From Nitrospirota bacterium (GTDB taxonomy: Bacteria; Nitrospirota; Nitrospiria; Nitrospirales; Nitrospiraceae): DNA of 64,000 bases. Shown piece by piece: positions 1 through 64,000 of the stretch; the first letter of the stretch is position 1; each line of letters starts with the position of its first letter. Below the pieces are notes generated by a model that saw nothing but the letters and a program-made list of their open reading frames with translations, had not been told where the DNA came from and did not search any database. The position numbers and the translations under genes were made by a program. The stretch is from NCBI GenBank assembly GCA_016219645.1, contig JACRLR010000030.1, positions 1 to 64,000 on the forward strand. Direction: 5' to 3'.

Positions 1-1
1 C

Positions 2-175
2 CGGTACGATGTGATTCCGGGGCCGAAGGTCTTTGAGACCCAGATTCACGGGAAACGGTTTGAGATGTACAACGATACGGTGCTGGGGTTCAATAAGTCG
101 GGCAAGGAAGTGGCGCGGATTCAGGTGGAGGAGCCGATTTACATTCGGCCCGCCGAGCGCGTCAACTGGCTCTAA
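2..175 (+). CDS. nxrB: Nitrite oxidoreductase beta subunit, C-terminal fragment
   Basis: Only the last 57 codons lie in the window; the gene runs in from the left edge and stops at a TAA. NxrB is the iron-sulfur electron-transfer subunit of nitrite oxidoreductase, which oxidises nitrite to nitrate on the periplasmic side in Nitrospira. The visible tail contains PGPKVFETQIHGKRFEMYND and ends PAERVNWL, which I recognise as the Nitrospira NxrB C-terminus (usual length about 430 residues). None of the cluster-binding cysteines fall in the visible part, so the call rests on tail similarity recalled from memory and on the neighbours: a perfect terminator follows, then tatA and an NxrC-like gene within 7 kb. 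A related DMSO-reductase-family beta subunit is the main alternative. Confidence 0.75.
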   Translation, partial: RYDVIPGPKVFETQIHGKRFEMYNDTVLGFNKSGKEVARIQVEEPIYIRPAERVNWL

Positions 176-199
176 TCCTCAGCGAGACTTCGTAGCAAT

Positions 200-240
200 A
201 GAGGGCAGGGAGTTCGATCGAGCTCCCTGCCCTCTGTGTT
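200..240 (+). terminator. Hairpin terminator after nxrB
   Basis: A perfect 13-bp inverted repeat (AGAGGGCAGGGAG at 200-212 and its complement at 223-235) with a 10-nt loop starts 24 nt after the nxrB stop and is followed by GTGTTT. The T-run is short, but stem length and position fit the end of the nxr transcript. Confidence 0.7.
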
Positions 241-372
241 TAGTGCTCCACTGAAATTCATATCCATGTCTCATGCCGAGGGTAGCTGGAAGCGATATCC
301 AGCGAATGGGTGCTGCATCCATCTTCTCAGGCAGCATACCTACGGTCTACTGATTAAGAGGGCCTTCGATAG

Positions 373-402
373 TTGCATTTGACAGTTGGCGGAGTGTATA
401 AA
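373..402 (+). promoter_or_regulatory. Candidate sigma-70 promoter for the radical SAM gene
   Basis: TTGCAT (373-378), an 18-nt spacer and TATAAA (397-402) lie about 60 nt upstream of the chosen ATG at 464. A TTGACA at 379-384 is also present but is only 12 nt from TATAAA. The start point predicted from this promoter, near 409, would exclude the upstream in-frame ATG at 386. Confidence 0.35.
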
Positions 403-463
403 AAGCTTCTGTTATATTGAGGAACTACCCCTATTCGTTCTCCAGGTTGGTCGGAGATTTAGC

Positions 464-2245
464 ATGAATGTTTCACTGCTCTTTCCTCCAACGTGGCATC
501 CGTCACAGCCCTATCTCAGCCTCCCATCATTGAAGGGGTTTTTAGCCCAGGGTGGTATCAGTAACGTTTCTCAGCGAGATCTTGGGATTGAGCTCTTAGA
601 TAGGTTGCTGACCCAGTCCTATGGGGCAGGGCTGTATCAGGAGTTGGTCGATAAACAGCGCGCGCTTGAGCGGGAACGAACAGGAGAAACCGGACCGGGA
701 AGTGCCGAACATTTGGCCAGAGTGGTGGAGTCGCTGGATCGATTTTCCTACCTCATCGATCGAATTGAACCGGCCAAGGAGACCCTCCGGGGAGAAGGCT
801 TTTACGACCTTGAATCCTACAAGGAAAGTCTCTTCCTTATTGATAAGTGGCTGGAAGTGCTCTCCACTCTCTATTTTCCGACCCGGCTAACGGTCGTTGA
901 TAATCAGTTCGGCAATTGTTCCATCTATGCATCTAAAGACCTGATGAAGATCATCAGGGATGAATCTCAGAATCCCTATATCCAACTCTTCCGTCAATAC
1001 TTCATTCAGTCGATCGTCGGCGACCAGCCGGACATGATCGGAGTGTCGATTACAGCAACCTCTCAGATTATTCCTGGCTTGACACTGTGTCGTCTGATCA
1101 AGGAGGCCGCCCCCAATATCCATCTCACCATCGGCGGCAGTATCTTCACCCGATTGGTCGATAATCTGCGTCGTTGCCCGAGTCTGTTCGATCTGACCGA
1201 CGATATTATCGTGTTCGAGGGCGAAACTGCGTTGCTCGAGCTCGTCAATCAATTGGCCGGGAAGCAAGATTTCGGCAAAGTCCCGAACCTGATTTATCGC
1301 CAGAACGGGAAGATTACGGTCAACCAGCCGTTTTATTCTGAAAATATCAACCAGTTGCCGGCTCCCAACTACGACGGTTTTCCGCTCGGTCTTTATCTGG
1401 CTCCGGAGCCGGTGTTGCCTGTGCAGTTTTCACGGGGGTGCTATTACAAGGATTGTGCGTTTTGTGCTCTTACTCTGGACCACCAAAACTTCAGGCAGAA
1501 AGAGCCGGGACGGACCATCGAGGAATTGGAATGGCTTAAGCAGCGATACGGGGCACAGCGATTCTTCTTCACGGACGAATGCTTCGCCTTATCACCGACC
1601 AAACGATTATGCCAGCAGATTCTTGACAAGAAATTGGACATCAAATGGACCTGTGAGATGCGCTTCGAGAAGCATCTCACCCGTGAACTCCTGGCGTTGA
1701 TGCGCGATGCCGGCTGCCTGAAGATCGTGTTCGGACTGGAGTCCTTCAATCAGCGTGTGATGGACGTGATGCAGAAGGGGATCAAGCAGGAGTGGGTTCG
1801 TCGTATTGCCGATGATTGTGTCGATCTGGGGATCGCCGTGCATTGTTATATCATTGTGGGGTTTCCGACTGAGAAGGAAGAAGAAGCCCTTGAGACAATG
1901 AATTTTATCGTGGAGAACCAGCGGCTTCACAGATCGTATGGGTTTTCTTGCCAGCCCTGCCTCTTCGATTTGGAAAAAGAGGCCCCGATTATGAGCGATC
2001 CGGGCAGCTACGGAATCAGGCGCATTATGCGTCCATCAGCAGAGGATTTGAGCCTGGGTTTTTTCTACGAAGTGTCGGAGGGCATGACACCGGACGAAGC
2101 GGAGCGCCTGTACCAACAAGTCTACGAAAAGATCAGCGAAGTTGTCTGCGAGCTCCCGTTCAATTACTCGATGGCGGATGGCCTCTTGTACATTGCACGA
2201 GCGAAGGCCCAGGAAGTGGGCGTGCCGCAGCCGGCGGGGTCGTGA
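464..2245 (+). CDS. B12-binding-type radical SAM protein
   Basis: A 593-residue protein with the two-part layout of cobalamin-binding radical SAM enzymes. An N-terminal Rossmann-like region (GVSITATSQIIPGLTLCRLI, then a GGS turn) is followed by a radical SAM barrel whose cluster cysteines sit in RGCYYKDCAFC, about residue 320. The cysteine spacing is CX4CX2C rather than the classic CX3CX2C. Later strands include FFFTDECFA, WTCEMRFE and KIVFGLESFNQRV, typical of the barrel. The substrate cannot be named. The start at ATG 464 is preferred to 386 because MNVSLLFPPTWHP begins the first B12-domain strand and a GGAG precedes it. It leads a run of + strand genes (membrane protein, TPR, tatA) downstream of nxrB, so a cofactor or maturation role is possible but unproven. 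Confidence 0.75.
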   Translation: MNVSLLFPPTWHPSQPYLSLPSLKGFLAQGGISNVSQRDLGIELLDRLLTQSYGAGLYQELVDKQRALERERTGETGPGSAEHLARVVESLDRFSYLIDRIEPAKETLRGEGFYDLESYKESLFLIDKWLEVLSTLYFPTRLTVVDNQFGNCSIYASKDLMKIIRDESQNPYIQLFRQYFIQSIVGDQPDMIGVSITATSQIIPGLTLCRLIKEAAPNIHLTIGGSIFTRLVDNLRRCPSLFDLTDDIIVFEGETALLELVNQLAGKQDFGKVPNLIYRQNGKITVNQPFYSENINQLPAPNYDGFPLGLYLAPEPVLPVQFSRGCYYKDCAFCALTLDHQNFRQKEPGRTIEELEWLKQRYGAQRFFFTDECFALSPTKRLCQQILDKKLDIKWTCEMRFEKHLTRELLALMRDAGCLKIVFGLESFNQRVMDVMQKGIKQEWVRRIADDCVDLGIAVHCYIIVGFPTEKEEEALETMNFIVENQRLHRSYGFSCQPCLFDLEKEAPIMSDPGSYGIRRIMRPSAEDLSLGFFYEVSEGMTPDEAERLYQQVYEKISEVVCELPFNYSMADGLLYIARAKAQEVGVPQPAGS

Positions 2246-2312
2246 TGAGCGTGTGTTGCAGAACCTTGATCCTATTCTGCGATCAGCACCGGTTCCGGTT
2301 TCCTCCTCACGG

Positions 2313-3443
2313 ATGAGCAACATGATTGCCACGAGCCAGACCATTGACCGGATGACGGGGAAGCTCAGCGATCAATCCCTTCTGTTTCAGTACACGGTCA
2401 AGCTTGTCCTGATTGTTTCCTTCTCGGAATTGATCCTGTATCGGCTTGTGTCTCGCTTGGGCATGCATCTCAGCAAGTTGGCGCAGGAGCATGGGTGGAT
2501 TGTCCCGACCTTCACGGCACTGACGCAGATCGGGCAGTGGTTGCTGAATGTCGTCGCGATTCTGCTCTTTCTTGCTCTGGGTGTAGCAGGGATCAATCGC
2601 CTAGCCAGTCGTGGTTTTACGGGGTTGAACCTGATTGTCATTCCCTGCGTGGCGCTTCTCTTACTTCTCACGGTGGGTTTCTTGTTGATTCCGCCTGCGT
2701 TTCTTGGGTCCGCAATCTACAATTTTGTGGCTTTAGTGGTGCTCGTCTGCCTGATGGTGGAATACCTCTCGGCCCACACCGAATGGTCGCATCGCGCCAT
2801 GGGTATCACCTATCTCCTCGGAATCGGAGGCTGGTTGTATTACCAGATTGTCTCCACCATCTATAGCTTTATCGGAACCGTCGCGGCCCCGCCACTCGTC
2901 TATGAGGCCCATCGCGGGGGTGAAGCGCTGTTGGTCTTGTCCAGCATCTTTGTGATGTGGGCCTATGGACGCGGTGTCTCGTTTCGGACGCGGAATCAGC
3001 GGCAACGCCGGCGCGCTATCTGGTTTTGGGCGATCTCCGTATCCACGTTTACGCTGATGTTGTTTTTGGACTATCTGCTCCATCGGTATGATGCCGGGAT
3101 GGCTGAAAACATTCGTAAGGCGGCAGACGGCATCGGGTGGATTTTTCAATTCGGTATGGGCTACACGTTTTTCCTTCCATTTGCGATCTACATGACAGGC
3201 TTGTTGTGCTGGTCCTACACGGTCATTAAGTTGCTCACCATGGGGCGACTCGCCGGGTACGGGCTCGGATTGATGTTTATTGCAGGCTATGCGCTCCTAT
3301 ACTCGAATTTGACGCTCATGGTCGTGCTCGGTGCCATGCTGTTGACGATGGACCGGTATCGTCGTGATGCGACGGATTCCGCACCGGCGGCTGATGCATC
3401 CATGGCAGGCCGACCGGATTCATTGGTAGGAGAGCATATTTAA
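2313..3443 (+). CDS. Polytopic membrane protein of unknown function
   Basis: A 376-residue protein with roughly nine or ten hydrophobic segments, for example VVAILLFLALGVAGI, LIVIPCVALLLLLTVGFLL and FVALVVLVCLMVEYL. Basic loops (RTRNQRQRRRA) separate some of them. I do not recognise a family. The region upstream of ATG 2313 overlaps another frame of the radical SAM gene, and no good ribosome site is visible; ATG 2322 and GTG 2253 are alternative starts. It lies 67 nt after the radical SAM gene and 26 nt before the TPR gene, so co-transcription is likely. The C-terminal 25 residues are hydrophilic. Confidence 0.7.
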   Translation: MSNMIATSQTIDRMTGKLSDQSLLFQYTVKLVLIVSFSELILYRLVSRLGMHLSKLAQEHGWIVPTFTALTQIGQWLLNVVAILLFLALGVAGINRLASRGFTGLNLIVIPCVALLLLLTVGFLLIPPAFLGSAIYNFVALVVLVCLMVEYLSAHTEWSHRAMGITYLLGIGGWLYYQIVSTIYSFIGTVAAPPLVYEAHRGGEALLVLSSIFVMWAYGRGVSFRTRNQRQRRRAIWFWAISVSTFTLMLFLDYLLHRYDAGMAENIRKAADGIGWIFQFGMGYTFFLPFAIYMTGLLCWSYTVIKLLTMGRLAGYGLGLMFIAGYALLYSNLTLMVVLGAMLLTMDRYRRDATDSAPAADASMAGRPDSLVGEHI

Positions 3444-3469
3444 CAGACCTTTTGAGGATTGGGAATCAC

Positions 3470-4279
3470 ATGACTGAACCGACTGTTTCTCCCACCGAGC
3501 AAAGCCATACCGTCGTCGATCCCGGCGATCAGCCGTTGAGCCCCGACGAAGAAATCACCGAGATTGAGAAGCTTTTGGCCGCCGAGCCCGATGATTTCCA
3601 GGCCCGCTGCCGGCTGGGCGAACTGTATTTCAGCAAAGGCCGGATGGATGACGCACTCGTAGAAGTCAAGAAATCGATCGAAATGGCGGAGGGCCTCCGA
3701 ACAGAAATGAATCGATCCCTTGCAATGTACTATTCGAATTTGGGGACGATCTACGCGACGAAGGCCATGACGGACGAAGCAGAGGCCGAGTTTAAGCGTG
3801 CGCTCGAAGTGTTTCCCCACGATGTCCTGGCCCTCTTCAATCTTGGACGGGTTTATGCCGACAAGAAAAAGTTCATGGAAGCCAAGGAGTATTACGAGCG
3901 CCTGGTGGAGATTACGCCGGACGATCCCATGACTTGGTATAATCTTGCAGGGGTGTACGTGGAACTCGATAATCCAGAGGTGACCGATTACAACACGATC
4001 GACCTGGCCATCCAGTGCTATCTTCGCAGCCTCGAACTGGACCCCAAACATCTCGAGGGTAGTTTCAAGCTGATGGAGTTGGCACTCAATCACAAGAAGA
4101 CGGATCTCGCCATCAAGGTCATGGAAGAAGCCGTCGAACAGAATCCCGAGGAACCGCTCGCCTATTACAACTTAATTAGTGTGTACGATAAGGCGAAGAT
4201 GTTCGAACAGGCCGAACAGGCCAGGAAGCGGTTGAAGGAACGGTTCTCCAAACGGGCTAAGGAAAGCAGCGCATCCTGA
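3470..4279 (+). CDS. Tetratricopeptide-repeat protein
   Basis: A 269-residue soluble protein made mostly of TPR units. Repeats are visible at [72 protein letters not shown] and [18 protein letters not shown]. TPRs are protein-protein interaction scaffolds, often used in assembly of respiratory or export complexes. There is no signal peptide, so it is predicted cytoplasmic. ATG 3470 is chosen over TTG 3452 because of codon type and the GAGG ahead of it. It ends 28 nt before tatA, so the two are probably in one operon. Confidence 0.85.
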
Positions 4280-4307
4280 TCACCCCACTCGTAGGGAGGG
4301 ACATACC

Positions 4308-4589
4308 ATGTTTGGAAGTCTTGGTTTTACAGAGTTGATCCTGATCCTTGCCATCGTGCTTCTTATTTTCGGTGCGGGGAAGTTGCCGCAGCTGGGGGAA
4401 GGAGTCGGTAAGGCGATCAAGGGCTTTAAGAAGTCCGTCCATGAAGCGGATGCCATTGAAGCCGAAGCCCAAGGGGCTCAGCAGCAGATGGCAGCCGTTC
4501 CACAGCAATCAGCTTCGACAGCCTCAGCGCAAGGACCGGGTCCTGTGGAACAGCAGGCGGCGCCGGTTCAATCAGCTTCACGCGGCTAA
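4308..4589 (+). CDS. tatA: Twin-arginine translocase subunit TatA/E family
   Basis: A 93-residue protein with the TatA pattern: a short N-terminus (MFGSLGFTE), one membrane helix ([15 protein letters not shown]), then the hinge and amphipathic helix [20 protein letters not shown], and an acidic, glutamine-rich tail. TatA forms the pore-like component that exports folded proteins carrying RR signals. A strong ribosome site (GGGAGGG) precedes the ATG. No tatC or tatB is adjacent. The location between nxrB and the NxrC-like gene fits export of a folded cofactor-loaded oxidoreductase, which is an inference. Confidence 0.92.
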
Positions 4590-4614
4590 CGAGCCGGGAT
4601 TGGGCCACAGACTG

Positions 4615-5868
4615 ATGGAAACCGACCTGCAGCTCGCGACTGGCTATATCGAAACCTTTGCTGGAAATGGTAAGGCTAGGAGCACCGGTGATGGGAAACG
4701 GGCGGTCAAGTCCGGGATTCCTCTTCCCCATCATGCCGCACTTGATAAGGACGAGAGGTGGCTCTACTTTGCCGAGTCCGGTTCCGATCGTATCCGGCGC
4801 GTCAACCTCCTGGAAGGAACGCTCCACAATTTCGCCGGTATCGGTGAAACCTGCTATAGCGGAGACGAAGGCCCCTGTGGGGAAGCCGGGCTCTATTTAC
4901 CGCTCGACGTCGCGTTTGATTCCAATAACGACCTCTTTATCTGCGATTCAGGTAGCAACCGTATCCGAAAAGTAGACCACAAGACCGGTATCGTCACCAC
5001 GATCATCGGAACCGGGCAGCATGGGTTCAACGGAGATGGCCCGGGCCTTGAAATCAATCTCACCTGGCCTGCCGCTATCGCGTTTGCTCCCGACGATGTC
5101 ATGTACATCGCCGACACCCAGGCGCACAGAATCCGACGATATGATCCCAGAACCGGCATGGTGACGACTGTGGCCGGAACCTGGACGTCAGAAGACGAGG
5201 CCCGTGAGCAACCCCTCGTCGCGCGTAATTTGGTCGTGCTCTCAGGGGATGCCATCGGCATTGATTTCAGCGATGACCAGGGCTGGCTCATGCCGGTCTG
5301 TTCAGATGGACTGGACATGTCCATGTATCTTGACGATGGAAAACATGCACTCGAAGCTCGTCTCTATGATGTCGTCGGGCTCACGCTGAATGGGAAGGGC
5401 GATATTATTTTTGTCGACAAGGGCAGTAACCGAGTACGCAGCATCGATCATCGTACCGGTGTTATCTCCACAGTAGCAGGCGTGTGCCGGTACGGCTATG
5501 ACGGGGATGACAAGCCGGCGACCAGAGCCATGCTCCATGCTCCGGAAGCTGTGGTGGTCGATCAGCATGATAATCTCTATATCTCCGACACGATGAACCA
5601 CAGGGTGCGTAAAGTTGATGCGTCGACCGGACTCATCACGACGGTGGCAGGCAATGGAGACAGCGGCTACGAAGACAAGAATATGGGTGGCTGTGGCGCC
5701 GCACGCTTCGTAGCGAAGGAATCGGCAGGGACCGTGAAACATGGAGATGGACTTCTTGGAGTGGAGGCTGTCGTCAATTCTCCAGTCGGCCTCGCACTGG
5801 ACTCTCAGGGGTATCTCTACATATGCGAGCGGGGAGAAAACAAAATTCGCCGGGTTAAGCTCTGGTAG
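4615..5868 (+). CDS. NHL-repeat beta-propeller protein
   Basis: A 417-residue protein with repeated NHL units: VAFDSNNDLFICDSGSNRIR, IAFAPDDVMYIADTQAHRIR, VVVDQHDNLYISDTMNHRVR and LALDSQGYLYICERGENKIR. Each ends in R(I/V)R(K/R)V/Y, and they alternate with TVAG-type turns. NHL propellers usually bind proteins or ligands, and a few are enzymes. No signal peptide is visible at the chosen ATG 4615, which is the first methionine after the tatA stop; no clear ribosome site precedes it. It directly follows tatA and precedes the NxrC-like gene. Function is not assignable from sequence. Confidence 0.82.
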   Translation: METDLQLATGYIETFAGNGKARSTGDGKRAVKSGIPLPHHAALDKDERWLYFAESGSDRIRRVNLLEGTLHNFAGIGETCYSGDEGPCGEAGLYLPLDVAFDSNNDLFICDSGSNRIRKVDHKTGIVTTIIGTGQHGFNGDGPGLEINLTWPAAIAFAPDDVMYIADTQAHRIRRYDPRTGMVTTVAGTWTSEDEAREQPLVARNLVVLSGDAIGIDFSDDQGWLMPVCSDGLDMSMYLDDGKHALEARLYDVVGLTLNGKGDIIFVDKGSNRVRSIDHRTGVISTVAGVCRYGYDGDDKPATRAMLHAPEAVVVDQHDNLYISDTMNHRVRKVDASTGLITTVAGNGDSGYEDKNMGGCGAARFVAKESAGTVKHGDGLLGVEAVVNSPVGLALDSQGYLYICERGENKIRRVKLW

Positions 5869-5961
5869 GCCGACTAGGGCGGTCGAACGGTTTTCCTCAA
5901 CCTTGGGGTATTCTGAAGGGATGAAGGTGTACTCCTCCCTGTCACTCGAGGGCCTGACATA

Positions 5962-6780
5962 GTGCGTACGAAGACGAAGACTTCTTCCCGCCCGCTGCTT
6001 CTCATGTTTCTTTCCATTCTGGTCATGGCTGGCGTCTTAGTGGGCTTTGGAGTTCCTCTCGTGAGTTCAGAGGGGATGATTATCCGCGCGCGCCTTATCG
6101 AGGGGGAGTTGCCGCTTGGGCCAGAGGATGGCGCCTGGTCCAAGGTATCACCGATGACCATTCCATTGAGTGGTCAAGTAATCACCAGGCCTGTTTGGCC
6201 TGAGCCGACGGTCAGAGCATTAACGGTTCGGTCGTTCCACAATGGTACGGAAATCGCGTTTTTGCTCGAATGGCAAGACAACACGAAAAATGACCGTCTG
6301 ACACCCGGAACCTTTCGCGACGGCGTGGCGATAGGGCTGCCGCTTGGCGATGCGCCCGCATTCTTCTGCATGGGCCAACTCGATCACTACATCAATATTT
6401 GGCACTGGAAGGCCGATTGGCAGAGCGATATTGATCGCCGGGCCGCCAAGACATCCGAGAAAGCTCGAGAAGGTGTACGGACGTTTGAAGTCATTCCACG
6501 ACGGGCCTCTTCGGTCGAGGACCTTATCGGCGGAGGCTTTAGTACTCTGACGACCAAAGAGAAACAGGGTCGTGTCCAGGGGAATGCTGTGTGGAAAGAC
6601 GGGGTGTGGCGTGTCGTCATGCGCCGCCCCTTGGTGAGTGAAGAGCAGGAGAACGAAGCAAAACTGATCCCAGGCCGCGTGCAGACCATATCGTTTGCCG
6701 TATGGAATGGTGAGAATAAGGAACGGAACGGACAGAAGGCTGTTGCGCCTTGGTTCCAGCTTATCATCGACCCAGTCTGA
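5962..6780 (+). CDS. NxrC-like / ethylbenzene-dehydrogenase-type haem-b subunit, exported
   Basis: A 272-residue protein starting at GTG 5962. It has a signal peptide (basic RTKTKTSSRP, then LLLMFLSILVMAGVLVGFG) and a domain resembling the gamma subunits of type II DMSO-reductase-family enzymes (ethylbenzene dehydrogenase haem-b domain). Family hallmarks include GPEDGAWSKV near the N-terminus, APAFFCMGQLDHYINIWHWK around residues 132-151, and a late KDGVWRVVMRRPL strand. In the family, haem b is held by a Met and a Lys. The Met of FCMGQ and a Lys near VWKDGVW are the candidates here. It lies 5.8 kb downstream of nxrB and just before two pentahaem cytochromes, so an electron-transfer role beside nitrite oxidoreductase is the best inference. 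Confidence 0.75.
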   Translation: MRTKTKTSSRPLLLMFLSILVMAGVLVGFGVPLVSSEGMIIRARLIEGELPLGPEDGAWSKVSPMTIPLSGQVITRPVWPEPTVRALTVRSFHNGTEIAFLLEWQDNTKNDRLTPGTFRDGVAIGLPLGDAPAFFCMGQLDHYINIWHWKADWQSDIDRRAAKTSEKAREGVRTFEVIPRRASSVEDLIGGGFSTLTTKEKQGRVQGNAVWKDGVWRVVMRRPLVSEEQENEAKLIPGRVQTISFAVWNGENKERNGQKAVAPWFQLIIDPV

Positions 6781-6788
6781 AAACTCTA

Positions 6789-7001
6789 GCAAGATGCTGA
6801 AAATGGGGGCGAGGTAGCTGGGACGATCCCCGTGCTCGCGCAACGCGCGGCTTCAGAAAGCCCTCGTTGGACGCGCGCAGTTGGGATCATCCCAGCCACC
6901 CTTTATAATGTGATGGTTCGTCTGCGGCCTTGCTTGGGACAAGGCGCGTCTTGGCGCGCCAGGGTTGGGCGGGTGAGAAGTCGCCATTTTGAGCATCTTG
7001 C
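6789..7001 (+). repeat. Palindromic intergenic element, copy A
   Basis: The left end GCAAGATGCTGAAAATGG and the right end CCATTTTGAGCATCTTGC are inverted repeats with one G-opposite-G mismatch. Relative to the other copies this one has paired changes (A with T instead of G with C; AATGG with CCATT) that keep the stem. The interior contains nested inverted arms (TGGGACGATCCC and GGGATCATCCCA) and a block GGCGCGTCTTGGCGCGCC shared with copy B. Confidence 0.85.
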
Positions 7002-7036
7002 GAGATTGCTCTGCTGACGGATGAGAGGCGTGAACG

Positions 7037-7522
7037 TTGGAGGAGGCTCGGATCAGCTCAGTCAGTGTTCATACAAAGGCCCTTCGGAGTGGAAGGGCCT
7101 TTGTCTTGTGTGGCAGCCTGTGCGTAGGAGCCCTCGGCGGTCTTGCGGCAGTGACGCCATGCGCGGCAAATTCAGACCAGATGACTGTGGATGAAGCCGC
7201 GCGATTGGGTGAAGAATTCGGAGTGATCGTCGGAGATGTGGATGAGGACATCAAAAAAGAATTGAAACTCGAACGGGCGCAAGGTGTTGCGGTCTTCGAA
7301 GTGATCGGGAGTTCGCGCGCAGACTATGCCGGAATCAAGGTCCGATCTATCATCAAGGAAATCGACAAGATCGAGATCAGGAACATGATCGATTTTGGGA
7401 AAGCGATTCAGCGAGGGATGAAAGCTTGTAACTTCACCGTCGGCACCTATGAGCCCGCTGATGCAGGCGATCCGGTTGGGTGGGGGGTAAATTTTCATTT
7501 CGTTGGATGCAAGCGGGACTAA
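7037..7522 (+). CDS. Exported PDZ-domain protein
   Basis: Up to 161 residues from TTG 7037. A hydrophobic segment (FVLCGSLCVGALGGLAAV) ending near CAANSD looks like a signal peptide. Then comes a compact PDZ-like domain (GVIVGDVDEDI, VAVFEVIGSSRADYAGIKV, SIIKEIDKIEIRNMIDFGKA). PDZ domains bind C-termini or act as regulatory modules. The start is uncertain: a perfect 13-bp hairpin lies at 7073-7104 inside the proposed N-terminal codons, and no ATG or GTG fits in frame. The true start may be a downstream TTG such as the one near 7109. It ends in TAATG with the following cytochrome, implying translational coupling. Confidence 0.6.
   Translation: MEEARISSVSVHTKALRSGRAFVLCGSLCVGALGGLAAVTPCAANSDQMTVDEAARLGEEFGVIVGDVDEDIKKELKLERAQGVAVFEVIGSSRADYAGIKVRSIIKEIDKIEIRNMIDFGKAIQRGMKACNFTVGTYEPADAGDPVGWGVNFHFVGCKRD
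7073..7104 (+). terminator. Perfect hairpin at the start of the PDZ gene (terminator or attenuator)
   Basis: ACAAAGGCCCTTC (7073-7085) pairs exactly with 7092-7104 across a 6-nt loop. It is G/C-rich at the core, with A before and T-rich sequence after (TTTGTCTTG), as in Rho-independent terminators. It overlaps the first codons of the predicted PDZ protein. Confidence 0.55.
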
Positions 7523-8829
7523 TGATGTTACGACACAGATGGTGTGTACCACGAATCGCCGGCTTGGCCCTCACGTTCGTTGTGGCCTCCATCAGCCTGA
7601 CCTTCGGCCAGGCCGCTGCAGAGAAGACAGCGGTTCAGCCTCCGGGTGATTGGATGGAGGAAATCGAAGAAGTCTTTATTCGGTCGGAAAATTGTAAGCA
7701 GTGCCATGATCGACACTATGAAGAGTGGAAAGGTGCGCGCGAGCAGACGCCGGATCTCAAAACTTTTGGCCGGGTTGATGCTTCGCTGTTGCATGGGACA
7801 TCGCTGGAGTCTCCGGTCTTCCGGACGGTACTGGGTGTTTGGCTCCAGACCAACCCGACAAGCGACGAGCGTGGTCGCTGTCTCTCGTGCCATGCGCCAT
7901 CAACAACCATCTTTCCTCAGCATACCGACAAGATCGTGGCTCAGGTCCTGGCTGGCACACCGAAAGTGGAAGGTATCGGTTGCGCCTCCTGCCATCTGAT
8001 CAAGCAGGTTGAGCAAACATCAAACTCTCCGCCCTCGTTCAAGATCGAGCCAGGCAAAATGCTCTATGGCCCCTATGCAGACCCTGAGGATAATCTTGTC
8101 CACCCTGCGATGCAATCCGTGCTGTTCCGTGGCGCGAACTATTGCGCATCGTGCCACTTCGACAAGGTTAAGGATGTCACGCAGAAGGATCTGCCAGGCG
8201 AGATCTTGCAGGGGACCGTGTGCCAAGACTGCCATATGGAGCCCTCAACCGGCAGTTCTACCTCAAAGCGCGGTGCCATGACGCGAGCAATTGGTCGCCA
8301 CTGGTTCCGGGGCGTCGTCGTGTCCGGTACCATCCTCAAGAATCGAAACCTACAGGCTGAATGGATGCCCCGCGTGGATCTTGAAACCACCAAGTCTGCC
8401 TCGTCTGTGGAGGGCACAGCGCTGGTGAAAATAGGCAGCCTCCCTCACAGCTTCCCTGATGGCGACCCTGTGCTCAAGCAGTTTTTTCTAGTCATGACTG
8501 TCAAGGATGCGCAGGGCAAAGTGCTGAAGGAAGAGACGAGGCAGTTTGGCTTGCCCTATGACAAGATTCTCCGTGGCCCAATTCCCGATCCCTTTATCAA
8601 GGGGGGCTATACGCGAAAGGTTCCCTTCTTCCTTGCGATTCCATCTGACGCGACTGCGACATCGATTGAAGCGGTGTTGAGCTATGCGTTGATTCCCACG
8701 CCAGAACCGGCGCTCAAGGAGAAATATCTTGCAACGTTGGCGACGGAGAAAGAGCGGGAGAGCGCGAAGAAGATTTTGGATGAGTATACGCAGCCGCGTC
8801 TTCTAACGTACCGGGCCAAAACTCTTTAG
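7522..8829 (+). CDS. Exported pentahaem cytochrome c (c554-like family)
   Basis: A 435-residue protein with a signal peptide (MMLRHRWCVPRIAGLALTFVVASISLTFGQAAA, cut near QAAA) and five CXXCH haem-c sites: CKQCH, CLSCH, CASCH, CASCH and CQDCH. The spacing and flanks (YEEWKG after site 1, CHAPS at site 2, CHLIKQV at site 3, CHMEPS at site 5) match multihaem cytochromes of the cytochrome c554 superfamily. The C-terminal 170 residues lack haem sites and look like a beta domain. It is a periplasmic electron carrier or a subunit of a redox complex. ATG 7522 overlaps the preceding stop (TAATG); ATG 7525 is equally possible. A paralogue follows at 9116. Confidence 0.88.
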   Translation: MMLRHRWCVPRIAGLALTFVVASISLTFGQAAAEKTAVQPPGDWMEEIEEVFIRSENCKQCHDRHYEEWKGAREQTPDLKTFGRVDASLLHGTSLESPVFRTVLGVWLQTNPTSDERGRCLSCHAPSTTIFPQHTDKIVAQVLAGTPKVEGIGCASCHLIKQVEQTSNSPPSFKIEPGKMLYGPYADPEDNLVHPAMQSVLFRGANYCASCHFDKVKDVTQKDLPGEILQGTVCQDCHMEPSTGSSTSKRGAMTRAIGRHWFRGVVVSGTILKNRNLQAEWMPRVDLETTKSASSVEGTALVKIGSLPHSFPDGDPVLKQFFLVMTVKDAQGKVLKEETRQFGLPYDKILRGPIPDPFIKGGYTRKVPFFLAIPSDATATSIEAVLSYALIPTPEPALKEKYLATLATEKERESAKKILDEYTQPRLLTYRAKTL

Positions 8830-9065
8830 CAGGATGCTGAAAAAGGCCACCAGTGGCGTTCTCGGCTCATCAAAATCCTCAACGGGGACCCGGCCGCCTC
8901 ACCACTCGGCGGCGCGCACAAACGTGGTGCTCCTTATTCGTCGCACCGTGCGCCCCTGAGGGTACGCTTCCGGTTTCGATTCGCCTGCGGCCTTGCCCGC
9001 GGAACGGCGCGTCTTGGCGCGCCGGGGTTGGGCGGGTGAGAAGTCTGGATTTTTTGAGCATCCTG
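8829..9065 (+). repeat. Palindromic intergenic element, copy B
   Basis: It begins on the last base of the cytochrome stop codon with GCAGGATGCTGAAAAAGG and ends TTTTTTGAGCATCCTG. The central right half carries GGCGCGTCTTGGCGCGCC and GGGTTGGGCGGGTGAGAAG, nearly identical to copy A and inverted relative to copy D. It separates the two pentahaem cytochrome genes. Confidence 0.85.
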
Positions 9066-9115
9066 GGTCGAGTTTGATATCGGTACTATCTAAGAAGTTG
9101 AAGCAGAAGGACAGC

Positions 9116-10363
9116 ATGATGGTGCGACACTCGATCCGTATGCAGATATCAATCAGTGCGGTGGCCGTTGTGGTGGCGTTATTCCTCTCGCCTTGGTTCG
9201 GGAGCAGCCTCTTCGCGCAAGAAGCGGCCAAACCTCAAAACAGCCTCGAAAAGACCTTTCCGAGTTCCAACAAGTGTAAACGTTGTCATGAGCGTGTGTT
9301 TGAAGAGTGGGAAACCTCTCCGCTCGCTCGTTCGATCCATTCCCCGGCGTTTCGCGCTTCCCTCGACGCGTTCTTGACCTCTCCGGCAGGAAAAGACAAA
9401 GCTCAATGCTTTCGCTGCCATGCTCCGCACGTGCGTGAGTTCCCGGAGCAGGTTCAGCATTTTATCGATGAGGCCAAGTCTGGCGACCCATTGCTGGATG
9501 GGGTGGGCTGCGCGCAATGTCACTTGATTAAACAGGTCGATCGAACCAAACATCCGCCGGAGCCCAAGTATGATATTGAGAACAAGAGGGTCTATGGTCC
9601 ATATAAGGATTTCGCGCAGAACCTTGCGCATCAATCGATGGAGCTGGCGCTGTTTCAAGGGTCAGACCTCTGCCTCAATTGCCACCAGTCCGTCCCCTCG
9701 GCTGCCAACTTAGGCAAGACCAATGATCTTCTGGGCTATTGGGATCAGAATAAGGCGGGCAAGTCAGGCAAAGAATGCCAGACTTGCCACATGCCGGAGC
9801 AGATTGGCGAGTCAGCAAACGGGGAGAAAAAGCGGAAAGTCGCAAACCATACGTTCCCCGGTCGTATCGGCAAACTTCGCCAGGAAGCGGCCAGGCTTGA
9901 TGTTCAGACGAAAATCGACGGTGAGAAGACCACCGTCACGGTGAAGGTGCAAAGCCTCGTTCCGCACAATCTGCCGGCCACCCATCCGGCCTGGGCGTCT
10001 CTGTTGTTGGATCTGGATATCAAGGGGAAAAATCTGAAGACCGTCTTTACGGAGAAGCGGGTCTATGGCCGGGTCTATCAGGACGCCAAGGGCCAGAAGA
10101 CAAGTTTCGATTTTGAGGCGGTCAAGGTCCTTGAAGACACGGTCTTGAAGGCGGAAGAAATGCGTGTCGAGACATTTATATTTCCCACGCCGAAAGATAC
10201 CAGGACGTTCGATGTCGAGGTGACCCTCAACTATGCGCCTCTCACAGGTCCTGCCTCATTTATCCAGCGAGTAGAAGTCGAATCTGCGAGAGGATCGATG
10301 GACCCGGTCTTTCAGCCGATCGAGATCATCAAGTACGTCGAGAATATCCCGGTTACGAAGTAA
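9116..10363 (+). CDS. Second exported pentahaem cytochrome c
   Basis: A 415-residue paralogue of the preceding cytochrome. It has a signal peptide (MMVRHSIRMQ, then ISAVAVVVALFLSPWFGSSLFAQ) and five CXXCH sites: CKRCH, CFRCH, CAQCH, CLNCH and CQTCH. It shares blocks such as EEWETSPLARSIHSPAF, CHAPH, GVGCAQCHLIKQV, YGPYKDFAQNLAHQSMELAL and CHMPEQ. The C-terminal domain (about residues 260-415) is haem-free with beta strands. ATG 9116 is preceded by AGAAGGA. Two tandem copies next to an NxrC-like gene suggest duplication for electron flow between nitrite oxidoreductase and the terminal chain, which is inference. Confidence 0.88.
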   Translation: MMVRHSIRMQISISAVAVVVALFLSPWFGSSLFAQEAAKPQNSLEKTFPSSNKCKRCHERVFEEWETSPLARSIHSPAFRASLDAFLTSPAGKDKAQCFRCHAPHVREFPEQVQHFIDEAKSGDPLLDGVGCAQCHLIKQVDRTKHPPEPKYDIENKRVYGPYKDFAQNLAHQSMELALFQGSDLCLNCHQSVPSAANLGKTNDLLGYWDQNKAGKSGKECQTCHMPEQIGESANGEKKRKVANHTFPGRIGKLRQEAARLDVQTKIDGEKTTVTVKVQSLVPHNLPATHPAWASLLLDLDIKGKNLKTVFTEKRVYGRVYQDAKGQKTSFDFEAVKVLEDTVLKAEEMRVETFIFPTPKDTRTFDVEVTLNYAPLTGPASFIQRVEVESARGSMDPVFQPIEIIKYVENIPVTK

Positions 10364-10365
10364 CG

Positions 10366-10460
10366 TCGTTCGTCGCTCGTGAAGCGTGAAGCGCGATCGG
10401 ATTGGAGCAAGGCTAATTTCTGTTCAGAGCGAACGACGCTTCACGAGATACGCTTCACTC
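10366..10460. repeat. Intergenic hairpin of GAAGCGT-type words
   Basis: The left arm, with CGTTCGTCGCTCGTGAAGCG at its start, faces a right arm beginning GCGAACGACGCTTCACGAG. The arms are imperfect complements built from the repeated word GAAGCGT / ACGCTTC. It lies between convergent genes and overlaps the last codons of the minus-strand gene. It may serve as a bidirectional terminator. Confidence 0.6.
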
Positions 10461-10709
10461 GAAGATCACGCTGGAGCCAGGCGACTTCATCTTAAATATC
10501 TGAACGGCGTTGTACATACCCTTGGCCGGGTGGTTGAGGATGAGGCGGGAATTGGTAATGTGGGTGTCGAGTAGCTCGTATTGGCCACCGCTGAAATAGA
10601 TATCACAGTCATCGATCGCGCAGTTTTTGTAGACGTGGTTGTCGAGCGACAGCCTGGCTTTGCTGAACGTCTGTCCCTCCACCAAAATATAATCCGGCGC
10701 GACGCCCAC
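10455..10709 (-). CDS. Small conserved-looking protein of unknown function
   Basis: An 84-residue protein starting at GTG 10709 with a well placed ribosome site (GGAGG, 8 nt upstream). The middle reads FSKARLSLDNHVYKNCAIDD, then a CDIYFSGGQYEL stretch, and later THITNSRLILNHPAKGM. The alternating Cys/Ile pattern is like short beta-solenoid turns. I have the impression of a widespread small family with a KNCxIxxC...GGQ signature but cannot name it. It has no signal peptide and no membrane segment. It is transcribed divergently from the response regulator gene and ends inside the hairpin repeat. Confidence 0.6.
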   Translation of the reverse strand: MGVAPDYILVEGQTFSKARLSLDNHVYKNCAIDDCDIYFSGGQYELLDTHITNSRLILNHPAKGMYNAVQIFKMKSPGSSVIFE

Positions 10710-10934
10710 GACTGTTTCCTCCGCCGCGCACTATAACAAAGTCGGCCACCGCCGTAAACCTTTCGGCTCTAAAACTTAGATGAGCCAGGTGCAATAACTT
10801 CGTATGGAACTTGGGACACCACTCAGCGTAATATCGGTACTCGCTATAGATCAAAATGAGTCGGGGTATAAGTTTTTGCGACGGGCTCAAGGGCGCTCCA
10901 TAGCCGTATCCTTCTGCAACCGGAGACAAGAATC

Positions 10935-11576
10935 GTGGCCATTGTAATTGTTGATGATTCGCGAGATGAGCAGACTCTCCTGTCAACCAGGCTTCGCGCG
11001 GCCGGTTATGAGGCACTGATGATGGCCGATTCCGCGGAGGCTGTGTTGGGGATGTTGAGTCAAGATGGTGCTGGACAGAGGAAGGGAGAGATCGACCTCA
11101 TCCTTATGGATATCATGCTTCCTGGGGTGGATGGACTTGAAGCCTGCCGACGTATTAAAGCAATCGAATGGCTCCGGGACATCCCCATCATCGTCATCAC
11201 GGTGAAGACCGATGAACAGGCGCTCCTTGCAGCTTTTGCTGCAGGTGCGATGGATTATATCCGCAAACCGGTCAATCCAGCGGAACTCGTTGCCCGTGTG
11301 GCTTCAGCCCTGACCTTGAAAAAAGAACGAGACACCCGGAAGGCGAGAGAACAGGAATTGCTGATGCGGACACAAGAACTCGAACAGGTCCTGCGGGAAG
11401 TCAAGGTGCTGCATGGGTTGATCCCAATCTGTGCCAATTGCAAGCGGGTGCGAACAGACAACGGGGATTGGCAATATCTAGAGGAATATATCCAAACCCA
11501 TTCAGAAGCTGAATTTAGTCATGGCATCTGCCAGGTATGCATGAAAGAGGTCTACCCCGGTGTGATCAAAGACTGA
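10935..11576 (+). CDS. Response regulator with C-terminal zinc-finger-like output module
   Basis: A 213-residue protein. Residues 1-125 form a receiver domain: IVDDSRDE with acidic pocket, the phosphoacceptor Asp in LILMDIMLPGVDG, a switch Thr in IVITVKT, and the conserved Lys in YIRKPV. A short coiled linker (KKERDTRKAREQELLMRTQE) follows. The tail PICANCKRVRTDNGDWQYLE, continuing to HSEAEFSHGICQVCMKEVYP, is a four-cysteine module often found at the end of receiver or PAS proteins. It has no DNA-binding domain, so it probably acts by protein contact. No sensor kinase is adjacent. The start is GTG 10935 with GGAG 9 nt upstream. Confidence 0.85.
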   Translation: MAIVIVDDSRDEQTLLSTRLRAAGYEALMMADSAEAVLGMLSQDGAGQRKGEIDLILMDIMLPGVDGLEACRRIKAIEWLRDIPIIVITVKTDEQALLAAFAAGAMDYIRKPVNPAELVARVASALTLKKERDTRKAREQELLMRTQELEQVLREVKVLHGLIPICANCKRVRTDNGDWQYLEEYIQTHSEAEFSHGICQVCMKEVYPGVIKD

Positions 11577-12014
11577 TGGGCAGAAGCAATTGCGACTGTG
11601 CCGGCAAAGATGAGGCAAAGGTTGTGATGCTAGACGCCTCTCGATTCAGTGGGCAGCGTTGATTGAGCAAGCAGCTGCACTGCATTCTCTTCTTTTAGCT
11701 TGATCCTCTTCTCCCACCTGTATAGAATGGCCCACCTTTTCAGGTAGTTAGCTGCACGGATCGAATCCGCAGTACCTCGCGTTTCGTCCTTCTGGCTCAT
11801 ATACTTTGGATGGGTTGAAGCCTCAGGGAGTTGTGTGACATACATTACGGGTTGGCTATTTTGCGAGGAGCTGAGATCAGCGCTTTTGCATGATAGTCAG
11901 GTTCCCCAGCACACCGCCTGTCTGGGTGCGGGATGACCTGCGAGGCTGCAGGCAGACACGAAAGACCGGGGGTAAGGGGCCTTATCGCTATCTTGATAAC
12001 GGGAGGACTGTATT
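11577..12014. other. Intergenic region before hppA
   Basis: These 438 bases have no gene I can support. A 71-codon minus-strand frame (11630-11845) has no ribosome site and no recognisable motif. The last 60 bases form the hppA leader with a GGGAGG ribosome site 9-14 nt before GTG 12015. No clear promoter or riboswitch was found. Confidence 0.5.
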
Positions 12015-14069
12015 GTGAGTGATTCCGTGATAATTACGTTTGCCTTAATAGCAGCGGTGACCGGCATCGCATACGGCCTGTATTTGGCCATGTGGGTATT
12101 CAAGCTCGACGCCGGAAACCAGAAGATGCAGGATATTGCAAAAGCCATCCAAGAAGGCGCGAGTGCCTATTTAAACCGGCAATACAAGACCGTCGGTATC
12201 GTTGCCGCAGTGCTATTTGCCATCTTGTGGGGGGCAGGGGCTGTCTCCGACAAGTTCGGCTTATTGACTGCGATCGGATTTTTGATCGGCGCAGGCGCAT
12301 CGTCGGTAGCTGGGTATGTCGGCATGGTCATCGCAGTGCGGGCGAATGTCCGAACAGCTCAGGCCGCCCATCAGGGAATGAATTCGGCGCTGACCGTGGC
12401 ATTCCGCGGCGGTGCGGTGACGGGACTCTTGTTGATCGGATTGGGCTTGCTGGCCATCACCACTTTCTATGCGTTGGCTGCGCAGTTTGCGGGGCAGGAA
12501 CATGCGATCCATGCATTGCTGAGCCTTGGGTTCGGCGGCAGTTTGATTTCGGTATTTGCCCGTGTAGGCGGTGGCATCTATACGAAAGCGGCGGATGTCG
12601 GCGCAGATCTCGTCGGGAAAGTCGAAGCAGGAATTCCGGAAGACGACCCTCGGAATCCGGCCGTCATTGCAGACAACGTGGGCGACAATGTCGGCGACTG
12701 TGCCGGTATGGCGGCGGACCTCTTTGAGACCTACGCAGTGACGACAGTGGCAGCGATGGTCTTGGCGTTCACGCTCTTCAAGGGAGTCAGTGCTCCGATT
12801 CTGTATCCGCTCGCGCTCGGGGGCGTCACGATTTTCGCGACGATTATCGGTATTTTCTTCGTGAAGGTGAGTGAGGGCGGCGAGATCATGACGGCGCTCT
12901 ATAAAGGTTTGTTTGTGGCGGGCGGTATTGCCGCAGTGGCGTTCTATCCTGTGACGAGCACCATTATGGATGGTGTGGGCGGCGTGAGCGGGGTGAGCTA
13001 CTTTATCGCAGCCTTGATCGGCTTGGCCGTGACCCTGGCGCTCGTCTTTATCACCGATTACTACACCTCCAAAAGCTATAATCCCGTGAAGTCCATTGCA
13101 AAGGCCAGTGAAACAGGTCATGCGACGAACATCATTGCCGGATTAGCCGTCGGGATGGAGGCAACAGCCTGGCCAGTGGTGGTGATCGGGGCGGCGATTC
13201 TTTCGAGTTACTGGATCTGCGGTGGTGCGGCATCGGGCGGCTTATATGGAGTGGCCATTGCGGCAGTGTCGATGTTGTCGATGGCCGGTATTGTGGTGGC
13301 GATTGATGCGTTTGGCCCGATAACAGACAATGCCGGTGGTATTGCGGAGATGGCTCATCTCGGCAAGGAGGTTCGGGACATCACTGATCCATTGGATGCG
13401 GTCGGGAACACGACAAAAGCTGTGACCAAAGGCTATGCGATCGGCTCCGCCGGTCTTGCGGCCGTCGTACTGTTCGCTGAATATGCTCGTGAGGTGGCGA
13501 AGGGCAGCGGGGCAAGCACGTTCGACCTCTCCAACCCTTCCGTCCTGGTCGGCCTCTTTTTGGGCGGGATGCTGCCCTTTATCTTCGGTGCTCTCTGTAT
13601 GAAAGCGGTAGGAGAAGCAGCCGGTATGGTGGTGGAAGAGGTGCGCAGGCAATTTCGGACGATCAAAGGGATCATGGAGGGAACCGGCAAGCCGGAATAC
13701 GGGACTTGTGTGGATATCGTGACGCAGGCGGCGATCAAGAAGATGATGGTGCCGGGGTTAATTCCTGTCATTTCGCCGATTATTGTCGGTGTGATCCTGG
13801 GACCGCAGGCGTTAGGCGGCATGCTTGTCGGCAGCATTGTTACAGGGCTGTTCGTCGCCATCTCCATGACGAGCGGCGGCGGTGCATGGGACAACGCCAA
13901 GAAGTTTATTGAAGAGCAGGGCAAGAAGGGGACGGATACCCACAAGGCAGCAGTGACTGGCGACACGGTCGGCGATCCCTACAAAGATACGGCTGGTCCG
14001 GCGATTAATCCGATGATCAAGGTCATCAACATTGTGGCCTTACTCATTGTGTCGCTGATTGTGAAATAG
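12015..14069 (+). CDS. hppA: Membrane-bound proton-translocating pyrophosphatase, K+-independent type
   Basis: A 684-residue integral membrane protein with about 16 hydrophobic helices. It couples pyrophosphate hydrolysis to ion pumping. Substrate-site signatures are intact: [39 protein letters not shown], and late [15 protein letters not shown] with [18 protein letters not shown]. The motif [20 protein letters not shown] carries Lys where K+-dependent enzymes have Ala, which in this family marks K+-independent H+ pumps. The GTG start has a strong GGGAGG site. It would recover energy from biosynthetic pyrophosphate and help maintain proton motive force in a low-energy lithotroph. Confidence 0.95.
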
Positions 14070-14212
14070 CGAGACGCGCTGGACGTGCGAGAAAAGCGGG
14101 ACGAGCTAGACGGAAGAGACTTCGAGGTTGTCGGAACTGCGGATCCTGAATCTCGAATTTCGTGTCGCGCCTGTCCCGCACATCTCGCTTGTCACGCTCC
14201 TGCCTCGCTTCC
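14069..14212. repeat. Intergenic hairpin of GCGAGAC / GCGGGAC words
   Basis: It starts on the last base of the hppA stop codon. The left arm begins GCGAGACGCGCTGGACGTGC and continues with AAAGCGGGACGAGC. The right arm has TGTCGCGCCTGTCCCGC followed by ATCTCGCTTGTCACGCTCC. The same words recur near 40537-40585 and at 41185-41270. Confidence 0.55.
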
Positions 14213-14323
14213 CGTTTCCAGGCTCGGCTTGACGGCTGAAAGAATCGTGAGGTAAGGTGTTCGTACGGGATCATGCTGGTGGCTGATCCACGAGAGTTCC
14301 CCAGATTCACGGGAGGTGCTCGG

Positions 14324-14521
14324 ATGGAGAAACAGGAGCGTAAGCAGGAACCCAGGAGAGAGCCGCAGGGGAAGGAAGAGGTCAAGGCCAATCCGAAGGT
14401 CGTCGAAGCCGGTAAGAAATTGAAGGAAGACATCGATAAGCTGGTCGATGAAATCGACGATGTGCTTGAAACCAACGCAGAAGAATTCGTCAAAAACTAT
14501 GTCCAAAAAGGGGGGGAATAG
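14324..14521 (+). CDS. pup: Prokaryotic ubiquitin-like protein Pup
   Basis: A 65-residue protein, the usual Pup size. It has a disordered, charged N-half (MEKQERKQEPRREPQGKEE) and a C-half LKEDIDKLVDEIDDVLETNA followed by EEFVKNYVQKGGE. This closely matches the mycobacterial Pup tail as I remember it (DEIDDVLEENAEDFVRAYVQKGGQ). Pup is ligated through its C-terminal Glu to lysines of target proteins by PafA, marking them for the Mpa/ARC-20S proteasome. Ending in Glu, it needs no deamidation by Dop before ligation. ATG 14324 has GGAGGTG at good spacing; an upstream in-frame ATG (14273) lacks one. No prcAB, pafA or dop is in the window, so the gene is separate from its partners here. Confidence 0.9.
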   Translation: MEKQERKQEPRREPQGKEEVKANPKVVEAGKKLKEDIDKLVDEIDDVLETNAEEFVKNYVQKGGE

Positions 14522-14716
14522 CCACGGCTGCCCTGTGGCCTATCCTCTCCTGTTCCTTCCTCCTCATACTACTCCGGTGCTCAGGGAGCGCCTCTGTCCC
14601 TGTTCAGCATGCCATTCGATTTCTCCGGTTTGACAACGCAGCACTGAGCGGCTAGTATCCCCTTAATTGTCAGATAGTTAGCTTCTCTTGAGACTCAGGA
14701 CCCTTGAAGAGGCCTT

Positions 14717-16414
14717 ATGAAGTCCAAGCTCTGGGTCTTCCGAGACATCAATATGTCCCAGCGGGCTTCATTGGCCCAGGCCCTATTGATTTCACCTGCC
14801 GCCGCATCACTGTTTCTCGCTCGTGGTGTGACTACGCCACATGAAGCGACGCGGTTGATGTCGCTACAGTCGCCGCATGACCCGTTTTTGGTTCCCGATA
14901 TGGAACAGGCCATTGAGCGACTGCATCGGGCTGTGAATACTCACGAGCCGATTTGTTTCTACGGCGACTATGACGTCGACGGGATTACTGCGACCAGTCT
15001 ATATCTGTCCTTCTTTGGAGGTTTGGGAGCAAAGGTTCGCGCCTATGTTCCACATCGTCTCCGCGAAGGCTATGGACTTAATCTCGGCGCAGTTCAGCGA
15101 TTACATGACGAAGGCATCTCCCTCCTGGTGACATCTGATTGCGGGACAACTTCGCACAAAGAAATTGAGTTGGCGGCCCAGCTGGGTATGGATGTGGTAG
15201 TGACGGACCATCACCAGAGCGACGAGGTGATGCCACAGGCTGTGGCGGTGCTCAACCCCCATCGAACCGATACCCTTTATCCTTTCCGTGGTCTTTGTTC
15301 TGCGGCGCTGGCCTACAAAGTGGCGCAGGCGTACCAGGTACGGTACGGGGTCGCTGGTGTGCCGTTGGAGTCGCTGCTCGATCTCGTGGCATTGGCCACG
15401 GTCGCGGATGTTGTACCCTTGCAGGATGAGAATCGAAGCTTTGTGCGCGAAGGCTTGCATCAGTTGTCGCGTGGCGCCCGCTGTGGCATTCGCGCACTCA
15501 AGCAGGCGGCTGGCGTGACGCGCGACTGTACGGCGGAGACAATTGCCTTCAAACTGGCGCCGCGCATCAATGCTGCGGGGCGATTGGACGATGCTATGCT
15601 GGGTGTGAGGTTATTAACGACCGAAATTCCGTCCGAAGCGCAGCAATTGGCAGACAGGCTTGAACAACTGAATCATGAGCGGCAGCGTATCGAGATGGAT
15701 ATCATGACGGAGGCACTGGCTTCGCTTAAAGATTCCGCTTTACCGCGCGTGCTCGTATTGGCTTCCCGGCACTGGCATCTTGGGGTGGTTGGTATCGTCG
15801 CGGCACGCCTGGTCGATCGGTTTCAATGCCCGGCCATTGTCATGGCTATCAATGAGCAGGGTATAGCGAAAGGCTCGGCCAGGACGACGGGCGGGTTCGA
15901 TCTCTATCAAGGATTGGCTGCTTGTCGAGAGGTGTTGGAATCGTTCGGGGGACATCCGAGTGCCGCAGGTCTAACTATTCGCGAGTCTCGAATCGACGAG
16001 TTTCGTGCCATGTTTTCCGACGTGGTGGCCGGGTGGGTGCATGACGGCTATAAGGTTCCGACGTTGAATGTCGATGCTGAGGTGCGTCTGAATGAGGTGA
16101 ATCTCCAGTTGATACAGGAAATCGGCTCGCTGCACCCGTTCGGTGCGGGCAATCCAGAGCCGACGTTTGCGGTGACCGGTCTCGAAGTCATGGAGTCACG
16201 CACCGTCGGTGAAAAACACTTGAAAATGACCGTACGGCAAGGGAGGTCGCTGCCGTTCGACAGTATCGGATTCGGCATGAAGTCGTTGCTGGAACGGGGT
16301 ATCCCGTCTCGTGCTCCCGTCGACCTCGCCTTCACGCCGGAACTCAATCACTGGAACGGCCGTGATCGGATTCAGCTTCGTATACGCGACGTTCGGCTGA
16401 GCGCGAGTGAGTAA
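14717..16414 (+). CDS. recJ: Single-stranded-DNA-specific 5'-3' exonuclease RecJ
   Basis: A 565-residue DHH-family protein. Motifs are present in order: FYGDYDVDGITATSLY (about residue 80), LVTSDCGTTSHKEI, VVTDHHQSDE (the DHH motif), then LAPRINAAGRLDDA and the DHHA1 region GGFDLYQGLAACREVLESFG with GGHPSAAGLTI. RecJ degrades single-stranded DNA in recombination, mismatch and base-excision repair. Length and full motif set suggest an active enzyme. It lies 11 nt before the relA/spoT gene, so the two are likely co-transcribed. Confidence 0.95.
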   Translation: MKSKLWVFRDINMSQRASLAQALLISPAAASLFLARGVTTPHEATRLMSLQSPHDPFLVPDMEQAIERLHRAVNTHEPICFYGDYDVDGITATSLYLSFFGGLGAKVRAYVPHRLREGYGLNLGAVQRLHDEGISLLVTSDCGTTSHKEIELAAQLGMDVVVTDHHQSDEVMPQAVAVLNPHRTDTLYPFRGLCSAALAYKVAQAYQVRYGVAGVPLESLLDLVALATVADVVPLQDENRSFVREGLHQLSRGARCGIRALKQAAGVTRDCTAETIAFKLAPRINAAGRLDDAMLGVRLLTTEIPSEAQQLADRLEQLNHERQRIEMDIMTEALASLKDSALPRVLVLASRHWHLGVVGIVAARLVDRFQCPAIVMAINEQGIAKGSARTTGGFDLYQGLAACREVLESFGGHPSAAGLTIRESRIDEFRAMFSDVVAGWVHDGYKVPTLNVDAEVRLNEVNLQLIQEIGSLHPFGAGNPEPTFAVTGLEVMESRTVGEKHLKMTVRQGRSLPFDSIGFGMKSLLERGIPSRAPVDLAFTPELNHWNGRDRIQLRIRDVRLSASE

Positions 16415-16425
16415 GTGAGAGAACC

Positions 16426-18612
16426 ATGGTGTACCAAACCGTCACAGAACTCGACCAGCTGCTGGATCGGATTAAAGGCTATTATGCCGATGCCGATCTC
16501 GGCCTCGTTCGGAAGGCCTACGAATTTTCTGCCAAGGCGCACGTGGGGCAACGTCGTCTTTCCGGAGAACCGTATGTTCAGCATCCCATCGCCGTCGCCG
16601 GAGTCCTGACCTCGCTCAAAACAGATGTCACCGCCATCGTCGCAGCATTGCTGCACGATACCCTGGAAGATACGGTCGCAACGCCTGAAGAACTCGAAAG
16701 AGAGTTCGGAAAGGATGTGGTGCATCTGGTCGATGGGGTGACAAAGATCGGCAAAATCACATTTCGGAGTTATGAGGAAAAGCAAGCGGAGAATTTCCGC
16801 AAGATGGTGTTGTCGATGGCGGACGACATCCGTGTCGTTCTCATCAAGCTCGCCGACCGGTTGCACAACATGCGCACCCTGCAGCATCTCCGTCCAGCCA
16901 AGCGGCAGGAGATCGCGCAGGAGACGCTGGAGATCTATGCACCATTGGCCAATCGTCTTGGAATCGGGTGGATCAAGAACGAGTTGGAAGACCTCTGTCT
17001 CAAACACCTGAAGCCTGATGTGTACGAGACATTGCGTGTCCGCGTCGCGAAACGTGACGAAGACCGGCAGCAGTATATTGACGAAGTCCGCCGACTCGTG
17101 CAGAAGGCCATGCAAGAGAACGGGTTGGTCGGAAACGTATACGGACGGCCCAAACATCTCTACGGCATTTACCAGAAGATGCATAAGCAGTCGATTACAT
17201 TCGAAGAGGTCTACGACCTTACTGCGCTGCGGATCGTCACCGATACGAAGATGAACTGTTACGCCGTGCTCGGAGTGATTCACTCAGCCTGGCGGCCTGT
17301 GCCAGGGCGCTTCAAGGACTACATTGCAATTCCCAAATCCAATCTCTATCAATCGCTGCATACGACGGTGGTGGGCCCCAAGGGAGAGCATGTCGAATTC
17401 CAGATCCGCACGGAGGAGATGCATCGTATCGCCGAGCACGGCATCGCCGCGCACTGGAAATATAAAGAACAGGGCCATGTGGCCGATCGTGACAGCAAAG
17501 CTTTCGGCTGGCTGCACCAGTTCGTTGAATGGCATGAAGATTTGACGGATAACCGGCAGTTCATGGACTCGGTGAAGCTCGACCTCTTTCACGATGTGGT
17601 GTATGTGTTTACGCCCAAGGGGGTTGTGAAGGAGTTGCCGAGAGGGTCGACACCCGTCGATTTTGCATTCGCGATTCATACCGAGGTCGGGGACCATTGT
17701 GTCGGAGCCAAGGTGGATGGAAAGATCGTCCCCCTCAAGCATCAACTGGCCAGCGGAGATACGGTAGAAATACTGACCTCTCCCACGCAATCGCCGCACA
17801 AGGACTGGTTGAAATTCGTCCGCACCTCCCGTGCGAAGACTAAGATCAAACATTGGATCAAACTGGAAGAGCAGAAGCGGAGCATTGAGATCGGCCGTCG
17901 TTTACTGGAGTCGGAGTTCCGCCGTCAGGGGATGGCGCCGGCCCGGATGTTTAAATCACCGGAGCTGTTACAAGCCGCTCGCCAGTCGGGGTTCGACAGC
18001 ACCGATGAATTGGCTGCGGCGGTGGGTTTCGGCCGCGTGGCGACATCGCAGGTCATCGGTAAACTCACGGTTCTGTCATCCGGAGCACCGGAACCGGCGC
18101 TGACTCAGGAACGTCCCACCTCGCGGAAAACGGTAGGCGGAAAGAGCGACAGCACCGGTGTGCAGGTCAAGGGGTCTCGGGATCTGCTGATGCAACTGTC
18201 ACGTTGCTGTCACCCTGTGCCAGGCGACCGCATTCTCGGGTATATCACTCGTGGCCGTGGACTGACGATTCATGCTGTCGATTGCCCGAATCTCGAAGCT
18301 CTGGATTATGACAAGGAGCGGTTAGTGGAAGTGGAGTGGGACTCCGCTACCCCCAGCACACACGCAGTGAAAATGTCCATTGTGGCTGTCGATAAGACCG
18401 GCGTTCTGGCGAATGTGTCGTCCGCGATTGCAGAATGTCATGCCAACATCAGTCGTGCTGAAATCACGACGCGTGAGGATCAGAAGGCCATTCTTGATTT
18501 TGTCGTGGAGGTTTCAGATACCCGCCATCTCGACCAGGTGCTGAAAGCTGTTGAGCGTGTTGATGGGGTGATTACGGCGAGACGGATGAGGGCCTGGCAA
18601 GAACGACCCTAG
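16426..18612 (+). CDS. relA/spoT: Bifunctional (p)ppGpp synthetase/hydrolase
   Basis: A 728-residue RelA/SpoT homologue of full length. Domains in order: HD hydrolase (AALLHDTLEDT near residue 75, with LIKLADRLHNMRTL), nucleotidyltransferase synthetase (GRPKHLYGIYQKM, TALRIVTDTK, then GRFKDYIAIPKSN and YQSLHTTVVGP), TGS (VYVFTPKGVVKELPRGSTPVDFA), a conserved Cys-His block (LSRCCHPVPGD), and ACT at the end. The HDxxED residues are intact and the RFKD sequence is the RXKD form of bifunctional enzymes, so both making and degrading the alarmone are predicted. It follows recJ by 11 nt and is closed by repeat copy C. Confidence 0.95.
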   Translation: MVYQTVTELDQLLDRIKGYYADADLGLVRKAYEFSAKAHVGQRRLSGEPYVQHPIAVAGVLTSLKTDVTAIVAALLHDTLEDTVATPEELEREFGKDVVHLVDGVTKIGKITFRSYEEKQAENFRKMVLSMADDIRVVLIKLADRLHNMRTLQHLRPAKRQEIAQETLEIYAPLANRLGIGWIKNELEDLCLKHLKPDVYETLRVRVAKRDEDRQQYIDEVRRLVQKAMQENGLVGNVYGRPKHLYGIYQKMHKQSITFEEVYDLTALRIVTDTKMNCYAVLGVIHSAWRPVPGRFKDYIAIPKSNLYQSLHTTVVGPKGEHVEFQIRTEEMHRIAEHGIAAHWKYKEQGHVADRDSKAFGWLHQFVEWHEDLTDNRQFMDSVKLDLFHDVVYVFTPKGVVKELPRGSTPVDFAFAIHTEVGDHCVGAKVDGKIVPLKHQLASGDTVEILTSPTQSPHKDWLKFVRTSRAKTKIKHWIKLEEQKRSIEIGRRLLESEFRRQGMAPARMFKSPELLQAARQSGFDSTDELAAAVGFGRVATSQVIGKLTVLSSGAPEPALTQERPTSRKTVGGKSDSTGVQVKGSRDLLMQLSRCCHPVPGDRILGYITRGRGLTIHAVDCPNLEALDYDKERLVEVEWDSATPSTHAVKMSIVAVDKTGVLANVSSAIAECHANISRAEITTREDQKAILDFVVEVSDTRHLDQVLKAVERVDGVITARRMRAWQERP

Positions 18613-18616
18613 CCCA

Positions 18617-18787
18617 CAGGATGCTGAAAAAGGAGGCGGGGTAGCTCAGGCGATCCCCGTGCTCGCGGAACGCGCACGATATGAATGTGCTCGTTCGACG
18701 CGCGCAGTTGGGATCATCCCAGCCACCCCTTATAGTGAAGTGATGGCTTGTTGCGGCCTTGCCGGACGAACTTTTTGAGCATCCTGC
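18617..18787 (+). repeat. Palindromic intergenic element, copy C
   Basis: CAGGATGCTGAAAAAGG at the left faces ACTTTTTGAGCATCCTGC at the right, with the same G-opposite-G mismatch. It starts 4 nt after the relA/spoT stop. The interior block CGATCCCCGTGCTCGCGGAA and the later GGGATCATCCCAGCCACCC are shared with copy A. The central GCACGATATGAATGTGCTCG is shared, with one substitution, with copy E. Confidence 0.85.
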
Positions 18788-18801
18788 GTGAGGGGAGCCT
18801 G

Positions 18802-19269
18802 CTAGGGGATTCGGAACTGAAGTTTTGATCCTCGCTGCAGTTTCAAACTCTCAGCTCGCCCTGCTGCAAGTTCTAAGACATAGAGCGCGTCTTCGTTGGG
18901 CCGATATTGCGGGCAGCTATCGTCCGTTCTGGTGCAAATCGGGACGTTTTGTTCCATATGGATAATCTGTTTTTTTTCATTTATCCAGATGAGGTCGAGC
19001 GGGATTTTTGTGTTCTTCATCCAGAACACCCAGGCCTGTGCTTGGGTGAATGTAAAAAGCATGCCCCGGTCCGCATCCAAATGCTCACGGTACATCAATC
19101 CCGTTGCGCGCTTTTGAGGGGTGTCGGCCAACTCTGCCTGAATGATGGCCCCTCCAGGGAGGGTAATCTGGACCAACCCGAGTGTGGCAGGATCGGCCCC
19201 CGCATGTGTGCTGCATGGGGTGGAAAAGAGCAGGATGAAGAAAAGCGCGAATAATCTTGGCCGTTGCAC
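18802..19269 (-). CDS. Exported DUF192 (UPF0127) protein
   Basis: A 155-residue protein. It has a signal peptide (MQRPRLFALFFILLFSTPCSTHA) followed by a DUF192 domain: VQITLPGGAIIQAELADTPQ, RATGLMYREHLDADRGMLF, WVFWMKNTKIPLDLIWIN, and a tail YVLELAAGRAESLKLQRGSK. The family is common and small, and its biochemical role is unknown. The start is GTG 19269. The downstream end lies next to repeat copy C, convergent with relA/spoT. Confidence 0.85.
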   Translation of the reverse strand: MQRPRLFALFFILLFSTPCSTHAGADPATLGLVQITLPGGAIIQAELADTPQKRATGLMYREHLDADRGMLFTFTQAQAWVFWMKNTKIPLDLIWINEKKQIIHMEQNVPICTRTDDSCPQYRPNEDALYVLELAAGRAESLKLQRGSKLQFRIP

Positions 19270-19408
19270 GGCGGCATCCTAATCGGCCTATGGGAGATGA
19301 GTCAAGCAGGATGGCTAGGACGTGGTCTCCGGTAATTCTGATTGTGGGCGCCTTGCAATCACGCGGTTGCCTATGCCATCCTCGGTCCTACGAGGCCAGG
19401 AGGGACCG

Positions 19409-19594
19409 ATGAAAGAGATCCGGAAAGTGCATTATGTCAAAGGCGTATTTGTGTGCCCGAAGTGCCGGCAGTCGTACGTGCAGGAAAAGTGGATCGAAGA
19501 ATGGCGGGTACGTTGTCACAAGTGCGACTATCGTGGAACATTGACAGAGGTTTCCGTTGAAGAACGGATGGAAGAGGAAGTTATCCGTCGCTGA
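19409..19594 (+). CDS. Small zinc-ribbon protein
   Basis: A 61-residue protein with two CXXC knuckles (FVCPKCRQSYV and VRCHKCDYRG) spaced 20 residues apart, forming a likely zinc ribbon. A charged tail follows (VEERMEEEVIRR). ATG 19409 has a perfect GGAGGGA site; longer versions from 19322 have none. Such proteins often bind nucleic acid or another protein. No specific function can be given. It stands alone between a divergent DUF192 gene and the flavodoxin gene 44 nt downstream. Confidence 0.75.
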   Translation: MKEIRKVHYVKGVFVCPKCRQSYVQEKWIEEWRVRCHKCDYRGTLTEVSVEERMEEEVIRR

Positions 19595-19638
19595 ACCGGC
19601 GCCAGTTTTGTCGCCTGCCCACGTTTCTCCGTAAGTCG

Positions 19639-20274
19639 ATGGCCCGTTCTCTCATCCATAGTTCACAATTCTATCTCATGGGTCGTATGGCTCTGTGTGC
19701 CCTGCCTCTGGTGTCGGGTGCCGGCTTGAGCGAGACATTCGCCGACGAGCCGCCTCCACCGGTGAAGGTGCTCGTAACTTACCATTCTCTTTCCGGCAAT
19801 ACGGAACGGCTGGCTGAAGCGGTGATCGATGGTGTGAAGAGCGTGCACGGCACCCAGGCGCTATTGAAGCGGGTTGGCAAGGTGACGGCGGACGATCTGT
19901 TCTCTGCTGATGCGGTCGTCGTCGGCTCGCCGGTCTATTGGTCGAACATGTCTGGAGAGGTGAAAACCTTCTTCGATAATTGGCAGTTTAAATTCGGTGT
20001 ATTCCCCGAGTTTAAGATGAAGAACAAGATCGGCGCGGCCTTTGCCACCGGTGGCCAGGTGTCGAGTGGGAAAGAGGTCACGATGCTGACGATCCTTGCC
20101 GCGATGCTGGGAAATCAGATGATCGTCGTCAGTGGGGGTGGGGCTTTCGGCGCATCTGCCACCACGGAAGGCGACAGCCCCGGTATCGACAACCAGGAGT
20201 TGGCCGATGCCAAAGAGTTAGGTCGACGTGTGGCAGAAGTGGCTGTGATGATGAGGAGAGGTTCTTCCCACTAA
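19639..20274 (+). CDS. Flavodoxin / NAD(P)H:quinone oxidoreductase-like protein with export signal
   Basis: A 211-residue protein whose residues 43-205 form a flavodoxin-like domain. Visible are LVTYHSLSGNTERLAEAVID for the FMN phosphate loop, VVVGSPVYWSNMSGEVKTFF for the second FMN loop, and AAFATGGQVSSGKEVTML. The WrbA-type GSPVYWS... pattern suggests an NAD(P)H-quinone reductase or FMN reductase. Unusually, a hydrophobic stretch (MGRMALCALPLVSGAGLSETFADE) precedes it and looks like a signal peptide. ATG 19639 or ATG 19678 could be the start; neither has a clear ribosome site. It converges on bfd. Confidence 0.75.
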   Translation: MARSLIHSSQFYLMGRMALCALPLVSGAGLSETFADEPPPPVKVLVTYHSLSGNTERLAEAVIDGVKSVHGTQALLKRVGKVTADDLFSADAVVVGSPVYWSNMSGEVKTFFDNWQFKFGVFPEFKMKNKIGAAFATGGQVSSGKEVTMLTILAAMLGNQMIVVSGGGAFGASATTEGDSPGIDNQELADAKELGRRVAEVAVMMRRGSSH

Positions 20275-20297
20275 CTGGCTATAAGGCTTTATCTGGG

Positions 20298-20504
20298 CTA
20301 GCGTTGTATGCTGCTGAAGACAAGGTCTTGCTGTGCGCTCGCTGCAATCTGAACAAACTCGTCAATATTTTTTGAACAGCGACCACAGCATCCTCGCTGT
20401 TTCAGTCTAAACTTCGTCTTGAGTTGACAAGGCGTGGTGATACCACCCCGTCCTGCTTCTCGGACATCCGACTCGGTAATTCCCTGACAGAGGCAAAGGT
20501 ACAT
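20298..20504 (-). CDS. bfd: Bacterioferritin-associated ferredoxin-like [2Fe-2S] protein
   Basis: A 68-residue protein with the BFD-domain cysteines CLC near the start and CCGRC after FRLKQRG, giving four ligands for one [2Fe-2S] cluster. Bfd reduces the ferric core of bacterioferritin to release iron when iron is scarce. ATG 20504 (AGGA 10 nt upstream) starts right at the first strand; ATG 20513 is nearly as likely. A strong promoter (20578-20606) with a Fur-like palindrome just downstream indicates iron-repressed expression, as known for bfd in other bacteria. No bacterioferritin gene is adjacent. Confidence 0.88.
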   Translation of the reverse strand: MYLCLCQGITESDVREAGRGGITTPCQLKTKFRLKQRGCCGRCSKNIDEFVQIAASAQQDLVFSSIQR

Positions 20505-20553
20505 GGGCGACATTCCTAACCGGCGGACAGTGCCTGTGGGTCGGTAACGATTC

Positions 20554-20568
20554 TGATAACCGTTATCA
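20554..20568. promoter_or_regulatory. Fur-like operator
   Basis: TGATAACCGTTATCA is a perfect 7-1-7 palindrome matching the core Fur box TGATAATnATTATCA at 13 of 14 half-site positions per symmetric pair, with only the inner T/A changed to C/G. It lies between the bfd -10 element and its start codon, about 4 nt downstream of the predicted transcription start. Confidence 0.75.
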
Positions 20569-20577
20569 ATCAATGAA

Positions 20578-20606
20578 ATAATACACCTCTTGTTCCTGCG
20601 TGTCAA
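20578..20606 (-). promoter_or_regulatory. Sigma-70 promoter of bfd
   Basis: On the minus strand TTGACA (20606-20601), a 17-nt spacer and TATTAT (20583-20578) form a near-consensus promoter. It directs transcription through the Fur-like palindrome into bfd and separates bfd from the upstream pepF gene. Confidence 0.8.
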
Positions 20607-20627
20607 GAGGGGAAAAGGCGGGGGTGT

Positions 20628-22451
20628 TTATAGTGTTCGTTCCAGCTGATCGACCATTCCGTGGATCGTATCAAACCCCGATTGCCAAAAGTCTTCCGAT
20701 GCCATATCGATTCCCAGCTTGGCGAGGATCGTCTGCGGTGACTCGGATCCGCCCGTACTCAGCAAGTCGAGATATTTCGGCACGAACGAGGCCCCTTCTT
20801 TCTGGTACATCTGGTAGAGGGCGAGCACCAGGAGGTTGCCGAAGCTGTAGGCATAGCAGTAGAACGGGCTGGCAAAAATGTGCGGAATGGTCAGCCATTC
20901 CCATTGGAACTCATCCGGGACCTTAATCCTTTTTCCAAACTGCTGTCGCACTTCAGCCAGATAGGTCTTGGCTAGATCTCTCACAGTTGACCCCTGAGCT
21001 ATCATCTCATGGGCCTGTTGCTCGAATTGGACAAAGTAAGCTTGTCGGAGGACCGTGGCATAGATGTCGTCCAGTTGGTTAAGCAGGAGTCCCTGTTTCA
21101 CCTTCTTGTCCCGTTCCTGGTTTATGAGCGTATCGGACAGGATACGTTCTCCGAACACCGAGGCAGTTTCTGCCAGCGGAAGAGTGGAGTGGAAGGTAAA
21201 GATAGAATGCTGCGCCGCCATCATGCCGTGGACCGCATGGCCGAGTTCATGGGCCATCGTCGTGATGTCACGCGCCTCTCCGGTGAAGTTCAGGAGCACG
21301 TAAGGGGCCGTGCCTGGCACGACGCTGTAGCAGTAGGCGCCCCCGATTTTCCCGGGCCTGGTACGCGCATCGATATGTCGTTCAGCCATGACCTGTTCTG
21401 CCAGACTGGCCAATTGAGGAGAAAATCCTCGGTAGGCGTCCAGCACCAGTCGGGCTGCATCCTGATAGCGATAGGATTTCTGTTCTGTGCGATATGGCGC
21501 ATAGATGTGATAGCGGCTCATCGGATCGATCTTGCACAGGCGAGCTTTGATATGGAAGTACCGCTGGAAGATGCCGGCGTTTTTCTGGCAGACCCTCAGG
21601 AGTGAGGATACGGCTTCATCCGGAATGTCGTTGCCGAGGTTACGGGTGGTAATCGGGGAGGCAAACTTGCGCAGTTGCACATTTTCTGCTTTCCAGTCGT
21701 TGACCAAAGTCTTGTAGATTTCGCCCAATAGATCGTGTTGATCGGCATAGACACGATAGAGCTCTCGATAGGCGGCTTCACGCAGTTGCCCTTGCGTGTG
21801 GCGGAGGTAGGCTGTCAGTTCCTCGCGTGTCATCGTCATCCGTTTACCCTTGACGGTGAGCGTGAACACGAAACTGTTCGTGACGACGTCGTACAGCGAA
21901 TGAATTGCGCTTCGGCCTGTGATGTTCTTGATATTGACGATCTTCTCTTCTGGTTCAGAGAGCGTGTGGGGTTGAAACCGGCGAATGGTTTCCAGGTGGT
22001 AACGAAACGTGCCGGTTTCTGTCATGAGCCGGCGTGCGTTACCCTCATCGACGCTCTGCCACCAGAGATCGAAAAATACCATTCGGTTCTGAAGCGCGAT
22101 GATCCGCTCCTCGACCTTCGTCTTAAACGAACGAGCGGCGAGGTTTTTTGTATTTTCCGAGAACCAGAGATAGGCATAGGCGCTGATTCGTGACGAGGCA
22201 GCTGCGATGTCCTCGCTTAGTGTCAGCAGGGGATGAAAGGCGGATACCTCCATGGTCGGGCTGAGGTAGGCACGCGCAGCCTCAAACTGCGCTACTTTGG
22301 TTTCGATTTCTTCTGCCAGGGTCTCGAATCGTTGAACCGGGTTTTCTGCCAGTTGTGAAAGGTCCCAGCGCTCAGCATAGGTGAGCCGCTGCCGTTTTGA
22401 GGAAGAGGTATTGGGAGAGGTCGAATGTTTCCGGCCGATCTTCACTGGCAT
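20628..22451 (-). CDS. pepF: M3-family oligoendopeptidase F
   Basis: A 607-residue zinc metallopeptidase of the PepF/M3B type. The zinc motif HELGH lies in DITTMAHELGHAVHGMMA, around residue 394, with the third ligand Glu in LPLAETASVFGERIL. It also has the family N-terminal helical region (RWDLSQLAENP) and a late FYCYAYSFGNLLVLALY segment. It degrades short peptides in the cytoplasm. ATG 22451 has AAGGAG 9 nt ahead; ATG 22460 touches that site and is less likely. Repeat copy D lies immediately upstream. Confidence 0.92.
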   Translation of the reverse strand: MPVKIGRKHSTSPNTSSSKRQRLTYAERWDLSQLAENPVQRFETLAEEIETKVAQFEAARAYLSPTMEVSAFHPLLTLSEDIAAASSRISAYAYLWFSENTKNLAARSFKTKVEERIIALQNRMVFFDLWWQSVDEGNARRLMTETGTFRYHLETIRRFQPHTLSEPEEKIVNIKNITGRSAIHSLYDVVTNSFVFTLTVKGKRMTMTREELTAYLRHTQGQLREAAYRELYRVYADQHDLLGEIYKTLVNDWKAENVQLRKFASPITTRNLGNDIPDEAVSSLLRVCQKNAGIFQRYFHIKARLCKIDPMSRYHIYAPYRTEQKSYRYQDAARLVLDAYRGFSPQLASLAEQVMAERHIDARTRPGKIGGAYCYSVVPGTAPYVLLNFTGEARDITTMAHELGHAVHGMMAAQHSIFTFHSTLPLAETASVFGERILSDTLINQERDKKVKQGLLLNQLDDIYATVLRQAYFVQFEQQAHEMIAQGSTVRDLAKTYLAEVRQQFGKRIKVPDEFQWEWLTIPHIFASPFYCYAYSFGNLLVLALYQMYQKEGASFVPKYLDLLSTGGSESPQTILAKLGIDMASEDFWQSGFDTIHGMVDQLERTL

Positions 22452-22478
22452 GGGTCGCATCTCCTTCGTTTCGCCTTT

Positions 22479-22695
22479 AGCAGAATGCTGAAAAAGTCAC
22501 TCTTCTCACCCGCCCGACCCCGGCGCGCAAGGACGCGCCTCTTCCCATGCATCGTTCTCGCCTCGAAAGCATCCTCAACGTAGCCCATCGGGACAGAACT
22601 ACGTTAGCAGTTCGGGGCGGGTGGGTGAGAAGATTACGCCTCCGGTGCTTTCGTTAGCTGCGGCCTTGCTGGACGGACTTTTTGAGCATCCTGCT
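22479..22695 (+). repeat. Palindromic intergenic element, copy D
   Basis: AGCAGAATGCTGAAAAAGTC and GGACTTTTTGAGCATCCTGC are the ends, with the shared G-opposite-G mismatch plus one A-C mismatch. The interior arms CTTCTCACCCGCCCGACCCC and GGGGCGGGTGGGTGAGAAG pair with each other. The left one is the inverse of the block found in copies A and B. It fills the divergent gap between pepF and the 22835 gene. Confidence 0.85.
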
Positions 22696-22834
22696 GGGCC
22701 ACATATTCGGCCTTGTTCGCTCATGATCATACCATTCCCACCGACGAGGCTGCAGCGTTTTTCACTAGCTCCGGCAGAATCTTCCACTGCGGGCGCATTC
22801 TCGGTATGATGCGTCAAGCATGACGGGAGATCCT

Positions 22835-23170
22835 ATGACCGATCAAGAACTGAATCGAGCAGTCCAATATGTCACGGCCAGTACCTCTTATGGGCGTGAC
22901 ATGGTGGCCGAGATTCTTAAAACAGGGCTGAGCGAAATGACATCGCTCGCCATGCAATCGTCAGAACAGTTCGAACGGGACGTGTTGTTGGAATACGTAT
23001 CGCAGTGGACGATCAAGCGTACGGGTCAACCAGAACCGTTAGTGAGGGAAATTCTCGGATGCGCGAGCCGATGGCTGGATGAACTGTATGAAGAAATTGC
23101 CAAGCGTCAGCCGGGAGCTCTCGGTCTTTCGTCTGATGATGATGACGATGAAGGAGCGGAGGCGGTATAA
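22835..23170 (+). CDS. Small acidic-tailed protein of unknown function
   Basis: A 111-residue, mostly helical protein. It reads MTDQELNRAVQYVTASTSYG, continues through DMVAEILKTGLSEM and a tryptophan-containing segment (EYVSQWTIKRTGQPEPLV), and ends in an aspartate run (SSDDDDDEGAEAV). I do not recognise a family. ATG 22835 is chosen because GGGAG sits 7 nt upstream, which an earlier ATG (22820) lacks. It is followed at once by a hairpin repeat and stands as a single gene between repeats. Confidence 0.65.
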   Translation: MTDQELNRAVQYVTASTSYGRDMVAEILKTGLSEMTSLAMQSSEQFERDVLLEYVSQWTIKRTGQPEPLVREILGCASRWLDELYEEIAKRQPGALGLSSDDDDDEGAEAV

Positions 23171-23184
23171 ATCGGATGGTTGCG

Positions 23185-23271
23185 CTGGTTTTTTGAGGGT
23201 CTGTCTGGTTTGTTTGGTTGAACGAAACCAACCAAATCAACAAAACAAACCGAATCAACTAGATGAACCAG
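23185..23271. repeat. Intergenic hairpin of GGTTTG / CAAACC words
   Basis: The left arm carries CTGGTT, GGTTTGTTTGGTTGAAC and related words. The right arm carries GAAACCAACCAAATCAAC, AAAACAAACC and AACCAG. The same composition and order recur at 28165-28257. It separates convergent genes and overlaps the end of the minus-strand TPR gene. Confidence 0.7.
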
Positions 23272-23587
23272 AGGCAGGCAGCGAGCCTTTTAAGAGCTCC
23301 AAGTTCTTTGTCACCATCGCGTCGCCGTTCTTCGTGGACACGTCGATGCCGGTGGCACAGACGGTTCGGCATTCGTCGATTCGACCGAGTTTGTGGAGCG
23401 ACTGGGCCAGGGCGTAGTAGGCGGCTGAATAGGTGGGCTTGACTGTGACGCATTGATGAAGGGCCTTGGCCGCCTCTTCGAAGTTGGCGTCTTCCATGTA
23501 AGCTTTCCCGAGACCGAACCAGGCGACCTCGTCGTTTGGATCAATCATCAGAACTTTCTTGAGGGGTTCGATTCGTCGGTTTGGCAT
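23255..23587 (-). CDS. Small TPR protein
   Basis: A 110-residue protein with about two and a half TPR units (VAWFGLGKAYMEDANFEEAA, then SAAYYALAQSLHKLGRIDEC). Such short TPR proteins bind partners; no catalytic motif is present. It has no signal peptide. The last residues (PASGSSS) and the stop are encoded within the arm of the neighbouring hairpin repeat, so the C-terminus may have been set by repeat insertion. It is divergent from the deacetylase gene. Confidence 0.75.
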   Translation of the reverse strand: MPNRRIEPLKKVLMIDPNDEVAWFGLGKAYMEDANFEEAAKALHQCVTVKPTYSAAYYALAQSLHKLGRIDECRTVCATGIDVSTKNGDAMVTKNLELLKGSLPASGSSS

Positions 23588-23731
23588 CCTCTCTCCTGGT
23601 CGAAACTTGATCCGCCGACCGTAACATGCCTTTCCGCTCGTTGTCTACGCGCGTTGCTGCGTGATAATCTATTCTCCTCGATCACGAGGATACGTCTCAC
23701 CCTTCACGCCTGACGCCTTACGGAATTTGTC

Positions 23732-24676
23732 ATGGGGAAAACAGGACTCGTCTACGATCCGCGCTGTCTCGACCATGACATGGGGGCCGGGCATCCTGAA
23801 TCGCCTGGCCGGCTGCGTGCGATCATGCAGCAGTTAGGGCAGAGCGGGACAGCAGCTCGTCTGGTTAAGATTGAACCACGGGAGGCTGAAGATGAATGGA
23901 TTACGGAAATCCATACGCCCTCCTATCTGGCAATGCTGAAGAGTCACGCACCGACGAGCGGACGGGTCTCGCTCGATCCCGATACCTCAATGTCTCCCAG
24001 TTCGTTGACTGCCGCCTATCTGGCAGCCGGAGGGGCATTGGCTGCGGTCGATGCGATCATGAAACAGCAAGTAGACCATGTCTTCTGCGCGGTGAGGCCG
24101 CCGGGGCATCATGCTGAAGCAGGGCGGGCGATGGGTTTCTGTCTCCTCAACAATGTCGCGATTGCCGCGCGCTACGTTCAGAAAAAGTATGGGCTGACGC
24201 GTGTGTTGATTATCGATTGGGATGTGCACCATGGCAATGGCACGCAGCACAGTTTTGAAGACGATCCCTCCGTGCTGTTTTTCAGCACCCACCAGTATCC
24301 GCACTATCCTGGCACAGGCTGTGCGACGGAGCGGGGCCGGGGGGCGGGAGACGGATTGACGATCAATGTTCCGATGGAGCCTGGCGAAGGCGATGAGGAG
24401 TACCGTGCCGTCTTTCAGAAGTCGCTAGTCCCGGCCGCCGACGCCTTCAGGCCCGACTTCGTGATTATCTCTGCCGGCTTCGACGCCCACAAAGACGATC
24501 CGCTCGCAAACATGGAGTTGACGGAAGCAGGCTATGCAGACCTCACCGGCATCGTGGCAGGCATTGCCAAACGCCATGCCGGAGGGCGGATACTCTCGTC
24601 CCTCGAAGGCGGGTACCATCTCACCTCGCTGGCAGCCTCGGTCGATCGCCACATCCAGGCGCTCTTGGCGGCATGA
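23732..24676 (+). CDS. Histone-deacetylase-superfamily protein (AcuC/HdaH-like)
   Basis: A 314-residue arginase/deacetylase-fold enzyme. Zinc and charge-relay motifs are complete: AVRPPGHHAEAGRAMGFCLL, DWDVHHGNGTQHSFED, ISAGFDAHKDDPLA and LEGGYHL. Members remove acyl groups from lysines, polyamines or small amides; the substrate cannot be told from sequence. It starts at ATG 23732 just after a short hairpin-word stretch (CACGCCTGACGCC). Its stop overlaps the start of a pentahaem cytochrome gene (ATGA), so the two are translationally coupled, an unexpected pairing. Confidence 0.92.
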   Translation: MGKTGLVYDPRCLDHDMGAGHPESPGRLRAIMQQLGQSGTAARLVKIEPREAEDEWITEIHTPSYLAMLKSHAPTSGRVSLDPDTSMSPSSLTAAYLAAGGALAAVDAIMKQQVDHVFCAVRPPGHHAEAGRAMGFCLLNNVAIAARYVQKKYGLTRVLIIDWDVHHGNGTQHSFEDDPSVLFFSTHQYPHYPGTGCATERGRGAGDGLTINVPMEPGEGDEEYRAVFQKSLVPAADAFRPDFVIISAGFDAHKDDPLANMELTEAGYADLTGIVAGIAKRHAGGRILSSLEGGYHLTSLAASVDRHIQALLAA

Positions 24677-25962
24677 GGATAGTTGTCAAAGCTCTGCTCG
24701 GTTGTGGTCTGGCTGCGATTCTGACTTACGTCTATTACACCGAGATCAAGCCGGTGGTGATTTTCGGGTTGCGCTCGGATTATGCCCATGCGATCCCATT
24801 TCAGAGGATTCCGGAGGGTCTGACGAGCTTGAAGGCTGAATCTTGTGGCCAATGCCATCGCGAGATCTACGACGAATGGAAGACCAGTATCCATGCCCAT
24901 GCCTATGAGGATCCATTCTTTCAGGCCTACTGGAAGAAGGACAAGAATATTTGGGTCTGTTTGAACTGCCACACCCCATTGGAAAATCAGCAGCCGACGT
25001 TGGTGAAAGAGATCCCCCGAGGGCGGGTGGAAAAGGCGGCCCAAATTCCTAATCCCCGGTACGATCCCGAGTATCAGAAAGAATCGGTGAGCTGCGCAGC
25101 TTGTCATGTGCGGGACGGAGTCATTTACGGGCCCTTCGAAGATTCCGCCGCGCCACACCCGACGCAATTCGATCCGAATTTCAGGACCGCGCAAGTCTGT
25201 CAGCGTTGTCACAATGTCGTGTCAGGACCGGCCCAGTTTTATAACGTGGGACCTTGCGGGACCTATGCAGAATCCGAAGGCAAGTTCTTCATGCAGGAAC
25301 GGGGCTTCATTTGCCAGAGCTGCCACATGCCGGAGATCGATCGGCCGGTTGCAGCGAATAGTCCGATCCGACGTGGACGCCGGCATCTCTGGCGTGGCGG
25401 GCATGACCCCGATATGGTGAGGCGGGCGGTGGCGTTGCAAGTCAAAGCCGATATTGCTTCGCCTAAGCCGGGCGATCGGGTTGGATTTACGCTCACGTTG
25501 GTCAATGCAGGCGCCGGCCATAAGATTCCGACCGGCGATCCCGATCGATATTTCACTGTGGAATTTAGCGTGGAAGATCAGCAGGGAAAGGTGCTGGATC
25601 ACCAAACGTCGACGATGGGCCGCTGGATCATGTGGCAGCCGGCCATTGTTGAGTTGTATGATAATCGGCTGATACCCTTGGCCAGCCGTGAATACCGGTT
25701 TGTGTACCAACTCCCGGCTAAGGCAGAGGACTTGAAAGTGAAGACCTTGGTGCAGTACCACATCCTGACCGACAAGCAACATGAGATGTTGCGGACCAAG
25801 TACGGGCTCACGGGGAACGACCCCTATCGATTCGTCGTATACGAGCGTGAGTTCCCGCTGTCCGGAGATCTCGGAGCGGCATTGCGCCGCGAGAGCCTTC
25901 AGCAGACAGCCGTCAGCCGTCAGCCAGTAGAAACAAGCTGTCCGCTGAAAGCTGACAGCTGA
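24673..25962 (+). CDS. Membrane-anchored pentahaem cytochrome c
   Basis: A 429-residue protein. One N-terminal hydrophobic segment (VVKALLGCGLAAILTYVYY) acts as a signal or anchor. Five CXXCH sites follow: CGQCH, CLNCH, CAACH, CQRCH and CQSCH. They occur within DEWKTSIHAHAYEDPFF, CHTPLENQQP, CHVRDGVIYGPF and CHMPEIDRP. Then comes a haem-free beta domain with NAGAGHKIPTGDPDRYFTVE. It belongs to the same c554-like superfamily as the two cytochromes near 8-10 kb but differs clearly. The final 20 or so residues (QTAVSRQPVETSCPLKADS) are encoded by a hairpin of CAGCCGTCAGCC-type words, suggesting the original stop was lost or displaced. It overlaps the deacetylase gene by 4 nt. Confidence 0.88.
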   Translation: MRIVVKALLGCGLAAILTYVYYTEIKPVVIFGLRSDYAHAIPFQRIPEGLTSLKAESCGQCHREIYDEWKTSIHAHAYEDPFFQAYWKKDKNIWVCLNCHTPLENQQPTLVKEIPRGRVEKAAQIPNPRYDPEYQKESVSCAACHVRDGVIYGPFEDSAAPHPTQFDPNFRTAQVCQRCHNVVSGPAQFYNVGPCGTYAESEGKFFMQERGFICQSCHMPEIDRPVAANSPIRRGRRHLWRGGHDPDMVRRAVALQVKADIASPKPGDRVGFTLTLVNAGAGHKIPTGDPDRYFTVEFSVEDQQGKVLDHQTSTMGRWIMWQPAIVELYDNRLIPLASREYRFVYQLPAKAEDLKVKTLVQYHILTDKQHEMLRTKYGLTGNDPYRFVVYEREFPLSGDLGAALRRESLQQTAVSRQPVETSCPLKADS

Positions 25963-25972
25963 TGGCTTTTTC
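25905..25972. repeat. Hairpin of GTCAGCC / GGCTGAC words spanning a gene end
   Basis: The left part contains AGCCGTCAGCCGTCAGCC and the right part CTGAAAGCTGACAGCTGATG followed by GCTTTTT. The arms are partly complementary and end in a T-run, like a terminator. The reading frame of the upstream cytochrome runs through almost all of it. Confidence 0.5.
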
Positions 25973-25985
25973 TGGAAGGAACGAC

Positions 25986-26864
25986 ATGATCCACGACTTG
26001 CTGATCGATACGGATACTCTTCAGCGGAGGCTGGGACAGCCTGGTTTGGTAGTTCTCGATGTACGTGGGCGGGCAGCCTACGAATTCGGCGGCCATATTC
26101 CAGGTGCGGTCCATTCGACCTGGCATGAGTACAGCGATCCGAATGCCGTGCCGAAAGGATTGCTTGACCCGGATCCTGGACGCATGGAACAGAAGATTCG
26201 CGCCTTGGGCATCAGTCACGACAGCGATGTGATCATCTACTCCAATCCGTTCGACAACTGGGGAGACGAAGGCCGCATGTTCTGGATGTTGGAGTATCTC
26301 GGGCATACGCGACTGCGTATTCTCGACGGGGGCTGGGTCAAGTGGGTGCAGGAAAAGCGGCCATTCGAGCATGGGTCCGTGACACCCGAGCCAGGGACCT
26401 TCAATATCAGGCCGGTGGCTTCCGTGATTGCCGGTAAAGAAGAACTGAAACACCTCGTGAAGCAGCCGCATCCGAACACCCTGATCATCGATGCGCGTAG
26501 CCTGGAGGAGTATCTTGGGAAAGAGGTGTCAGGGATACCACGACCCGGCCACATCCCTTCTGCGATTCATGTGGCTTGGAATGGGTTTCTTCAAGCGGAC
26601 GCCACGTTGAAAGATCTTCAGGCAATCACAGAGAGTCTCCTGGACAAAGGCCTCACACAAGACAAAGAGGTCATTTGCTATTGCACCGGCGGCGTCCGAT
26701 CAGCCTGGCTGTACTTTGTACTTAAGATTGTAGGATATCAGAAGGTGCGTAACTATCCGGGGTCCTGGTGGGAGTGGAGTCGGGATTTTGCCTGCCCCGT
26801 GGAAAAAGATGCCAAGGGATTGCAGCACATCCTGAACGTCGATCCCCAAGTGAAGCCTTCTTGA
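25986..26864 (+). CDS. Two-domain rhodanese-type sulfurtransferase
   Basis: A 292-residue protein with two rhodanese domains. The first (VVLDVRGRAAYEFGGHIPGA) has an inactive-looking loop with SNPFDNWGDEGR in place of a Cys loop. The second (LIIDARSLEEYLGKEV, GHIPSAIHVAWNGFL) has the active loop CYCTGGVRSAW, where the second Cys is the expected persulfide carrier. Such enzymes move sulfane sulfur from thiosulfate or mercaptopyruvate to cyanide or thiols. There is no signal peptide. ATG 25986 has GGAAGG 7 nt upstream. It follows the cytochrome after a hairpin. Confidence 0.88.
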   Translation: MIHDLLIDTDTLQRRLGQPGLVVLDVRGRAAYEFGGHIPGAVHSTWHEYSDPNAVPKGLLDPDPGRMEQKIRALGISHDSDVIIYSNPFDNWGDEGRMFWMLEYLGHTRLRILDGGWVKWVQEKRPFEHGSVTPEPGTFNIRPVASVIAGKEELKHLVKQPHPNTLIIDARSLEEYLGKEVSGIPRPGHIPSAIHVAWNGFLQADATLKDLQAITESLLDKGLTQDKEVICYCTGGVRSAWLYFVLKIVGYQKVRNYPGSWWEWSRDFACPVEKDAKGLQHILNVDPQVKPS

Positions 26865-26889
26865 CAGTGAAAAAGCGGCTGTGTAAGGT
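26861..26889 (+). promoter_or_regulatory. Candidate promoter for the metal-binding protein gene
   Basis: TTGACA (26861-26866) overlaps the rhodanese stop codon. With a 17-nt spacer it is followed by TAAGGT (26884-26889), a weak -10. A second AT-rich stretch (CATAAT at 26901) has no matching -35. It lies 70-100 nt before the start of the next gene. Confidence 0.35.
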
Positions 26890-26957
26890 GAAGGGTATTA
26901 CATAATTGTGGGACCTTCCCCTGCTGGATGAACCTTAACCCCCCTGAGGAGGAATCT

Positions 26958-27302
26958 ATGAAGAGGAAAATTTATCGAGGAGCGCTGGTCGTGGCGGCGG
27001 TAGCTGCCCTTGTCGGCTTCCCGCTGTTCAGCGGGCTCGCCCTTGCAGCGGATAAGCACGCGGGTGAAGCCTTGGAACATGCCAAGGAAGCTGTGGCTCA
27101 TGGCAAACAGGGACATGCCGATGCTGCCGTGCAGCATTGTCAGGAGTCACTCAAGCATGCCGGGGCGGTAGGGAAGAATCCGCATGTCGATGAGGGAATC
27201 AAGCATCTCAAGGAATGCGTCGAGCATGGCAAGGCTGGTCATGCAGATGTCGCTACGCAACATGCCGAAGGCGCGGTCACCCATTTGTCCGAAGTGAAGT
27301 AA
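26958..27302 (+). CDS. SmbP-like small periplasmic metal-binding protein
   Basis: A 114-residue protein. The signal peptide (MKRKIYRGALVVAAVAALVG, cut near ALAADKH) is followed by a helical mature part of about 80 residues with 12 histidines in a repeating pattern: HAGEALEHAKEAVAHGKQGH, then ADAAVQHCQESLKH, and again HLKECVEHGKAGHADVATQH. This is the pattern of SmbP, a periplasmic copper- and metal-binding helical protein known from Nitrosomonas. A likely role is buffering copper or another divalent metal. A strong GAGGAGG site precedes ATG 26958, and a strong terminator follows, so it is a single-gene unit. Confidence 0.82.
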   Translation: MKRKIYRGALVVAAVAALVGFPLFSGLALAADKHAGEALEHAKEAVAHGKQGHADAAVQHCQESLKHAGAVGKNPHVDEGIKHLKECVEHGKAGHADVATQHAEGAVTHLSEVK

Positions 27303-27327
27303 ATCATTCCGTCCGAGATTGGTGTTG

Positions 27328-27357
27328 AACGGGCAGGGGCAACCCTGCCCGTTTTAT
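27328..27357 (+). terminator. Rho-independent terminator after the SmbP-like gene
   Basis: AACGGGCAGGG (27328-27338) pairs perfectly with 27343-27353 across a GCAA tetraloop and is followed by TTATT. This is a textbook intrinsic terminator. It also rules out any start of the next gene upstream of about 27360. Confidence 0.9.
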
Positions 27358-27375
27358 TCTGGGGATGTGACGATC

Positions 27376-28164
27376 ATGCTGGTCGGGTTTTTCCAGTTCT
27401 CTCCACGGTTCGGCGAGGTGTCTCACAATCTCGATAGGGTTGTGGAAACGCTCGACCAGGCTGACGCCGATCTGATCGTGTTGCCGGAGCTATTCGCATC
27501 CGGGTATCAGTTTGTGTCACAACAAGAAGCGTTGGCATTATCAGAGCCGGTGCCGGATGGGGCAACCACAAGACGGCTCATAGACCTTGCCAAGCGGCGC
27601 CAGATGGTGATTGTCGCAGGCCTTCCCGAGCGCGCCGGGGGCGTGTGTTATAACTCCGCCGTGGTCGTCGGTCCGTCCGGGTTTATCGGCTGTTATCGCA
27701 AGACACATCTCTTCTTTGAAGAAACGCTCTTCTTTACCCCTGGCGATACGGGATTTCAGGTCTGGGATATCGGACTGGCCAAGATCGGGGTGATGATTTG
27801 TTTCGATTGGTACTATCCGGAGTCGGCTCGCACGTTGGCGCTCAAGGGGGCAGAGATCATCTGCCATCCTTCGAACCTCATCCTGCCCAATTGTCCGGAC
27901 TCCATGCCGGTTCGGTGTCTGGAAAATCGAGTGTTCGCAGTCACGAGCAACCGCACAGGCAGCGAAGCACGAAGCGGAAAGGATCAGTTGACATTTATCG
28001 GAAATAGCGAAGTCGTCGCTCCACGTGGGGCCATTCTGCATCGTGCATCCCGAGACCAGGAAGAGCTCTATATTACCGAAATCGATCCCGCGGATGCCCG
28101 AAACAAATCCCTTACACCCTACAATAACCTGCTCCGCGACCGACGCGAATCCCTCTACCGATAA
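27376..28164 (+). CDS. Nitrilase-superfamily carbon-nitrogen hydrolase
   Basis: A 262-residue amidase of the nitrilase superfamily. The catalytic triad is visible: Glu38 in VLPELFASGY, Lys109 in YRKTHLF and Cys142 in VMICFDWYYPE. The size and motif context suggest an omega-amidase or deaminated-glutathione-amidase type rather than a true nitrilase, but the substrate is open. It is cytoplasmic. The start at ATG 27376 is preferred because an intrinsic terminator ends at 27357; GTG 27367 is possible. The stop is immediately followed by a GGTTTG hairpin repeat. Confidence 0.88.
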   Translation: MLVGFFQFSPRFGEVSHNLDRVVETLDQADADLIVLPELFASGYQFVSQQEALALSEPVPDGATTRRLIDLAKRRQMVIVAGLPERAGGVCYNSAVVVGPSGFIGCYRKTHLFFEETLFFTPGDTGFQVWDIGLAKIGVMICFDWYYPESARTLALKGAEIICHPSNLILPNCPDSMPVRCLENRVFAVTSNRTGSEARSGKDQLTFIGNSEVVAPRGAILHRASRDQEELYITEIDPADARNKSLTPYNNLLRDRRESLYR

Positions 28165-28257
28165 CTGGTTGCACGGGTTTGTGTGGTCTGTTGGGTTTGT
28201 TTGGTTGAATCAGACGAACTAAATAAACCAAATAAACGAAACCAACCACATGAACAG
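28165..28257. repeat. Second hairpin of GGTTTG / CAAACC words
   Basis: It begins with the base after the nitrilase stop codon. The left arm has CTGGTT, GGTTTG and GGGTTTGTTTGGTTGAATC. The right arm has AAATAAACCAAATAAACG and AAACCAACC, ending GAACAG. It is a sibling of 23185-23271, with the same word order but different spacing. Confidence 0.7.
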
Positions 28258-28307
28258 TCTGCTCGCTTCGCTTGCGCGGCATACACCAGCGCGGTAGGAT
28301 ATTAGCC

Positions 28308-28868
28308 ATGAAAGCTCCACTTGCCAAAGGCGTCTTTTTGATCGCAGCACCGTCCTTGCGCGATCCGAATTTTCGGCAGACGGTGGTCTTGCTCTGCGAG
28401 CATGGAGCAGAAGGCGCGCTGGGTGTCGTCGTGAATCGCCCGACGGCGATGTCGGTCTCGGAAGCGTTACCTCAAGTGCCGATCCTTGAAGGTCAACAGC
28501 ACGTCCTCTTCTCGGGAGGGCCGGTGCAAACGAACCAGGTGATGATGCTCTATCGCTTGGATCAATTGCCTGAGAACTCCCATCATGTCTTCGATGGGGT
28601 CTGTCTGGGCGGGGATACCGACATCATCGATCGTATTTTGACCACCAGCGAAGGGCGCGAGGCCTTTCGCGCCTATATCGGGTATTCCGGCTGGGGACCA
28701 GGGCAACTGGAATCTGAAATGCAGACCGGCTCCTGGTTTACTGTTCCGGCAGATCCCAATGCTGTCTTTGCCACAGATCCTGCACGTATTTGGCCGGATA
28801 TGGTCAGCGCCATGGGCGATGAATATCGTCATTATGCAGACATGCCTCTCGATCCCTCCTTGAATTAG
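28308..28868 (+). CDS. YqgE/AlgH family protein (UPF0301)
   Basis: A 186-residue protein matching the UPF0301 family throughout: APLAKGVFLIAAPSLRDPNF, HGAEGALGVVVNRPT, VLFSGGPVQTNQVMMLYR, RAYIGYSGWGPGQLESEM and GSWFTVPADP. The family is very common and its biochemical function is not settled; in some bacteria it affects transcriptional regulation. ATG 28308 is the first in-frame ATG at the conserved N-terminus. The TAG stop overlaps the first two bases of repeat copy E. Confidence 0.92.
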   Translation: MKAPLAKGVFLIAAPSLRDPNFRQTVVLLCEHGAEGALGVVVNRPTAMSVSEALPQVPILEGQQHVLFSGGPVQTNQVMMLYRLDQLPENSHHVFDGVCLGGDTDIIDRILTTSEGREAFRAYIGYSGWGPGQLESEMQTGSWFTVPADPNAVFATDPARIWPDMVSAMGDEYRHYADMPLDPSLN

Positions 28869-29052
28869 CAGGATGCTGAAAAAATGGCGGGGAGTGGCCA
28901 GATGCCCTTCTTGCTCGCAGAACGCGCACGATAAGAATGTGCTCGTTCGATGCGCGCAGTAAAGGGCAGCCTTGGCCACTCCCCTTAAGGGAAGTGTAAA
29001 GAGTCAGAGATTCTCGCGCGGCCTTGCTGACGGCCATTTTGAACATCCTGCT
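28867..29052 (+). repeat. Palindromic intergenic element, copy E
   Basis: AGCAGGATGCTGAAAAAATG at the left and GCCATTTTGAACATCCTGCT at the right are its ends. Nested arms GGGGAGTGGCCAGATGCCC and GGGCAGCCTTGGCCACTCCCC pair internally. The centre GAACGCGCACGATAAGAATG is shared with copy C. It starts inside the yqgE stop codon. Positions 29053-29173, up to the next gene, show nothing recognisable. Confidence 0.85.
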
Positions 29053-29173
29053 GGAGACTCCGCCCTTCAGAAATTATTCGCGTGTTTCTCCTCCTCTCCC
29101 GTTCCGTTGCAGCCGACTTGTGCAGATGTTACCCTGCCTCGCATACAGGTGGCTTCTCTGGAGTTGTACTAGG

Positions 29174-30400
29174 ATGGTGAGACGGCTTGGCTGTTTGGTG
29201 GGGACGATCCTACTTGCATACGTCTGCTCCGGGTGCGGTGTGCTGTACACCATAGTGAAGTCGGAATCCAAGCTCGACCGGCTTTCTGTGCCCATGACGA
29301 AAGCCGAGGTTATCGAGCAGGTTGGTCGGCCGGACCGCGTACTGCGTGACGATGGCCATCTGCTGGTCTGGGAATACTCCCTCACGGCCCGTAACCAGTG
29401 GCTGTATGAGCTGGCACTCTGTCCCATTTCAATCTGGATCGGCGGGTGTATTGTCTATCCCTTCACCAACATTGCCGCAGAACATCAACGCGAATATCCA
29501 CACCACATCGTACTGGTAAACGACGAACTCTGTGCCTGGGGCACTCCTGCTGCCATTTTACAGAGGCGTCGCGCCTGTGCGGCATCCGGCACAACCAGCC
29601 TTGGATCTGGCGGGATGCGTGGACGTCCTGAGCCGGTTGTGACCGGCGTTGGCCCGATCAATCGTGACACGATCGATCGTTATCGGACAATGGCCGTTAT
29701 GGTGTTCGAGGATGCGCCGGATGCACAGGGATCCGGGTCGCGCGTCGCCGGGATCATGACGACCTTACTACTGGATCTTGATATCAATATCGTTGAGCGA
29801 GCCGAGCTAGACGAAGTATTCAAAGAGCAGGTTATCCAACTGCAGCATGCCGGCGATGCCGAAGTGCTGAAAGTGGGGCAACTCGTTGGGGCGCAGGCTA
29901 TTGTGGTGGGTGAAGTGCAACAGTGGGAGCGATCAGAAAGCGATCAGCTCAACCGTGTGTCACTGGCTTTCCGAATGATCGACGTCGAGAGCGGCGTGGT
30001 GTTATTCAATGGGGGAGGATACGGTTCAGACCCCACGACCGATGATCCCGAAGGCTTAGCCCGCGTGATCGCGAATCATATTCTCTCTCGGTTCGGCTCG
30101 CAAACGGGATTGTTAGGGTCCGGGCGGATCGGAGTCAACTGGGAGCTACAAGAATTAGGCGGTGCTCGATACTATCTTGTAAGGGAACTGCGCGGTGGGT
30201 TACCGGCCGAGAAAGCGGGCCTCAAGGTGGGTGACAGGGTTGTTGCCTGTAACGGCACAGTATTATCCCGCGTGTCATCAGAGCGGGAAGCGAAACGACT
30301 CTGTCAGGTCGAGGCAGGGCAGACACTTCAGTTGGATGTGCGTCGCGCGAATCAGCCGATTGAGGTACTGGTTACCGCTGAAAAGCGCCCAGGGCTCTAG
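29174..30400 (+). CDS. Lipoprotein with CsgG-like and PDZ domains
   Basis: A 408-residue protein. An N-terminal signal ends in a plausible lipobox (TILLAYVCSGC). A small SmpA/OmlA-like stretch follows (VPMTKAEVIEQVGRPDRVLR), with WEYSLTARNQWLYEL after it. The middle part (AVMVFEDAPDAQGSGSRVAG, IVERAELDEVFKEQ, VGQLVGAQAIVVGEV) resembles the CsgG/curli-assembly nucleotide-like fold. The C-terminus has a PDZ domain (RELRGGLPAEKAGLKVGDRV). It is predicted to be anchored in the periplasm or outer membrane. The combination is uncommon and its function unknown. ATG 29174 has only a weak ribosome site. Confidence 0.7.
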   Translation: MVRRLGCLVGTILLAYVCSGCGVLYTIVKSESKLDRLSVPMTKAEVIEQVGRPDRVLRDDGHLLVWEYSLTARNQWLYELALCPISIWIGGCIVYPFTNIAAEHQREYPHHIVLVNDELCAWGTPAAILQRRRACAASGTTSLGSGGMRGRPEPVVTGVGPINRDTIDRYRTMAVMVFEDAPDAQGSGSRVAGIMTTLLLDLDINIVERAELDEVFKEQVIQLQHAGDAEVLKVGQLVGAQAIVVGEVQQWERSESDQLNRVSLAFRMIDVESGVVLFNGGGYGSDPTTDDPEGLARVIANHILSRFGSQTGLLGSGRIGVNWELQELGGARYYLVRELRGGLPAEKAGLKVGDRVVACNGTVLSRVSSEREAKRLCQVEAGQTLQLDVRRANQPIEVLVTAEKRPGL

Positions 30401-30440
30401 AAGACGTTAGCAAAGGCTCCGTTCGGGTGAAACAAAAATG

Positions 30441-33329
30441 TCATGAATCCACGTTGTCAGTAGCCGACATGAGCGCATCTGCTAGGAATCGTCCGGTGTA
30501 AGATGCCGCCACCTTGGCTACCTGTTCTGGTCTGCCTTCCGCTACGATCTGCCCGCCTGCTGCGCCGCCTTCCGGTCCTAGGTCGATGATCCAATCGGCG
30601 CATTTGATGACATCGAGGTTGTGTTCCACCACCACCACAGTATTGCCACTGTTCACCAGTTTCTGCAGCATCGCCAGGAGTTTTTTGATGTCATCGACGT
30701 GCAGGCCAGTGGTCGGTTCGTCCATGATGTAGAGGACATGAGGGGACTGGCTAGGGGACTGGCTCCGGCTCTGCCGGTGCCTGTCCCCGTTCGCGCGAGG
30801 AAGGGGGACAGCCCCTTGTCGAGGCAGCCCCCCATTCGTGAGTTCCGCGGCGATTTTCAACCGCTGGGCCTCGCCGCCTGAGAGGGTCGTCGCTGACTGG
30901 CCGAGCCGTAGATAGCCGAGTCCGATGGACGAAAGGAGATGGAGCTTTTCGGTAAGCTTGGGCGAGCCGCTAAAAAATCCCACGGCCTCGTCGACGGTCA
31001 TCTGGAGGACATCGTGAATGGTCTTGCCACGATAGTGAATGGCGAGCACATTCGGCTTGAACCGCTTTCCATCGCAGGCTTCACAGGTGGCATAGATGTC
31101 CTCAAAAAAGTACATCTCAAGCTTCTCCACGCCGCTTCCTTCGCACCGATCGCATCGGCCACCAGTGGTATTAAAGGAGAATTGCCCTGCAGTGAGGCCT
31201 TGCCGGAGCGCTTCACGCTCAGAAGCAAAGAGAGAGCGAACCTCATCGAACGCTTTCAAGTACGTAATTGGATTCGAACGAGGTGTTCGGCCAATCGGTT
31301 CTTGGTCAATGAGTTTGATGCCAGTGAGGTGCTCAATCCCCTTAATTGCCCGAAACCGACCCATGGGCAGTGATTCGATACGAAAGGCACGGGCGACTGC
31401 CCGGTAGAGTGTCTCTTCAACTAGTGTGCTCTTGCCGGACCCTGAGACGCCGGTCACGCAGACCAACATGCCGAGGGGAATTCTCACAAACAGCTGCTTG
31501 AGGTTATGCTCGCAAGCTTCTGCAATAACAAGAAATTTACCGTTTCCTTTTCGCCGTGATCGAGGGATTGAAATTTCATCTTCGCCACGGAGATAGCGCG
31601 CTGTGATGGAACGTCGGTCTGCCATGAATGCCTGCCGGGGTGCCGCGCAGATCACTTCGCCGCCCTTCTCTCCTGACATGGGACCCAGCTCGACGAGATA
31701 GTCGGCTGCCTGCATCATCTGGCGGTCATGTTCGACCACGACGACCGTGTTGCCCTGGGCTGCCAGCTCTCGCAGGATACCGGCGAGTGTGGCTGTATCA
31801 CGCGGGTGGAGACCGATCGTCGGTTCGTCGAGGACGTAGAGGGTGCCGACCAGGCGGGCACCGAGTTGGTTGGCCAGGGCTGCGCGCTGGGCTTCTCCTC
31901 CTGAGAGGGTACGAGTCTGGCGGGAAAGAGTGAGATAACCGAGGCCTACGCGGAGGAGAAAGCCGAGCTTGGTCGTCAGCTGTCGGAGGATATCTCGAGC
32001 GATCTGTTCTTCATAGGGAGAGAGCGCAAGGGCTGTGATCCATGCTGCAGCGTCTTCGATCGTGAGACAAGACAGCTCGTGAATGTCTTTCCCCGCGATC
32101 TTCACATAGCGCGCGTCACGGCGGAGGCGAGATTCTTTACAGGTCGGACAGGGAACCGGTGTTCGGTAGCGGCTGAGCATCACGCGCACATGCAGCTTGT
32201 AGCGCTTTCCTTCCAAGTATTCGAAAAACTGTTGTACTCCCTCCAGTTTGCCTTCTCCCTGCCAGATTATGTGCTGGATAGGCTGCGGCAGGTCCCTGTA
32301 GGGGATCGTGAGGTCGACGCCACGCCGCTTCATGGAGAGGAACAGCTGTTTCTGCCACCAATCGCCACTGGGTTTGCTCCAGGGTTCAATCGCGCCTTGG
32401 GCCAGCGACTTGCTGTGGTCTGGGATGACCAGGTCGGGATCGTACCGGAGAATATTGCCGAATCCCTTGCACTCGGGACAGGCGCCAAGTGGATGGTTAA
32501 AAGAAAAGAGAACTGGCCGAATCGGCTCGAAGGTTCTGCCACATTGTTGGCAGCGAAAGTCCGTGCTGTAGGGCCTGAGACCCTGGTCGATAACCTCTAC
32601 TAGGCATAGGCCTTCGCCCTCGCGGAATGCGGTTTCGATCGCTTCGACGATACGAGACCGGTTGTCTTCCCGAATGACCAGCCGATCGAGGACGATCTGG
32701 AGATGATCCGGCCTGATTTTTGGAAGCCTATGGGTTTCGTGGAGATCGAGGATCTCCGTGCCGCATCGCACCCTGGCAAAACCGCGGAGCAGGAGTGATT
32801 GGATAAAGACCTGCTCCTGCTTCGGCGCCGGTGCTGTGACAGGGAACAGGATCATCGCTCGGGCTTCGTTACAATGGGCGAGGAGATCCTCGACGACAGC
32901 GCCGGGGTGAAAGCTACGAGCAGCAATCGCGCAATCTGGGCAGAACGGGTGGCCAATTTTGGCGAATAGCAGTCGCAAGAGATCGGCGATCTCAGTCGTA
33001 GTTCCGACCGTCGAGCGGGCGGTACGAATAGGGTTCTTCTGTTCGATGGCAATGGCCGGCCGGACGTTGATCAGCCGGTCGACATCGGGCCGATTGACCT
33101 TGTCGAGAAACATGCGGGCATAGGTGGAGAGCGATTCGACATAGCGCCATTGGCCTTCGGCGAAGAGGGTGTCGAACGCGAGAGAGGATTTCCCCGATCC
33201 TGACACGCCTGTGATGGCTGTGACCTGGTTGTGTGGAATGCGGAGCGAGATGTTCTTGAGATTATTCTGCCGCGCGCCTTCAACGATCAGATCGCCTGAA
33301 GCCTGGGAAGAGACCGTAGTATTGGGCAC
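30441..33329 (-). CDS. uvrA: UvrABC excinuclease subunit A
   Basis: A 962-residue protein with two ABC ATPase halves. Walker A sites are GVSGSGKSSLAFDTLF and GVSGSGKSTLVEETLY, and signature loops are LSGGEAQRAALANQLG and LSGGEAQRLKIAAELT. Walker B is DEPTIGLHP in the first half and DEPTTGLHV in the second. Zinc-finger cysteines occur at CQQCGRTFEPI...CPECKGFG and CDRCEGSG...CEACDGKRF. It recognises DNA damage with UvrB. Residues about 834-863 (a stretch including QGAVPLPRANGDRHRQSRSQ) have no counterpart in E. coli UvrA as I recall it. They sit between signature and Walker B in the second half and are encoded by a repeat-like sequence. The frame is intact throughout. Confidence 0.93.
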   Translation of the reverse strand: MPNTTVSSQASGDLIVEGARQNNLKNISLRIPHNQVTAITGVSGSGKSSLAFDTLFAEGQWRYVESLSTYARMFLDKVNRPDVDRLINVRPAIAIEQKNPIRTARSTVGTTTEIADLLRLLFAKIGHPFCPDCAIAARSFHPGAVVEDLLAHCNEARAMILFPVTAPAPKQEQVFIQSLLLRGFARVRCGTEILDLHETHRLPKIRPDHLQIVLDRLVIREDNRSRIVEAIETAFREGEGLCLVEVIDQGLRPYSTDFRCQQCGRTFEPIRPVLFSFNHPLGACPECKGFGNILRYDPDLVIPDHSKSLAQGAIEPWSKPSGDWWQKQLFLSMKRRGVDLTIPYRDLPQPIQHIIWQGEGKLEGVQQFFEYLEGKRYKLHVRVMLSRYRTPVPCPTCKESRLRRDARYVKIAGKDIHELSCLTIEDAAAWITALALSPYEEQIARDILRQLTTKLGFLLRVGLGYLTLSRQTRTLSGGEAQRAALANQLGARLVGTLYVLDEPTIGLHPRDTATLAGILRELAAQGNTVVVVEHDRQMMQAADYLVELGPMSGEKGGEVICAAPRQAFMADRRSITARYLRGEDEISIPRSRRKGNGKFLVIAEACEHNLKQLFVRIPLGMLVCVTGVSGSGKSTLVEETLYRAVARAFRIESLPMGRFRAIKGIEHLTGIKLIDQEPIGRTPRSNPITYLKAFDEVRSLFASEREALRQGLTAGQFSFNTTGGRCDRCEGSGVEKLEMYFFEDIYATCEACDGKRFKPNVLAIHYRGKTIHDVLQMTVDEAVGFFSGSPKLTEKLHLLSSIGLGYLRLGQSATTLSGGEAQRLKIAAELTNGGLPRQGAVPLPRANGDRHRQSRSQSPSQSPHVLYIMDEPTTGLHVDDIKKLLAMLQKLVNSGNTVVVVEHNLDVIKCADWIIDLGPEGGAAGGQIVAEGRPEQVAKVAASYTGRFLADALMSATDNVDS
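30738..30828 (-). repeat. Repeat-like in-frame insertion inside uvrA
   Basis: On the + strand this stretch holds GGGGACTGGCT twice, a CCGGCTCTGCCGG palindrome, GGTGCCTGTCCCC and GGGGGACAGCCCC, ending in CCCCCC. These self-complementary words look like an intergenic REP-type element rather than coding sequence, yet they preserve the uvrA reading frame. Confidence 0.55.
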
Positions 33330-33463
33330 GAGCAGCCTTTATCTTGAGGCGGAAAAGCCTCATCGTAGCAAGCACATCTAGATAGGTGCAACTTGGAAGA
33401 GTCACAAGTGAGAGGAGAAAGGCCCCCCATGTCTTGGAAGGTTGAGGCTCAGCCTGCCAGGAC

Positions 33464-33889
33464 CTAAGCAGGGACAAACTTCAGCGCGACGCCGTTGATG
33501 CAGTAGCGTAATCCCGTCGGTTTTGGACCGTCCTTAAAGATATGGCCTTGATGCCCCTCGCAGCGTGCGCAGTGGACTTCGGTCCTTGGGAAAATCAGCT
33601 TGTAATCGGTGCTGGATTCGACCACCTTGGGATCGATCGGTTGCCAAAAGCTGGGCCAGCCGGTGCCGCTGTCGAATTTATGCTCGGAGGAATAGGCCGG
33701 CAGGTCACAGCCGGCACAGTAGTAGATGCCCGCCCTATGGTTGTCGTGCATGTTGTCGGTAAAGGGACGTTCTGTGCTTTCATGTCGTAGGACCTGGTAC
33801 GCTCCAGGCGAGAGCAGCCTTTTCCACTCTTCGTCAGTTTTCACGACTTTGACAATCGGACCGATCTCAATCTTGGGCGGCGTAGCCAT
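33464..33889 (-). CDS. msrB: Peptide methionine-R-sulfoxide reductase
   Basis: A 141-residue MsrB. The motifs are complete: HRAGIYYCAGCDLPAYSSEH (first zinc CXXC), KFDSGTGWPSFWQPI, EVHCARCEGHQGHIF (second zinc CXXC) and RYCINGVALKFVP with the catalytic Cys. It reduces the R epimer of methionine sulfoxide in proteins using thioredoxin. It has no signal peptide, so it is cytoplasmic. It is downstream of uvrA on the same strand across a 134-nt gap without clear elements, and lon follows 169 nt further left on the same strand order. Confidence 0.95.
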   Translation of the reverse strand: MATPPKIEIGPIVKVVKTDEEWKRLLSPGAYQVLRHESTERPFTDNMHDNHRAGIYYCAGCDLPAYSSEHKFDSGTGWPSFWQPIDPKVVESSTDYKLIFPRTEVHCARCEGHQGHIFKDGPKPTGLRYCINGVALKFVPA

Positions 33890-34058
33890 GGCGTCGCTCC
33901 TTTCTGTTTGGTCTCCACCTAGATGGGTCGAGCAATCGAATTCATCCTTACATATGGATTACTTGGGGAGCAAGCTACAGAAATGATTGGAAAGAAACGT
34001 GGGACGGGTTGATCCGGAAACACAAGCCGATGCCTGCGCTTCACTCGACACGGTCCAT

Positions 34059-36452
34059 TCATACCGAGGCTTGGGCAGTGCTTGTTCCAAAGCGGAAGCT
34101 TTCGTGAGCTGCTACATCGCAGTTAAAGACAGCGGGGAGGACCTCCTCGATTCTTTCCACCAGAATGAAGGTCAGATCCTCACGCACTTCCTGTGGTACC
34201 TCTTTCAAATCCTTCTCATTGGATTTGGGCAGAATCACCCGTTTAATGCCGACGCGATGAGCGGCCAACACTTTTTCCTTGATCCCGCCGACCGGCAGGA
34301 CTAACCCGCTCAGACTGATTTCTCCGGTCATTGCCGTATCACTTCGTACCGCTTCTCCGATGTACGAGGACGCAAGGGCTGTTGCCATTGCGATCCCGGC
34401 CGAAGGTCCGTCTTTCGGGATCGCTCCGGAAGGCACATGGATGTGCACGCCGTTGCATTTGAACTTGGAAATATCGAGTCCCATGCTCTCAGCATGGGAC
34501 CAGAGGTAGCTTCGTGCAGCTCGCGCAGATTCTTGCATGACATCCCCCAACTGGCCGGTGATCATCAATTCGTGGCTGCCGGGGAGCAGCGTAGTTTCGA
34601 TATAGAGGACATCTCCGCCACTCGGAGTCCAGGCGAGTCCAGTGACGACGCCCGCCGGCAATACCTTGCGTGCTTCTTCCGGCATGAAGCGTTCGGAGCC
34701 GAGCCACTCTCCAAGAACATCGGTCTGAATGGTGACTGGTTGTCGTTCCTGGCTTTCCGGCAGATCGGCGAAGGCCAAAGCGACTTTTCTTGTCAGTCGT
34801 CCCAGCATCTGCTCGAGTTGGCGCACGCCGGCCTCTCTGGTATACCGGCTGATGACGAGGTTTAACACCACATCCGGCAGTATTGCTTGGCTGGCCTCCA
34901 GACCTGCTTCTTTGAGCCGCCTCGGCCACAAATAGCGGCGGGCGATCTCGGCTTTTTCCCTCTCGCTGTAGCCTTGAAGGCGAATGATCTCCATACGGTC
35001 CAACAGCGGCTGGCTGATCGTATCCAGCGTATTGGCGGTTGTTATGAAGAACACTTTTGATAGGTCAAACGGGAGATCGAGATAGTGGTCGCGGAATGTG
35101 TGGTTCTGCGCCGGGTCGAGAATCTCCAACAGCGCGGACGCAGGATCGCCACGGAAGTCACGCCCCATCTTATCGACCTCGTCGAGCATGAGGACCGGGT
35201 TATTCGCGCCGGCTCGCCGTATGGCCTGAATTATGTGGCCAGGGAGCGCGCCGACGTAGGTTCGGCGATGGCCGCGTAACTCGGCTTCATCGTGCACACC
35301 GCCTAGACTGAACCGTTCGAACGTCCGCCCCATGGCTCTCGCAATCGATTGCCCCAGACTGGTTTTCCCGACACCCGGTGGCCCGACAAGGCAGAGTATC
35401 GGCGCCTTAGCTGTCGGATTCAATTTCAACACCGCCAGATGTTCGACGATCCGTTCCTTCACTTCCTTTATGCCATAGTGATCCTCCTCAAGCACCTGAC
35501 GAACCGTACTCAACTCTAAACGATCTCCCGAAGCCTTCTTCCAGGGAAGTTCAAGCACCAGTTCGAGGTAGGTCCTGAGGACCTGATGGTCCGGGGAGGT
35601 GGGTGGCACCTTTACCAGCCGAGCCAACTCGCGCTCGACTTCTTTACGGACATGATCAGGAAGATCCGCGTCCTGGATCTTCTTTTTGAGATCCGGGATC
35701 TCGTTTTCCTCCCCTTCACCCTCGCCGAGCTCCTGTTGGATCGCTTTTAATTGTTCACGGAGGATATACTCTCGCTGGGTCTTGCTCATCTTGGCTTGAG
35801 CTTCACTGGTGATCTTGTCCCGCAGCTGTAGAATCTGGATTTCTTTCGAGAGGGCTCCGTACAGCGATCGCAGCAGCTCAATCGTCGAGGAAGTTTCGAG
35901 CAGTTTTTGTTCGTCCTGTACGGTGAGATTGAGGAGCGACGCCACGCGGTAAGCCAAGGTGACTGGGTTATCCTCGTTACTAAAGGCTGCCGCCGCTTCC
36001 TGGATACCGGGAGCCTGTATCAATCGTGGAAGGTCTGTGACTAAATCCTGAATAGCCCGGTGGAGGGCCTGAACTTCGGTGCCCTCGTCAGTTGGGTGAT
36101 CCAGTCGCCGGACTTGGACGAGAAGAAATGGCTCAGTCTGTTCGACCTTGAGCAAGGCGACCCGTTCGAGTCCCTGGACGAGCGCTTGGATCGTCCCCTC
36201 ATCTGACCGTCCGATCTGCTTCACAACGGCTTTGGTACCGATCGTGTATAGGCCTTCGAGCCCAGGTTCTTCTGTCAGGGGGTCGCGTTGTGTGACTACC
36301 AGAATCGTCTTCTCTTCTGATTTAGTGGCTGCCTCAACTGCTGCTATCGACCGTTCTCGCCCGACCGTTAAGGGCATCATGATTCCTGGAAACAGGACGG
36401 TGCGTTTAATCGGGACGACTGGGAGTTTGACGGCGATGGCCTCGTTATTCAT
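34059..36452 (-). CDS. lon: ATP-dependent Lon protease
   Basis: A 797-residue LonA-type protease. The N-domain ([20 protein letters not shown]) is followed by the AAA+ module (Walker [16 protein letters not shown], Walker [13 protein letters not shown]) and the proteolytic domain. That domain has catalytic Ser in [15 protein letters not shown] and Lys in [20 protein letters not shown]. It degrades misfolded and regulatory proteins. ATG 36452 starts the conserved N-domain and has GAAGGG upstream; a longer start at 36494 is less likely. It is divergent from the glutamine synthetase gene, leaving a 229-nt control region. Confidence 0.95.
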
Positions 36453-36681
36453 ATGGAAGCATCCCTTCGCTCGGTTGGTGAATACACCGGACACCTACAG
36501 ATAGTTAAACAGATAGTTTCCGACGAGTACAAGTCAAGGGCAGGCATGAAGAGGTAGCTGCGTGGAAATAGTTTGATGTTTTTGGTGTATATTGTTGCGC
36601 AGCAGAGAAATTCCAGATAAATGCTGGTAAGGGTCGACATTGCGAGTGCCCTCGATTTAGAAACCAGGAGGATATGAAGAC

Positions 36682-38904
36682 ATGGGTAGCAGTGCCAACG
36701 CTCGGTTCGAAGCGATTCGGGAAATAAGCAAGCGCGCGCCGCGCAAGTTTGATCCCCCACGCGATGAGCAGGGAAAGCTTCTGCGGGTTTCGGAATTCTA
36801 CGGGGTCAACACCTTTGATCTTCACAAGATGAAGGAGCAGCTTCCCAAAGAAGTCTTTACGAAACTGGTGCAGACGATCGATCTGGGAAAGAAGCTAGAT
36901 CGGGACATCGCTGACACCGTGGCCCACGCGATCAAGGAATGGGCGCTCACTCGCAACGTGACGCATTTTTGCCACTGGTTTCAGCCGCAAACGGGAGCCA
37001 CTGCCGAGAAACATGATGCCTTTCTGAGCTTCGACGATCATAACCGACCGATCGAAGCCTTTTCCGGCTCCCAGCTGATCCAAAGTGAGCCGGACGCGTC
37101 GAGTTTTCCATCGGGTGGTATGCGCACGACATTTGAAGCGCGCGGATATACCGCGTGGGATCCTTCGAGTCCTGTGTTCATCATGGAGCACACGAACGGA
37201 AGGACGCTCTGCATCCCTTCCGTCTTTATCAGCTACCACGGCGATGCGCTTGATGAAAAGACCGCGCTCCTACGAAGTAGTGACGTCCTTTCACACAAGG
37301 CATGCGAGCTGCTTTGGCTAATCGGTGACAGGGGAGTCAAGCGCGTGGTTCCTACCCTTGGCGTTGAGCAGGAGTATTTTCTCATCGACCGCGCCTTTTT
37401 TAACCTGCGACCGGACCTGGTGATGACCGGACGGACACTGATCGGAGGCCAGCCCCCGAAAGGGCAGCAGCTCGAAGACCACTATTTTGGGAGCATCCCA
37501 GTCCGGGCGCAGGCTTTTATGGCGGAAATGGAATACGAGCTGTATAAAACAGGTGTGCCAGTGAAGACCCGTCATAACGAAGTGGCACCCTCGCAGTTTG
37601 AATCAGCGCCGATTTTTGAAGAAGCCAATATTGCCACGGACCACAATCAATTAGTCATGGAAGTCTTACGCAAGGTCGCCCTCCGTCATAATTTCTCGGT
37701 TCTCCTGCACGAGAAGCCCTTTGAGGGAATCAACGGAAGTGGAAAACATAACAATTGGTCGATGTCGATCACAGGTAGCGGCCCGGAACAGGATGGGGAT
37801 AACCTTCTTGATCCGGGGAAAACCCCTCATCAGAACCTTCGGTTTCTCCTCGTCCTGGCTGGAGTCATGAAGGGCGTCTATGCCCATGCCGGGTTATTGC
37901 GTGCGTCGATCGCCTCGGCGGGAAACGATCATCGGTTGGGTGCCAATGAGGCCCCTCCGGCAATCATCTCGATCTTCCTCGGAGACATGCTTAATCGTAT
38001 CCTCGATGAAATCGAACAGGGGACAACGCAAGAACAAAACCCGGAAGCAACCGTGCTGAAGCTTGGGGTGAGCAAGCTCCCCGAAGTCATGAAGGATAAT
38101 GCCGACCGCAATCGAACGTCACCCTTTGCATTTACAGGGAATAAATTTGAGTTTCGTGCGGTTGGTTCATCAGCTTCGACCGCGTTTCCCGTGACAATCC
38201 TGAATGCGGCGGTGGCTGACGGTTTTACAGAGATCATCGAATCTCTCAAGGCGAGGTTGCGAACTTCGAGCACGATCGAGTCCGCAGTGCTTGAGGTGGT
38301 GAAGGAAGCCATTCAAGAGACTCATCCCATTCGATTCGAGGGGAATAATTATAGCAAAGACTGGGTAAACGAGGCTGAACGGCGCGGAATCCCAAATCTG
38401 CGGAAAACCCCGGAAGCATTGGCAGAATTGACCAAGCCCAAGTCCAAAGCCATGCTTGCCAAGATGGGGATTTTCACCGAGGCTGAATTGGTATCTCGTT
38501 TTCATGTCAGGACTGAGCGGTACGTCAAAAATTTGCTCATCGAAATCGATACCCTGTGCTCGATGGTGGAAACGCAGATTCTTCCTGCTGCATACGCCTA
38601 TCACGGCATGCTGGCTGCTGCCGTGTTGAGCTGCAAGTCCCTTGTGACCACGGCGCCGCAGGCTGATGTATTGACCCGCCTTGGAGGGCTCATCATCTCT
38701 CTTCAGACGAAACGAATGGCGCTCGAGGCCTCGTTGCATAAAGTCGAAGCATTGAGCAGCGAAGAAGAGAAGGCGCTGCTCCTTGCTCACGAAGTCACGT
38801 TGGCCATGTCCGATGTCCGCCAAGTCTGTGACGAACTCGAATCCATCGTGGCGGACGATTACTGGCCGCTTCCGAAGTATCGGGAGATGTTGTTTCTGTC
38901 TTAG
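36682..38904 (+). CDS. glnN: Type III glutamine synthetase
   Basis: A 740-residue protein, the length of GS III rather than the 450-residue GS I. Recognisable blocks include THFCHWFQPQTGATAEKHDA, FEARGYTAWDPSSPVFIMEH, VEQEYFLIDR, GSIPVRAQAFMAEMEYELY, TRHNEVAPSQFESAPIFEEA, INGSGKHNNWSMS, and NRTSPFAFTGNKFEFRAVGS. It makes glutamine from glutamate, ammonia and ATP. ATG 36682 has AGGAGGA 12 nt upstream. No nitrogen-regulatory site (NtrC or sigma-54) could be confirmed in the leader. Confidence 0.93.
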   Translation: MGSSANARFEAIREISKRAPRKFDPPRDEQGKLLRVSEFYGVNTFDLHKMKEQLPKEVFTKLVQTIDLGKKLDRDIADTVAHAIKEWALTRNVTHFCHWFQPQTGATAEKHDAFLSFDDHNRPIEAFSGSQLIQSEPDASSFPSGGMRTTFEARGYTAWDPSSPVFIMEHTNGRTLCIPSVFISYHGDALDEKTALLRSSDVLSHKACELLWLIGDRGVKRVVPTLGVEQEYFLIDRAFFNLRPDLVMTGRTLIGGQPPKGQQLEDHYFGSIPVRAQAFMAEMEYELYKTGVPVKTRHNEVAPSQFESAPIFEEANIATDHNQLVMEVLRKVALRHNFSVLLHEKPFEGINGSGKHNNWSMSITGSGPEQDGDNLLDPGKTPHQNLRFLLVLAGVMKGVYAHAGLLRASIASAGNDHRLGANEAPPAIISIFLGDMLNRILDEIEQGTTQEQNPEATVLKLGVSKLPEVMKDNADRNRTSPFAFTGNKFEFRAVGSSASTAFPVTILNAAVADGFTEIIESLKARLRTSSTIESAVLEVVKEAIQETHPIRFEGNNYSKDWVNEAERRGIPNLRKTPEALAELTKPKSKAMLAKMGIFTEAELVSRFHVRTERYVKNLLIEIDTLCSMVETQILPAAYAYHGMLAAAVLSCKSLVTTAPQADVLTRLGGLIISLQTKRMALEASLHKVEALSSEEEKALLLAHEVTLAMSDVRQVCDELESIVADDYWPLPKYREMLFLS

Positions 38905-39069
38905 GCAATCAGAGGAAGGCGATTCCGTCTGTGGATGGAGAATCCTACCGATTGATGGCGCCAGTCTACCGATTGGCGGTAGGCCTTGATAAGGTGATTG
39001 CGGTGACCTTTACACCCATGTCACAAATGCGCTATGAATGAGCACACCCTTTTATGGTGATAGATACTC

Positions 39070-39204
39070 GTGCAATGCGTCTTTCAGCTGCCTGCCTCAA
39101 TTCTTAATCCCGACTGCACCACCTCATTGCAGGTTTTCGGTATCGTGCTGGTCGCCGCCTTTTTTTTCGTGAAGCGGCTTTCCCGCAAGGACAAGGACAA
39201 GTGA
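39070..39204 (+). CDS. Possible 44-residue membrane peptide
   Basis: From GTG 39070 the frame encodes a short head (MQCVFQLPASILNPDCTTS), a membrane-like helix (LQVFGIVLVAAFFFV) and a basic tail (KRLSRKDKDK). The helix-plus-charged-tail layout is typical of real small membrane proteins, but there is no good ribosome site. Its TGA overlaps the GTG of a second small frame, so the two could be translationally coupled. Similarity data would be needed for confidence. Confidence 0.3.
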   Translation: MQCVFQLPASILNPDCTTSLQVFGIVLVAAFFFVKRLSRKDKDK

Positions 39205-39329
39205 CCAGATCCGGACCGCCTCACTCGAAGCCTATCTATATCATCCCTCCCAAAGGGCGACGGGGACGTGCTCTCGACGATTCGACGGAGCAGTTCGTCG
39301 AAACTACCCGCATGGGGAACGGCAACTAG
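39201..39329 (+). CDS. Possible 42-residue soluble peptide
   Basis: From GTG 39201 (overlapping the stop of the preceding tiny frame) it encodes MTRSGPPHSKPIYIIPPKGR and ends ETTRMGNGN. It is basic and proline-rich with no recognised motif. It ends 20 nt before the converging methyltransferase gene. The only support is the GTGA overlap. Confidence 0.22.
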   Translation: MTRSGPPHSKPIYIIPPKGRRGRALDDSTEQFVETTRMGNGN

Positions 39330-39348
39330 CCGCTGCTCCGCTCGGCCC

Positions 39349-40530
39349 CTAACCTATGGTCTGGGTTGGCGGACTGAAGCGTCGTCTGGCACCCCCTTGG
39401 ACAATGAGGAATTCATAGAGCCGGCATTCCAAGGCGCCGTTGAAGAGGGGAATGCGTTTGGAAGGGGCAAGGCCGATCAGCTTCGGCATGCGGGCATCAC
39501 CTGTCAGAACATAGGCGCGCCATCCGGTGAACCGTTGCTTCAACCAGTCGCCGAGTTTGGGGTAGAAGGACTCCAACTCATCCGGTTGGCTGAGACGCAC
39601 CCCATAGGGAGGGTTGATGACCATCACACCCCCGTCGGCTGGGGCTTCGAGATCGAGTATGTCGCTTTGCTTCAGACGGATATCGATTCCCACACCGGCT
39701 CCCTGAAACGTCCGTTGCGCGATCTTCACCATGGCGGGATCATGGTCTGAGGCATAGATGGCTGCTGGCACTGCGCCCAATTGTTTGGCGCGAGCCGCTT
39801 CACGTAGCTGCCCCCAGCGTTTCTCCTCATGAACCAGCAGCCGTTCGAAGGCAAAGCTCCGGGAGATGCCCGGCGGGATCTGGCGGGCTATCAAGGCTGC
39901 TTCGAGTGGGATGGTGCCGCCTCCGCACATGGGATCGAGCAGGACTTCTTTGGCGGTCCAGCGGGTGAGCCGAAGAATTCCTGCTGCCAGATTTTCCCTC
40001 AGCGGTGCTTCGATGGAGACCATCCTATGGCCACGTTTGAAAAGGGGTTCGCCGGAGGTATCGAGATAGAACGTGACGGTACTCTGGTCAAGATAGGCAT
40101 CGACCTTGATGTTCGGTCGCTCTGTATTAACGCTGGGTCTTTTGTGGCGCGATGCGACGAACTTATCGCAGACTGCGTCTTTGATCCGGAGGGTGAGAAA
40201 GTCCAGGCTGGGGAGGGGGCAGCGGCGTGCGCTCACCTTGACCTTAATCGTCTGTGAAGGAGCAAACCACTCGGGCCAGGCGAGCGCATAGGCCGCTCGG
40301 TAGACATCGTCTTCCGAACGGTAGGGGCTCTGTCCGACTTCCCACAGCACTCGGCTCGCGATGTGAGACTTCAAATTCACCCAGTACATGGTCGACCAGG
40401 GGGCGGTGAAGCCGACGCCACCTTCTGTCTTGGTCGTCGTCGGCACACCAAGACCATGGAGCTCTGCTTCAAGCATAGTTTCCAGACCGCGCGGACAGGG
40501 TGCAAAGAACCGTAGTTTTGTGCTATCCAT
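39349..40530 (-). CDS. THUMP-domain RNA (guanine-N2) methyltransferase, RlmL-like
   Basis: A 393-residue protein. It has an N-terminal THUMP region (FFAPCPRGLETMLEAELHGL, and FLTLRIKDAVCDKF) and a class I methyltransferase domain. The SAM loop is LLDPMCGGGTIPLEAALIA and the catalytic motif is NPPYGVRL. NPPY marks methylation of an amino group on a base. The family modifies 23S rRNA guanines (RlmL/YpsC type). Predicted start is ATG 40530. It is divergent from the Nudix gene. Confidence 0.9.
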   Translation of the reverse strand: MDSTKLRFFAPCPRGLETMLEAELHGLGVPTTTKTEGGVGFTAPWSTMYWVNLKSHIASRVLWEVGQSPYRSEDDVYRAAYALAWPEWFAPSQTIKVKVSARRCPLPSLDFLTLRIKDAVCDKFVASRHKRPSVNTERPNIKVDAYLDQSTVTFYLDTSGEPLFKRGHRMVSIEAPLRENLAAGILRLTRWTAKEVLLDPMCGGGTIPLEAALIARQIPPGISRSFAFERLLVHEEKRWGQLREAARAKQLGAVPAAIYASDHDPAMVKIAQRTFQGAGVGIDIRLKQSDILDLEAPADGGVMVINPPYGVRLSQPDELESFYPKLGDWLKQRFTGWRAYVLTGDARMPKLIGLAPSKRIPLFNGALECRLYEFLIVQGGARRRFSPPTQTIG

Positions 40531-40610
40531 GGTTATAAAAGGGCGAGACGAGCGCGACTCGCGAGGCAGGCGCGACAGGCTTTACTCGTTCCACGAAATA
40601 CGTCGTTTTT

Positions 40611-41150
40611 ATGAACTACTGCAGCGCTTGCGGTGCTCCGGTTACGAAGAAGGTTCCCGAAGGGGACAACTTGCCCCGGTTCGTCTGCGACACCTGCCAG
40701 GCTATTCATTACCACAATCCCAAGATTGTCGCAGGCTGTATTCCGGAGTGGAATGGTGACATTCTCCTTTGCCGCCGCGCGATCGATCCCAAATTGGGTC
40801 TCTGGACCTTCCCTGCCGGCTTCATGGAAATCGGCGAGAGCATTGATCAAGCGGCAGCGCGTGAAACCTTGGAGGAAGCGCGGGCTCAGGTTGAGCGTAT
40901 CTCCCTCTTTGCAGTCCTGAGCCTTCCACACATTGGCCAGGCCTATCTGGTATTTCGAGGGCCGATGAGTTCTCCGGATTTCGGAGCTGGTGAGGAAAGC
41001 CTCGAAGTGCAGCTCTTCTCTCTCAATACCATTCCCTGGGACCAGATCGCGTTCCCTGTGGTCAAGGATGTCTTGCGTCGCTATGTCGAGGATGTGACGC
41101 GGGGCAAGTTCCAGGTGCATGTGGCGAGCCTGCAGGACCGACTCTGCTAG
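40611..41150 (+). CDS. Nudix hydrolase with zinc ribbon
   Basis: A 179-residue protein. It has an N-terminal zinc ribbon (YCSACGAPV and FVCDTCQAIHYHNP) and a Nudix domain with the box GFMEIGESIDQAAARETLEE. The layout resembles NADH-pyrophosphatase-type and related nucleotide-sugar hydrolases, but the NudC-specific tail is not obvious. The substrate is probably a nucleoside diphosphate linked to another group. ATG 40611 is at the ribbon start. The stop is followed 6 nt later by a half copy of the dispersed palindromic element. Confidence 0.88.
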   Translation: MNYCSACGAPVTKKVPEGDNLPRFVCDTCQAIHYHNPKIVAGCIPEWNGDILLCRRAIDPKLGLWTFPAGFMEIGESIDQAAARETLEEARAQVERISLFAVLSLPHIGQAYLVFRGPMSSPDFGAGEESLEVQLFSLNTIPWDQIAFPVVKDVLRRYVEDVTRGKFQVHVASLQDRLC

Positions 41151-41156
41151 TTGAGC

Positions 41157-41270
41157 GCAGGATGCTGAAAGGCTATGGCAACCTGTGAGACGAGCGGGAA
41201 AGGCGCGACTGACCAGGTCAAGAGATTCCATGTTATTCTTGTCGCGCCTGTCTCGCTCGTCCCGCCTTTC
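41157..41270 (+). repeat. Half copy F of the palindromic element joined to a GCGAGAC hairpin
   Basis: GCAGGATGCTGAAA (41157-41170) is the left end of the dispersed element, but no right end follows. Instead there is a hairpin with arms GAGACGAGCGGGAAAGGCGC and the region GTCGCGCCTGTCTCGCTCGT, matching at about 20 of 23 positions. This second part is related to 14069-14212. Confidence 0.7.
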
Positions 41271-41282
41271 GCGCGTATTCTG

Positions 41283-41597
41283 TCAGTTGAGGGTTGGAAT
41301 TGTGAGAAGAGGCAGGCTGTTGCCTTCGCCACCATGGAGAAAGCGGAACCCATCAGATTCAGAGTAGTCGACTGTGACCCCTTCCATCCGCGGCGTACTC
41401 AGCCGATCCACCGTAATCGTGAGGCCATCGACTTCCTGAACCAGGTCGTCAGGTTGGGCGGCTGCTTCTAACGTAATACTGAAGCTGAGGCGTGAATGAT
41501 CTACGTCCCGCACGGAAATCCGGACGACCGGATCCTCAGGGTGGTTGACTTGAATCGCTTTCAGCTTTGCAATGGCTGCAACGGTGACTGAAATCAT
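41283..41597 (-). CDS. IscA/HesB-like domain protein lacking the cysteines
   Basis: A 104-residue protein with the overall IscA/HesB fold pattern: SVTVAAIAKLKAIQ, PVVRISVRDVDHSRLSFSIT, DDLVQEVDGLTITVDRLS and EGVTVDYSESDGFRF. True A-type Fe-S carriers have Cys in the GGCSG and CGCG loops, and none are present here. It may be a degenerate carrier or a protein-binding relative. Its start overlaps the stop of the RelE-like toxin gene by 4 nt, so it is the third gene of a minus-strand unit (antitoxin, toxin, IscA-like). Confidence 0.72.
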   Translation of the reverse strand: MISVTVAAIAKLKAIQVNHPEDPVVRISVRDVDHSRLSFSITLEAAAQPDDLVQEVDGLTITVDRLSTPRMEGVTVDYSESDGFRFLHGGEGNSLPLLTIPTLN

Positions 41598-41857
41598 GAA
41601 CGGAGCTCTCTCTGGCGAATGAAGCCGTGAATATCGACCAGATGATCGTTTCGGTCAATGGAATAAAAAATCCGCCAGTCTTCGACCGCATATTTAGAAA
41701 GGCCCGGAAGATCCGGTGCAATCGGTTCGTGGCGTAAGTTATCTATGTTGGAGGCGATCCATTTGGTCTTGTCCAGAAGCCGCTGTGCCAGAGAAAGCTC
41801 AAGGTGTCCAAGATCCTTGAGGACGGTCGGGCGGTAGGCAAGCCGGTACCAGGCCAT
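41594..41857 (-). CDS. RelE/ParE-family toxin
   Basis: An 87-residue protein with the RelE/ParE layout: WYRLAYRPTVLKDLGHL, then APDLPGLSKYAVEDWRIFYS, ending VDIHGFIRQRELRS. The conserved YR(V/I)xYxI-type strand is present as WRIFYSIDRN, along with basic C-terminal residues. Family members inhibit translation by cutting mRNA at the ribosome or poison gyrase. The gene directly preceding it on the same strand, 7 nt away, is a small protein of antitoxin size, as expected for a type II module. Confidence 0.82.
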   Translation of the reverse strand: MAWYRLAYRPTVLKDLGHLELSLAQRLLDKTKWIASNIDNLRHEPIAPDLPGLSKYAVEDWRIFYSIDRNDHLVDIHGFIRQRELRS

Positions 41858-41864
41858 GTCGTCC

Positions 41865-42068
41865 TTACCAGCGGAGGCCGAGTTGATTCGCTATGTCTTC
41901 GCCGGATAATCTTTCCCTACTGGAGAGCGCCTCTTTCAATCGAGCGCGCAGGCCATCGCCAAGTTGCAGTCCAAGGTCGGGATCGCCCAGGAGTTCGCGC
42001 AGGCGATCGTCGACAATCCCATGTACGAGCGCTTTCAGTTGTTCCTGGGAAAGTCGGGAGAGATCCAT
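41865..42068 (-). CDS. Probable antitoxin partner of the RelE-like toxin
   Basis: A 67-residue, acidic, helical protein (MDLSRLSQEQLKALVHGIVD, then DRLRELLGDPDLGLQLGDGL, ending GEDIANQLGLRW). Its size, position 7 nt upstream of the toxin and same strand support an antitoxin. A typical DNA-binding motif (ribbon-helix-helix or Phd/YefM) is not evident. ATG 42068 is chosen because longer versions have no motif; no good ribosome site is seen. Confidence 0.65.
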   Translation of the reverse strand: MDLSRLSQEQLKALVHGIVDDRLRELLGDPDLGLQLGDGLRARLKEALSSRERLSGEDIANQLGLRW

Positions 42069-42180
42069 ACAGTGGAGGATACGGAGACTGGTGCCCAAAT
42101 GCAACCCGAAGACTATTGAGAAAATCCGCCAGCTTTCTGGAAGATTGCTCAACCTTAACCTCAACCTTAGCCTGCCTCGC

Positions 42181-42507
42181 CTATTGCGGGCCGGTCTTCG
42201 GTTGGAGCTGTTGGATAATCCGGTCTAGCCGGTCTTGATGCGGGGGAGCTACTGTCAGAAACTCAAGGCCAATGCCGGAAGCTCCGGACCAGCGGACTGC
42301 GGCGTTAGAAATCAAGATAGGGGTGGCTTCTCCTGGGACATGTAACTGCACGGTCAGCTGCATGCCGGTAAATGGGTGGATCATACTGTCTACGTTGCAC
42401 CCCTTGACAGAAAGGTTTCGAATGGATCCCGAATGGCGGAACTGGTCCTTGTGCACCAAGGTGCTGGAGAGCGACACTGAGAATCGTGGATACTTTCTGG
42501 TGACCAT
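42181..42507 (-). CDS. PilZ-domain protein with intact c-di-GMP motifs
   Basis: A 108-residue single-domain PilZ protein. The c-di-GMP-binding RxxxR (RKYPR, residues 4-8) and NxSxxG (NLSVKG) motifs are both present. The barrel strand AAVRWSGASGIGLEFLTV is typical. It probably senses c-di-GMP and acts through a partner. It is the downstream member of two tandem PilZ genes on the minus strand, 20 nt after the other. Confidence 0.85.
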   Translation of the reverse strand: MVTRKYPRFSVSLSSTLVHKDQFRHSGSIRNLSVKGCNVDSMIHPFTGMQLTVQLHVPGEATPILISNAAVRWSGASGIGLEFLTVAPPHQDRLDRIIQQLQPKTGPQ

Positions 42508-42527
42508 GGCCGTACTGTGTCGGGTCC

Positions 42528-42845
42528 CTATGAGGCGATGTTGACTTGAGTTCCCAGGAATTGCTCCAGGCGCGCCCGCTCCAGCTCCTGCATCTCAAGA
42601 AATTCTATCCCAAACTCTAGCTCCATGATCCACCGGACTGTGGCGGCTCGAATGACAATGGGATCAGTCCGGTCCGGAACCTTGAGCTGCACTGAGAGCA
42701 GGGCGCCCTTGTCTACGGCAAGGGCGCTGACGATTTTACAACCACCAATCCCGAGGTTGTAGACGATACCTATCCCAGTATGATCGCCTCCGAATATCGC
42801 AGGAAATTCCACCTGATAGCGAGCATGCTTCCTCGGTTTAGTCAT
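42528..42845 (-). CDS. PilZ-domain protein with variant second motif
   Basis: A 105-residue PilZ protein. RxxxR is intact (RKHAR), but the second motif reads NLGIGG, with Gly where the conserved Ser normally contacts c-di-GMP. The strand AATVRWIMELEFGIEFLEM matches its neighbour. It may bind c-di-GMP weakly or act as a partner of the adjacent intact PilZ protein. It is the upstream gene of the pair, divergent from mutY. Confidence 0.82.
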   Translation of the reverse strand: MTKPRKHARYQVEFPAIFGGDHTGIGIVYNLGIGGCKIVSALAVDKGALLSVQLKVPDRTDPIVIRAATVRWIMELEFGIEFLEMQELERARLEQFLGTQVNIAS

Positions 42846-43052
42846 GGAGGCGCCTCAAAAGGCTCTGGATCTACATAGGCTTTGCTGCTGGCTCCTGCTG
42901 ATACAACCTCTGTCTCAGGAAAGACTAATCGGTGAGGGGGAGGTTGTCAAAGAAATAGAGACCTTTGGAAGTGTCTTGTGCCCAGACGTCAATCATGGCA
43001 TTTGATTTTCGCTCGATGCACTTTTAGAATACCACCATTGGATTCACGTCGA

Positions 43053-43805
43053 ATGCCCACCCTTTCAGGCTCCCGAACAGCCTCTCAGAGGAAGAAGAAC
43101 AACCGGACGAAGTCCCATGGACTCGACCCCTCACAGAAGCGCCGTTTTCAGACCAGGCTGCTCAAGTGGTACAAGAAATATGGACGCGATCTGCCTTGGC
43201 GAAATACATCCGACCCCTATCACATTCTGGTCTCTGAAGTAATGTTGCAACAGACTCAGGTCGATCGGGTGATTCCGAAGTACCATGAGTTTATAGACCG
43301 CTACCCAAGTTTTGAAGAGTTGGCCGGTGCGCCGGTCTCGGATGTAAGAAAAACCTGGTACCCACTTGGCTACAACATTCGGCCCGAACGGTTACATAGT
43401 ATCGCATGCGAGACCATGGAGCGGTATGGAGGCCGTCTTCCGAGCGCAGCGGAGGAATTGCTGTCTTTCAAGGGAATCGGACGGTATACGGCCGGCGCGA
43501 TTCGGTCATTTGCGTTCAACGAAGATGCGCCGATTCTGGATACGAACGTCATTCGCGTCCTGCATCGAGTGTTTCTGGCTAAAGGCGATCCCAAGACTCA
43601 AAAGCCGAAGCTCTGGCAATTGTCGGAATCGTTAATCCCGCGGGGAAAGGGCTATGACTTTAATCAGGCGATTATGGACTTCGGGGCAACCTGCTGTACG
43701 GCACGAACCCCGTCCTGTCAGCAGTGTCCCATGAAATCTTTTTGTAAGACCTACCCCTTCGATCAGAAGTCGCGCAGAGCGAAGGTGCGGCATGAAGGTC
43801 ATTGA
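43053..43805 (+). CDS. mutY: A/G-specific adenine glycosylase, catalytic part only
   Basis: About 250 residues. It has the helix-hairpin-helix glycosylase core of MutY: GRDLPWRNTSDPYHILVSEV with the catalytic Glu in SEVMLQQTQV, LLSFKGIGRYTAGAIRSFAF for the HhH-GPD motif, and the catalytic Asp in ILDTNVIRVLHR. The [4Fe-4S] cluster cysteines are CTARTPSCQQCPMKSFC (CX6CX2CX5C). Standard MutY is about 350 residues with a C-terminal MutT-like domain that reads 8-oxoguanine; here the protein ends just after the cluster. A separate mutT overlaps its end by 14 nt. Start uncertain: GTG 42978 gives 275 residues. Confidence 0.87.
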   Translation: MPTLSGSRTASQRKKNNRTKSHGLDPSQKRRFQTRLLKWYKKYGRDLPWRNTSDPYHILVSEVMLQQTQVDRVIPKYHEFIDRYPSFEELAGAPVSDVRKTWYPLGYNIRPERLHSIACETMERYGGRLPSAAEELLSFKGIGRYTAGAIRSFAFNEDAPILDTNVIRVLHRVFLAKGDPKTQKPKLWQLSESLIPRGKGYDFNQAIMDFGATCCTARTPSCQQCPMKSFCKTYPFDQKSRRAKVRHEGH

Positions 43806-44196
43806 AGTCGCTGCCGGTCTTGTCCATCGTGAGGGCCGTTACTTGATCGCTCGACGAGGCCCCGGCGTGCATTTGGCAGGTTTCTGGGAGTTTCCCGGCG
43901 GGAAGCGCGAGCCGGACGAAACCCTGGAAGCATGTCTCCGGCGGGAGTTATTCGAGGAGCTGGGAATTCAAATCGACATGCCGATACCATTTCAAGTTAT
44001 TCGACATGAGTATCAGGAGAAAATTGTGGAGTTGCATTTCTTCCTTTGTCGGATTGAAGCCGGACAGGCAACCGCAATCGACTGCGCGGAAATTCGATGG
44101 GTCTGGCCGCACGAGTTGGGGGATTTTGAATTTCCACCAGCCGACCGCCCTATTATTGAGGCTTTGAGGCGAGAAAATTTGGGACAACCTCTATGA
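43792..44196 (+). CDS. mutT: MutT-like Nudix hydrolase (8-oxo-dGTPase type)
   Basis: A 134-residue Nudix protein: KVIEVAAGLVHREGRYLIAR, the Nudix box GGKREPDETLEACLRRELFE, EELGIQ and IRWVWPHELGDFEFPPADRP. It resembles MutT, which removes 8-oxo-dGTP from the nucleotide pool. Its ATG lies inside the 3' end of mutY (14-nt overlap), and its stop overlaps the next gene by 4 nt. It may work on free nucleotides, or supply in trans the lesion-reading role of the MutY C-domain. The latter is inference from the missing domain. Confidence 0.88.
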   Translation: MKVIEVAAGLVHREGRYLIARRGPGVHLAGFWEFPGGKREPDETLEACLRRELFEELGIQIDMPIPFQVIRHEYQEKIVELHFFLCRIEAGQATAIDCAEIRWVWPHELGDFEFPPADRPIIEALRRENLGQPL

Positions 44197-44909
44197 AGGT
44201 CGTGCTTGATATCGAGACTATTCAAGCGCCTCGTGATGAGTGGGCGCGATTGGTGGGGAAAGTTCCGTCAGGCGACGAGCCAGAACAGTCAGGCGAACGT
44301 CACGATTTGTTTACGGTGGGAGCAGCCGAAGCTCAACGGCAGGCTGAGGATGAACAATATGCCAAGTCGGCCTTCGATGGCACGTTCAGTCGGATCGTCT
44401 GTATCGGCCTGTTGGAATTTTCTGACCAGCTCGAGCCGCGTGGGGCAGTGGCCTGGTATGGAGGGGACGAGCGAGAGTTATTGCGGCAGTTCTGGGTACG
44501 TTTAGCTCAGAACCGTCCATCGCTCTTCATCACCCATAATGGTCTGGGCTTCGATTTGCCGTTCATCAAGAAGCGGTCGATGGTCCATCAGGTCAAGCCG
44601 AGTCAGGACATCAATCTTGCCAAGTTTCGTTCTGAACCGGTCTACGACACGATGGCCATTTGGAGCAATTGGGATACGCGCGGGTGGGTGAAACTCGACG
44701 TGCTGGCGCGGGCGTTGAACGTGGAAACGAAATCGGGCAGCGGGTCTCAGGTGGCTGAAATGTGGGGGGCAGGACGGGGGCTTGAGTTGGCTCGGTACTG
44801 CTTACAGGATACGTATGTGACCTATGCCTGTTATTGCCGGATGAATTTTCGTCAGCCCCTATCGAGTGAAGTGGTGTTGTTGCAGCCGGAATTATTGAAT
44901 GTCGGCTGA
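44193..44909 (+). CDS. Predicted 3'-5' exonuclease, PolB-exonuclease-like
   Basis: A 238-residue DnaQ/RNase-H-fold protein. Exo I is KVVLDIETIQ (DxE), Exo II ITHNGLGFDLPFIKKRS, and Exo III YCLQDTYVTYACY with the final Asp. It resembles the family annotated as exonucleases related to the proofreading domain of family B polymerases. It overlaps mutT by 4 nt (ATGA), giving a mutY-mutT-exonuclease translational unit suited to oxidative DNA damage repair. Confidence 0.82.
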   Translation: MKVVLDIETIQAPRDEWARLVGKVPSGDEPEQSGERHDLFTVGAAEAQRQAEDEQYAKSAFDGTFSRIVCIGLLEFSDQLEPRGAVAWYGGDERELLRQFWVRLAQNRPSLFITHNGLGFDLPFIKKRSMVHQVKPSQDINLAKFRSEPVYDTMAIWSNWDTRGWVKLDVLARALNVETKSGSGSQVAEMWGAGRGLELARYCLQDTYVTYACYCRMNFRQPLSSEVVLLQPELLNVG

Positions 44910-44915
44910 GGCAGA

Positions 44916-45845
44916 CTAGCGACTTTGTATGGCTTGAGCCGCAGGCTTCTTAGGCGTTGGTTTGGAATACACCTTCATCGACCTCATTGCCTGAATCTCT
45001 TCGTCGCGGTTGCGCAATTCTCGCTTCATCCATTCCGATTCCTTCCGAAGCATCATGATCTCAGTATCTTTCTTGTAGAGCGCTTCGTTTGCCTTCTTTA
45101 ATTCATTGAGCTTTTGACCCATAAAGTCATCCTGCCCCGATCCTTGCTCGATACTGGCAGAGATGGTCTCTGGCTTCTCAGAAACGGCAGCAACCGTAGA
45201 AGTAGTTGGAGCGAGGGGTGTAGATTTTACGAGCGGCATGGCGGCGGGCATCGGTGCCGTGGCCAATGCCTGATAGTCTATGACCATCGTGACGGCGTCT
45301 GCTGCGCCATCGGCGGCAAAGGCTGGAGCCGGTTCGGTGTGTGCAGCCGTCCCGGGCATGAAATCCGTTGGCATGGCACCTTTCCCGATGGTCAAGAAGA
45401 GCGATCCCTTCTGCACATATAGACTGCCCGTGGTGGGCTCAGAGCCTGACCCTGCCGATGAGGATACGCGGAACCAAACAAGCTGTTCAGGTTTCGCCTT
45501 TGCTAAGCCTTGCGCGAGCAGGGGAGAAAGAAACTCGGCATCCTCATCGCTGAAAATTCTCATCGGCTTGCTGCCACCAACGGACATTCTCGAAGATCCG
45601 TTCATGCCGTCATTGCCATAAATTCCCTTTACGATTTTTGCCATGGTCACCTGATCGATTACAGCCGGATGGCTGGCTTCAAAGGAGAAGTCACTCACGT
45701 CTTCCAGGTAGACACCGCCCTTCGCAGTATTGGTGAGTTTTGTTCCGCCAGCACAGCCGCTGATGATCAGGGCGCATGCGGCGATCCCCATAAGACTCTG
45801 CATGATAGGGTTTTGCATCTTCGATAGAATGAGATAGCGTTTCAT
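44916..45845 (-). CDS. Lipoprotein with C-terminal coiled coil
   Basis: A 309-residue protein. The signal peptide ends in a clear lipobox (ACALIISGC). The N-terminal half (GGVYLEDVSDFSFEASHPAV, with PMRIFSDEDAEFLSPLLAQG) resembles no family I can name. The centre is Ala/Pro-rich. A coiled coil follows (LNELKKANEALYKKDTEIMM and on to RNRDEEIQAM), with a basic proline tail. It is likely an envelope structural or assembly protein. ATG 45845 has an excellent GGAGGAGAG site. A tiny membrane protein gene lies upstream on the same strand. Confidence 0.75.
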   Translation of the reverse strand: MKRYLILSKMQNPIMQSLMGIAACALIISGCAGGTKLTNTAKGGVYLEDVSDFSFEASHPAVIDQVTMAKIVKGIYGNDGMNGSSRMSVGGSKPMRIFSDEDAEFLSPLLAQGLAKAKPEQLVWFRVSSSAGSGSEPTTGSLYVQKGSLFLTIGKGAMPTDFMPGTAAHTEPAPAFAADGAADAVTMVIDYQALATAPMPAAMPLVKSTPLAPTTSTVAAVSEKPETISASIEQGSGQDDFMGQKLNELKKANEALYKKDTEIMMLRKESEWMKRELRNRDEEIQAMRSMKVYSKPTPKKPAAQAIQSR

Positions 45846-45918
45846 GGCGACTCTCCTCCTTGAGACAGAGGGTGTGTGATTGTTCATGCGAGAGTCAGGG
45901 TTGGTGTGCCATCGGGGA

Positions 45919-46056
45919 CTACCAGATTCCGAGGCCCATCAGTGCCATGCTCAGTGCGAGCCATCCAAAAAGTCCCATTGCAATACGAGTTTCCAGGCTC
46001 AAAGAGTTATCGGTCTCGGTTTTCTCTTTCATTCCGTGATCTTGATTCTCTGCCAT
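45919..46056 (-). CDS. 45-residue single-pass membrane protein
   Basis: From ATG 46056 it encodes MAENQDHGMKEKTETDNSLS, then LETRIAM and a membrane helix GLFGWLALSMALMGLGIW that runs to the stop. A GGAGA site sits 6 nt upstream. The charged N-terminus plus one C-terminal helix suggests a tail-anchored small protein in the inner membrane. It lies 73 nt upstream of the lipoprotein gene on the same strand and may be co-transcribed. No family is recognised. Confidence 0.65.
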   Translation of the reverse strand: MAENQDHGMKEKTETDNSLSLETRIAMGLFGWLALSMALMGLGIW

Positions 46057-46475
46057 GCCTTATCTCCAGGGAGAATGTCTAGACGGTTACGTATAGGGCC
46101 TAAGCAAAGATTATGCCTCCAGGATAGGTGAAGTGGATTTAGCGAGATCCTAGGAAATTTCAGGAGAAAGGAGAATCGTTATGGAGGGGATTCCCGCAGC
46201 TCTGTTATGGACTAATCAAGAAATCATAGATCATGTACTGTTTCTAAGTTACTGATAATCAAGTAAATAAACGAGTTGTCTGTCGAATCATTTTGTCGAT
46301 TCAGGAGAATGCACTCACCATCCTCTTCTGTCGGTTACCATGTGGATAGGAATGCCACATCGATGCTGAAGCGTGGAGAGACAGAGGTGATCCGAAGACT
46401 GGTTTCGTTCAGAACTGTCCGTTTTAGCAGACAATTCTACAGAAATGATTCTTGGGGAAGGGAGGCACCAACGAT
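46057..46475. other. Intergenic region with a possible tiny leader frame
   Basis: These 419 bases carry no gene I can support. A 24-codon + strand frame (46181-46255, MEGIPAALLWTNQEIIDHVL...) has a strong AAAGGAG site 8 nt ahead but nothing downstream to regulate. The right part, next to the miaB end, is unremarkable and shows no clear terminator. Confidence 0.4.
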
Positions 46476-47825
46476 TCAATGGGCCGGGGGACATTCCGCA
46501 TACAACGTTGTGGAAGAGGCGTCGTAGATTGTGAGGGAAATCATGTCTCCCGGTTGAGAGGCTATTGCACGTTTGTCCCACACGACAGTGATGTTGCCAT
46601 CGGTTTTTCCCATGCCCTGGGTGGAAGACCGCTTGGCATCACCTTCGACCAGGACGGGGACCGTGGTGTTGATATATTCCCGATTGCGTTCGTGGGAGAT
46701 GTTTCGTTGGAGATCGAAGAGCCTGGTGACCCGCTCGGTCTTTACAGGCTCAGCCACATCGTCGGAAAACTTGCGCTCCGCGATTGTGTTCTTTCGCTCG
46801 GAGTATTTGAAGATAAATGCTGAGTGAAACCGAGACTCCTCTACGAGCCGGTAGGTTTCAGCGAAATCCTCATCGCTTTCACCACAGAAGCCGCAAATGA
46901 TGTCGGTGCTGAGGACGATGTCCGATCGCAAGTTGCGGATGCGGTCGACCAAGGCTCGATACTCTTTAGTGGTATAGGTGCGATTCATGAGGTCGAGCAT
47001 GCGGTCGCTGCCCGATTGGAGCGGCAAATGAATCTGTTTGCAAATGTTCGGGTGGGACACGACGGCTTCCAGCAATGAAACCGGAAAGTCCTTGGGGTGC
47101 GGGGAGGTGAATCGCACACGTTTGATACCTGGCACATCAGCGACGGCAGTGATCAATCGCGCAAAGTCCCAGTCGCCTGATCGGTAGGAGTTGACGTTTT
47201 GTCCCAGGAGTGTGATCTGCTTGAATCCTTGGTCCGCAATCCGGCGAGCTTCCTCGACGATTCCTTCTGGATCGCGGGAGCGTTCTCGCCCCCTGGTGTA
47301 GGGGACCACACAGAAACTGCAGAAGTTATCGCAGCCTCGCATGACGGCGATCCAGGCATTTACCCCGTCGTTTCGGTCGGGAACGATGTCGTGGTACGTT
47401 TCATATTCCGACAGGTCGACCGCGAGGCCTTTCTTATCCAGCCCTTCCTCTTGGGCGAGCATCGCGTCGCGGATCAAATTCGGCAGCTGGCGGTAGGCAT
47501 CCGGGCCGACGAGCACATCGACCAGTGGCTGAACGTCTGTAAGCTCTTCTTTCAGGTTTTGCGCCATACAACCAAGGACGCCTACGACTAAGGGGCGTTG
47601 GCGCTTGAGTTTTTTGAGTTCCGATAGGTGTTTATAGACTTTGTTGTGGGCATTTTCGCGAATTGCGCAGGTATTCATTAGAATCACATCTGCGCGCTCC
47701 CGCTCGTCGGTGAATACAAACCCATCCTGCTTCATCAACGAGCGAACGAGTTCCGAGTCGTACTCGTTCATCTGGCAGCCGAAGGTCTCGAGATGCACGT
47801 GAGCCGTAGTAGGTTTGGCGTTCAT
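46476..47825 (-). CDS. miaB: tRNA i6A37 methylthiotransferase
   Basis: A 449-residue methylthiotransferase. It has the UPF0004 domain (VHLETFGCQMNEYDSELVRS, VILMNTCAIRENA, VVGVLGCMAQ) with three cluster Cys, and a radical SAM core (CDNFCSFCVVPYTRGRERSR). A TRAM domain follows (TVPVLVEGDAKRSSTQGMGK). It adds a methylthio group to i6A at tRNA position 37. ATG 47825 overlaps the stop of mtaB (ATGA), so the two tRNA-37 methylthiotransferases are translationally coupled. Confidence 0.94.
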   Translation of the reverse strand: MNAKPTTAHVHLETFGCQMNEYDSELVRSLMKQDGFVFTDERERADVILMNTCAIRENAHNKVYKHLSELKKLKRQRPLVVGVLGCMAQNLKEELTDVQPLVDVLVGPDAYRQLPNLIRDAMLAQEEGLDKKGLAVDLSEYETYHDIVPDRNDGVNAWIAVMRGCDNFCSFCVVPYTRGRERSRDPEGIVEEARRIADQGFKQITLLGQNVNSYRSGDWDFARLITAVADVPGIKRVRFTSPHPKDFPVSLLEAVVSHPNICKQIHLPLQSGSDRMLDLMNRTYTTKEYRALVDRIRNLRSDIVLSTDIICGFCGESDEDFAETYRLVEESRFHSAFIFKYSERKNTIAERKFSDDVAEPVKTERVTRLFDLQRNISHERNREYINTTVPVLVEGDAKRSSTQGMGKTDGNITVVWDKRAIASQPGDMISLTIYDASSTTLYAECPPAH

Positions 47826-49156
47826 AGCATCGGCACAGCTCGCAGGGGTTGACGCTCCGCGGTCAGAGTACCCAATGCCCAACGATCCGACGTTCCGGTA
47901 ATCCGCACCTCTATTAGCTGGTTGGCGAGGTCGACATTTGATAGGACGCCCACTTTCAAGAAGTTTGCGGTAGTCCCCGAGCTGAAGCCGTCCTGGTTTC
48001 CCGATTCGAAGAGGACGGAAAGGGTGGACCCAATATACCGTTCTGCAAAGGCCAGCCGTTTCGAACGGGACAGTTCCGCGAGTATTTTTGCCCGGCCCCG
48101 AGCAACTGCGGTCGGCACCTGGTTGGGCAACTTCGCGGCAGCGGTGCCGGGCCGTTGAGAATAGATGAAGACATGGAAATAGGAGAAGGGGAGCTCATGC
48201 GCAATGTCCAAAGTATGTTCGAAGGCCTCCTCGGTTTCTCCCGGAAATCCGACCATAATGTCAGTGCCCAGCCCGAGATGGGGAATCATCTCCATAGCCC
48301 GCCGGACCAGAAGGGTGAATTCTTTCACATTGTACGGACGATTCATGGACGACAAAATGGCATCGTCTCCGCTTTGCAGAGGAATATGAAGATAGGGACA
48401 GAGCTTCGATGAGCGAGCCATTCGATCGATGAGCGCATCTGTGATCGTGGTCGGCTCAATGGAGGAAATTCTGATTCGCTCGAGTGCTTCGACCTCCTCC
48501 AGTCGCGCGATCAACCCAACCAGATCGAGTGAGTCCTGACGATATTGCCCGATATTGACGCCGGTCAGGACAAGTTCCCGGTAGCCTCCTGCCACAAGGA
48601 TCTCAGCCTCCTGGATCACGTCATCTTGGAGACGGCTCCGTTCATGCCCACGGGCAAAGGGAATCAGACAGAAGCTGCACATTACGTTGCACCCATCCTG
48701 GATCTTGAGCAACGCTCTGGTAGAGTCAGGATCACCGTACTCCGGTAGGGTGAAATCCTCTCGGTCGATGGTACGCGTATGGAGCACTTGCGGGTGGGGC
48801 TGCTTTTTCAGCGCATGGGGGGCTGGAAGAAATGAGGGCAAGTCCCATTTGAATTGATTTCCGACGATGAGGTCGATTCCGGGAATCGTGCGCAGCTCGT
48901 GAGCACCGGTCTGGGCGTAACAGCCGGTCACGGCTACAAAGGCCTCGGGGGAATGTTTCAACGTTTTGCGGATGACATACCGGCAGGTGCGTTCTGCGTC
49001 CTCTGTCACAGAACAAGTGTTTACGATGAGCAGGTCTGTCAACTCGCCAAACTCGACGATGCGGTACCCATCCCGCCGCAAGCGAGCTGTGAGAACGGCG
49101 GTTTCTGCCTGGTTCAGTCGGCAGCCGAGGGTATGGAGAGAGGCTCGTATCATCAT
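47822..49156 (-). CDS. mtaB: tRNA t6A37 methylthiotransferase
   Basis: A 444-residue paralogue of MiaB. It has the UPF0004 part (SLHTLGCRLNQAETAVLTAR, LIVNTCSVTEDAERTC, VTGCYAQTG), a radical SAM core (CNVMCSFCLIPFARGHERSR) and a C-terminal TRAM-like segment. TLGCRLNQ and the shorter tail match MtaB, which makes ms2t6A. ATG 49156 (or the adjacent ATG 49153) begins the conserved strand. No ribosome site precedes it, and a TATAAT lies only 9 nt upstream, so the mRNA may be leaderless. Confidence 0.9.
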   Translation of the reverse strand: MMIRASLHTLGCRLNQAETAVLTARLRRDGYRIVEFGELTDLLIVNTCSVTEDAERTCRYVIRKTLKHSPEAFVAVTGCYAQTGAHELRTIPGIDLIVGNQFKWDLPSFLPAPHALKKQPHPQVLHTRTIDREDFTLPEYGDPDSTRALLKIQDGCNVMCSFCLIPFARGHERSRLQDDVIQEAEILVAGGYRELVLTGVNIGQYRQDSLDLVGLIARLEEVEALERIRISSIEPTTITDALIDRMARSSKLCPYLHIPLQSGDDAILSSMNRPYNVKEFTLLVRRAMEMIPHLGLGTDIMVGFPGETEEAFEHTLDIAHELPFSYFHVFIYSQRPGTAAAKLPNQVPTAVARGRAKILAELSRSKRLAFAERYIGSTLSVLFESGNQDGFSSGTTANFLKVGVLSNVDLANQLIEVRITGTSDRWALGTLTAERQPLRAVPML

Positions 49157-49165
49157 GGGCGCGCC

Positions 49166-49195
49166 ATTATAGGGAAATCCTTGCCATAGGAGCAA
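49166..49195 (-). promoter_or_regulatory. Candidate mtaB-miaB promoter, possibly leaderless
   Basis: On the minus strand TTGCTC (49195-49190), an 18-nt spacer and a perfect TATAAT (49171-49166) point at the mtaB start. The ATG at 49156 begins 10 nt after the -10, leaving a leader of only about 0-4 nt. Confidence 0.45.
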
Positions 49196-49265
49196 GGATC
49201 TGAAGCGAGTCTGAAGCAAGTGCTTCATGGCGTGCTCGTCCTCGCTTGATGGCCTGAAGAGAGCC

Positions 49266-49715
49266 ATGTTAAAATCGACCGACCGCCAGCCCTCCTATCG
49301 TGAGTGTATTGTGACACCTTTGCAATTGGCGGTTTGCGTCTTGACCGTCTCTCTCCTTTTTCCTTCGTCCTGGGTGTGGACGAAGGAAATCCTTCCTCGT
49401 GAACCTGATCTCGCGACAAGAATTGACGAGCTCTATGATCACGAAGCGCGGCTCTTCTTGATGTTGTATTCACTCCACGGCGATGGCAAGATCGACTACG
49501 TGACGGGCCGGCTGGTTCGGGAATATACCCGCAGCAGCTACGGGAATCCGGTATACCAGACCGAGGTCTATCCCCTGTTCTACTGGTGGAACCACACGAT
49601 GTATAACGATCCTGAACAGGATGGCGTGAACGGAAACGAACGGGTCTATCAGGAAAACGTGGAGTTTGATCTTTCGCGCTATAAACCCTGCGCGTTCAAT
49701 GGACAGCCCTGCTGA
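49266..49715 (+). CDS. Exported protein of unknown function
   Basis: A 149-residue protein with a signal-like hydrophobic segment (PLQLAVCVLTVSLLFPSSWV). The mature part includes DLATRIDELYDHEARLFLML and YSLHGDGKIDYVTGRLVREY, where DGKIDYVTG looks like a partial calcium-binding or dockerin-like loop. Aromatic stretches (VYPLFYWWNHTMYNDPEQDG) follow. No family is recognised. GTG 49311 is an alternative start that would place the hydrophobic stretch right at the N-terminus. It is divergent from mtaB. Confidence 0.65.
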   Translation: MLKSTDRQPSYRECIVTPLQLAVCVLTVSLLFPSSWVWTKEILPREPDLATRIDELYDHEARLFLMLYSLHGDGKIDYVTGRLVREYTRSSYGNPVYQTEVYPLFYWWNHTMYNDPEQDGVNGNERVYQENVEFDLSRYKPCAFNGQPC

Positions 49716-49854
49716 GTTCCCATGCGAGCCGCACGGGACTATCTTGTAGTGCTTCTCTCTCCTGTCCCTTTCTCTCGATCAATTTCAAGAATGTCCTGAG
49801 CTGTCCCTCCCTTCAGATGATATGCTACTCCATCATGCAAACTGATCGTGCTCG

Positions 49855-51123
49855 ATGAAATCCGCATCGTTCATTCAGACCCTCGCAAACCGGCGCATCG
49901 CGATCATGTTGCCTTTGGGTTTTGCCTCTGGGCTGCCCTTGGCCCTTACGTCTGGAACGCTCCAGGCCTGGCTCACGGTTGTCGGGCTCGACCTGAAGAC
50001 CATCGGGATCTTTACGCTCGTCGGTCTTCCCTACACAGTGAAATTTTTGTGGGCTCCGTTGATGGATCGCCTGGTCCCTCCCTGGCTGGGGCGCCGGCGC
50101 GGATGGATGCTGGTGACGCAGGTCGGAGTGGCACTCGGTCTGGTTGCCATGGCTCTGACTGGGCCAGGGCAGCGTCCGGAGATACTGGGAGCCCTGGCTC
50201 TCACTGTGGCATTCCTCTCTGCCTCCCTCGATATCGTCTTTGATGCCTATCGGACCGATGTGCTCGTACCTCCTGAGCGTGGATTCGGCGCCGCTGTCTG
50301 GGTGAATGGTTATCGTTGCGCGCTGTTGGTCGCAAGTGCCGGCTCGCTCCTGTTGGCCGATCATATCGGGTGGCCAAACACCTACTTATTGCTTGCCGCA
50401 CTCATGGCGGCAGGGGTTGTCACAATCTTGTTGAGTCCGGAGCCGTCGGAGCAAAGTGCTGCGCCTGCAAGCTTGGCCGAAGCGGTTGGTGGGCCGTTGA
50501 AAGAATTCTTTACTCGCCCAGGTGTGGTCGGGCTCCTCGCTCTCATTATCCTCTATAAGGTTGGAGATGCTGTTGCAGCCTCGCTTCAAACAGCATTTCT
50601 CATTGGAGGGATGGGTTTCTCCGTCAGCGAGGTCGGGTATGTGAAGGGCCTTGGGCTTGGAGCCACACTCATCGGGGCATTGGCCGGGGGTGTCGCAATG
50701 GCCAAGATGGGGATGGTCCGGTCGCTTTTGCTCTTCGGCCTTTTACAAGCGGTCTCGAACTTGGGATTCATGTGGCTTGCCTGGATGGGCAAGAGCTACT
50801 GGGCGCTCATGACCTCAATTCTCGTCGAGAATGTGACCGGTGGCATGGGTACAGCGGCATTTATCGCATTGATTATGTCACTGTGCGACCATCGGTATAC
50901 GGCGACCCAGTTTGCGTTACTCTCTTCCCTGGAAGCGCTTGGGCGAGTGTTCTCAGGCCGCCCGTCGGCGGAGTTGGTTGAGATGGTCGGCTGGGCGCAA
51001 TTCTTCTTTTGGTCCTTTCTGCTTGCACTGCCGGGCGTCTGGCTGGTGTGGGCGTTCCGATCGCGGTTGCAGGAGGAATCCGGTCCTGCTGAGCGGGCCA
51101 GGGCCGGCTCAGCCGATCTATGA
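49855..51123 (+). CDS. ampG: AmpG-family MFS permease
   Basis: A 422-residue MFS transporter with about 12 membrane segments. AmpG-type hallmarks are LPLGFASGLPLALTSGTLQA, LVGLPYTVKFLWAPLMDRL, GRRRGWM, and ASLDIVFDAYRTDVL. AmpG imports anhydro-muropeptides for cell-wall recycling. The C-terminal helices and an ARAGSADL tail are intact. ATG 49855 has no strong ribosome site. It converges with a tiny minus-strand gene that begins one base after its stop. Confidence 0.88.
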   Translation: MKSASFIQTLANRRIAIMLPLGFASGLPLALTSGTLQAWLTVVGLDLKTIGIFTLVGLPYTVKFLWAPLMDRLVPPWLGRRRGWMLVTQVGVALGLVAMALTGPGQRPEILGALALTVAFLSASLDIVFDAYRTDVLVPPERGFGAAVWVNGYRCALLVASAGSLLLADHIGWPNTYLLLAALMAAGVVTILLSPEPSEQSAAPASLAEAVGGPLKEFFTRPGVVGLLALIILYKVGDAVAASLQTAFLIGGMGFSVSEVGYVKGLGLGATLIGALAGGVAMAKMGMVRSLLLFGLLQAVSNLGFMWLAWMGKSYWALMTSILVENVTGGMGTAAFIALIMSLCDHRYTATQFALLSSLEALGRVFSGRPSAELVEMVGWAQFFFWSFLLALPGVWLVWAFRSRLQEESGPAERARAGSADL

Positions 51124-51264
51124 CTAGTTGAGAGCTATCCAGCCGGTTGTGTGTTCCTTGAGACTGTTTGTGCCTTCTGGAGTTGTGTTGAGGAGAATGG
51201 TTCCCAGCATGAGCACAAAGAGTCCCAACAAAGCTGCGACAAGACGTTTGCTCCAGACTAACAT
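51124..51264 (-). CDS. 46-residue membrane or exported peptide
   Basis: From ATG 51264 it encodes MLVWSKRLVAALLGLFVLML and continues with GTILLNTTPEGTNSLKEHTT, ending GWIALN. An AGGAGGA site sits 7 nt upstream, one of the best in the window. The positively charged start and hydrophobic stretch suggest a single-pass or secreted small protein with a short periplasmic tail. No family is recognised. Its stop is immediately next to the ampG stop on the opposite strand. Confidence 0.65.
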   Translation of the reverse strand: MLVWSKRLVAALLGLFVLMLGTILLNTTPEGTNSLKEHTTGWIALN

Positions 51265-51429
51265 GGCTATCCTCCTGCTATAGGGGATGTGAGCAGTATC
51301 ATTGCCACAACAGGCCCATCGAGCGTAGGCTAATCATGCATCTTTCGTTTGTCAAAGGAGGAGAGGCGCCCCCGTTTCAATCATGCCTACTCCAGGTTCG
51401 ATTCAGCAGCTATCAGTCTGGGGGAATCT

Positions 51430-51801
51430 ATGAGCCTCCTGCGTTTGAGCCTGGTTGCGGCGACATTGGCTGTATGTGTCATGCTGGCACTGACGAACCC
51501 CACCACTGATCAATACCTGGGTTTCGTACAAACCAAACTTGCCGAAGCCATAGATCGAATGGACCGGTCCACGTCCGAGCGGGAAGGAGCGGTGATCAGA
51601 GATATCTTTCGCAGGCATAGTAAGGAGCTACTCGAGGGCGTGGTGCGTCCTCATACCTTGCGTCAAAATTGGGGAATTCTCAGCCGGTTTGAGACAACGG
51701 CACTGGGGACTCGGCTTGTCGTCATCGGCATCGGTAACCAGTTCATCCCGGTCGAAGGAGTAGATGAGGCCATTCTGACCCTCGGTCGCCGAGTATTTTA
51801 A
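51430..51801 (+). CDS. DUF4359-like exported protein
   Basis: A 123-residue protein. A signal or anchor segment (LLRLSLVAATLAVCVMLALT) is followed directly by NPTTDQYLGFVQTKLAEAID, the NPxxxxYxxF pattern I associate with DUF4359. The C-terminal part (FETTALGTRLVVIGIGNQFI) is hydrophobic beta sequence. The function is unknown. ATG 51430 has GGGGGA upstream; a longer frame from 51349 lacks a signal-like start. Confidence 0.65.
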   Translation: MSLLRLSLVAATLAVCVMLALTNPTTDQYLGFVQTKLAEAIDRMDRSTSEREGAVIRDIFRRHSKELLEGVVRPHTLRQNWGILSRFETTALGTRLVVIGIGNQFIPVEGVDEAILTLGRRVF

Positions 51802-52143
51802 TGTGAGTTTTTTGCCTCTCAGTACCTTTCTATCCTGAAATGCAGTCTGTTTTGGATCAAAAATCTGTGGATAAGTTGGCATAATTCCCCAAGACTTTGT
51901 GTTTCTCCAATCAGTTATAGCGATCCACAGCCTTTACGCAGTTTTCACAGGTAACCACTACACTTGGTATTGACAATCCATTCCGATAGCTATATGTAGT
52001 TACTTCTCGCTGAATCATCGTCCAGACGACAAGTGTTGAGAGCTCAAAATACGCCATGACTGATTGTGAAGCCTGATGGTTCTGGTATGGGTATTGAGTA
52101 AACTGTCCAACGCCAGGTTACGCAGGCTGGAGGAGGGGAAATC
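51802..52143 (+). promoter_or_regulatory. nrdJ control region: DnaA boxes and promoter
   Basis: The 342-nt gap before nrdJ holds a perfect DnaA box (TTATCCACA on the minus strand, 51866-51874), a near box GTTTTCACA (51941-51949) and a weaker CGATCCACA (51921-51929). Next comes a strong promoter, TTGACA (51970-51975), 17 nt, TATGTA (51993-51998). The -10 lies inside CTATATGTAG, which loosely resembles an NrdR box. A GGAGGAGGGG site precedes GTG 52144. Confidence 0.6.
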
Positions 52144-55100
52144 GTGAGAATAGAACGCCGATTTACACGTCGTGGGCAAAGTCCCTATGAGGGCCTGCCG
52201 TTTGTGAAACGTTCGTCGGAAATCCGAAATCCTGACGGATCGACCGTGTTCAAGCTGGAAAACATCGACATTCCAGAGCCCTGGTCCCAACTCGCCATCG
52301 ATATTCTCGCCCAGAAGTATTTCCGAAAAGCTGGAGTGCCGAAGCAAGATGAGCATGGGGCTCCGATCGTGGGCCCGGACGGCAAGCCGCAGCTGGGCGG
52401 AGAGCATGATTCGCGGCAAGTGTTTGAACGGCTCTCCGGTTGCTGGACCGGTTGGGGGAAGAACTTCGGCTACTTCAAGACTCCGGAAGATGCCGAGGCC
52501 TTTCATGATGAGCTTTGTTACATGCTTGCGCATCAAATGGCCGCGCCGAATTCTCCCCAGTGGTTTAATACGGGGCTCCATTATGCCTATGGACTCTCTG
52601 GACCTGCACAAGGGCATTATTTCGTTGATCCCAAGACTCGAGAAGTGGTCAAAGCCACCAATGCGTTTGAGCATCCGCAGCCGCATGCCTGTTTCATTCA
52701 ATCTATCGATGACGACCTGGTCGGCGAAGGCGGCATCATGGATCTCTGGGTGCGAGAAGCGCGCCTGTTCAAATATGGATCGGGGACCGGGACCAACTTC
52801 TCCAAGCTTCGCGGCGAAGGTGAACCGTTGTCAGGCGGGGGCCGGTCGTCCGGATTGATGTCTTTCCTTCGCATCGGCGATCGAGCGGCCGGCGCCATTA
52901 AATCGGGGGGGACGACCAGACGGGCTGCCAAAATGGTCTGTCTCGATTTGGACCATCCCGACATCGAGGAGTTTATCAATTGGAAGGTGGTGGAAGAGCA
53001 AAAAGTCGCCGCCATGGTAACCGGTTCAAAGATCTGTGCCCAACGGCTCAACGCGGTCCTCAAGGCTTGCCACGTCGTCGACGACGCCGGTCAGAGCAAA
53101 GTCGAGACCGACGCCAAGCAGAATCCAATCCTCAAAGAGGCCTTGGCTGCTGCTCGGTGGGATGGGGTTCCGGAGTCCTACATCCAGCGGATGTATTCCT
53201 ATGCGCAGCAAGGGTTCACACATTTTGTGTTTCATGAATACGACACGAATTGGGACGGCAAGGCCTATCAAACTGTGTCCGGCCAAAACTCAAACAACAG
53301 TGTGCGCGTTCCCAACGAGTTTTTCGCTGCGTTGGAGGCGGACGGAGATTGGCAGCTCAAGCGACGGGTCGACGGCAAGGTTTCCAAGACCATCAAGGCG
53401 CGGGACCTCTGGGATCAGATTGCTTGGGCTGCCTGGATTTGCGCGGATCCCGGTACGCAATACGACACGACCATCAACGAATGGCATACGTGCCCGGAGG
53501 ATGGCCGCATCAATGCGTCCAATCCATGCTCCGAATATATGTTCCTCGACGATACGGCATGTAATTTGGCTTCGCTCAACCTCGCGCAGTTCTTTTCCAC
53601 TGACGCTCAATTTGAGCTGGAAAATTTCCGCCATGCCGTGCGTCTCTGGACGATCGTGCTGGAGATCAGCGTCTTGATGGCGTCATTTCCCAGCCGCCCC
53701 ATCGCCGAGAAGAGTTTTCAGTTCCGAACGCTGGGACTGGGCTATGCCAATCTAGGTACGGTGTTGATGCGGCAAGGCATTCCGTACGATTCTCCTAAAG
53801 CGCTGGCGATCTGCGGCGCATTGACTGCTCTTATGACAGGAGAGGCCTACGGCACGTCGGCTGAAATGGCCGCAGAGCTATGGCCGTTTCCGGGCTATGC
53901 CAAGAATCGCGAGGCCATGTTGCGCGTCATTCGCAATCACCGGCGAGCCTCGTACAATGCCGCTCCGGAAGAATATGAAGACTTGACCATTACACCCATC
54001 GGGATACAGCCGCAGCATTGCCCTCCCGAACTGCTCGTGGCGGCACGTCGTGCGTGGGACCGTGCCCTCGAATTGGGAACGGCCTACGGGTATCGCAATG
54101 CGCAGGTCACAGTGATCGCCCCTACCGGCACGATCGGACTAGTGATGGATTGTGACACGACCGGTATCGAACCGGATTTTGCCCTGGTCAAATTCAAAAA
54201 ACTGGCTGGCGGAGGTTATTTTAAGATCATCAATCAAAGCATCCCCGCCGCGCTCAGAGCCTTGGGGTATACCGAGACTCAGATTCAGGACATCGTGGAC
54301 TATTGTGTCGGCCGGCAAACGTTGCAGACCGCGCCATTCATTAACCATGAGACCCTAAGGCAGAAGGGTTTCGATGACGCTGCGCTCGCGCGGATGGAAG
54401 GTGGTTTGTCCCAGGCGTTTGAGATTCAATTTGTATTTAACAAGTATGCGTTGGGTGAGGATTTCTGCAGGGAGAAACTGGGGCTGACTGATGCGCAATT
54501 GATTGAGTCCAACTTCAATATGTTGAAGACCTTGGGATTCACACAAGAGGAAATTGCCGCTGCCAATGACTATTGTTGCGGGACCATGACGGTGGAAGGG
54601 GCCCCGCATCTCAAGACCGAGCACCTTCCGGTTTTCGATTGTGCGAATCGTTGTGGCCGGATCGGCCAGCGGTATATCGCTGTCGATGCGCACATCCGTA
54701 TGATGGCGGCGGCACAACCATTCATCAGCGGCGCCATCAGCAAAACGATCAACATGCCGGCCGATGCGACGCTGGAAGATGTGAAGTCGGCCTATTTGTT
54801 TGCCTGGAAGAGCATGGTCAAGGCAGTGGCCCTGTATCGCGACGGCTCGAAGTTGAGCCAGCCGTTATCGGCCTCAACGGATAGCGGCAAGGCCATCGAA
54901 GCCTCGTCGGAGATTTTATCGATTGCGGAGAAGACCACAGAACGAGTGTTGGTGCGGTACCTGGCAAAGCGCCGACCTCTCCCGGCCAGACGCAACGGGT
55001 ACACGCAGAAAGCTGTCGTCGGGGGTCACAAGCTCTACTTACGCACTGGTGAGTATGAGGATGGTACTTGCGGGGAAATCTTTCTCGATATGCACAAAGA

Positions 55101-55677
55101 AGGGGCTGCCTTCCGGAGCCTCATGAACTGTTTTGCCATAGCAATTTCACTGGGCCTCCAACATGGCGTCCCGCTGGAGGAGTTCGTCGAAGCATTCGTA
55201 TTTACCCGTTTCGAGCCAAACGGACCGGTTAAATTGAACGACCGTATCAAAATGTCGACGTCGATCATCGATTATATCTTCCGAGAGCTTGCCGTGACCT
55301 ATCTTGACCGCTATGACTTGGCGCAGGTTCAGGAAGATGACCTGAGAATGGATTCCGTCAAGATGGACGAGCAAGATCCTGAATGTGTCGATGAGGAGGC
55401 CACTCCAGAAACGCTGGCTTCTACCTCAATCAGCACCGAAGTATTTCCCTCACGACGTGGAGCGATACCGCGCCATAAGAGCAATGGCAATGGACAGGGC
55501 GAGATGATGCAAACGGTCAAACTGAAACGTGAAACGCTGACCTTGACCGCCATCCAAATGGCGCGCCAAAAGGGCTACGAGGGAGACCCCTGCTCCGAGT
55601 GTAAGCAGTTCACGATGGTAAGAAACGGAACCTGTCTCAAGTGTGAAACTTGTGGCGCTACGAGCGGCTGTTCGTAA
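52144..55677 (+). CDS. nrdJ: Adenosylcobalamin-dependent (class II) ribonucleotide reductase
   Basis: A 1177-residue class II reductase of the long NrdJ type. Conserved parts are [20 protein letters not shown] (first active-site Cys), [48 protein letters not shown] (finger-loop Cys near residue 460) and [20 protein letters not shown]. The C-terminal tail has [20 protein letters not shown] and GATSGC, the redox/zinc Cys module. It makes deoxyribonucleotides without oxygen, using B12. The start is GTG 52144 with a strong ribosome site. No NrdAB or NrdR gene is in the window. Confidence 0.94.
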
Positions 55678-55690
55678 GAGCGAGGATGCA

Positions 55691-56098
55691 ATGAATACGG
55701 CGCTTCGTGAGCATGGCATTGTTACGGTTCACGATCAGGTCGTCAGTCTTGTCGCGCAGCGATGGGCAAAAGCGTTTCATTGTAAGGTCACCATCCATAC
55801 AGCTCTTGAGCAAGACCCCTGGGCCGGTCCTCAGCAGCTGTGTGACATTATCGGGTGGCACGTGGGTTCTTCAGACAATACAATGGAATGGATGGCTGAG
55901 GTAGAAACCGATGATTCGATCGAGGATGCCACAACAGCTTCAAAATGGAGGGAAGTGGTTGTGTGCGGGGTCCCGTTCTACCTGCTCGTGCCGCGTGGTC
56001 TTAAGGAGTCGGCACAGAGGCTGGCAAAGAGTGCCTTTGTCCCAGTTAGCGGCATCTATGAATATACGTTTGCGAACGGTCTATGTACGGTGCTCTAA
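55691..56098 (+). CDS. Protein of unknown function next to nrdJ
   Basis: A 135-residue protein: MNTALREHGIVTVHDQVVSL, AFHCKVTIHTALEQDPWAGP, then CDIIGWHV and a basic C-terminal region (VCGVPFYLLVPRGLKESAQR). The mix of strands and a final YEYTFANG suggests a small alpha/beta fold, perhaps nuclease-like, but no catalytic motif can be confirmed. It lies 13 nt after nrdJ with GAGG before its ATG, so it is likely co-transcribed. No family is recognised. Confidence 0.6.
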   Translation: MNTALREHGIVTVHDQVVSLVAQRWAKAFHCKVTIHTALEQDPWAGPQQLCDIIGWHVGSSDNTMEWMAEVETDDSIEDATTASKWREVVVCGVPFYLLVPRGLKESAQRLAKSAFVPVSGIYEYTFANGLCTVL

Positions 56099-56152
56099 CC
56101 GGCAGTCTGTTTAACGATTCTGAGCGTTTCTTCCCTCTGCGGAGTTATTCCT

Positions 56153-56563
56153 ATGCCCACAACGACACAATTGGTCATTAAGGGGTTGAGTAGACCTGGC
56201 GTTATGGCTCAAGTGACCCAGGTTCTCGGTGAGGCGAAGGTCAATATCAAAGCCTTTTCAGCCCCGGAAGTGACAGGGGCTGGAAAGCTGAGGTTACTGG
56301 TTGCGGATCTGGAAGGAGCCCGCGCAGCACTGAAAGCAGCGAAGATCAAATTTATGGAAGAAACTGCCTTGCTGTTGAGCCTCGAAAACAAGCCAGGGGC
56401 TCTGAAAGAAGTGGCGGATCTTCTGACCAAGGCTCGTATCAATATTAAATGCGGTTATTGCACTCCCTCCCGCGAGGGGAAACGTGCGATCGTGGTTCTG
56501 ACCGTCTCAAACACAGCCAAAGCGCTCACGATCCTGCAGGATCAATCGCTCGACGAGTTTTAG
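56153..56563 (+). CDS. Tandem ACT-domain protein
   Basis: A 136-residue protein built of two ACT domains (QLVIKGLSRPGVMAQVTQVL with GEAKVNIKAFSAPEV, and LLLSLENKPGALKEVADLLT with KARINIKCGY). ACT domains bind amino acids to regulate metabolism. Stand-alone pairs like this are probably sensors acting on a partner enzyme. No DNA-binding part is present. It lies 54 nt after the unknown gene downstream of nrdJ and is closed by repeat copy G. Confidence 0.85.
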   Translation: MPTTTQLVIKGLSRPGVMAQVTQVLGEAKVNIKAFSAPEVTGAGKLRLLVADLEGARAALKAAKIKFMEETALLLSLENKPGALKEVADLLTKARINIKCGYCTPSREGKRAIVVLTVSNTAKALTILQDQSLDEF

Positions 56564-56565
56564 TC

Positions 56566-56714
56566 GGATGCTGAAAAAGTCTGCCAGCGTGATTGGAAGG
56601 TTAAGGCTGAGGCTAAGGTTGAGCAAACAAGAAACTGTTCGACACTTAACCTTAACCTCGACCTAAGCCTTCTCCATTCGCTGCGGCCTTGCTGGACAGC
56701 CTTTTTGAGCATCC
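56566..56714 (+). repeat. Palindromic intergenic element, copy G
   Basis: GGATGCTGAAAAAGTCTGCC and GGACAGCCTTTTTGAGCATCC are the ends, with the G-opposite-G mismatch conserved. The interior is different: arms GGTTAAGGCTGAGGCTAAGG and CTTAACCTTAACCTCGACC pair, built of the word AACCTTA. Similar AACCTTA words occur alone at 42149-42175. It begins 2 nt after the ACT gene stop. Confidence 0.85.
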
Positions 56715-56766
56715 TCCAGTAGTGTCGCCCTATTGTCCCGCACGTGCATACCATCGAAGTTTTCGT

Positions 56767-57477
56767 ATGCCAACAAAGTTCTTCTGCCGTCTGCTGGACA
56801 TATCACGCAGCGCTGCGGCCACCTGGTCTCGCTGCTCAGCCCTTCTTCTCATACCCCTCATGGTCGGTGCCCTGGCTGCTTGCAGCGGTACTCCCAAACC
56901 TAGCTATTTCCCCGGCTATCCTGTTGGATTCGTCGAGCATGGTGTTGCCTCATGGTATGGCCCGGGATTTCATGGGAATAAGACGGCAAATGGAGAGCGG
57001 TATGACATGCATCAGCTCACGGCAGCTCACCGGACTCTGCCATTCGGCTCGATTGCTGTAGTTCGATCCGTGAATACCGGCCGTCAGGTGACCGTCCGTA
57101 TCAACGATCGTGGCCCCTTCGCCAGAAATCGAGTCCTCGACCTCTCGCTCGCTGGCGCACGCGAGCTGGGGATGACAGGGGCTGGAACCGATAAGGTTGA
57201 GTTACGAGTGGTCGGGTATCAAGGGCGGGCTTCTGATATGGGGGTCTTGCGAGTGCAAATCGGGTCATTTTCTGATCAGCAAAATGCCATCAATCTCTTG
57301 GAACGAACGAGACACCTCTACTCAGGCGGCAGGGTTCAGACCGTCGATCTTCCAGAGGGCAGGCGTTATCGAGTTCAGATCGGTCAGTTTGCTAGGGAGG
57401 CCCAGGCAGAAGTGGCTGCGTCCTATTTCGAATCCTCCCTCGGGCTCCAGGCCTATGTATTTCGCGATGACTCGTAA
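56767..57477 (+). CDS. rlpA: RlpA-like septal lytic transglycosylase lipoprotein with SPOR domain
   Basis: A 236-residue protein. The lipoprotein signal ends in GALAACSG. A double-psi beta-barrel follows (VEHGVASWYGPGFHGNKTAN, MHQLTAAHRTLPFGSIAVVR, VTVRINDRGPFARNRVLDLS), then a C-terminal SPOR domain (LRVQIGSFSDQQNAINLLER, YRVQIGQFAREAQAEVAASY). RlpA cleaves denuded glycan strands at the division septum, and SPOR targets such glycans. ATG 56767 is the first start outside the repeat; a longer frame from 56689 begins within repeat copy G. Confidence 0.9.
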   Translation: MPTKFFCRLLDISRSAAATWSRCSALLLIPLMVGALAACSGTPKPSYFPGYPVGFVEHGVASWYGPGFHGNKTANGERYDMHQLTAAHRTLPFGSIAVVRSVNTGRQVTVRINDRGPFARNRVLDLSLAGARELGMTGAGTDKVELRVVGYQGRASDMGVLRVQIGSFSDQQNAINLLERTRHLYSGGRVQTVDLPEGRRYRVQIGQFAREAQAEVAASYFESSLGLQAYVFRDDS

Positions 57478-57689
57478 TAATTCCCTCTTCCTCAGTCCAC
57501 CCAGCTTTGAAATTTTGCAGTCTTTCTGCGGGCATGAAATGTAACTGTTTGATTTTGTGGCATGATTTCCGCTTATGCTTGCTCGTAAGCCAATCCATAT
57601 GATAGATGTACAGTCCGATGGATACAGGTCCGATAGGGTACTATCAAGTCACTCTGTTCCACCAAATCGCAAATTGCCGGTTCGAGGCG

Positions 57690-57707
57690 ATAGGGGGCAA
57701 CCCCTAT
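57690..57707 (+). other. Hairpin in the 288-nt leader before the CorC-type gene
   Basis: ATAGGGG and CCCCTAT flank a GCAA tetraloop, followed by ATTCTCC. It may be a terminator or leader structure. A TGGCATG-N4-CCGC near 57550 resembles a sigma-54 promoter only weakly. No known riboswitch was recognised in 57478-57765. Confidence 0.3.
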
Positions 57708-57765
57708 ATTCTCCGGTTCTCCCGACAGATCGGCATAGTCACACACATCTAGCCTATCGCAATCC

Positions 57766-59046
57766 ATGGATGTTCTAATCCTCTTAGGTCTTATCGTTCT
57801 TTCAGCTGTGATATCCACGGCCGAGATCGGTTTCTTTGCGGTCAACGAAACAAAGCTGAAGGCGCTTGTCCAATCTGGGAGTAAACGCGCGAAGCTGGCG
57901 CTCCATCTGCGTAGTGACCCCCAAAAACTTCTCTCGACTATTTTGGTCGGCGACCGTCTGGTGGGCGTGGCGACACCGATGTATGCCACCTTTCTCACCT
58001 TGAGCATATATGGAGGGCAAACAGTTTTTGACGAGGCGATCGCCGTCATGGTCGGCCTGCTGACCTTTGTCCTCTTAGTGGCAGTCGATGTAATTCCCAA
58101 AACGTTAGCCGCCAAGTTCTCTGTTCCGGTCACTCTGAACATGGCCTACCCCGTCTACATCGTTCAATTACTCCTCAAGCCATTATTGTTTGTGATCGTG
58201 CCGATGATCTACAAATTGACAGGAGGGAAGGGGCTGACGCTTCCCCTTGTGACTGAGGAAGAGCTGAAAATCATGCTGGATGAGGGTGGAAAGACCGGGA
58301 CGATTGAATTCGAGAAGGTCAAAATGATCAAGAACGTCTTCCAGCTCAAGGACATCACGGCTGAAGATGCGATGACCCCTCGGCTCTATGTCTTTTCATT
58401 GGACGGTAACCTCTGCCTGAAAGAGGCTCAGGAACTCCTCTACAATTCAAAATACTCGCGTATCCCTGTGTATGACACGACGCTCGATAACATCACGGGT
58501 ATTCTCTACAAGACGAGGGCATTGACCGAACTCGCCAAAGGGCAGAATGAGGTGAAACTCAAGGACATTGCCTATCCTCCGCTCTTCGTTCCAGCAGGGA
58601 AGACGGCCGACGACCTCATGAAGCAGTTTCAGCAGGAAAAACGGCATATGGCCGTCGTGGTCAACGAGTTCGGCGGTGTGATGGGGATTGTCACGCTTGA
58701 AGATCTTCTCGAGGAAGTGGTCGGGGAGATCATGGACGAAACCGACATCACGGAAGAACTGATCAAACGGTTAGGAAAAAACCACATCCTCGTTCACAGT
58801 CGAACTGAAGTGCGCAAGGTCAACGACTTCCTCAAAGTCGACCTCGGCGATGAAGCTGTCACGATCGGCGGTCTCATTCAGCAGGAACTTGGTCGAATTC
58901 CCAAGGTGGGGGAAGAAGTGCGGATTGCCAACTGCCGGATCCTCATCCATGAAGCGGAGCCTCGGTCCATCCGTAGTGTTCAAATCTTTCGCGAAGAAAA
59001 ATCGCCGGCTCCGGTCGAGACTCCGAACCTCGATCTGGTCAGTTAG
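57766..59046 (+). CDS. CNNM/HlyC-CorC family transporter with CBS domains
   Basis: A 426-residue protein. It has an N-terminal DUF21 membrane domain (ILLGLIVLSAVISTAEIGFF, SVPVTLNMAYPVYIVQLLLK), a CBS pair (AMTPRLYVFSLDGN, SRIPVYDTTLDNITGILY, MAVVVNEFGGVMGIVTLEDL) and a C-terminal CorC/HlyC domain (AVTIGGLIQQELGRIPKVGE). The family is linked to magnesium and cobalt efflux or homeostasis. It converges with ligA and overlaps it by 8 nt. ATG 57766 has no clear ribosome site, although the N-terminus is a good first helix. Confidence 0.9.
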   Translation: MDVLILLGLIVLSAVISTAEIGFFAVNETKLKALVQSGSKRAKLALHLRSDPQKLLSTILVGDRLVGVATPMYATFLTLSIYGGQTVFDEAIAVMVGLLTFVLLVAVDVIPKTLAAKFSVPVTLNMAYPVYIVQLLLKPLLFVIVPMIYKLTGGKGLTLPLVTEEELKIMLDEGGKTGTIEFEKVKMIKNVFQLKDITAEDAMTPRLYVFSLDGNLCLKEAQELLYNSKYSRIPVYDTTLDNITGILYKTRALTELAKGQNEVKLKDIAYPPLFVPAGKTADDLMKQFQQEKRHMAVVVNEFGGVMGIVTLEDLLEEVVGEIMDETDITEELIKRLGKNHILVHSRTEVRKVNDFLKVDLGDEAVTIGGLIQQELGRIPKVGEEVRIANCRILIHEAEPRSIRSVQIFREEKSPAPVETPNLDLVS

Positions 59047-61066
59047 GACCGCTCTCCCCCTCTCTGATCAGCGTCGAGAACTCCTGTTCCGTCAAAATTT
59101 TCACCCCCAGGGTGCGGGCCTGGACTAACTTGGAGCCAGGGTCTCGCCCTACGACCAGATAGGAAGTCTTTTTACTCACGCTTGAAGACACGCGAGCTCC
59201 GACCGCTTCCACAGCCTCTTGCGCGCCGTTTCTTGTGAAGTGGTCCAATCCACCGGTAAACACGAAGGTCATCCCCGCAAGCGGAGACTTTTCCCGGTCG
59301 CTCTTTGCCAAACCTGGGGCAATCTGGACGCCGGATTCCCGGAGCTGTGCGATGACTTCCCGGTTATGTGGCTCAGACCAATAGACTGCCAAGCTCTCGG
59401 AAATCTCAGGGCCGATTTCTCGAATCTGTTGAAACCGCTCCCGATCAGCCTCGATGATCTCCTCAAGAGATCCAAATTCACGGGCCAGAACTTTGGCGAT
59501 ATGTTGTCCGACTTGTCGGATACCGAGTCCCATCAGAAAACGATCCAGGGAGACGTTTTTGCTGACGGCAATCGATTCGAGGAGGAGTGTGGCGGACCGA
59601 TCGGCAAATCCTTCTAGCCGGACGAGATCGGCCTTGGTCAGGCGATAGAGGTCGGCGAGGGATCGCACCAGCCCCTCATCGACCAGCTGTGCCACGGTTT
59701 TCTTCCCCAAGCCTTCGATGTTGAGGGCATGTTTGGAAGCAAAATGCTCGATAGCTCCCTTCAACTGAGCGCCGCAGACCAATTGGCCCGTACAGTAAAA
59801 ATAGGCACCGTCACGACCGACACGCGATCCGCAAACCGGGCAGTGGTCAGGCATGCAAAAGGGGCTGCTGCGCTGCTCATCATGGATCGGGACACGCTCG
59901 GCAATAGCGGGGATGACATCACCGGCCCGTTCCACCTTGACGGTATCGCCGATCCGAATGTCCTTCCGCGTCACTTCATCTGCATTATGCAACGTGGCTC
60001 TGCTGATGGTGACACCACTGACCTCCACCGGTTTTAAGAGCGCGACAGGCGTGAGGGTTCCGGTTCTTCCGACAGAGACAACGATATCCTGCACAACGGT
60101 GGTTTCTTTACGAGGGGGGAATTTAAAGGCAATGGCCCAGCGTGGACTGCGGGACTTCATGCCGAGGCGACTCTGCCAGTCTCGGCGATTCACCTTGACC
60201 ACCACGCCATCGATCTCGTAAGGCAACTGATCCCTCATCGATTCCGTTTCGCGATGAAACGTCACTACCTCATCGATTGACGCGCAGATTCGTCGATGCG
60301 TCGGCACCGGGAGACCCCACTGAGCCAACCGCTCCAGTTCGTCCCAGTGAGTCGATGGGAGCGGGGCAGATGCAGTCATGATTTCGTAACAGGTCACGAC
60401 TAGCGGGCGGGTCGCGGTGATCGTGGAGTCCAGTTGCCGGAGCGAACCGGAAGCCGCATTGCGGGGATTGGCAAAGGCATCGTTGCCCCGTTCCGTCATG
60501 CGCCGGTTCAAGGCTTGAAAATCGTCTAGGCGCATGTAGACTTCGCCTCTCACGACAAGATGATCAGGGCGATTCGATTGTGCCTGCAATTGCAGCGGCA
60601 GGGAGCGAATGGTACGAAGGTTGACGGTCACATCCTCCCCTGTCGTTCCGTCGCCTCTGGTTGCCCCACGGGTAAAGGTTCCATGATCGTAAATCAATTC
60701 GACTGATAACCCGTCGAATTTCGGTTCTGCGCTGTATTCGACGAACTGGGTCTCCAGTTCACGTTTCATCCGTTGATCGAATGCCTGAACCTCGCTCTGA
60801 TCGACAATCGAGTCGAGGCTGAGCATCGGCTGTTTGTGGGACACTTTGACCAGCTGCCCAAGCGGAGGCGCTCCGACCCGCTGTGACGGGGAATCTGCCG
60901 TCACTAGATCGGGATGGGCCTGTTCCAGTTCAATCAACTCTCGAAAGAGGCCATCGTACTGGGAGTCAGAAATCTCCGGCCGCGCCTTGACGTAGTACAG
61001 ATAGTCGTGGCGCCTGATTTCGTCCCTGAGGGCAATCAGTCTGGCGAGGATGTCGGCGTGAGCCAT
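59039..61066 (-). CDS. ligA: NAD+-dependent DNA ligase
   Basis: A 675-residue LigA of standard length. The parts are domain Ia (RHDYLYYVKARPEISDSQYD), the adenylation motif KFDG in EYSAEPKFDGLSVELIY, the OB fold, zinc cysteines (CPVCGSRVGRDGAYFYC), HhH repeats (GLGIRQVGQHIAKVLAREFG) and a C-terminal BRCT (GMTFVFTGGLDHFTR). It seals nicks in replication and repair. Its last 8 nt overlap the end of the CorC-type gene, so the convergent transcripts share a 3' region. Confidence 0.95.
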   Translation of the reverse strand: MAHADILARLIALRDEIRRHDYLYYVKARPEISDSQYDGLFRELIELEQAHPDLVTADSPSQRVGAPPLGQLVKVSHKQPMLSLDSIVDQSEVQAFDQRMKRELETQFVEYSAEPKFDGLSVELIYDHGTFTRGATRGDGTTGEDVTVNLRTIRSLPLQLQAQSNRPDHLVVRGEVYMRLDDFQALNRRMTERGNDAFANPRNAASGSLRQLDSTITATRPLVVTCYEIMTASAPLPSTHWDELERLAQWGLPVPTHRRICASIDEVVTFHRETESMRDQLPYEIDGVVVKVNRRDWQSRLGMKSRSPRWAIAFKFPPRKETTVVQDIVVSVGRTGTLTPVALLKPVEVSGVTISRATLHNADEVTRKDIRIGDTVKVERAGDVIPAIAERVPIHDEQRSSPFCMPDHCPVCGSRVGRDGAYFYCTGQLVCGAQLKGAIEHFASKHALNIEGLGKKTVAQLVDEGLVRSLADLYRLTKADLVRLEGFADRSATLLLESIAVSKNVSLDRFLMGLGIRQVGQHIAKVLAREFGSLEEIIEADRERFQQIREIGPEISESLAVYWSEPHNREVIAQLRESGVQIAPGLAKSDREKSPLAGMTFVFTGGLDHFTRNGAQEAVEAVGARVSSSVSKKTSYLVVGRDPGSKLVQARTLGVKILTEQEFSTLIREGESGPN

Positions 61067-61158
61067 AGGACTGGATGGCGGTGATCAGCGGAAGTGACGG
61101 ATCTGACCGTACCATAGGCTCAGGGAGTCGGTCAAACCATGAAGACGCCATATTCGCT

Positions 61159-61263
61159 TTGACTTTCGCTGCGATAGACATTATTGTAACAGTCAGAGTT
61201 GAGTCGATTTATCACTGATTGGCAGCCCGTGTCCAGCCATGCTGTGGGGGAGGTAATTCCCCC
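61159..61263 (+). promoter_or_regulatory. Promoter and leader hairpin before the LysM lipoprotein
   Basis: TTGACT (61159-61164), a 17-nt spacer and TATTGT (61182-61187) make a good sigma-70 promoter. In the leader, GGGGGA (61246-61251) pairs with TCCCCC (61258-61263), ending 22 nt before the ATG. It could affect translation or mRNA stability. Confidence 0.5.
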
Positions 61264-61285
61264 ATGATCGTCAGAGGAGGTATTC

Positions 61286-61894
61286 ATGAAAGGGGAGTAT
61301 TACGTGAATAAATTGATGCCCAGGGCCGGCTATCGAATCGCCATGATCATCTGTGGAGGGCTGTTGATGGGTGGATGTGTCATGGCGGAGAAGTACGACG
61401 CGGAAAAGGCGCGCAGCCTAAACTTCCAACGTCTCCTTGCCCAGGAGGAAAAGCGAACCGGGGAGCTCGACAGTGAAGCGAAGAGGGCCAAGAATGAACT
61501 GCTGGAGTATGAAGCGCGGAATCGGGAACTCACGGCACAACTGCAAGCCACTCGGGAACAGATGACCCGTGTTCAGGAAGAAGCCGAGGCCATGAAGGAG
61601 TCTGCGCTGCTGGAACGAAAGGCCAAAGCCGATATGAAGCGCGCAGTCACACCGACGCGCAAGTCGGCGTCGGTTGCACCGACGGCCGATAGCATGGATC
61701 TGGGTGCGTCAGACCTCGGGTTTGCCCCGACGGTTTCGGCTGGGTCTGGCGCCGTTCATGTCGTGAAACCCGGCGAAACTCTCTATCGGATCAGTCGGCA
61801 ATATGGAGTCACGGTCGAGAAGGTCAGAAAGTGGAACAAGTTGTCTGACGACATTATCGAGGTAGGACAGAAGCTCATCGTGGGCCAAGAATGA
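61286..61894 (+). CDS. LysM-domain lipoprotein with coiled coil
   Basis: A 202-residue protein. The signal peptide ends in a lipobox (GGLLMGGC). A long coiled coil covers about residues 40-115 (EEKRTGELDSEAKRAKNELL, then RNRELTAQLQATREQMTRVQ). A linker follows, then a C-terminal LysM (HVVKPGETLYRISRQYGVTV, ending DIIEVGQKLIVGQ). It would bind peptidoglycan and tether to a membrane, suggesting an envelope spacer or division factor. ATG 61286 has GAGGAGGT at good spacing. trpE starts 12 nt after its stop. Confidence 0.88.
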   Translation: MKGEYYVNKLMPRAGYRIAMIICGGLLMGGCVMAEKYDAEKARSLNFQRLLAQEEKRTGELDSEAKRAKNELLEYEARNRELTAQLQATREQMTRVQEEAEAMKESALLERKAKADMKRAVTPTRKSASVAPTADSMDLGASDLGFAPTVSAGSGAVHVVKPGETLYRISRQYGVTVEKVRKWNKLSDDIIEVGQKLIVGQE

Positions 61895-61906
61895 TAGGCT
61901 GACCGC

Positions 61907-63403
61907 GTGGCCCCGCCGCAATATTCACTCAGTCTCGACCAACTTCGGCAGTATGCCGGAGAAGGCAATCTCGTTCCGCTCTATCGAGAGATTCTCGCGG
62001 ATTATGAGACCCCTGTCTCTGCCTTTGCCAAAATCGATCATGGCCCTTCAGCCTACCTCCTAGAGTCCATCGAGGGCGGCGAGAAGTGGGCTCGCTATTC
62101 CTTTCTTGGAAGTGGGTCGCCTGTTGTCGTGTACGAGGATGGAGGCGACCTGCTGGTCGTGCAAGGCACCAGCAAGAAGCGCATTCCCAGCCGTGGAAAC
62201 CCTCTCGAACGTCTGCGGGAGCTGATGGAGGCCTATCGTCCGGTGACCGTGCCGGGCCTTCCCCCGTTCGTTGGCGGCGCAGTCGGCTATCTGAGTTACG
62301 ATATGGTGCGCACCTTCGAGGATTTGGCTACCCGGAAGAAGGACCCGCTCAATCTGCCGGACTTTGCCTTCCTGCTGACCGATACGATGCTGATCTTTGA
62401 CAATGTCGCTCAAAAGATCAAAGTGGTGGCTACCGCCCATGTGACGGCAAAGGGGGAACGCGGTATCAAGACCGCCTACCGATCGGCGACAGAACGGATC
62501 GAACGCACGATAGCAAGACTCAAGCGTCCCCTCCGCCGAACGCGTCCACATCGCCGCCGCCGACCAGTGTCCTTTACGGCGAACATGAGCAAAGCGGATT
62601 TTGAGAAGATGGTGGTACGGACAAAGGAATACATTCGGGCCGGTGATATCGTGCAAGCAGTGTTATCCCAGCGGTGGGAAACGAGCGTGCAGGCGTCGCC
62701 GTTGCAACTGTATCGGGCGTTGCGCGTGGTGAATCCCTCTCCCTATATGTATTACCTGCGCATCGCCGGGGTCGAATTGGTCGGCTCCTCTCCAGAGACG
62801 CTCGTCCGTTGTGAAAACGGCGTCATTTCCGTCCGTCCTATTGCGGGCACGCGCCGGCGTGGTGCGACGCCTGAAGAAGATCAACAGATGGAGCGGCGGT
62901 TATTGGCGGATAAAAAGGAACGGGCTGAGCATGTGATGCTCGTCGATCTTGGGCGGAATGATGTCGGTCGTGTGGCGAAACCAGGCTCGGTCGTTGTGGA
63001 CTCGCTCATGCACGTCGAGCGGTATTCACACGTGATGCACATTGTGTCGAATGTGACGGGGCAGCTTGATGAAGCGAAGACCTCGTACGACGTGTTGCGC
63101 GCCTGCTTTCCCGCCGGCACCGTTTCCGGCGCGCCGAAGGTGCGAGCGATGCAGATCATCGATGAACTCGAGCCGACAAGACGCGGTCCCTATGCCGGAG
63201 CGGTGGGCTACTTTAGCTTTTCTGGTAACATGGATATGTGCATTAATATCAGGACGGTTGTCGTGAAAAAACACCAGGCCTTCATTCAAGCAGGGGCTGG
63301 TATCGTCGCAGATTCGAATCCGGAACACGAGTATGAAGAGACCTGCAATAAGGCCAAGGCCATGATGAAGGCGGTCGAATTGGCCGAACAGGGGCTGGAA
63401 TGA
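61907..63403 (+). CDS. trpE: Anthranilate synthase component I
   Basis: A 498-residue chorismate-binding enzyme. The N-domain holds the tryptophan-site LLES motif (YLLESIEGGEKWARYSFLG). The catalytic domain has PSPYMYYLRI, RPIAGTRRRGATPEEDQQME, HVMLVDLGRNDVGRV and GTVSGAPKVRAMQIIDELEP. It makes anthranilate from chorismate using ammonia from TrpG. The intact LLES suggests feedback inhibition by tryptophan. The start is GTG 61907. It is followed by a hairpin and then trpG, without a visible trp leader or attenuator upstream. Confidence 0.93.
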   Translation: MAPPQYSLSLDQLRQYAGEGNLVPLYREILADYETPVSAFAKIDHGPSAYLLESIEGGEKWARYSFLGSGSPVVVYEDGGDLLVVQGTSKKRIPSRGNPLERLRELMEAYRPVTVPGLPPFVGGAVGYLSYDMVRTFEDLATRKKDPLNLPDFAFLLTDTMLIFDNVAQKIKVVATAHVTAKGERGIKTAYRSATERIERTIARLKRPLRRTRPHRRRRPVSFTANMSKADFEKMVVRTKEYIRAGDIVQAVLSQRWETSVQASPLQLYRALRVVNPSPYMYYLRIAGVELVGSSPETLVRCENGVISVRPIAGTRRRGATPEEDQQMERRLLADKKERAEHVMLVDLGRNDVGRVAKPGSVVVDSLMHVERYSHVMHIVSNVTGQLDEAKTSYDVLRACFPAGTVSGAPKVRAMQIIDELEPTRRGPYAGAVGYFSFSGNMDMCINIRTVVVKKHQAFIQAGAGIVADSNPEHEYEETCNKAKAMMKAVELAEQGLE

Positions 63404-63490
63404 GCACGTAAGGCGTGAGTGGTAAGTGGTGAAGTGATCAGGATCTCGCCCACTTTCCCCCTTACGCCTGACGCCTCACACCTCACGGTT
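63404..63490. repeat. Intergenic hairpin of AAGGCGTGAG / CGCCTCAC words
   Basis: The left arm has GTAAGGCGTGAGTGGTAAGT. The right arm has CTTACGCCTGACGCCTCACA and CCTCACGG. The same words (TTCACGCCTGACGCCTTACGG) end at 23722 before the deacetylase gene. It lies between trpE and trpG and could reduce read-through between them. Confidence 0.55.
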
Positions 63491-63494
63491 TATT

Positions 63495-64000
63495 ATGTTG
63501 CTGATGATCGACAACTACGATTCTTTCACCTATAACCTCGTGCAATACTTCGGGGAACTCGGTGAAGACATTCGGGTGTTCCGTAACGATAAGATTACGA
63601 TCGATCAGATCGAGTCGCTGCAACCCAGCCGCATCGTCATTTCTCCCGGGCCCTGCACGCCGGTGGAAGCTGGTGTATCGGTCGAGACCATCCGGCATTT
63701 TGGCGGGCGCCTCCCTCTCTTGGGTGTCTGTCTAGGCCATCAATCTCTGGCTGTGGCGTTCGGCGGGGAAGTCGTCCGGGCCGAACGATTGATGCATGGC
63801 AAAACCTCGAAGATCCGCCATGACGAGAAAACGATCTTCCACCAGCTGCCGAATCCCTTCGACGCGACACGCTACCATTCTCTGATCGTAAAGCGCGACA
63901 CGCTGCCTTCCTGTTTTGAGATCTCGGCCGAAACGGATGAAGGGGAAATCATGGGATTGCGCCATCGATCATTAGGCATCGAAGGAGTGCAGTTTCATCC
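63495..64000 (+). CDS. trpG: Anthranilate synthase component II (glutamine amidotransferase), truncated by the window edge
   Basis: The first 168 codons of a class I amidotransferase. Visible parts are [36 protein letters not shown], the nucleophile Cys in [32 protein letters not shown] and GVEGVQFHP-like GIEGVQFHP with the catalytic His. It releases ammonia from glutamine for TrpE; the same protein may serve PabB. The rest of the gene, with the final Glu, is beyond position 64000. Confidence 0.93.

Follow-up and report, generated by a model that had tools for sequence, protein, structure and literature searches.

A Nitrospira family of small palindromic repeats at gene ends, very probably non-autonomous transposons moved by IS5-type transposases

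The window considered here, the whole 64,000-nt stretch of contig JACRLR010000030.1 that was analyzed, contains six complete copies and one half copy of a dispersed palindromic element with a left arm, L, and a right arm, R (Table 1). All seven had been picked out in an earlier sequence-only reading, and all were found again, with boundaries at most 3 nt off the earlier ones. The end pattern, with up to 3 mismatches allowed, matched the window 14 times, compared to a mean of 0.20 in shuffled sequence; the match at 12128, near the start of a predicted gene, is probably due to chance. Copy A starts 8 nt past the TGA of an ethylbenzene-dehydrogenase-like gene (6004-6780), the half copy starts 6 nt past the stop of the gene at 40824-41150, and the L end of the copy at 22477..22694 faces the start of an M3-peptidase gene (20628-22451, minus strand).

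Table 1. Copies of the element and associated features in the window
Feature	Position	Element as re-called	Strand	Remarks
Copy A, CTAG flank and element	6786..7001	6789-7001	+	L arm 6789-6805, R arm 6985-7001
Copy with TTAG flank	8826..9066	8829-9066	+	TAG at 8827-8829 is the stop of a multihaem cytochrome gene (7564-8829); R' lost
Copy just past the TAG of the RelA/SpoT gene (16426-18612)	18616..18787	18616-18787	+	R' remnant, AGCCTG followed by CTAG, at 18796-18805
CTAG beside the R' remnant	18802..18805		.	CTA (18802-18804) is the TAG stop of a predicted convergent gene, 18802-19176
Copy with TTAG flank	22477..22694	22480-22694	+	TTCTCACCCGCC-type interior
Copy with TTAG flank	28865..29051	28868-29051	+	TAG at 28866-28868 is the stop of an AlgH/YqgE-like gene (28308-28868)
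Half copy, L arm only	41157..41280	half copy at 41157	+	Then a different long palindrome (GGCGCGAC...GTCGCGCC), its end approximate
Copy with TTAG flank	56560..56717	56563-56717	+	TAG at 56561-56563 is the stop of an ACT-domain gene (56204-56563); GGTTAAGG-type interior
Degenerate R' end (AAGTTCTTCTGCCGTCTG)	56776..56793		+	58 nt past R of the copy at 56560..56717, then CTGG

Sorting the right flanks of the copies revealed a third end, R' (GAGTTTTTCCGCAGCCTG), which is followed by CTAG. The complete form consists of YTAR, L (CAGGATGCTGAAAAAG), an interior, R (CTTTTTGAGCATCCTG), a spacer of 56-58 nt, R', and YTAR again. The earlier reading was right about the arms L and R; R', the duplicated target, and the precise overlap of the element with stop codons escaped it. 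Statistics were drawn from 345 kb of stretches around known ends in the element's own genome and from 902 kb of other species. Of the 87 arm pairs taken from the 345 kb, 77 were typed G/C; pairs typed G/G, mostly L joined to R', and a 436-bp C/C pair, a false join, were excluded. From L to R the accepted pairs measure 111 to 389 bp, with about 75 bp more up to R'. The L-to-R lengths cluster (124-128, 150-159, about 172, 199-219 bp, and longer), a consequence of an interior assembled from exchangeable modules, most of them self-complementary. Structure prediction has L closing on R in 75 of the 77 copies. R' stands at a fixed spacing in 37 of 130 copies, 33 of which have a spacer of 56-58 nt, and is no longer recognizable in the other 93, nor in copy A. 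The fixed spacing suggests a spacing constraint. The reverse complement of R' (CAGGCTGCGGAAAAACTC) is identical to L at 13 of the first 15 positions, as in the 15- to 30-bp terminal repeats of MITEs (non-autonomous transposons), and in this orientation R' (CAGGCTGCGGAAAAAC) is a relative of L. The element is non-coding, and L to R plus the stretch to R' is too short for a transposase gene, which again agrees with a MITE. R and R' form direct repeats about 75 nt apart. The spacers between them (e.g., L013:1334, L035:1365, and L040:1506) are fixed in length, yet the sequences of the subfamilies could not be aligned by eye. In the copy behind the RelA/SpoT gene, the CTAG of the R' remnant is also the stop of the convergent gene; insertion into a CTAG can preserve stops on both strands.

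The family is abundant. In its own genome (3.65 Mb), the end pattern gave 201 + 195 = 396 matches, compared to 6 + 16 = 22 for a reversed-pattern control, and about 200 copies are present. All 32 genomes searched in the genus Nitrospira contain the pattern, the larger ones mostly with 40 to 110 exact ends per strand and two small ones with just 1 to 4 per strand; Nitrospira genomes hold about a hundred or more copies each. Across a phylum-wide sample, the ends are common in Nitrospiraceae and almost missing in other families. Outside Nitrospiraceae, 24 and 11 exact end matches occur in two genomes of one family (G047 and G056, family f17) and 6 in a genome of another (G085, family f19), which may reflect either horizontal spread or contaminated assemblies. 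A 147-bp query had no match among the plasmids and phages searched, and spread by these routes was rejected.

Evidence for transposition came from the flanks. The 4-base flanks outside L and R' resemble YTAR, and the two were identical in 18 of 34 copies, compared to 9.0 expected from shuffling (p below 5e-5), and rarer duplications were matched on both flanks too (CTAA/CTAA, TTAG/TTAG, CTAT/CTAT). Beside R itself, a duplication was seen in 1 of 93 copies, compared to 0.5 expected. R is therefore internal, and its candidacy as a transposon end was rejected. A search for DDE transposases across the genus led to intact insertion sequences (IS) with the same kind of end and flank. These fall beside CTAG or TTAG and end in CAGGCTGCGGAAAAA (loci L260 and L268) or CAGGCTGTTGACAAA (L129, L254, and L255). 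The final 18 nt of the IS at L260 (GAGTTTTTCCGCAGCCTG) are exactly the R' consensus, whereas L agrees less exactly; the L129 element, in which CTAG is followed directly by CAGGCTGTTGACAAA and which encodes a 392-aa protein, is less close than L260 and L268, in which CTAG is followed by CAGGCTGCGGAAAAA. With the NCBIfam IS5 family model, the transposases at L260 and L259 scored 280.6 and 236.5 bits, respectively (cut-off, 140), and that at L129 fell below the cut-offs of IS5_4 (119.6) and IS1182 (214.2 versus 270). CTAG, TTAG, or CTAA stands at most ends, in keeping with YTAR, the 4-bp target of IS5 (PMC10359306). R' ends and CTAG-type duplications are also present in intact IS5-family elements elsewhere in the genus, and the repeats therefore make up a MITE family with L and R' as ends, very probably moved by an IS5-type transposase in trans. 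The earlier reading had named a transposon terminal repeat as what would speak against it, and L and R' did turn out to match one, the sister-genome IS end in CAGGCTGCGGAAAAA or CAGGCTGTTGACAAA beside CTAG.

The parent of L itself is matched less closely. Among the genus IS found, none ends exactly in CAGGATGCTGAAAAA, and the known ends differ from L at 2 or 3 of 15 positions. No transposase gene with these ends turned up among the families searched in the element's own genome, and an autonomous IS there was rejected, as the sole DDE_Tnp_1 match lacks the ends. A MITE in that genome, at L113:1938, has the L129-type end CAGGCTGTTGACAAAG. At another locus, about 100 bp separate a complete MITE with R', R, and L (L260:2778-2977) from an intact element of the IS5 family with related ends. 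In the mechanism that we propose, the element was inserted at YTAR by an IS5-type transposase that acted in trans and bound L and R'. After insertion, R' would decay and the L-R hairpin persist, most simply as a weakly selected structure at transcript 3' ends, either a block to exonucleases or a leaky terminator.

The positions of the copies fit this target. The element starts on the last base of the upstream stop codon (TAG, TAA, or TGA), thereby completing it, or directly behind that codon in 31 of 77 copies, compared to 9.3% expected for random YTAR sites outside genes in either orientation (p 4e-13). The counts are approximate because genes were called with a simple codon-usage script, and the expectation is based on these calls and on loci chosen for holding elements. 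At stop codons, the neighboring end was L in 31 cases and the R side in about 3 (p 8e-7). This orientation bias is not predicted by a near-palindromic target and needs selection or a further mechanism. In 13 copies, L lies at most 45 nt upstream of a start codon, several of these with the target overlapping TAGGAG or CTAAGG. YTAR would be met both at stop codons, where C or T precedes TAG or TAA, and in Shine-Dalgarno sequences such as TTAGGAG and CTAAGG. As the duplication would restore the sequence on both sides, a stop or a ribosome site may be kept and the insertion tolerated, whereas insertions within genes would be lost. The target duplication rebuilds the stop; the target motif therefore coincides with places where duplication restores function.

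Comparison of orthologous sites of the cytochrome gene next to the copy at 8829 agrees with insertion. Among 80 such loci, some are empty, with the stop at the same codon (e.g., L143 and L145), and some are filled, with duplications at L147 (CTAA/CTAA), L218 (CTAG/CTAG), and L157 (TTAG/TTAG); in other species the site is empty or occupied by the MITE or by another palindrome. The duplication at L157 lies directly past R and is the only such case. An example is L145, where the empty site reads ctcTGAGCCGTCGAAG, compared to ctcTAA, the element, and CTAAGCAGCCGAAG at L147. The empty orthologous site supports an origin by insertion.

Position 11 of the arms, where G faces G, had been described as mismatched in every complete copy. 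This holds for all six in the window and is not strictly kept genome-wide: the mismatch was found in 77 of 80 arm pairs in the element's own genome, a set that admitted only G or C at position 11, with pairs lacking C in R set aside as probable L-R' joins, and in 53 of 61 pairs from other species. A change of L to C restored a C-G pair in 3 + 4 = 7 copies of the two sets, respectively. G occupies position 11 of L, of R', and of every clearly preserved IS end listed; in R, all typed copies (80 of 80 and 61 of 61) have C there, read on the strand of R itself. Positions 10 and 12 to 15 are equally invariant; the mismatch is therefore not unusually conserved. It arises because a true end, with G, faces an internal arm, R, with C on its own strand, and all copies descend from such elements. 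L would have to retain the G of the transposase site, and R would be unused as an end. We infer that G11 is needed by the transposase and that C11 marks R as a non-end. Inheritance together with end recognition explains the mismatch more simply than selection for it, and the earlier appeal to selection on the fold is not needed here, since the G of L is common to the IS ends and R'.

The paired substitutions described earlier in copy A are real: G to A at position 4 with C to T opposite, and A to T at position 16, matched by T to A. Such double changes, private to a copy, are present in 10 of the 80 copies. With position 11 excluded, 1,205 of 1,280 cells were paired in the arms of the element's own genome (shuffled maximum, 1,197), and both arms had changed in 12 cells, spread over ten copies, compared to a mean of 2.9 and a maximum of 9 after shuffling. 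For other species, 913 of 976 cells were paired (shuffled maximum, 886), and double changes affected 33 cells, compared to a mean of 7.0 and a maximum of 15 after shuffling; this count of 33 is not independent because orthologues share events. Of the proposed selection on a folded form, the constraint is thus borne out by covariation above shuffles in two data sets, and the need for the mismatch is not. The covariation may reflect either selection for the fold or template switching between the arms.

The stretch past the relA/spoT stop (18612 in the window) was read in 30 species. By coarse motif classes, this slot holds a GGATGCTG element in 14, a TGGTTTG-type palindrome in 11, a GGTGAGCG-type palindrome in 2, and a GGTTAAGG-type one in 1, with 2 unclassed; that is, at least four unrelated palindromic repeat families fill it, whereas its borders and both stop codons are constant. 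Most of these sequences fold far better than shuffles, and the convergent gene has its stop codon within the right border, CTGYTA. That one palindrome has given way to another between unchanged borders suggests some use for a hairpin in this slot, but re-insertion by chance at a site that tolerates it may also account for the pattern. Tentatively, certain Nitrospira gene 3' ends might be selected to hold some long hairpin of any sequence, the GGATGCTG MITE being one interchangeable mobile hairpin. As a gene end, the L-R hairpin resembles a bidirectional terminator. Strong termination is unlikely, because one copy (L012:5665-5790) separates gatB from enolase, with its L end 9 nt before the enolase start. 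Another stands between cytochrome genes otherwise about 30 nt apart. Scores for a promoter in the R-R' spacer or outward from L were at or below those of shuffles, and a promoter inside the element was rejected. The hairpin would best fit a role as a weak terminator or as a barrier against exonucleases at the 3' end.

Several other explanations bear on these observations. Long perfect or near-perfect palindromes are substrates for template switching, in which one arm is rewritten from the other during replication of the palindrome, so that paired changes are one mutational event and not a product of selection. The private double changes fit such single events. However, the mismatch at position 11 of copy A was left uncorrected between the corrected positions 4 and 16, and position 11 of L has changed 11 times, only 7 of them to C, the pairing base, and we consider this explanation of the covariation rather unlikely. 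The hairpins could also be terminators that belong to the host, the L-R hairpin with its A5/T5 tract having been recruited to end transcripts, which would explain both position and covariation. A T tract follows the hairpin on both strands (T5 in 66 of 77 copies), the convergent relA slot has a strong hairpin in nearly all of the 30 species, and the L end lies at most 10 nt past the stop in most codirectional cases. Yet the outer arms, which would be transcribed after the T tract and are unneeded for termination, covary; elements occur between codirectional genes, as between gatB and enolase, without a promoter-like excess inside; many orthologous cytochrome sites lack the element; a terminator scan made no call at the four window copies within the scanned stretch; and the YTAR duplication is left unexplained. 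Host-owned terminators therefore seem quite unlikely.

Two kinds of mobile palindrome were weighed as well. Palindromes of the REP/BIME type, which a REP-associated tyrosine transposase (Y1_Tnp) mobilizes, share with the element an imperfect stem with a constant mismatch and a TAG at the foot, as in GTAG REPs (PMC3733652), and one element lies about 110 bp downstream of the only Y1_Tnp gene in the genome. With 111 to 390 bp in place of 20 to 40, a 4-bp duplication, and ends common to DDE-type IS, such an origin is highly unlikely, and descent from a RAYT was rejected on the single Y1_Tnp gene in the element's own genome. This RAYT-like gene lies at L113:1501-2066, and the element downstream of it is of the CAGGCTGTTGACAAAG type. 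Integron attC-like sites behind genes, recombined as single strands, would likewise present a palindrome past the stop with conserved stem ends, a mismatch, and a variable terminal structure, and 124 to 128 bp is a common size. There is next to no chance of this, since by inspection the ends lack RYYYAAC/GTTRRRY boxes, the copies are scattered over contigs and not in arrays, and the flanks carry a transposition duplication.

The MITE reading links the family to known systems without making it identical to any. Its R' is the end of intact IS5-family elements of the genus, with which it shares the 4-bp YTAR duplication; in contrast to these, it has no transposase gene, its L is 2 or 3 of 15 positions off the known IS ends, and it has an extra internal arm, R, that forms a hairpin with L. 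Other bacterial MITEs (ERIC, NEMIS/Correia, RUP, Nezha, MITEAba12) are likewise short and non-coding, with terminal inverted repeats, target duplication, many copies beside genes, and transcript folding, whereas a third arm resembling a terminal inverted repeat at a fixed 56 to 58 nt, swappable palindromic interiors, and exact overlap with stop codons set the Nitrospira family apart from these. SPRITE elements of Streptococcus pneumoniae also resemble a rho-independent terminator but differ in sequence, host, and parent; pneumococcal repeats nest in one another (PMC10969869). In GTAG REPs, the foot of the element gives TAG stops to flanking open reading frames (PMC3733652), as here, but these are 20 to 40 bp long, linked to tyrosine transposases, and without target duplication. 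MITEs, IS5, and stop-supplying palindromes were thus already known (PMC10969869, PMC3733652). At the gathering score, Rfam had no matches in the window, and a known RNA family was rejected. A search of the open literature, with ISfinder and subscription journals outside its scope, for the end sequence and for Nitrospira repeats found no description of the family. The earlier statement that no named family has these ends therefore stands, and as far as the papers searched and Rfam show, these are previously undescribed small non-coding transposons of Nitrospira.

Nitrospira carry out nitrite oxidation and complete nitrification worldwide, and the repeats should be masked in gene annotation, operon prediction, and binning of their genomes. 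The family would be an unusually clean case of transposon life in a dense genome, the target motif coinciding with stops and ribosome sites and the duplication rebuilding what the insertion interrupts, and comparison across species offers a direct test of mobile hairpins becoming working gene ends. Other long palindromes are also genus-wide. Examples beginning TGGTTTGTTTGG, AAGGTTAAGGCTGAGG, and GAACGGTGAGCGATGAAC lie at the cytochrome stop in L182 and L147 and after the relA stop in L223-L252; they consist of imperfect 4- to 6-nt repeats, occupy the same slots, and replace MITE interiors or whole arms.
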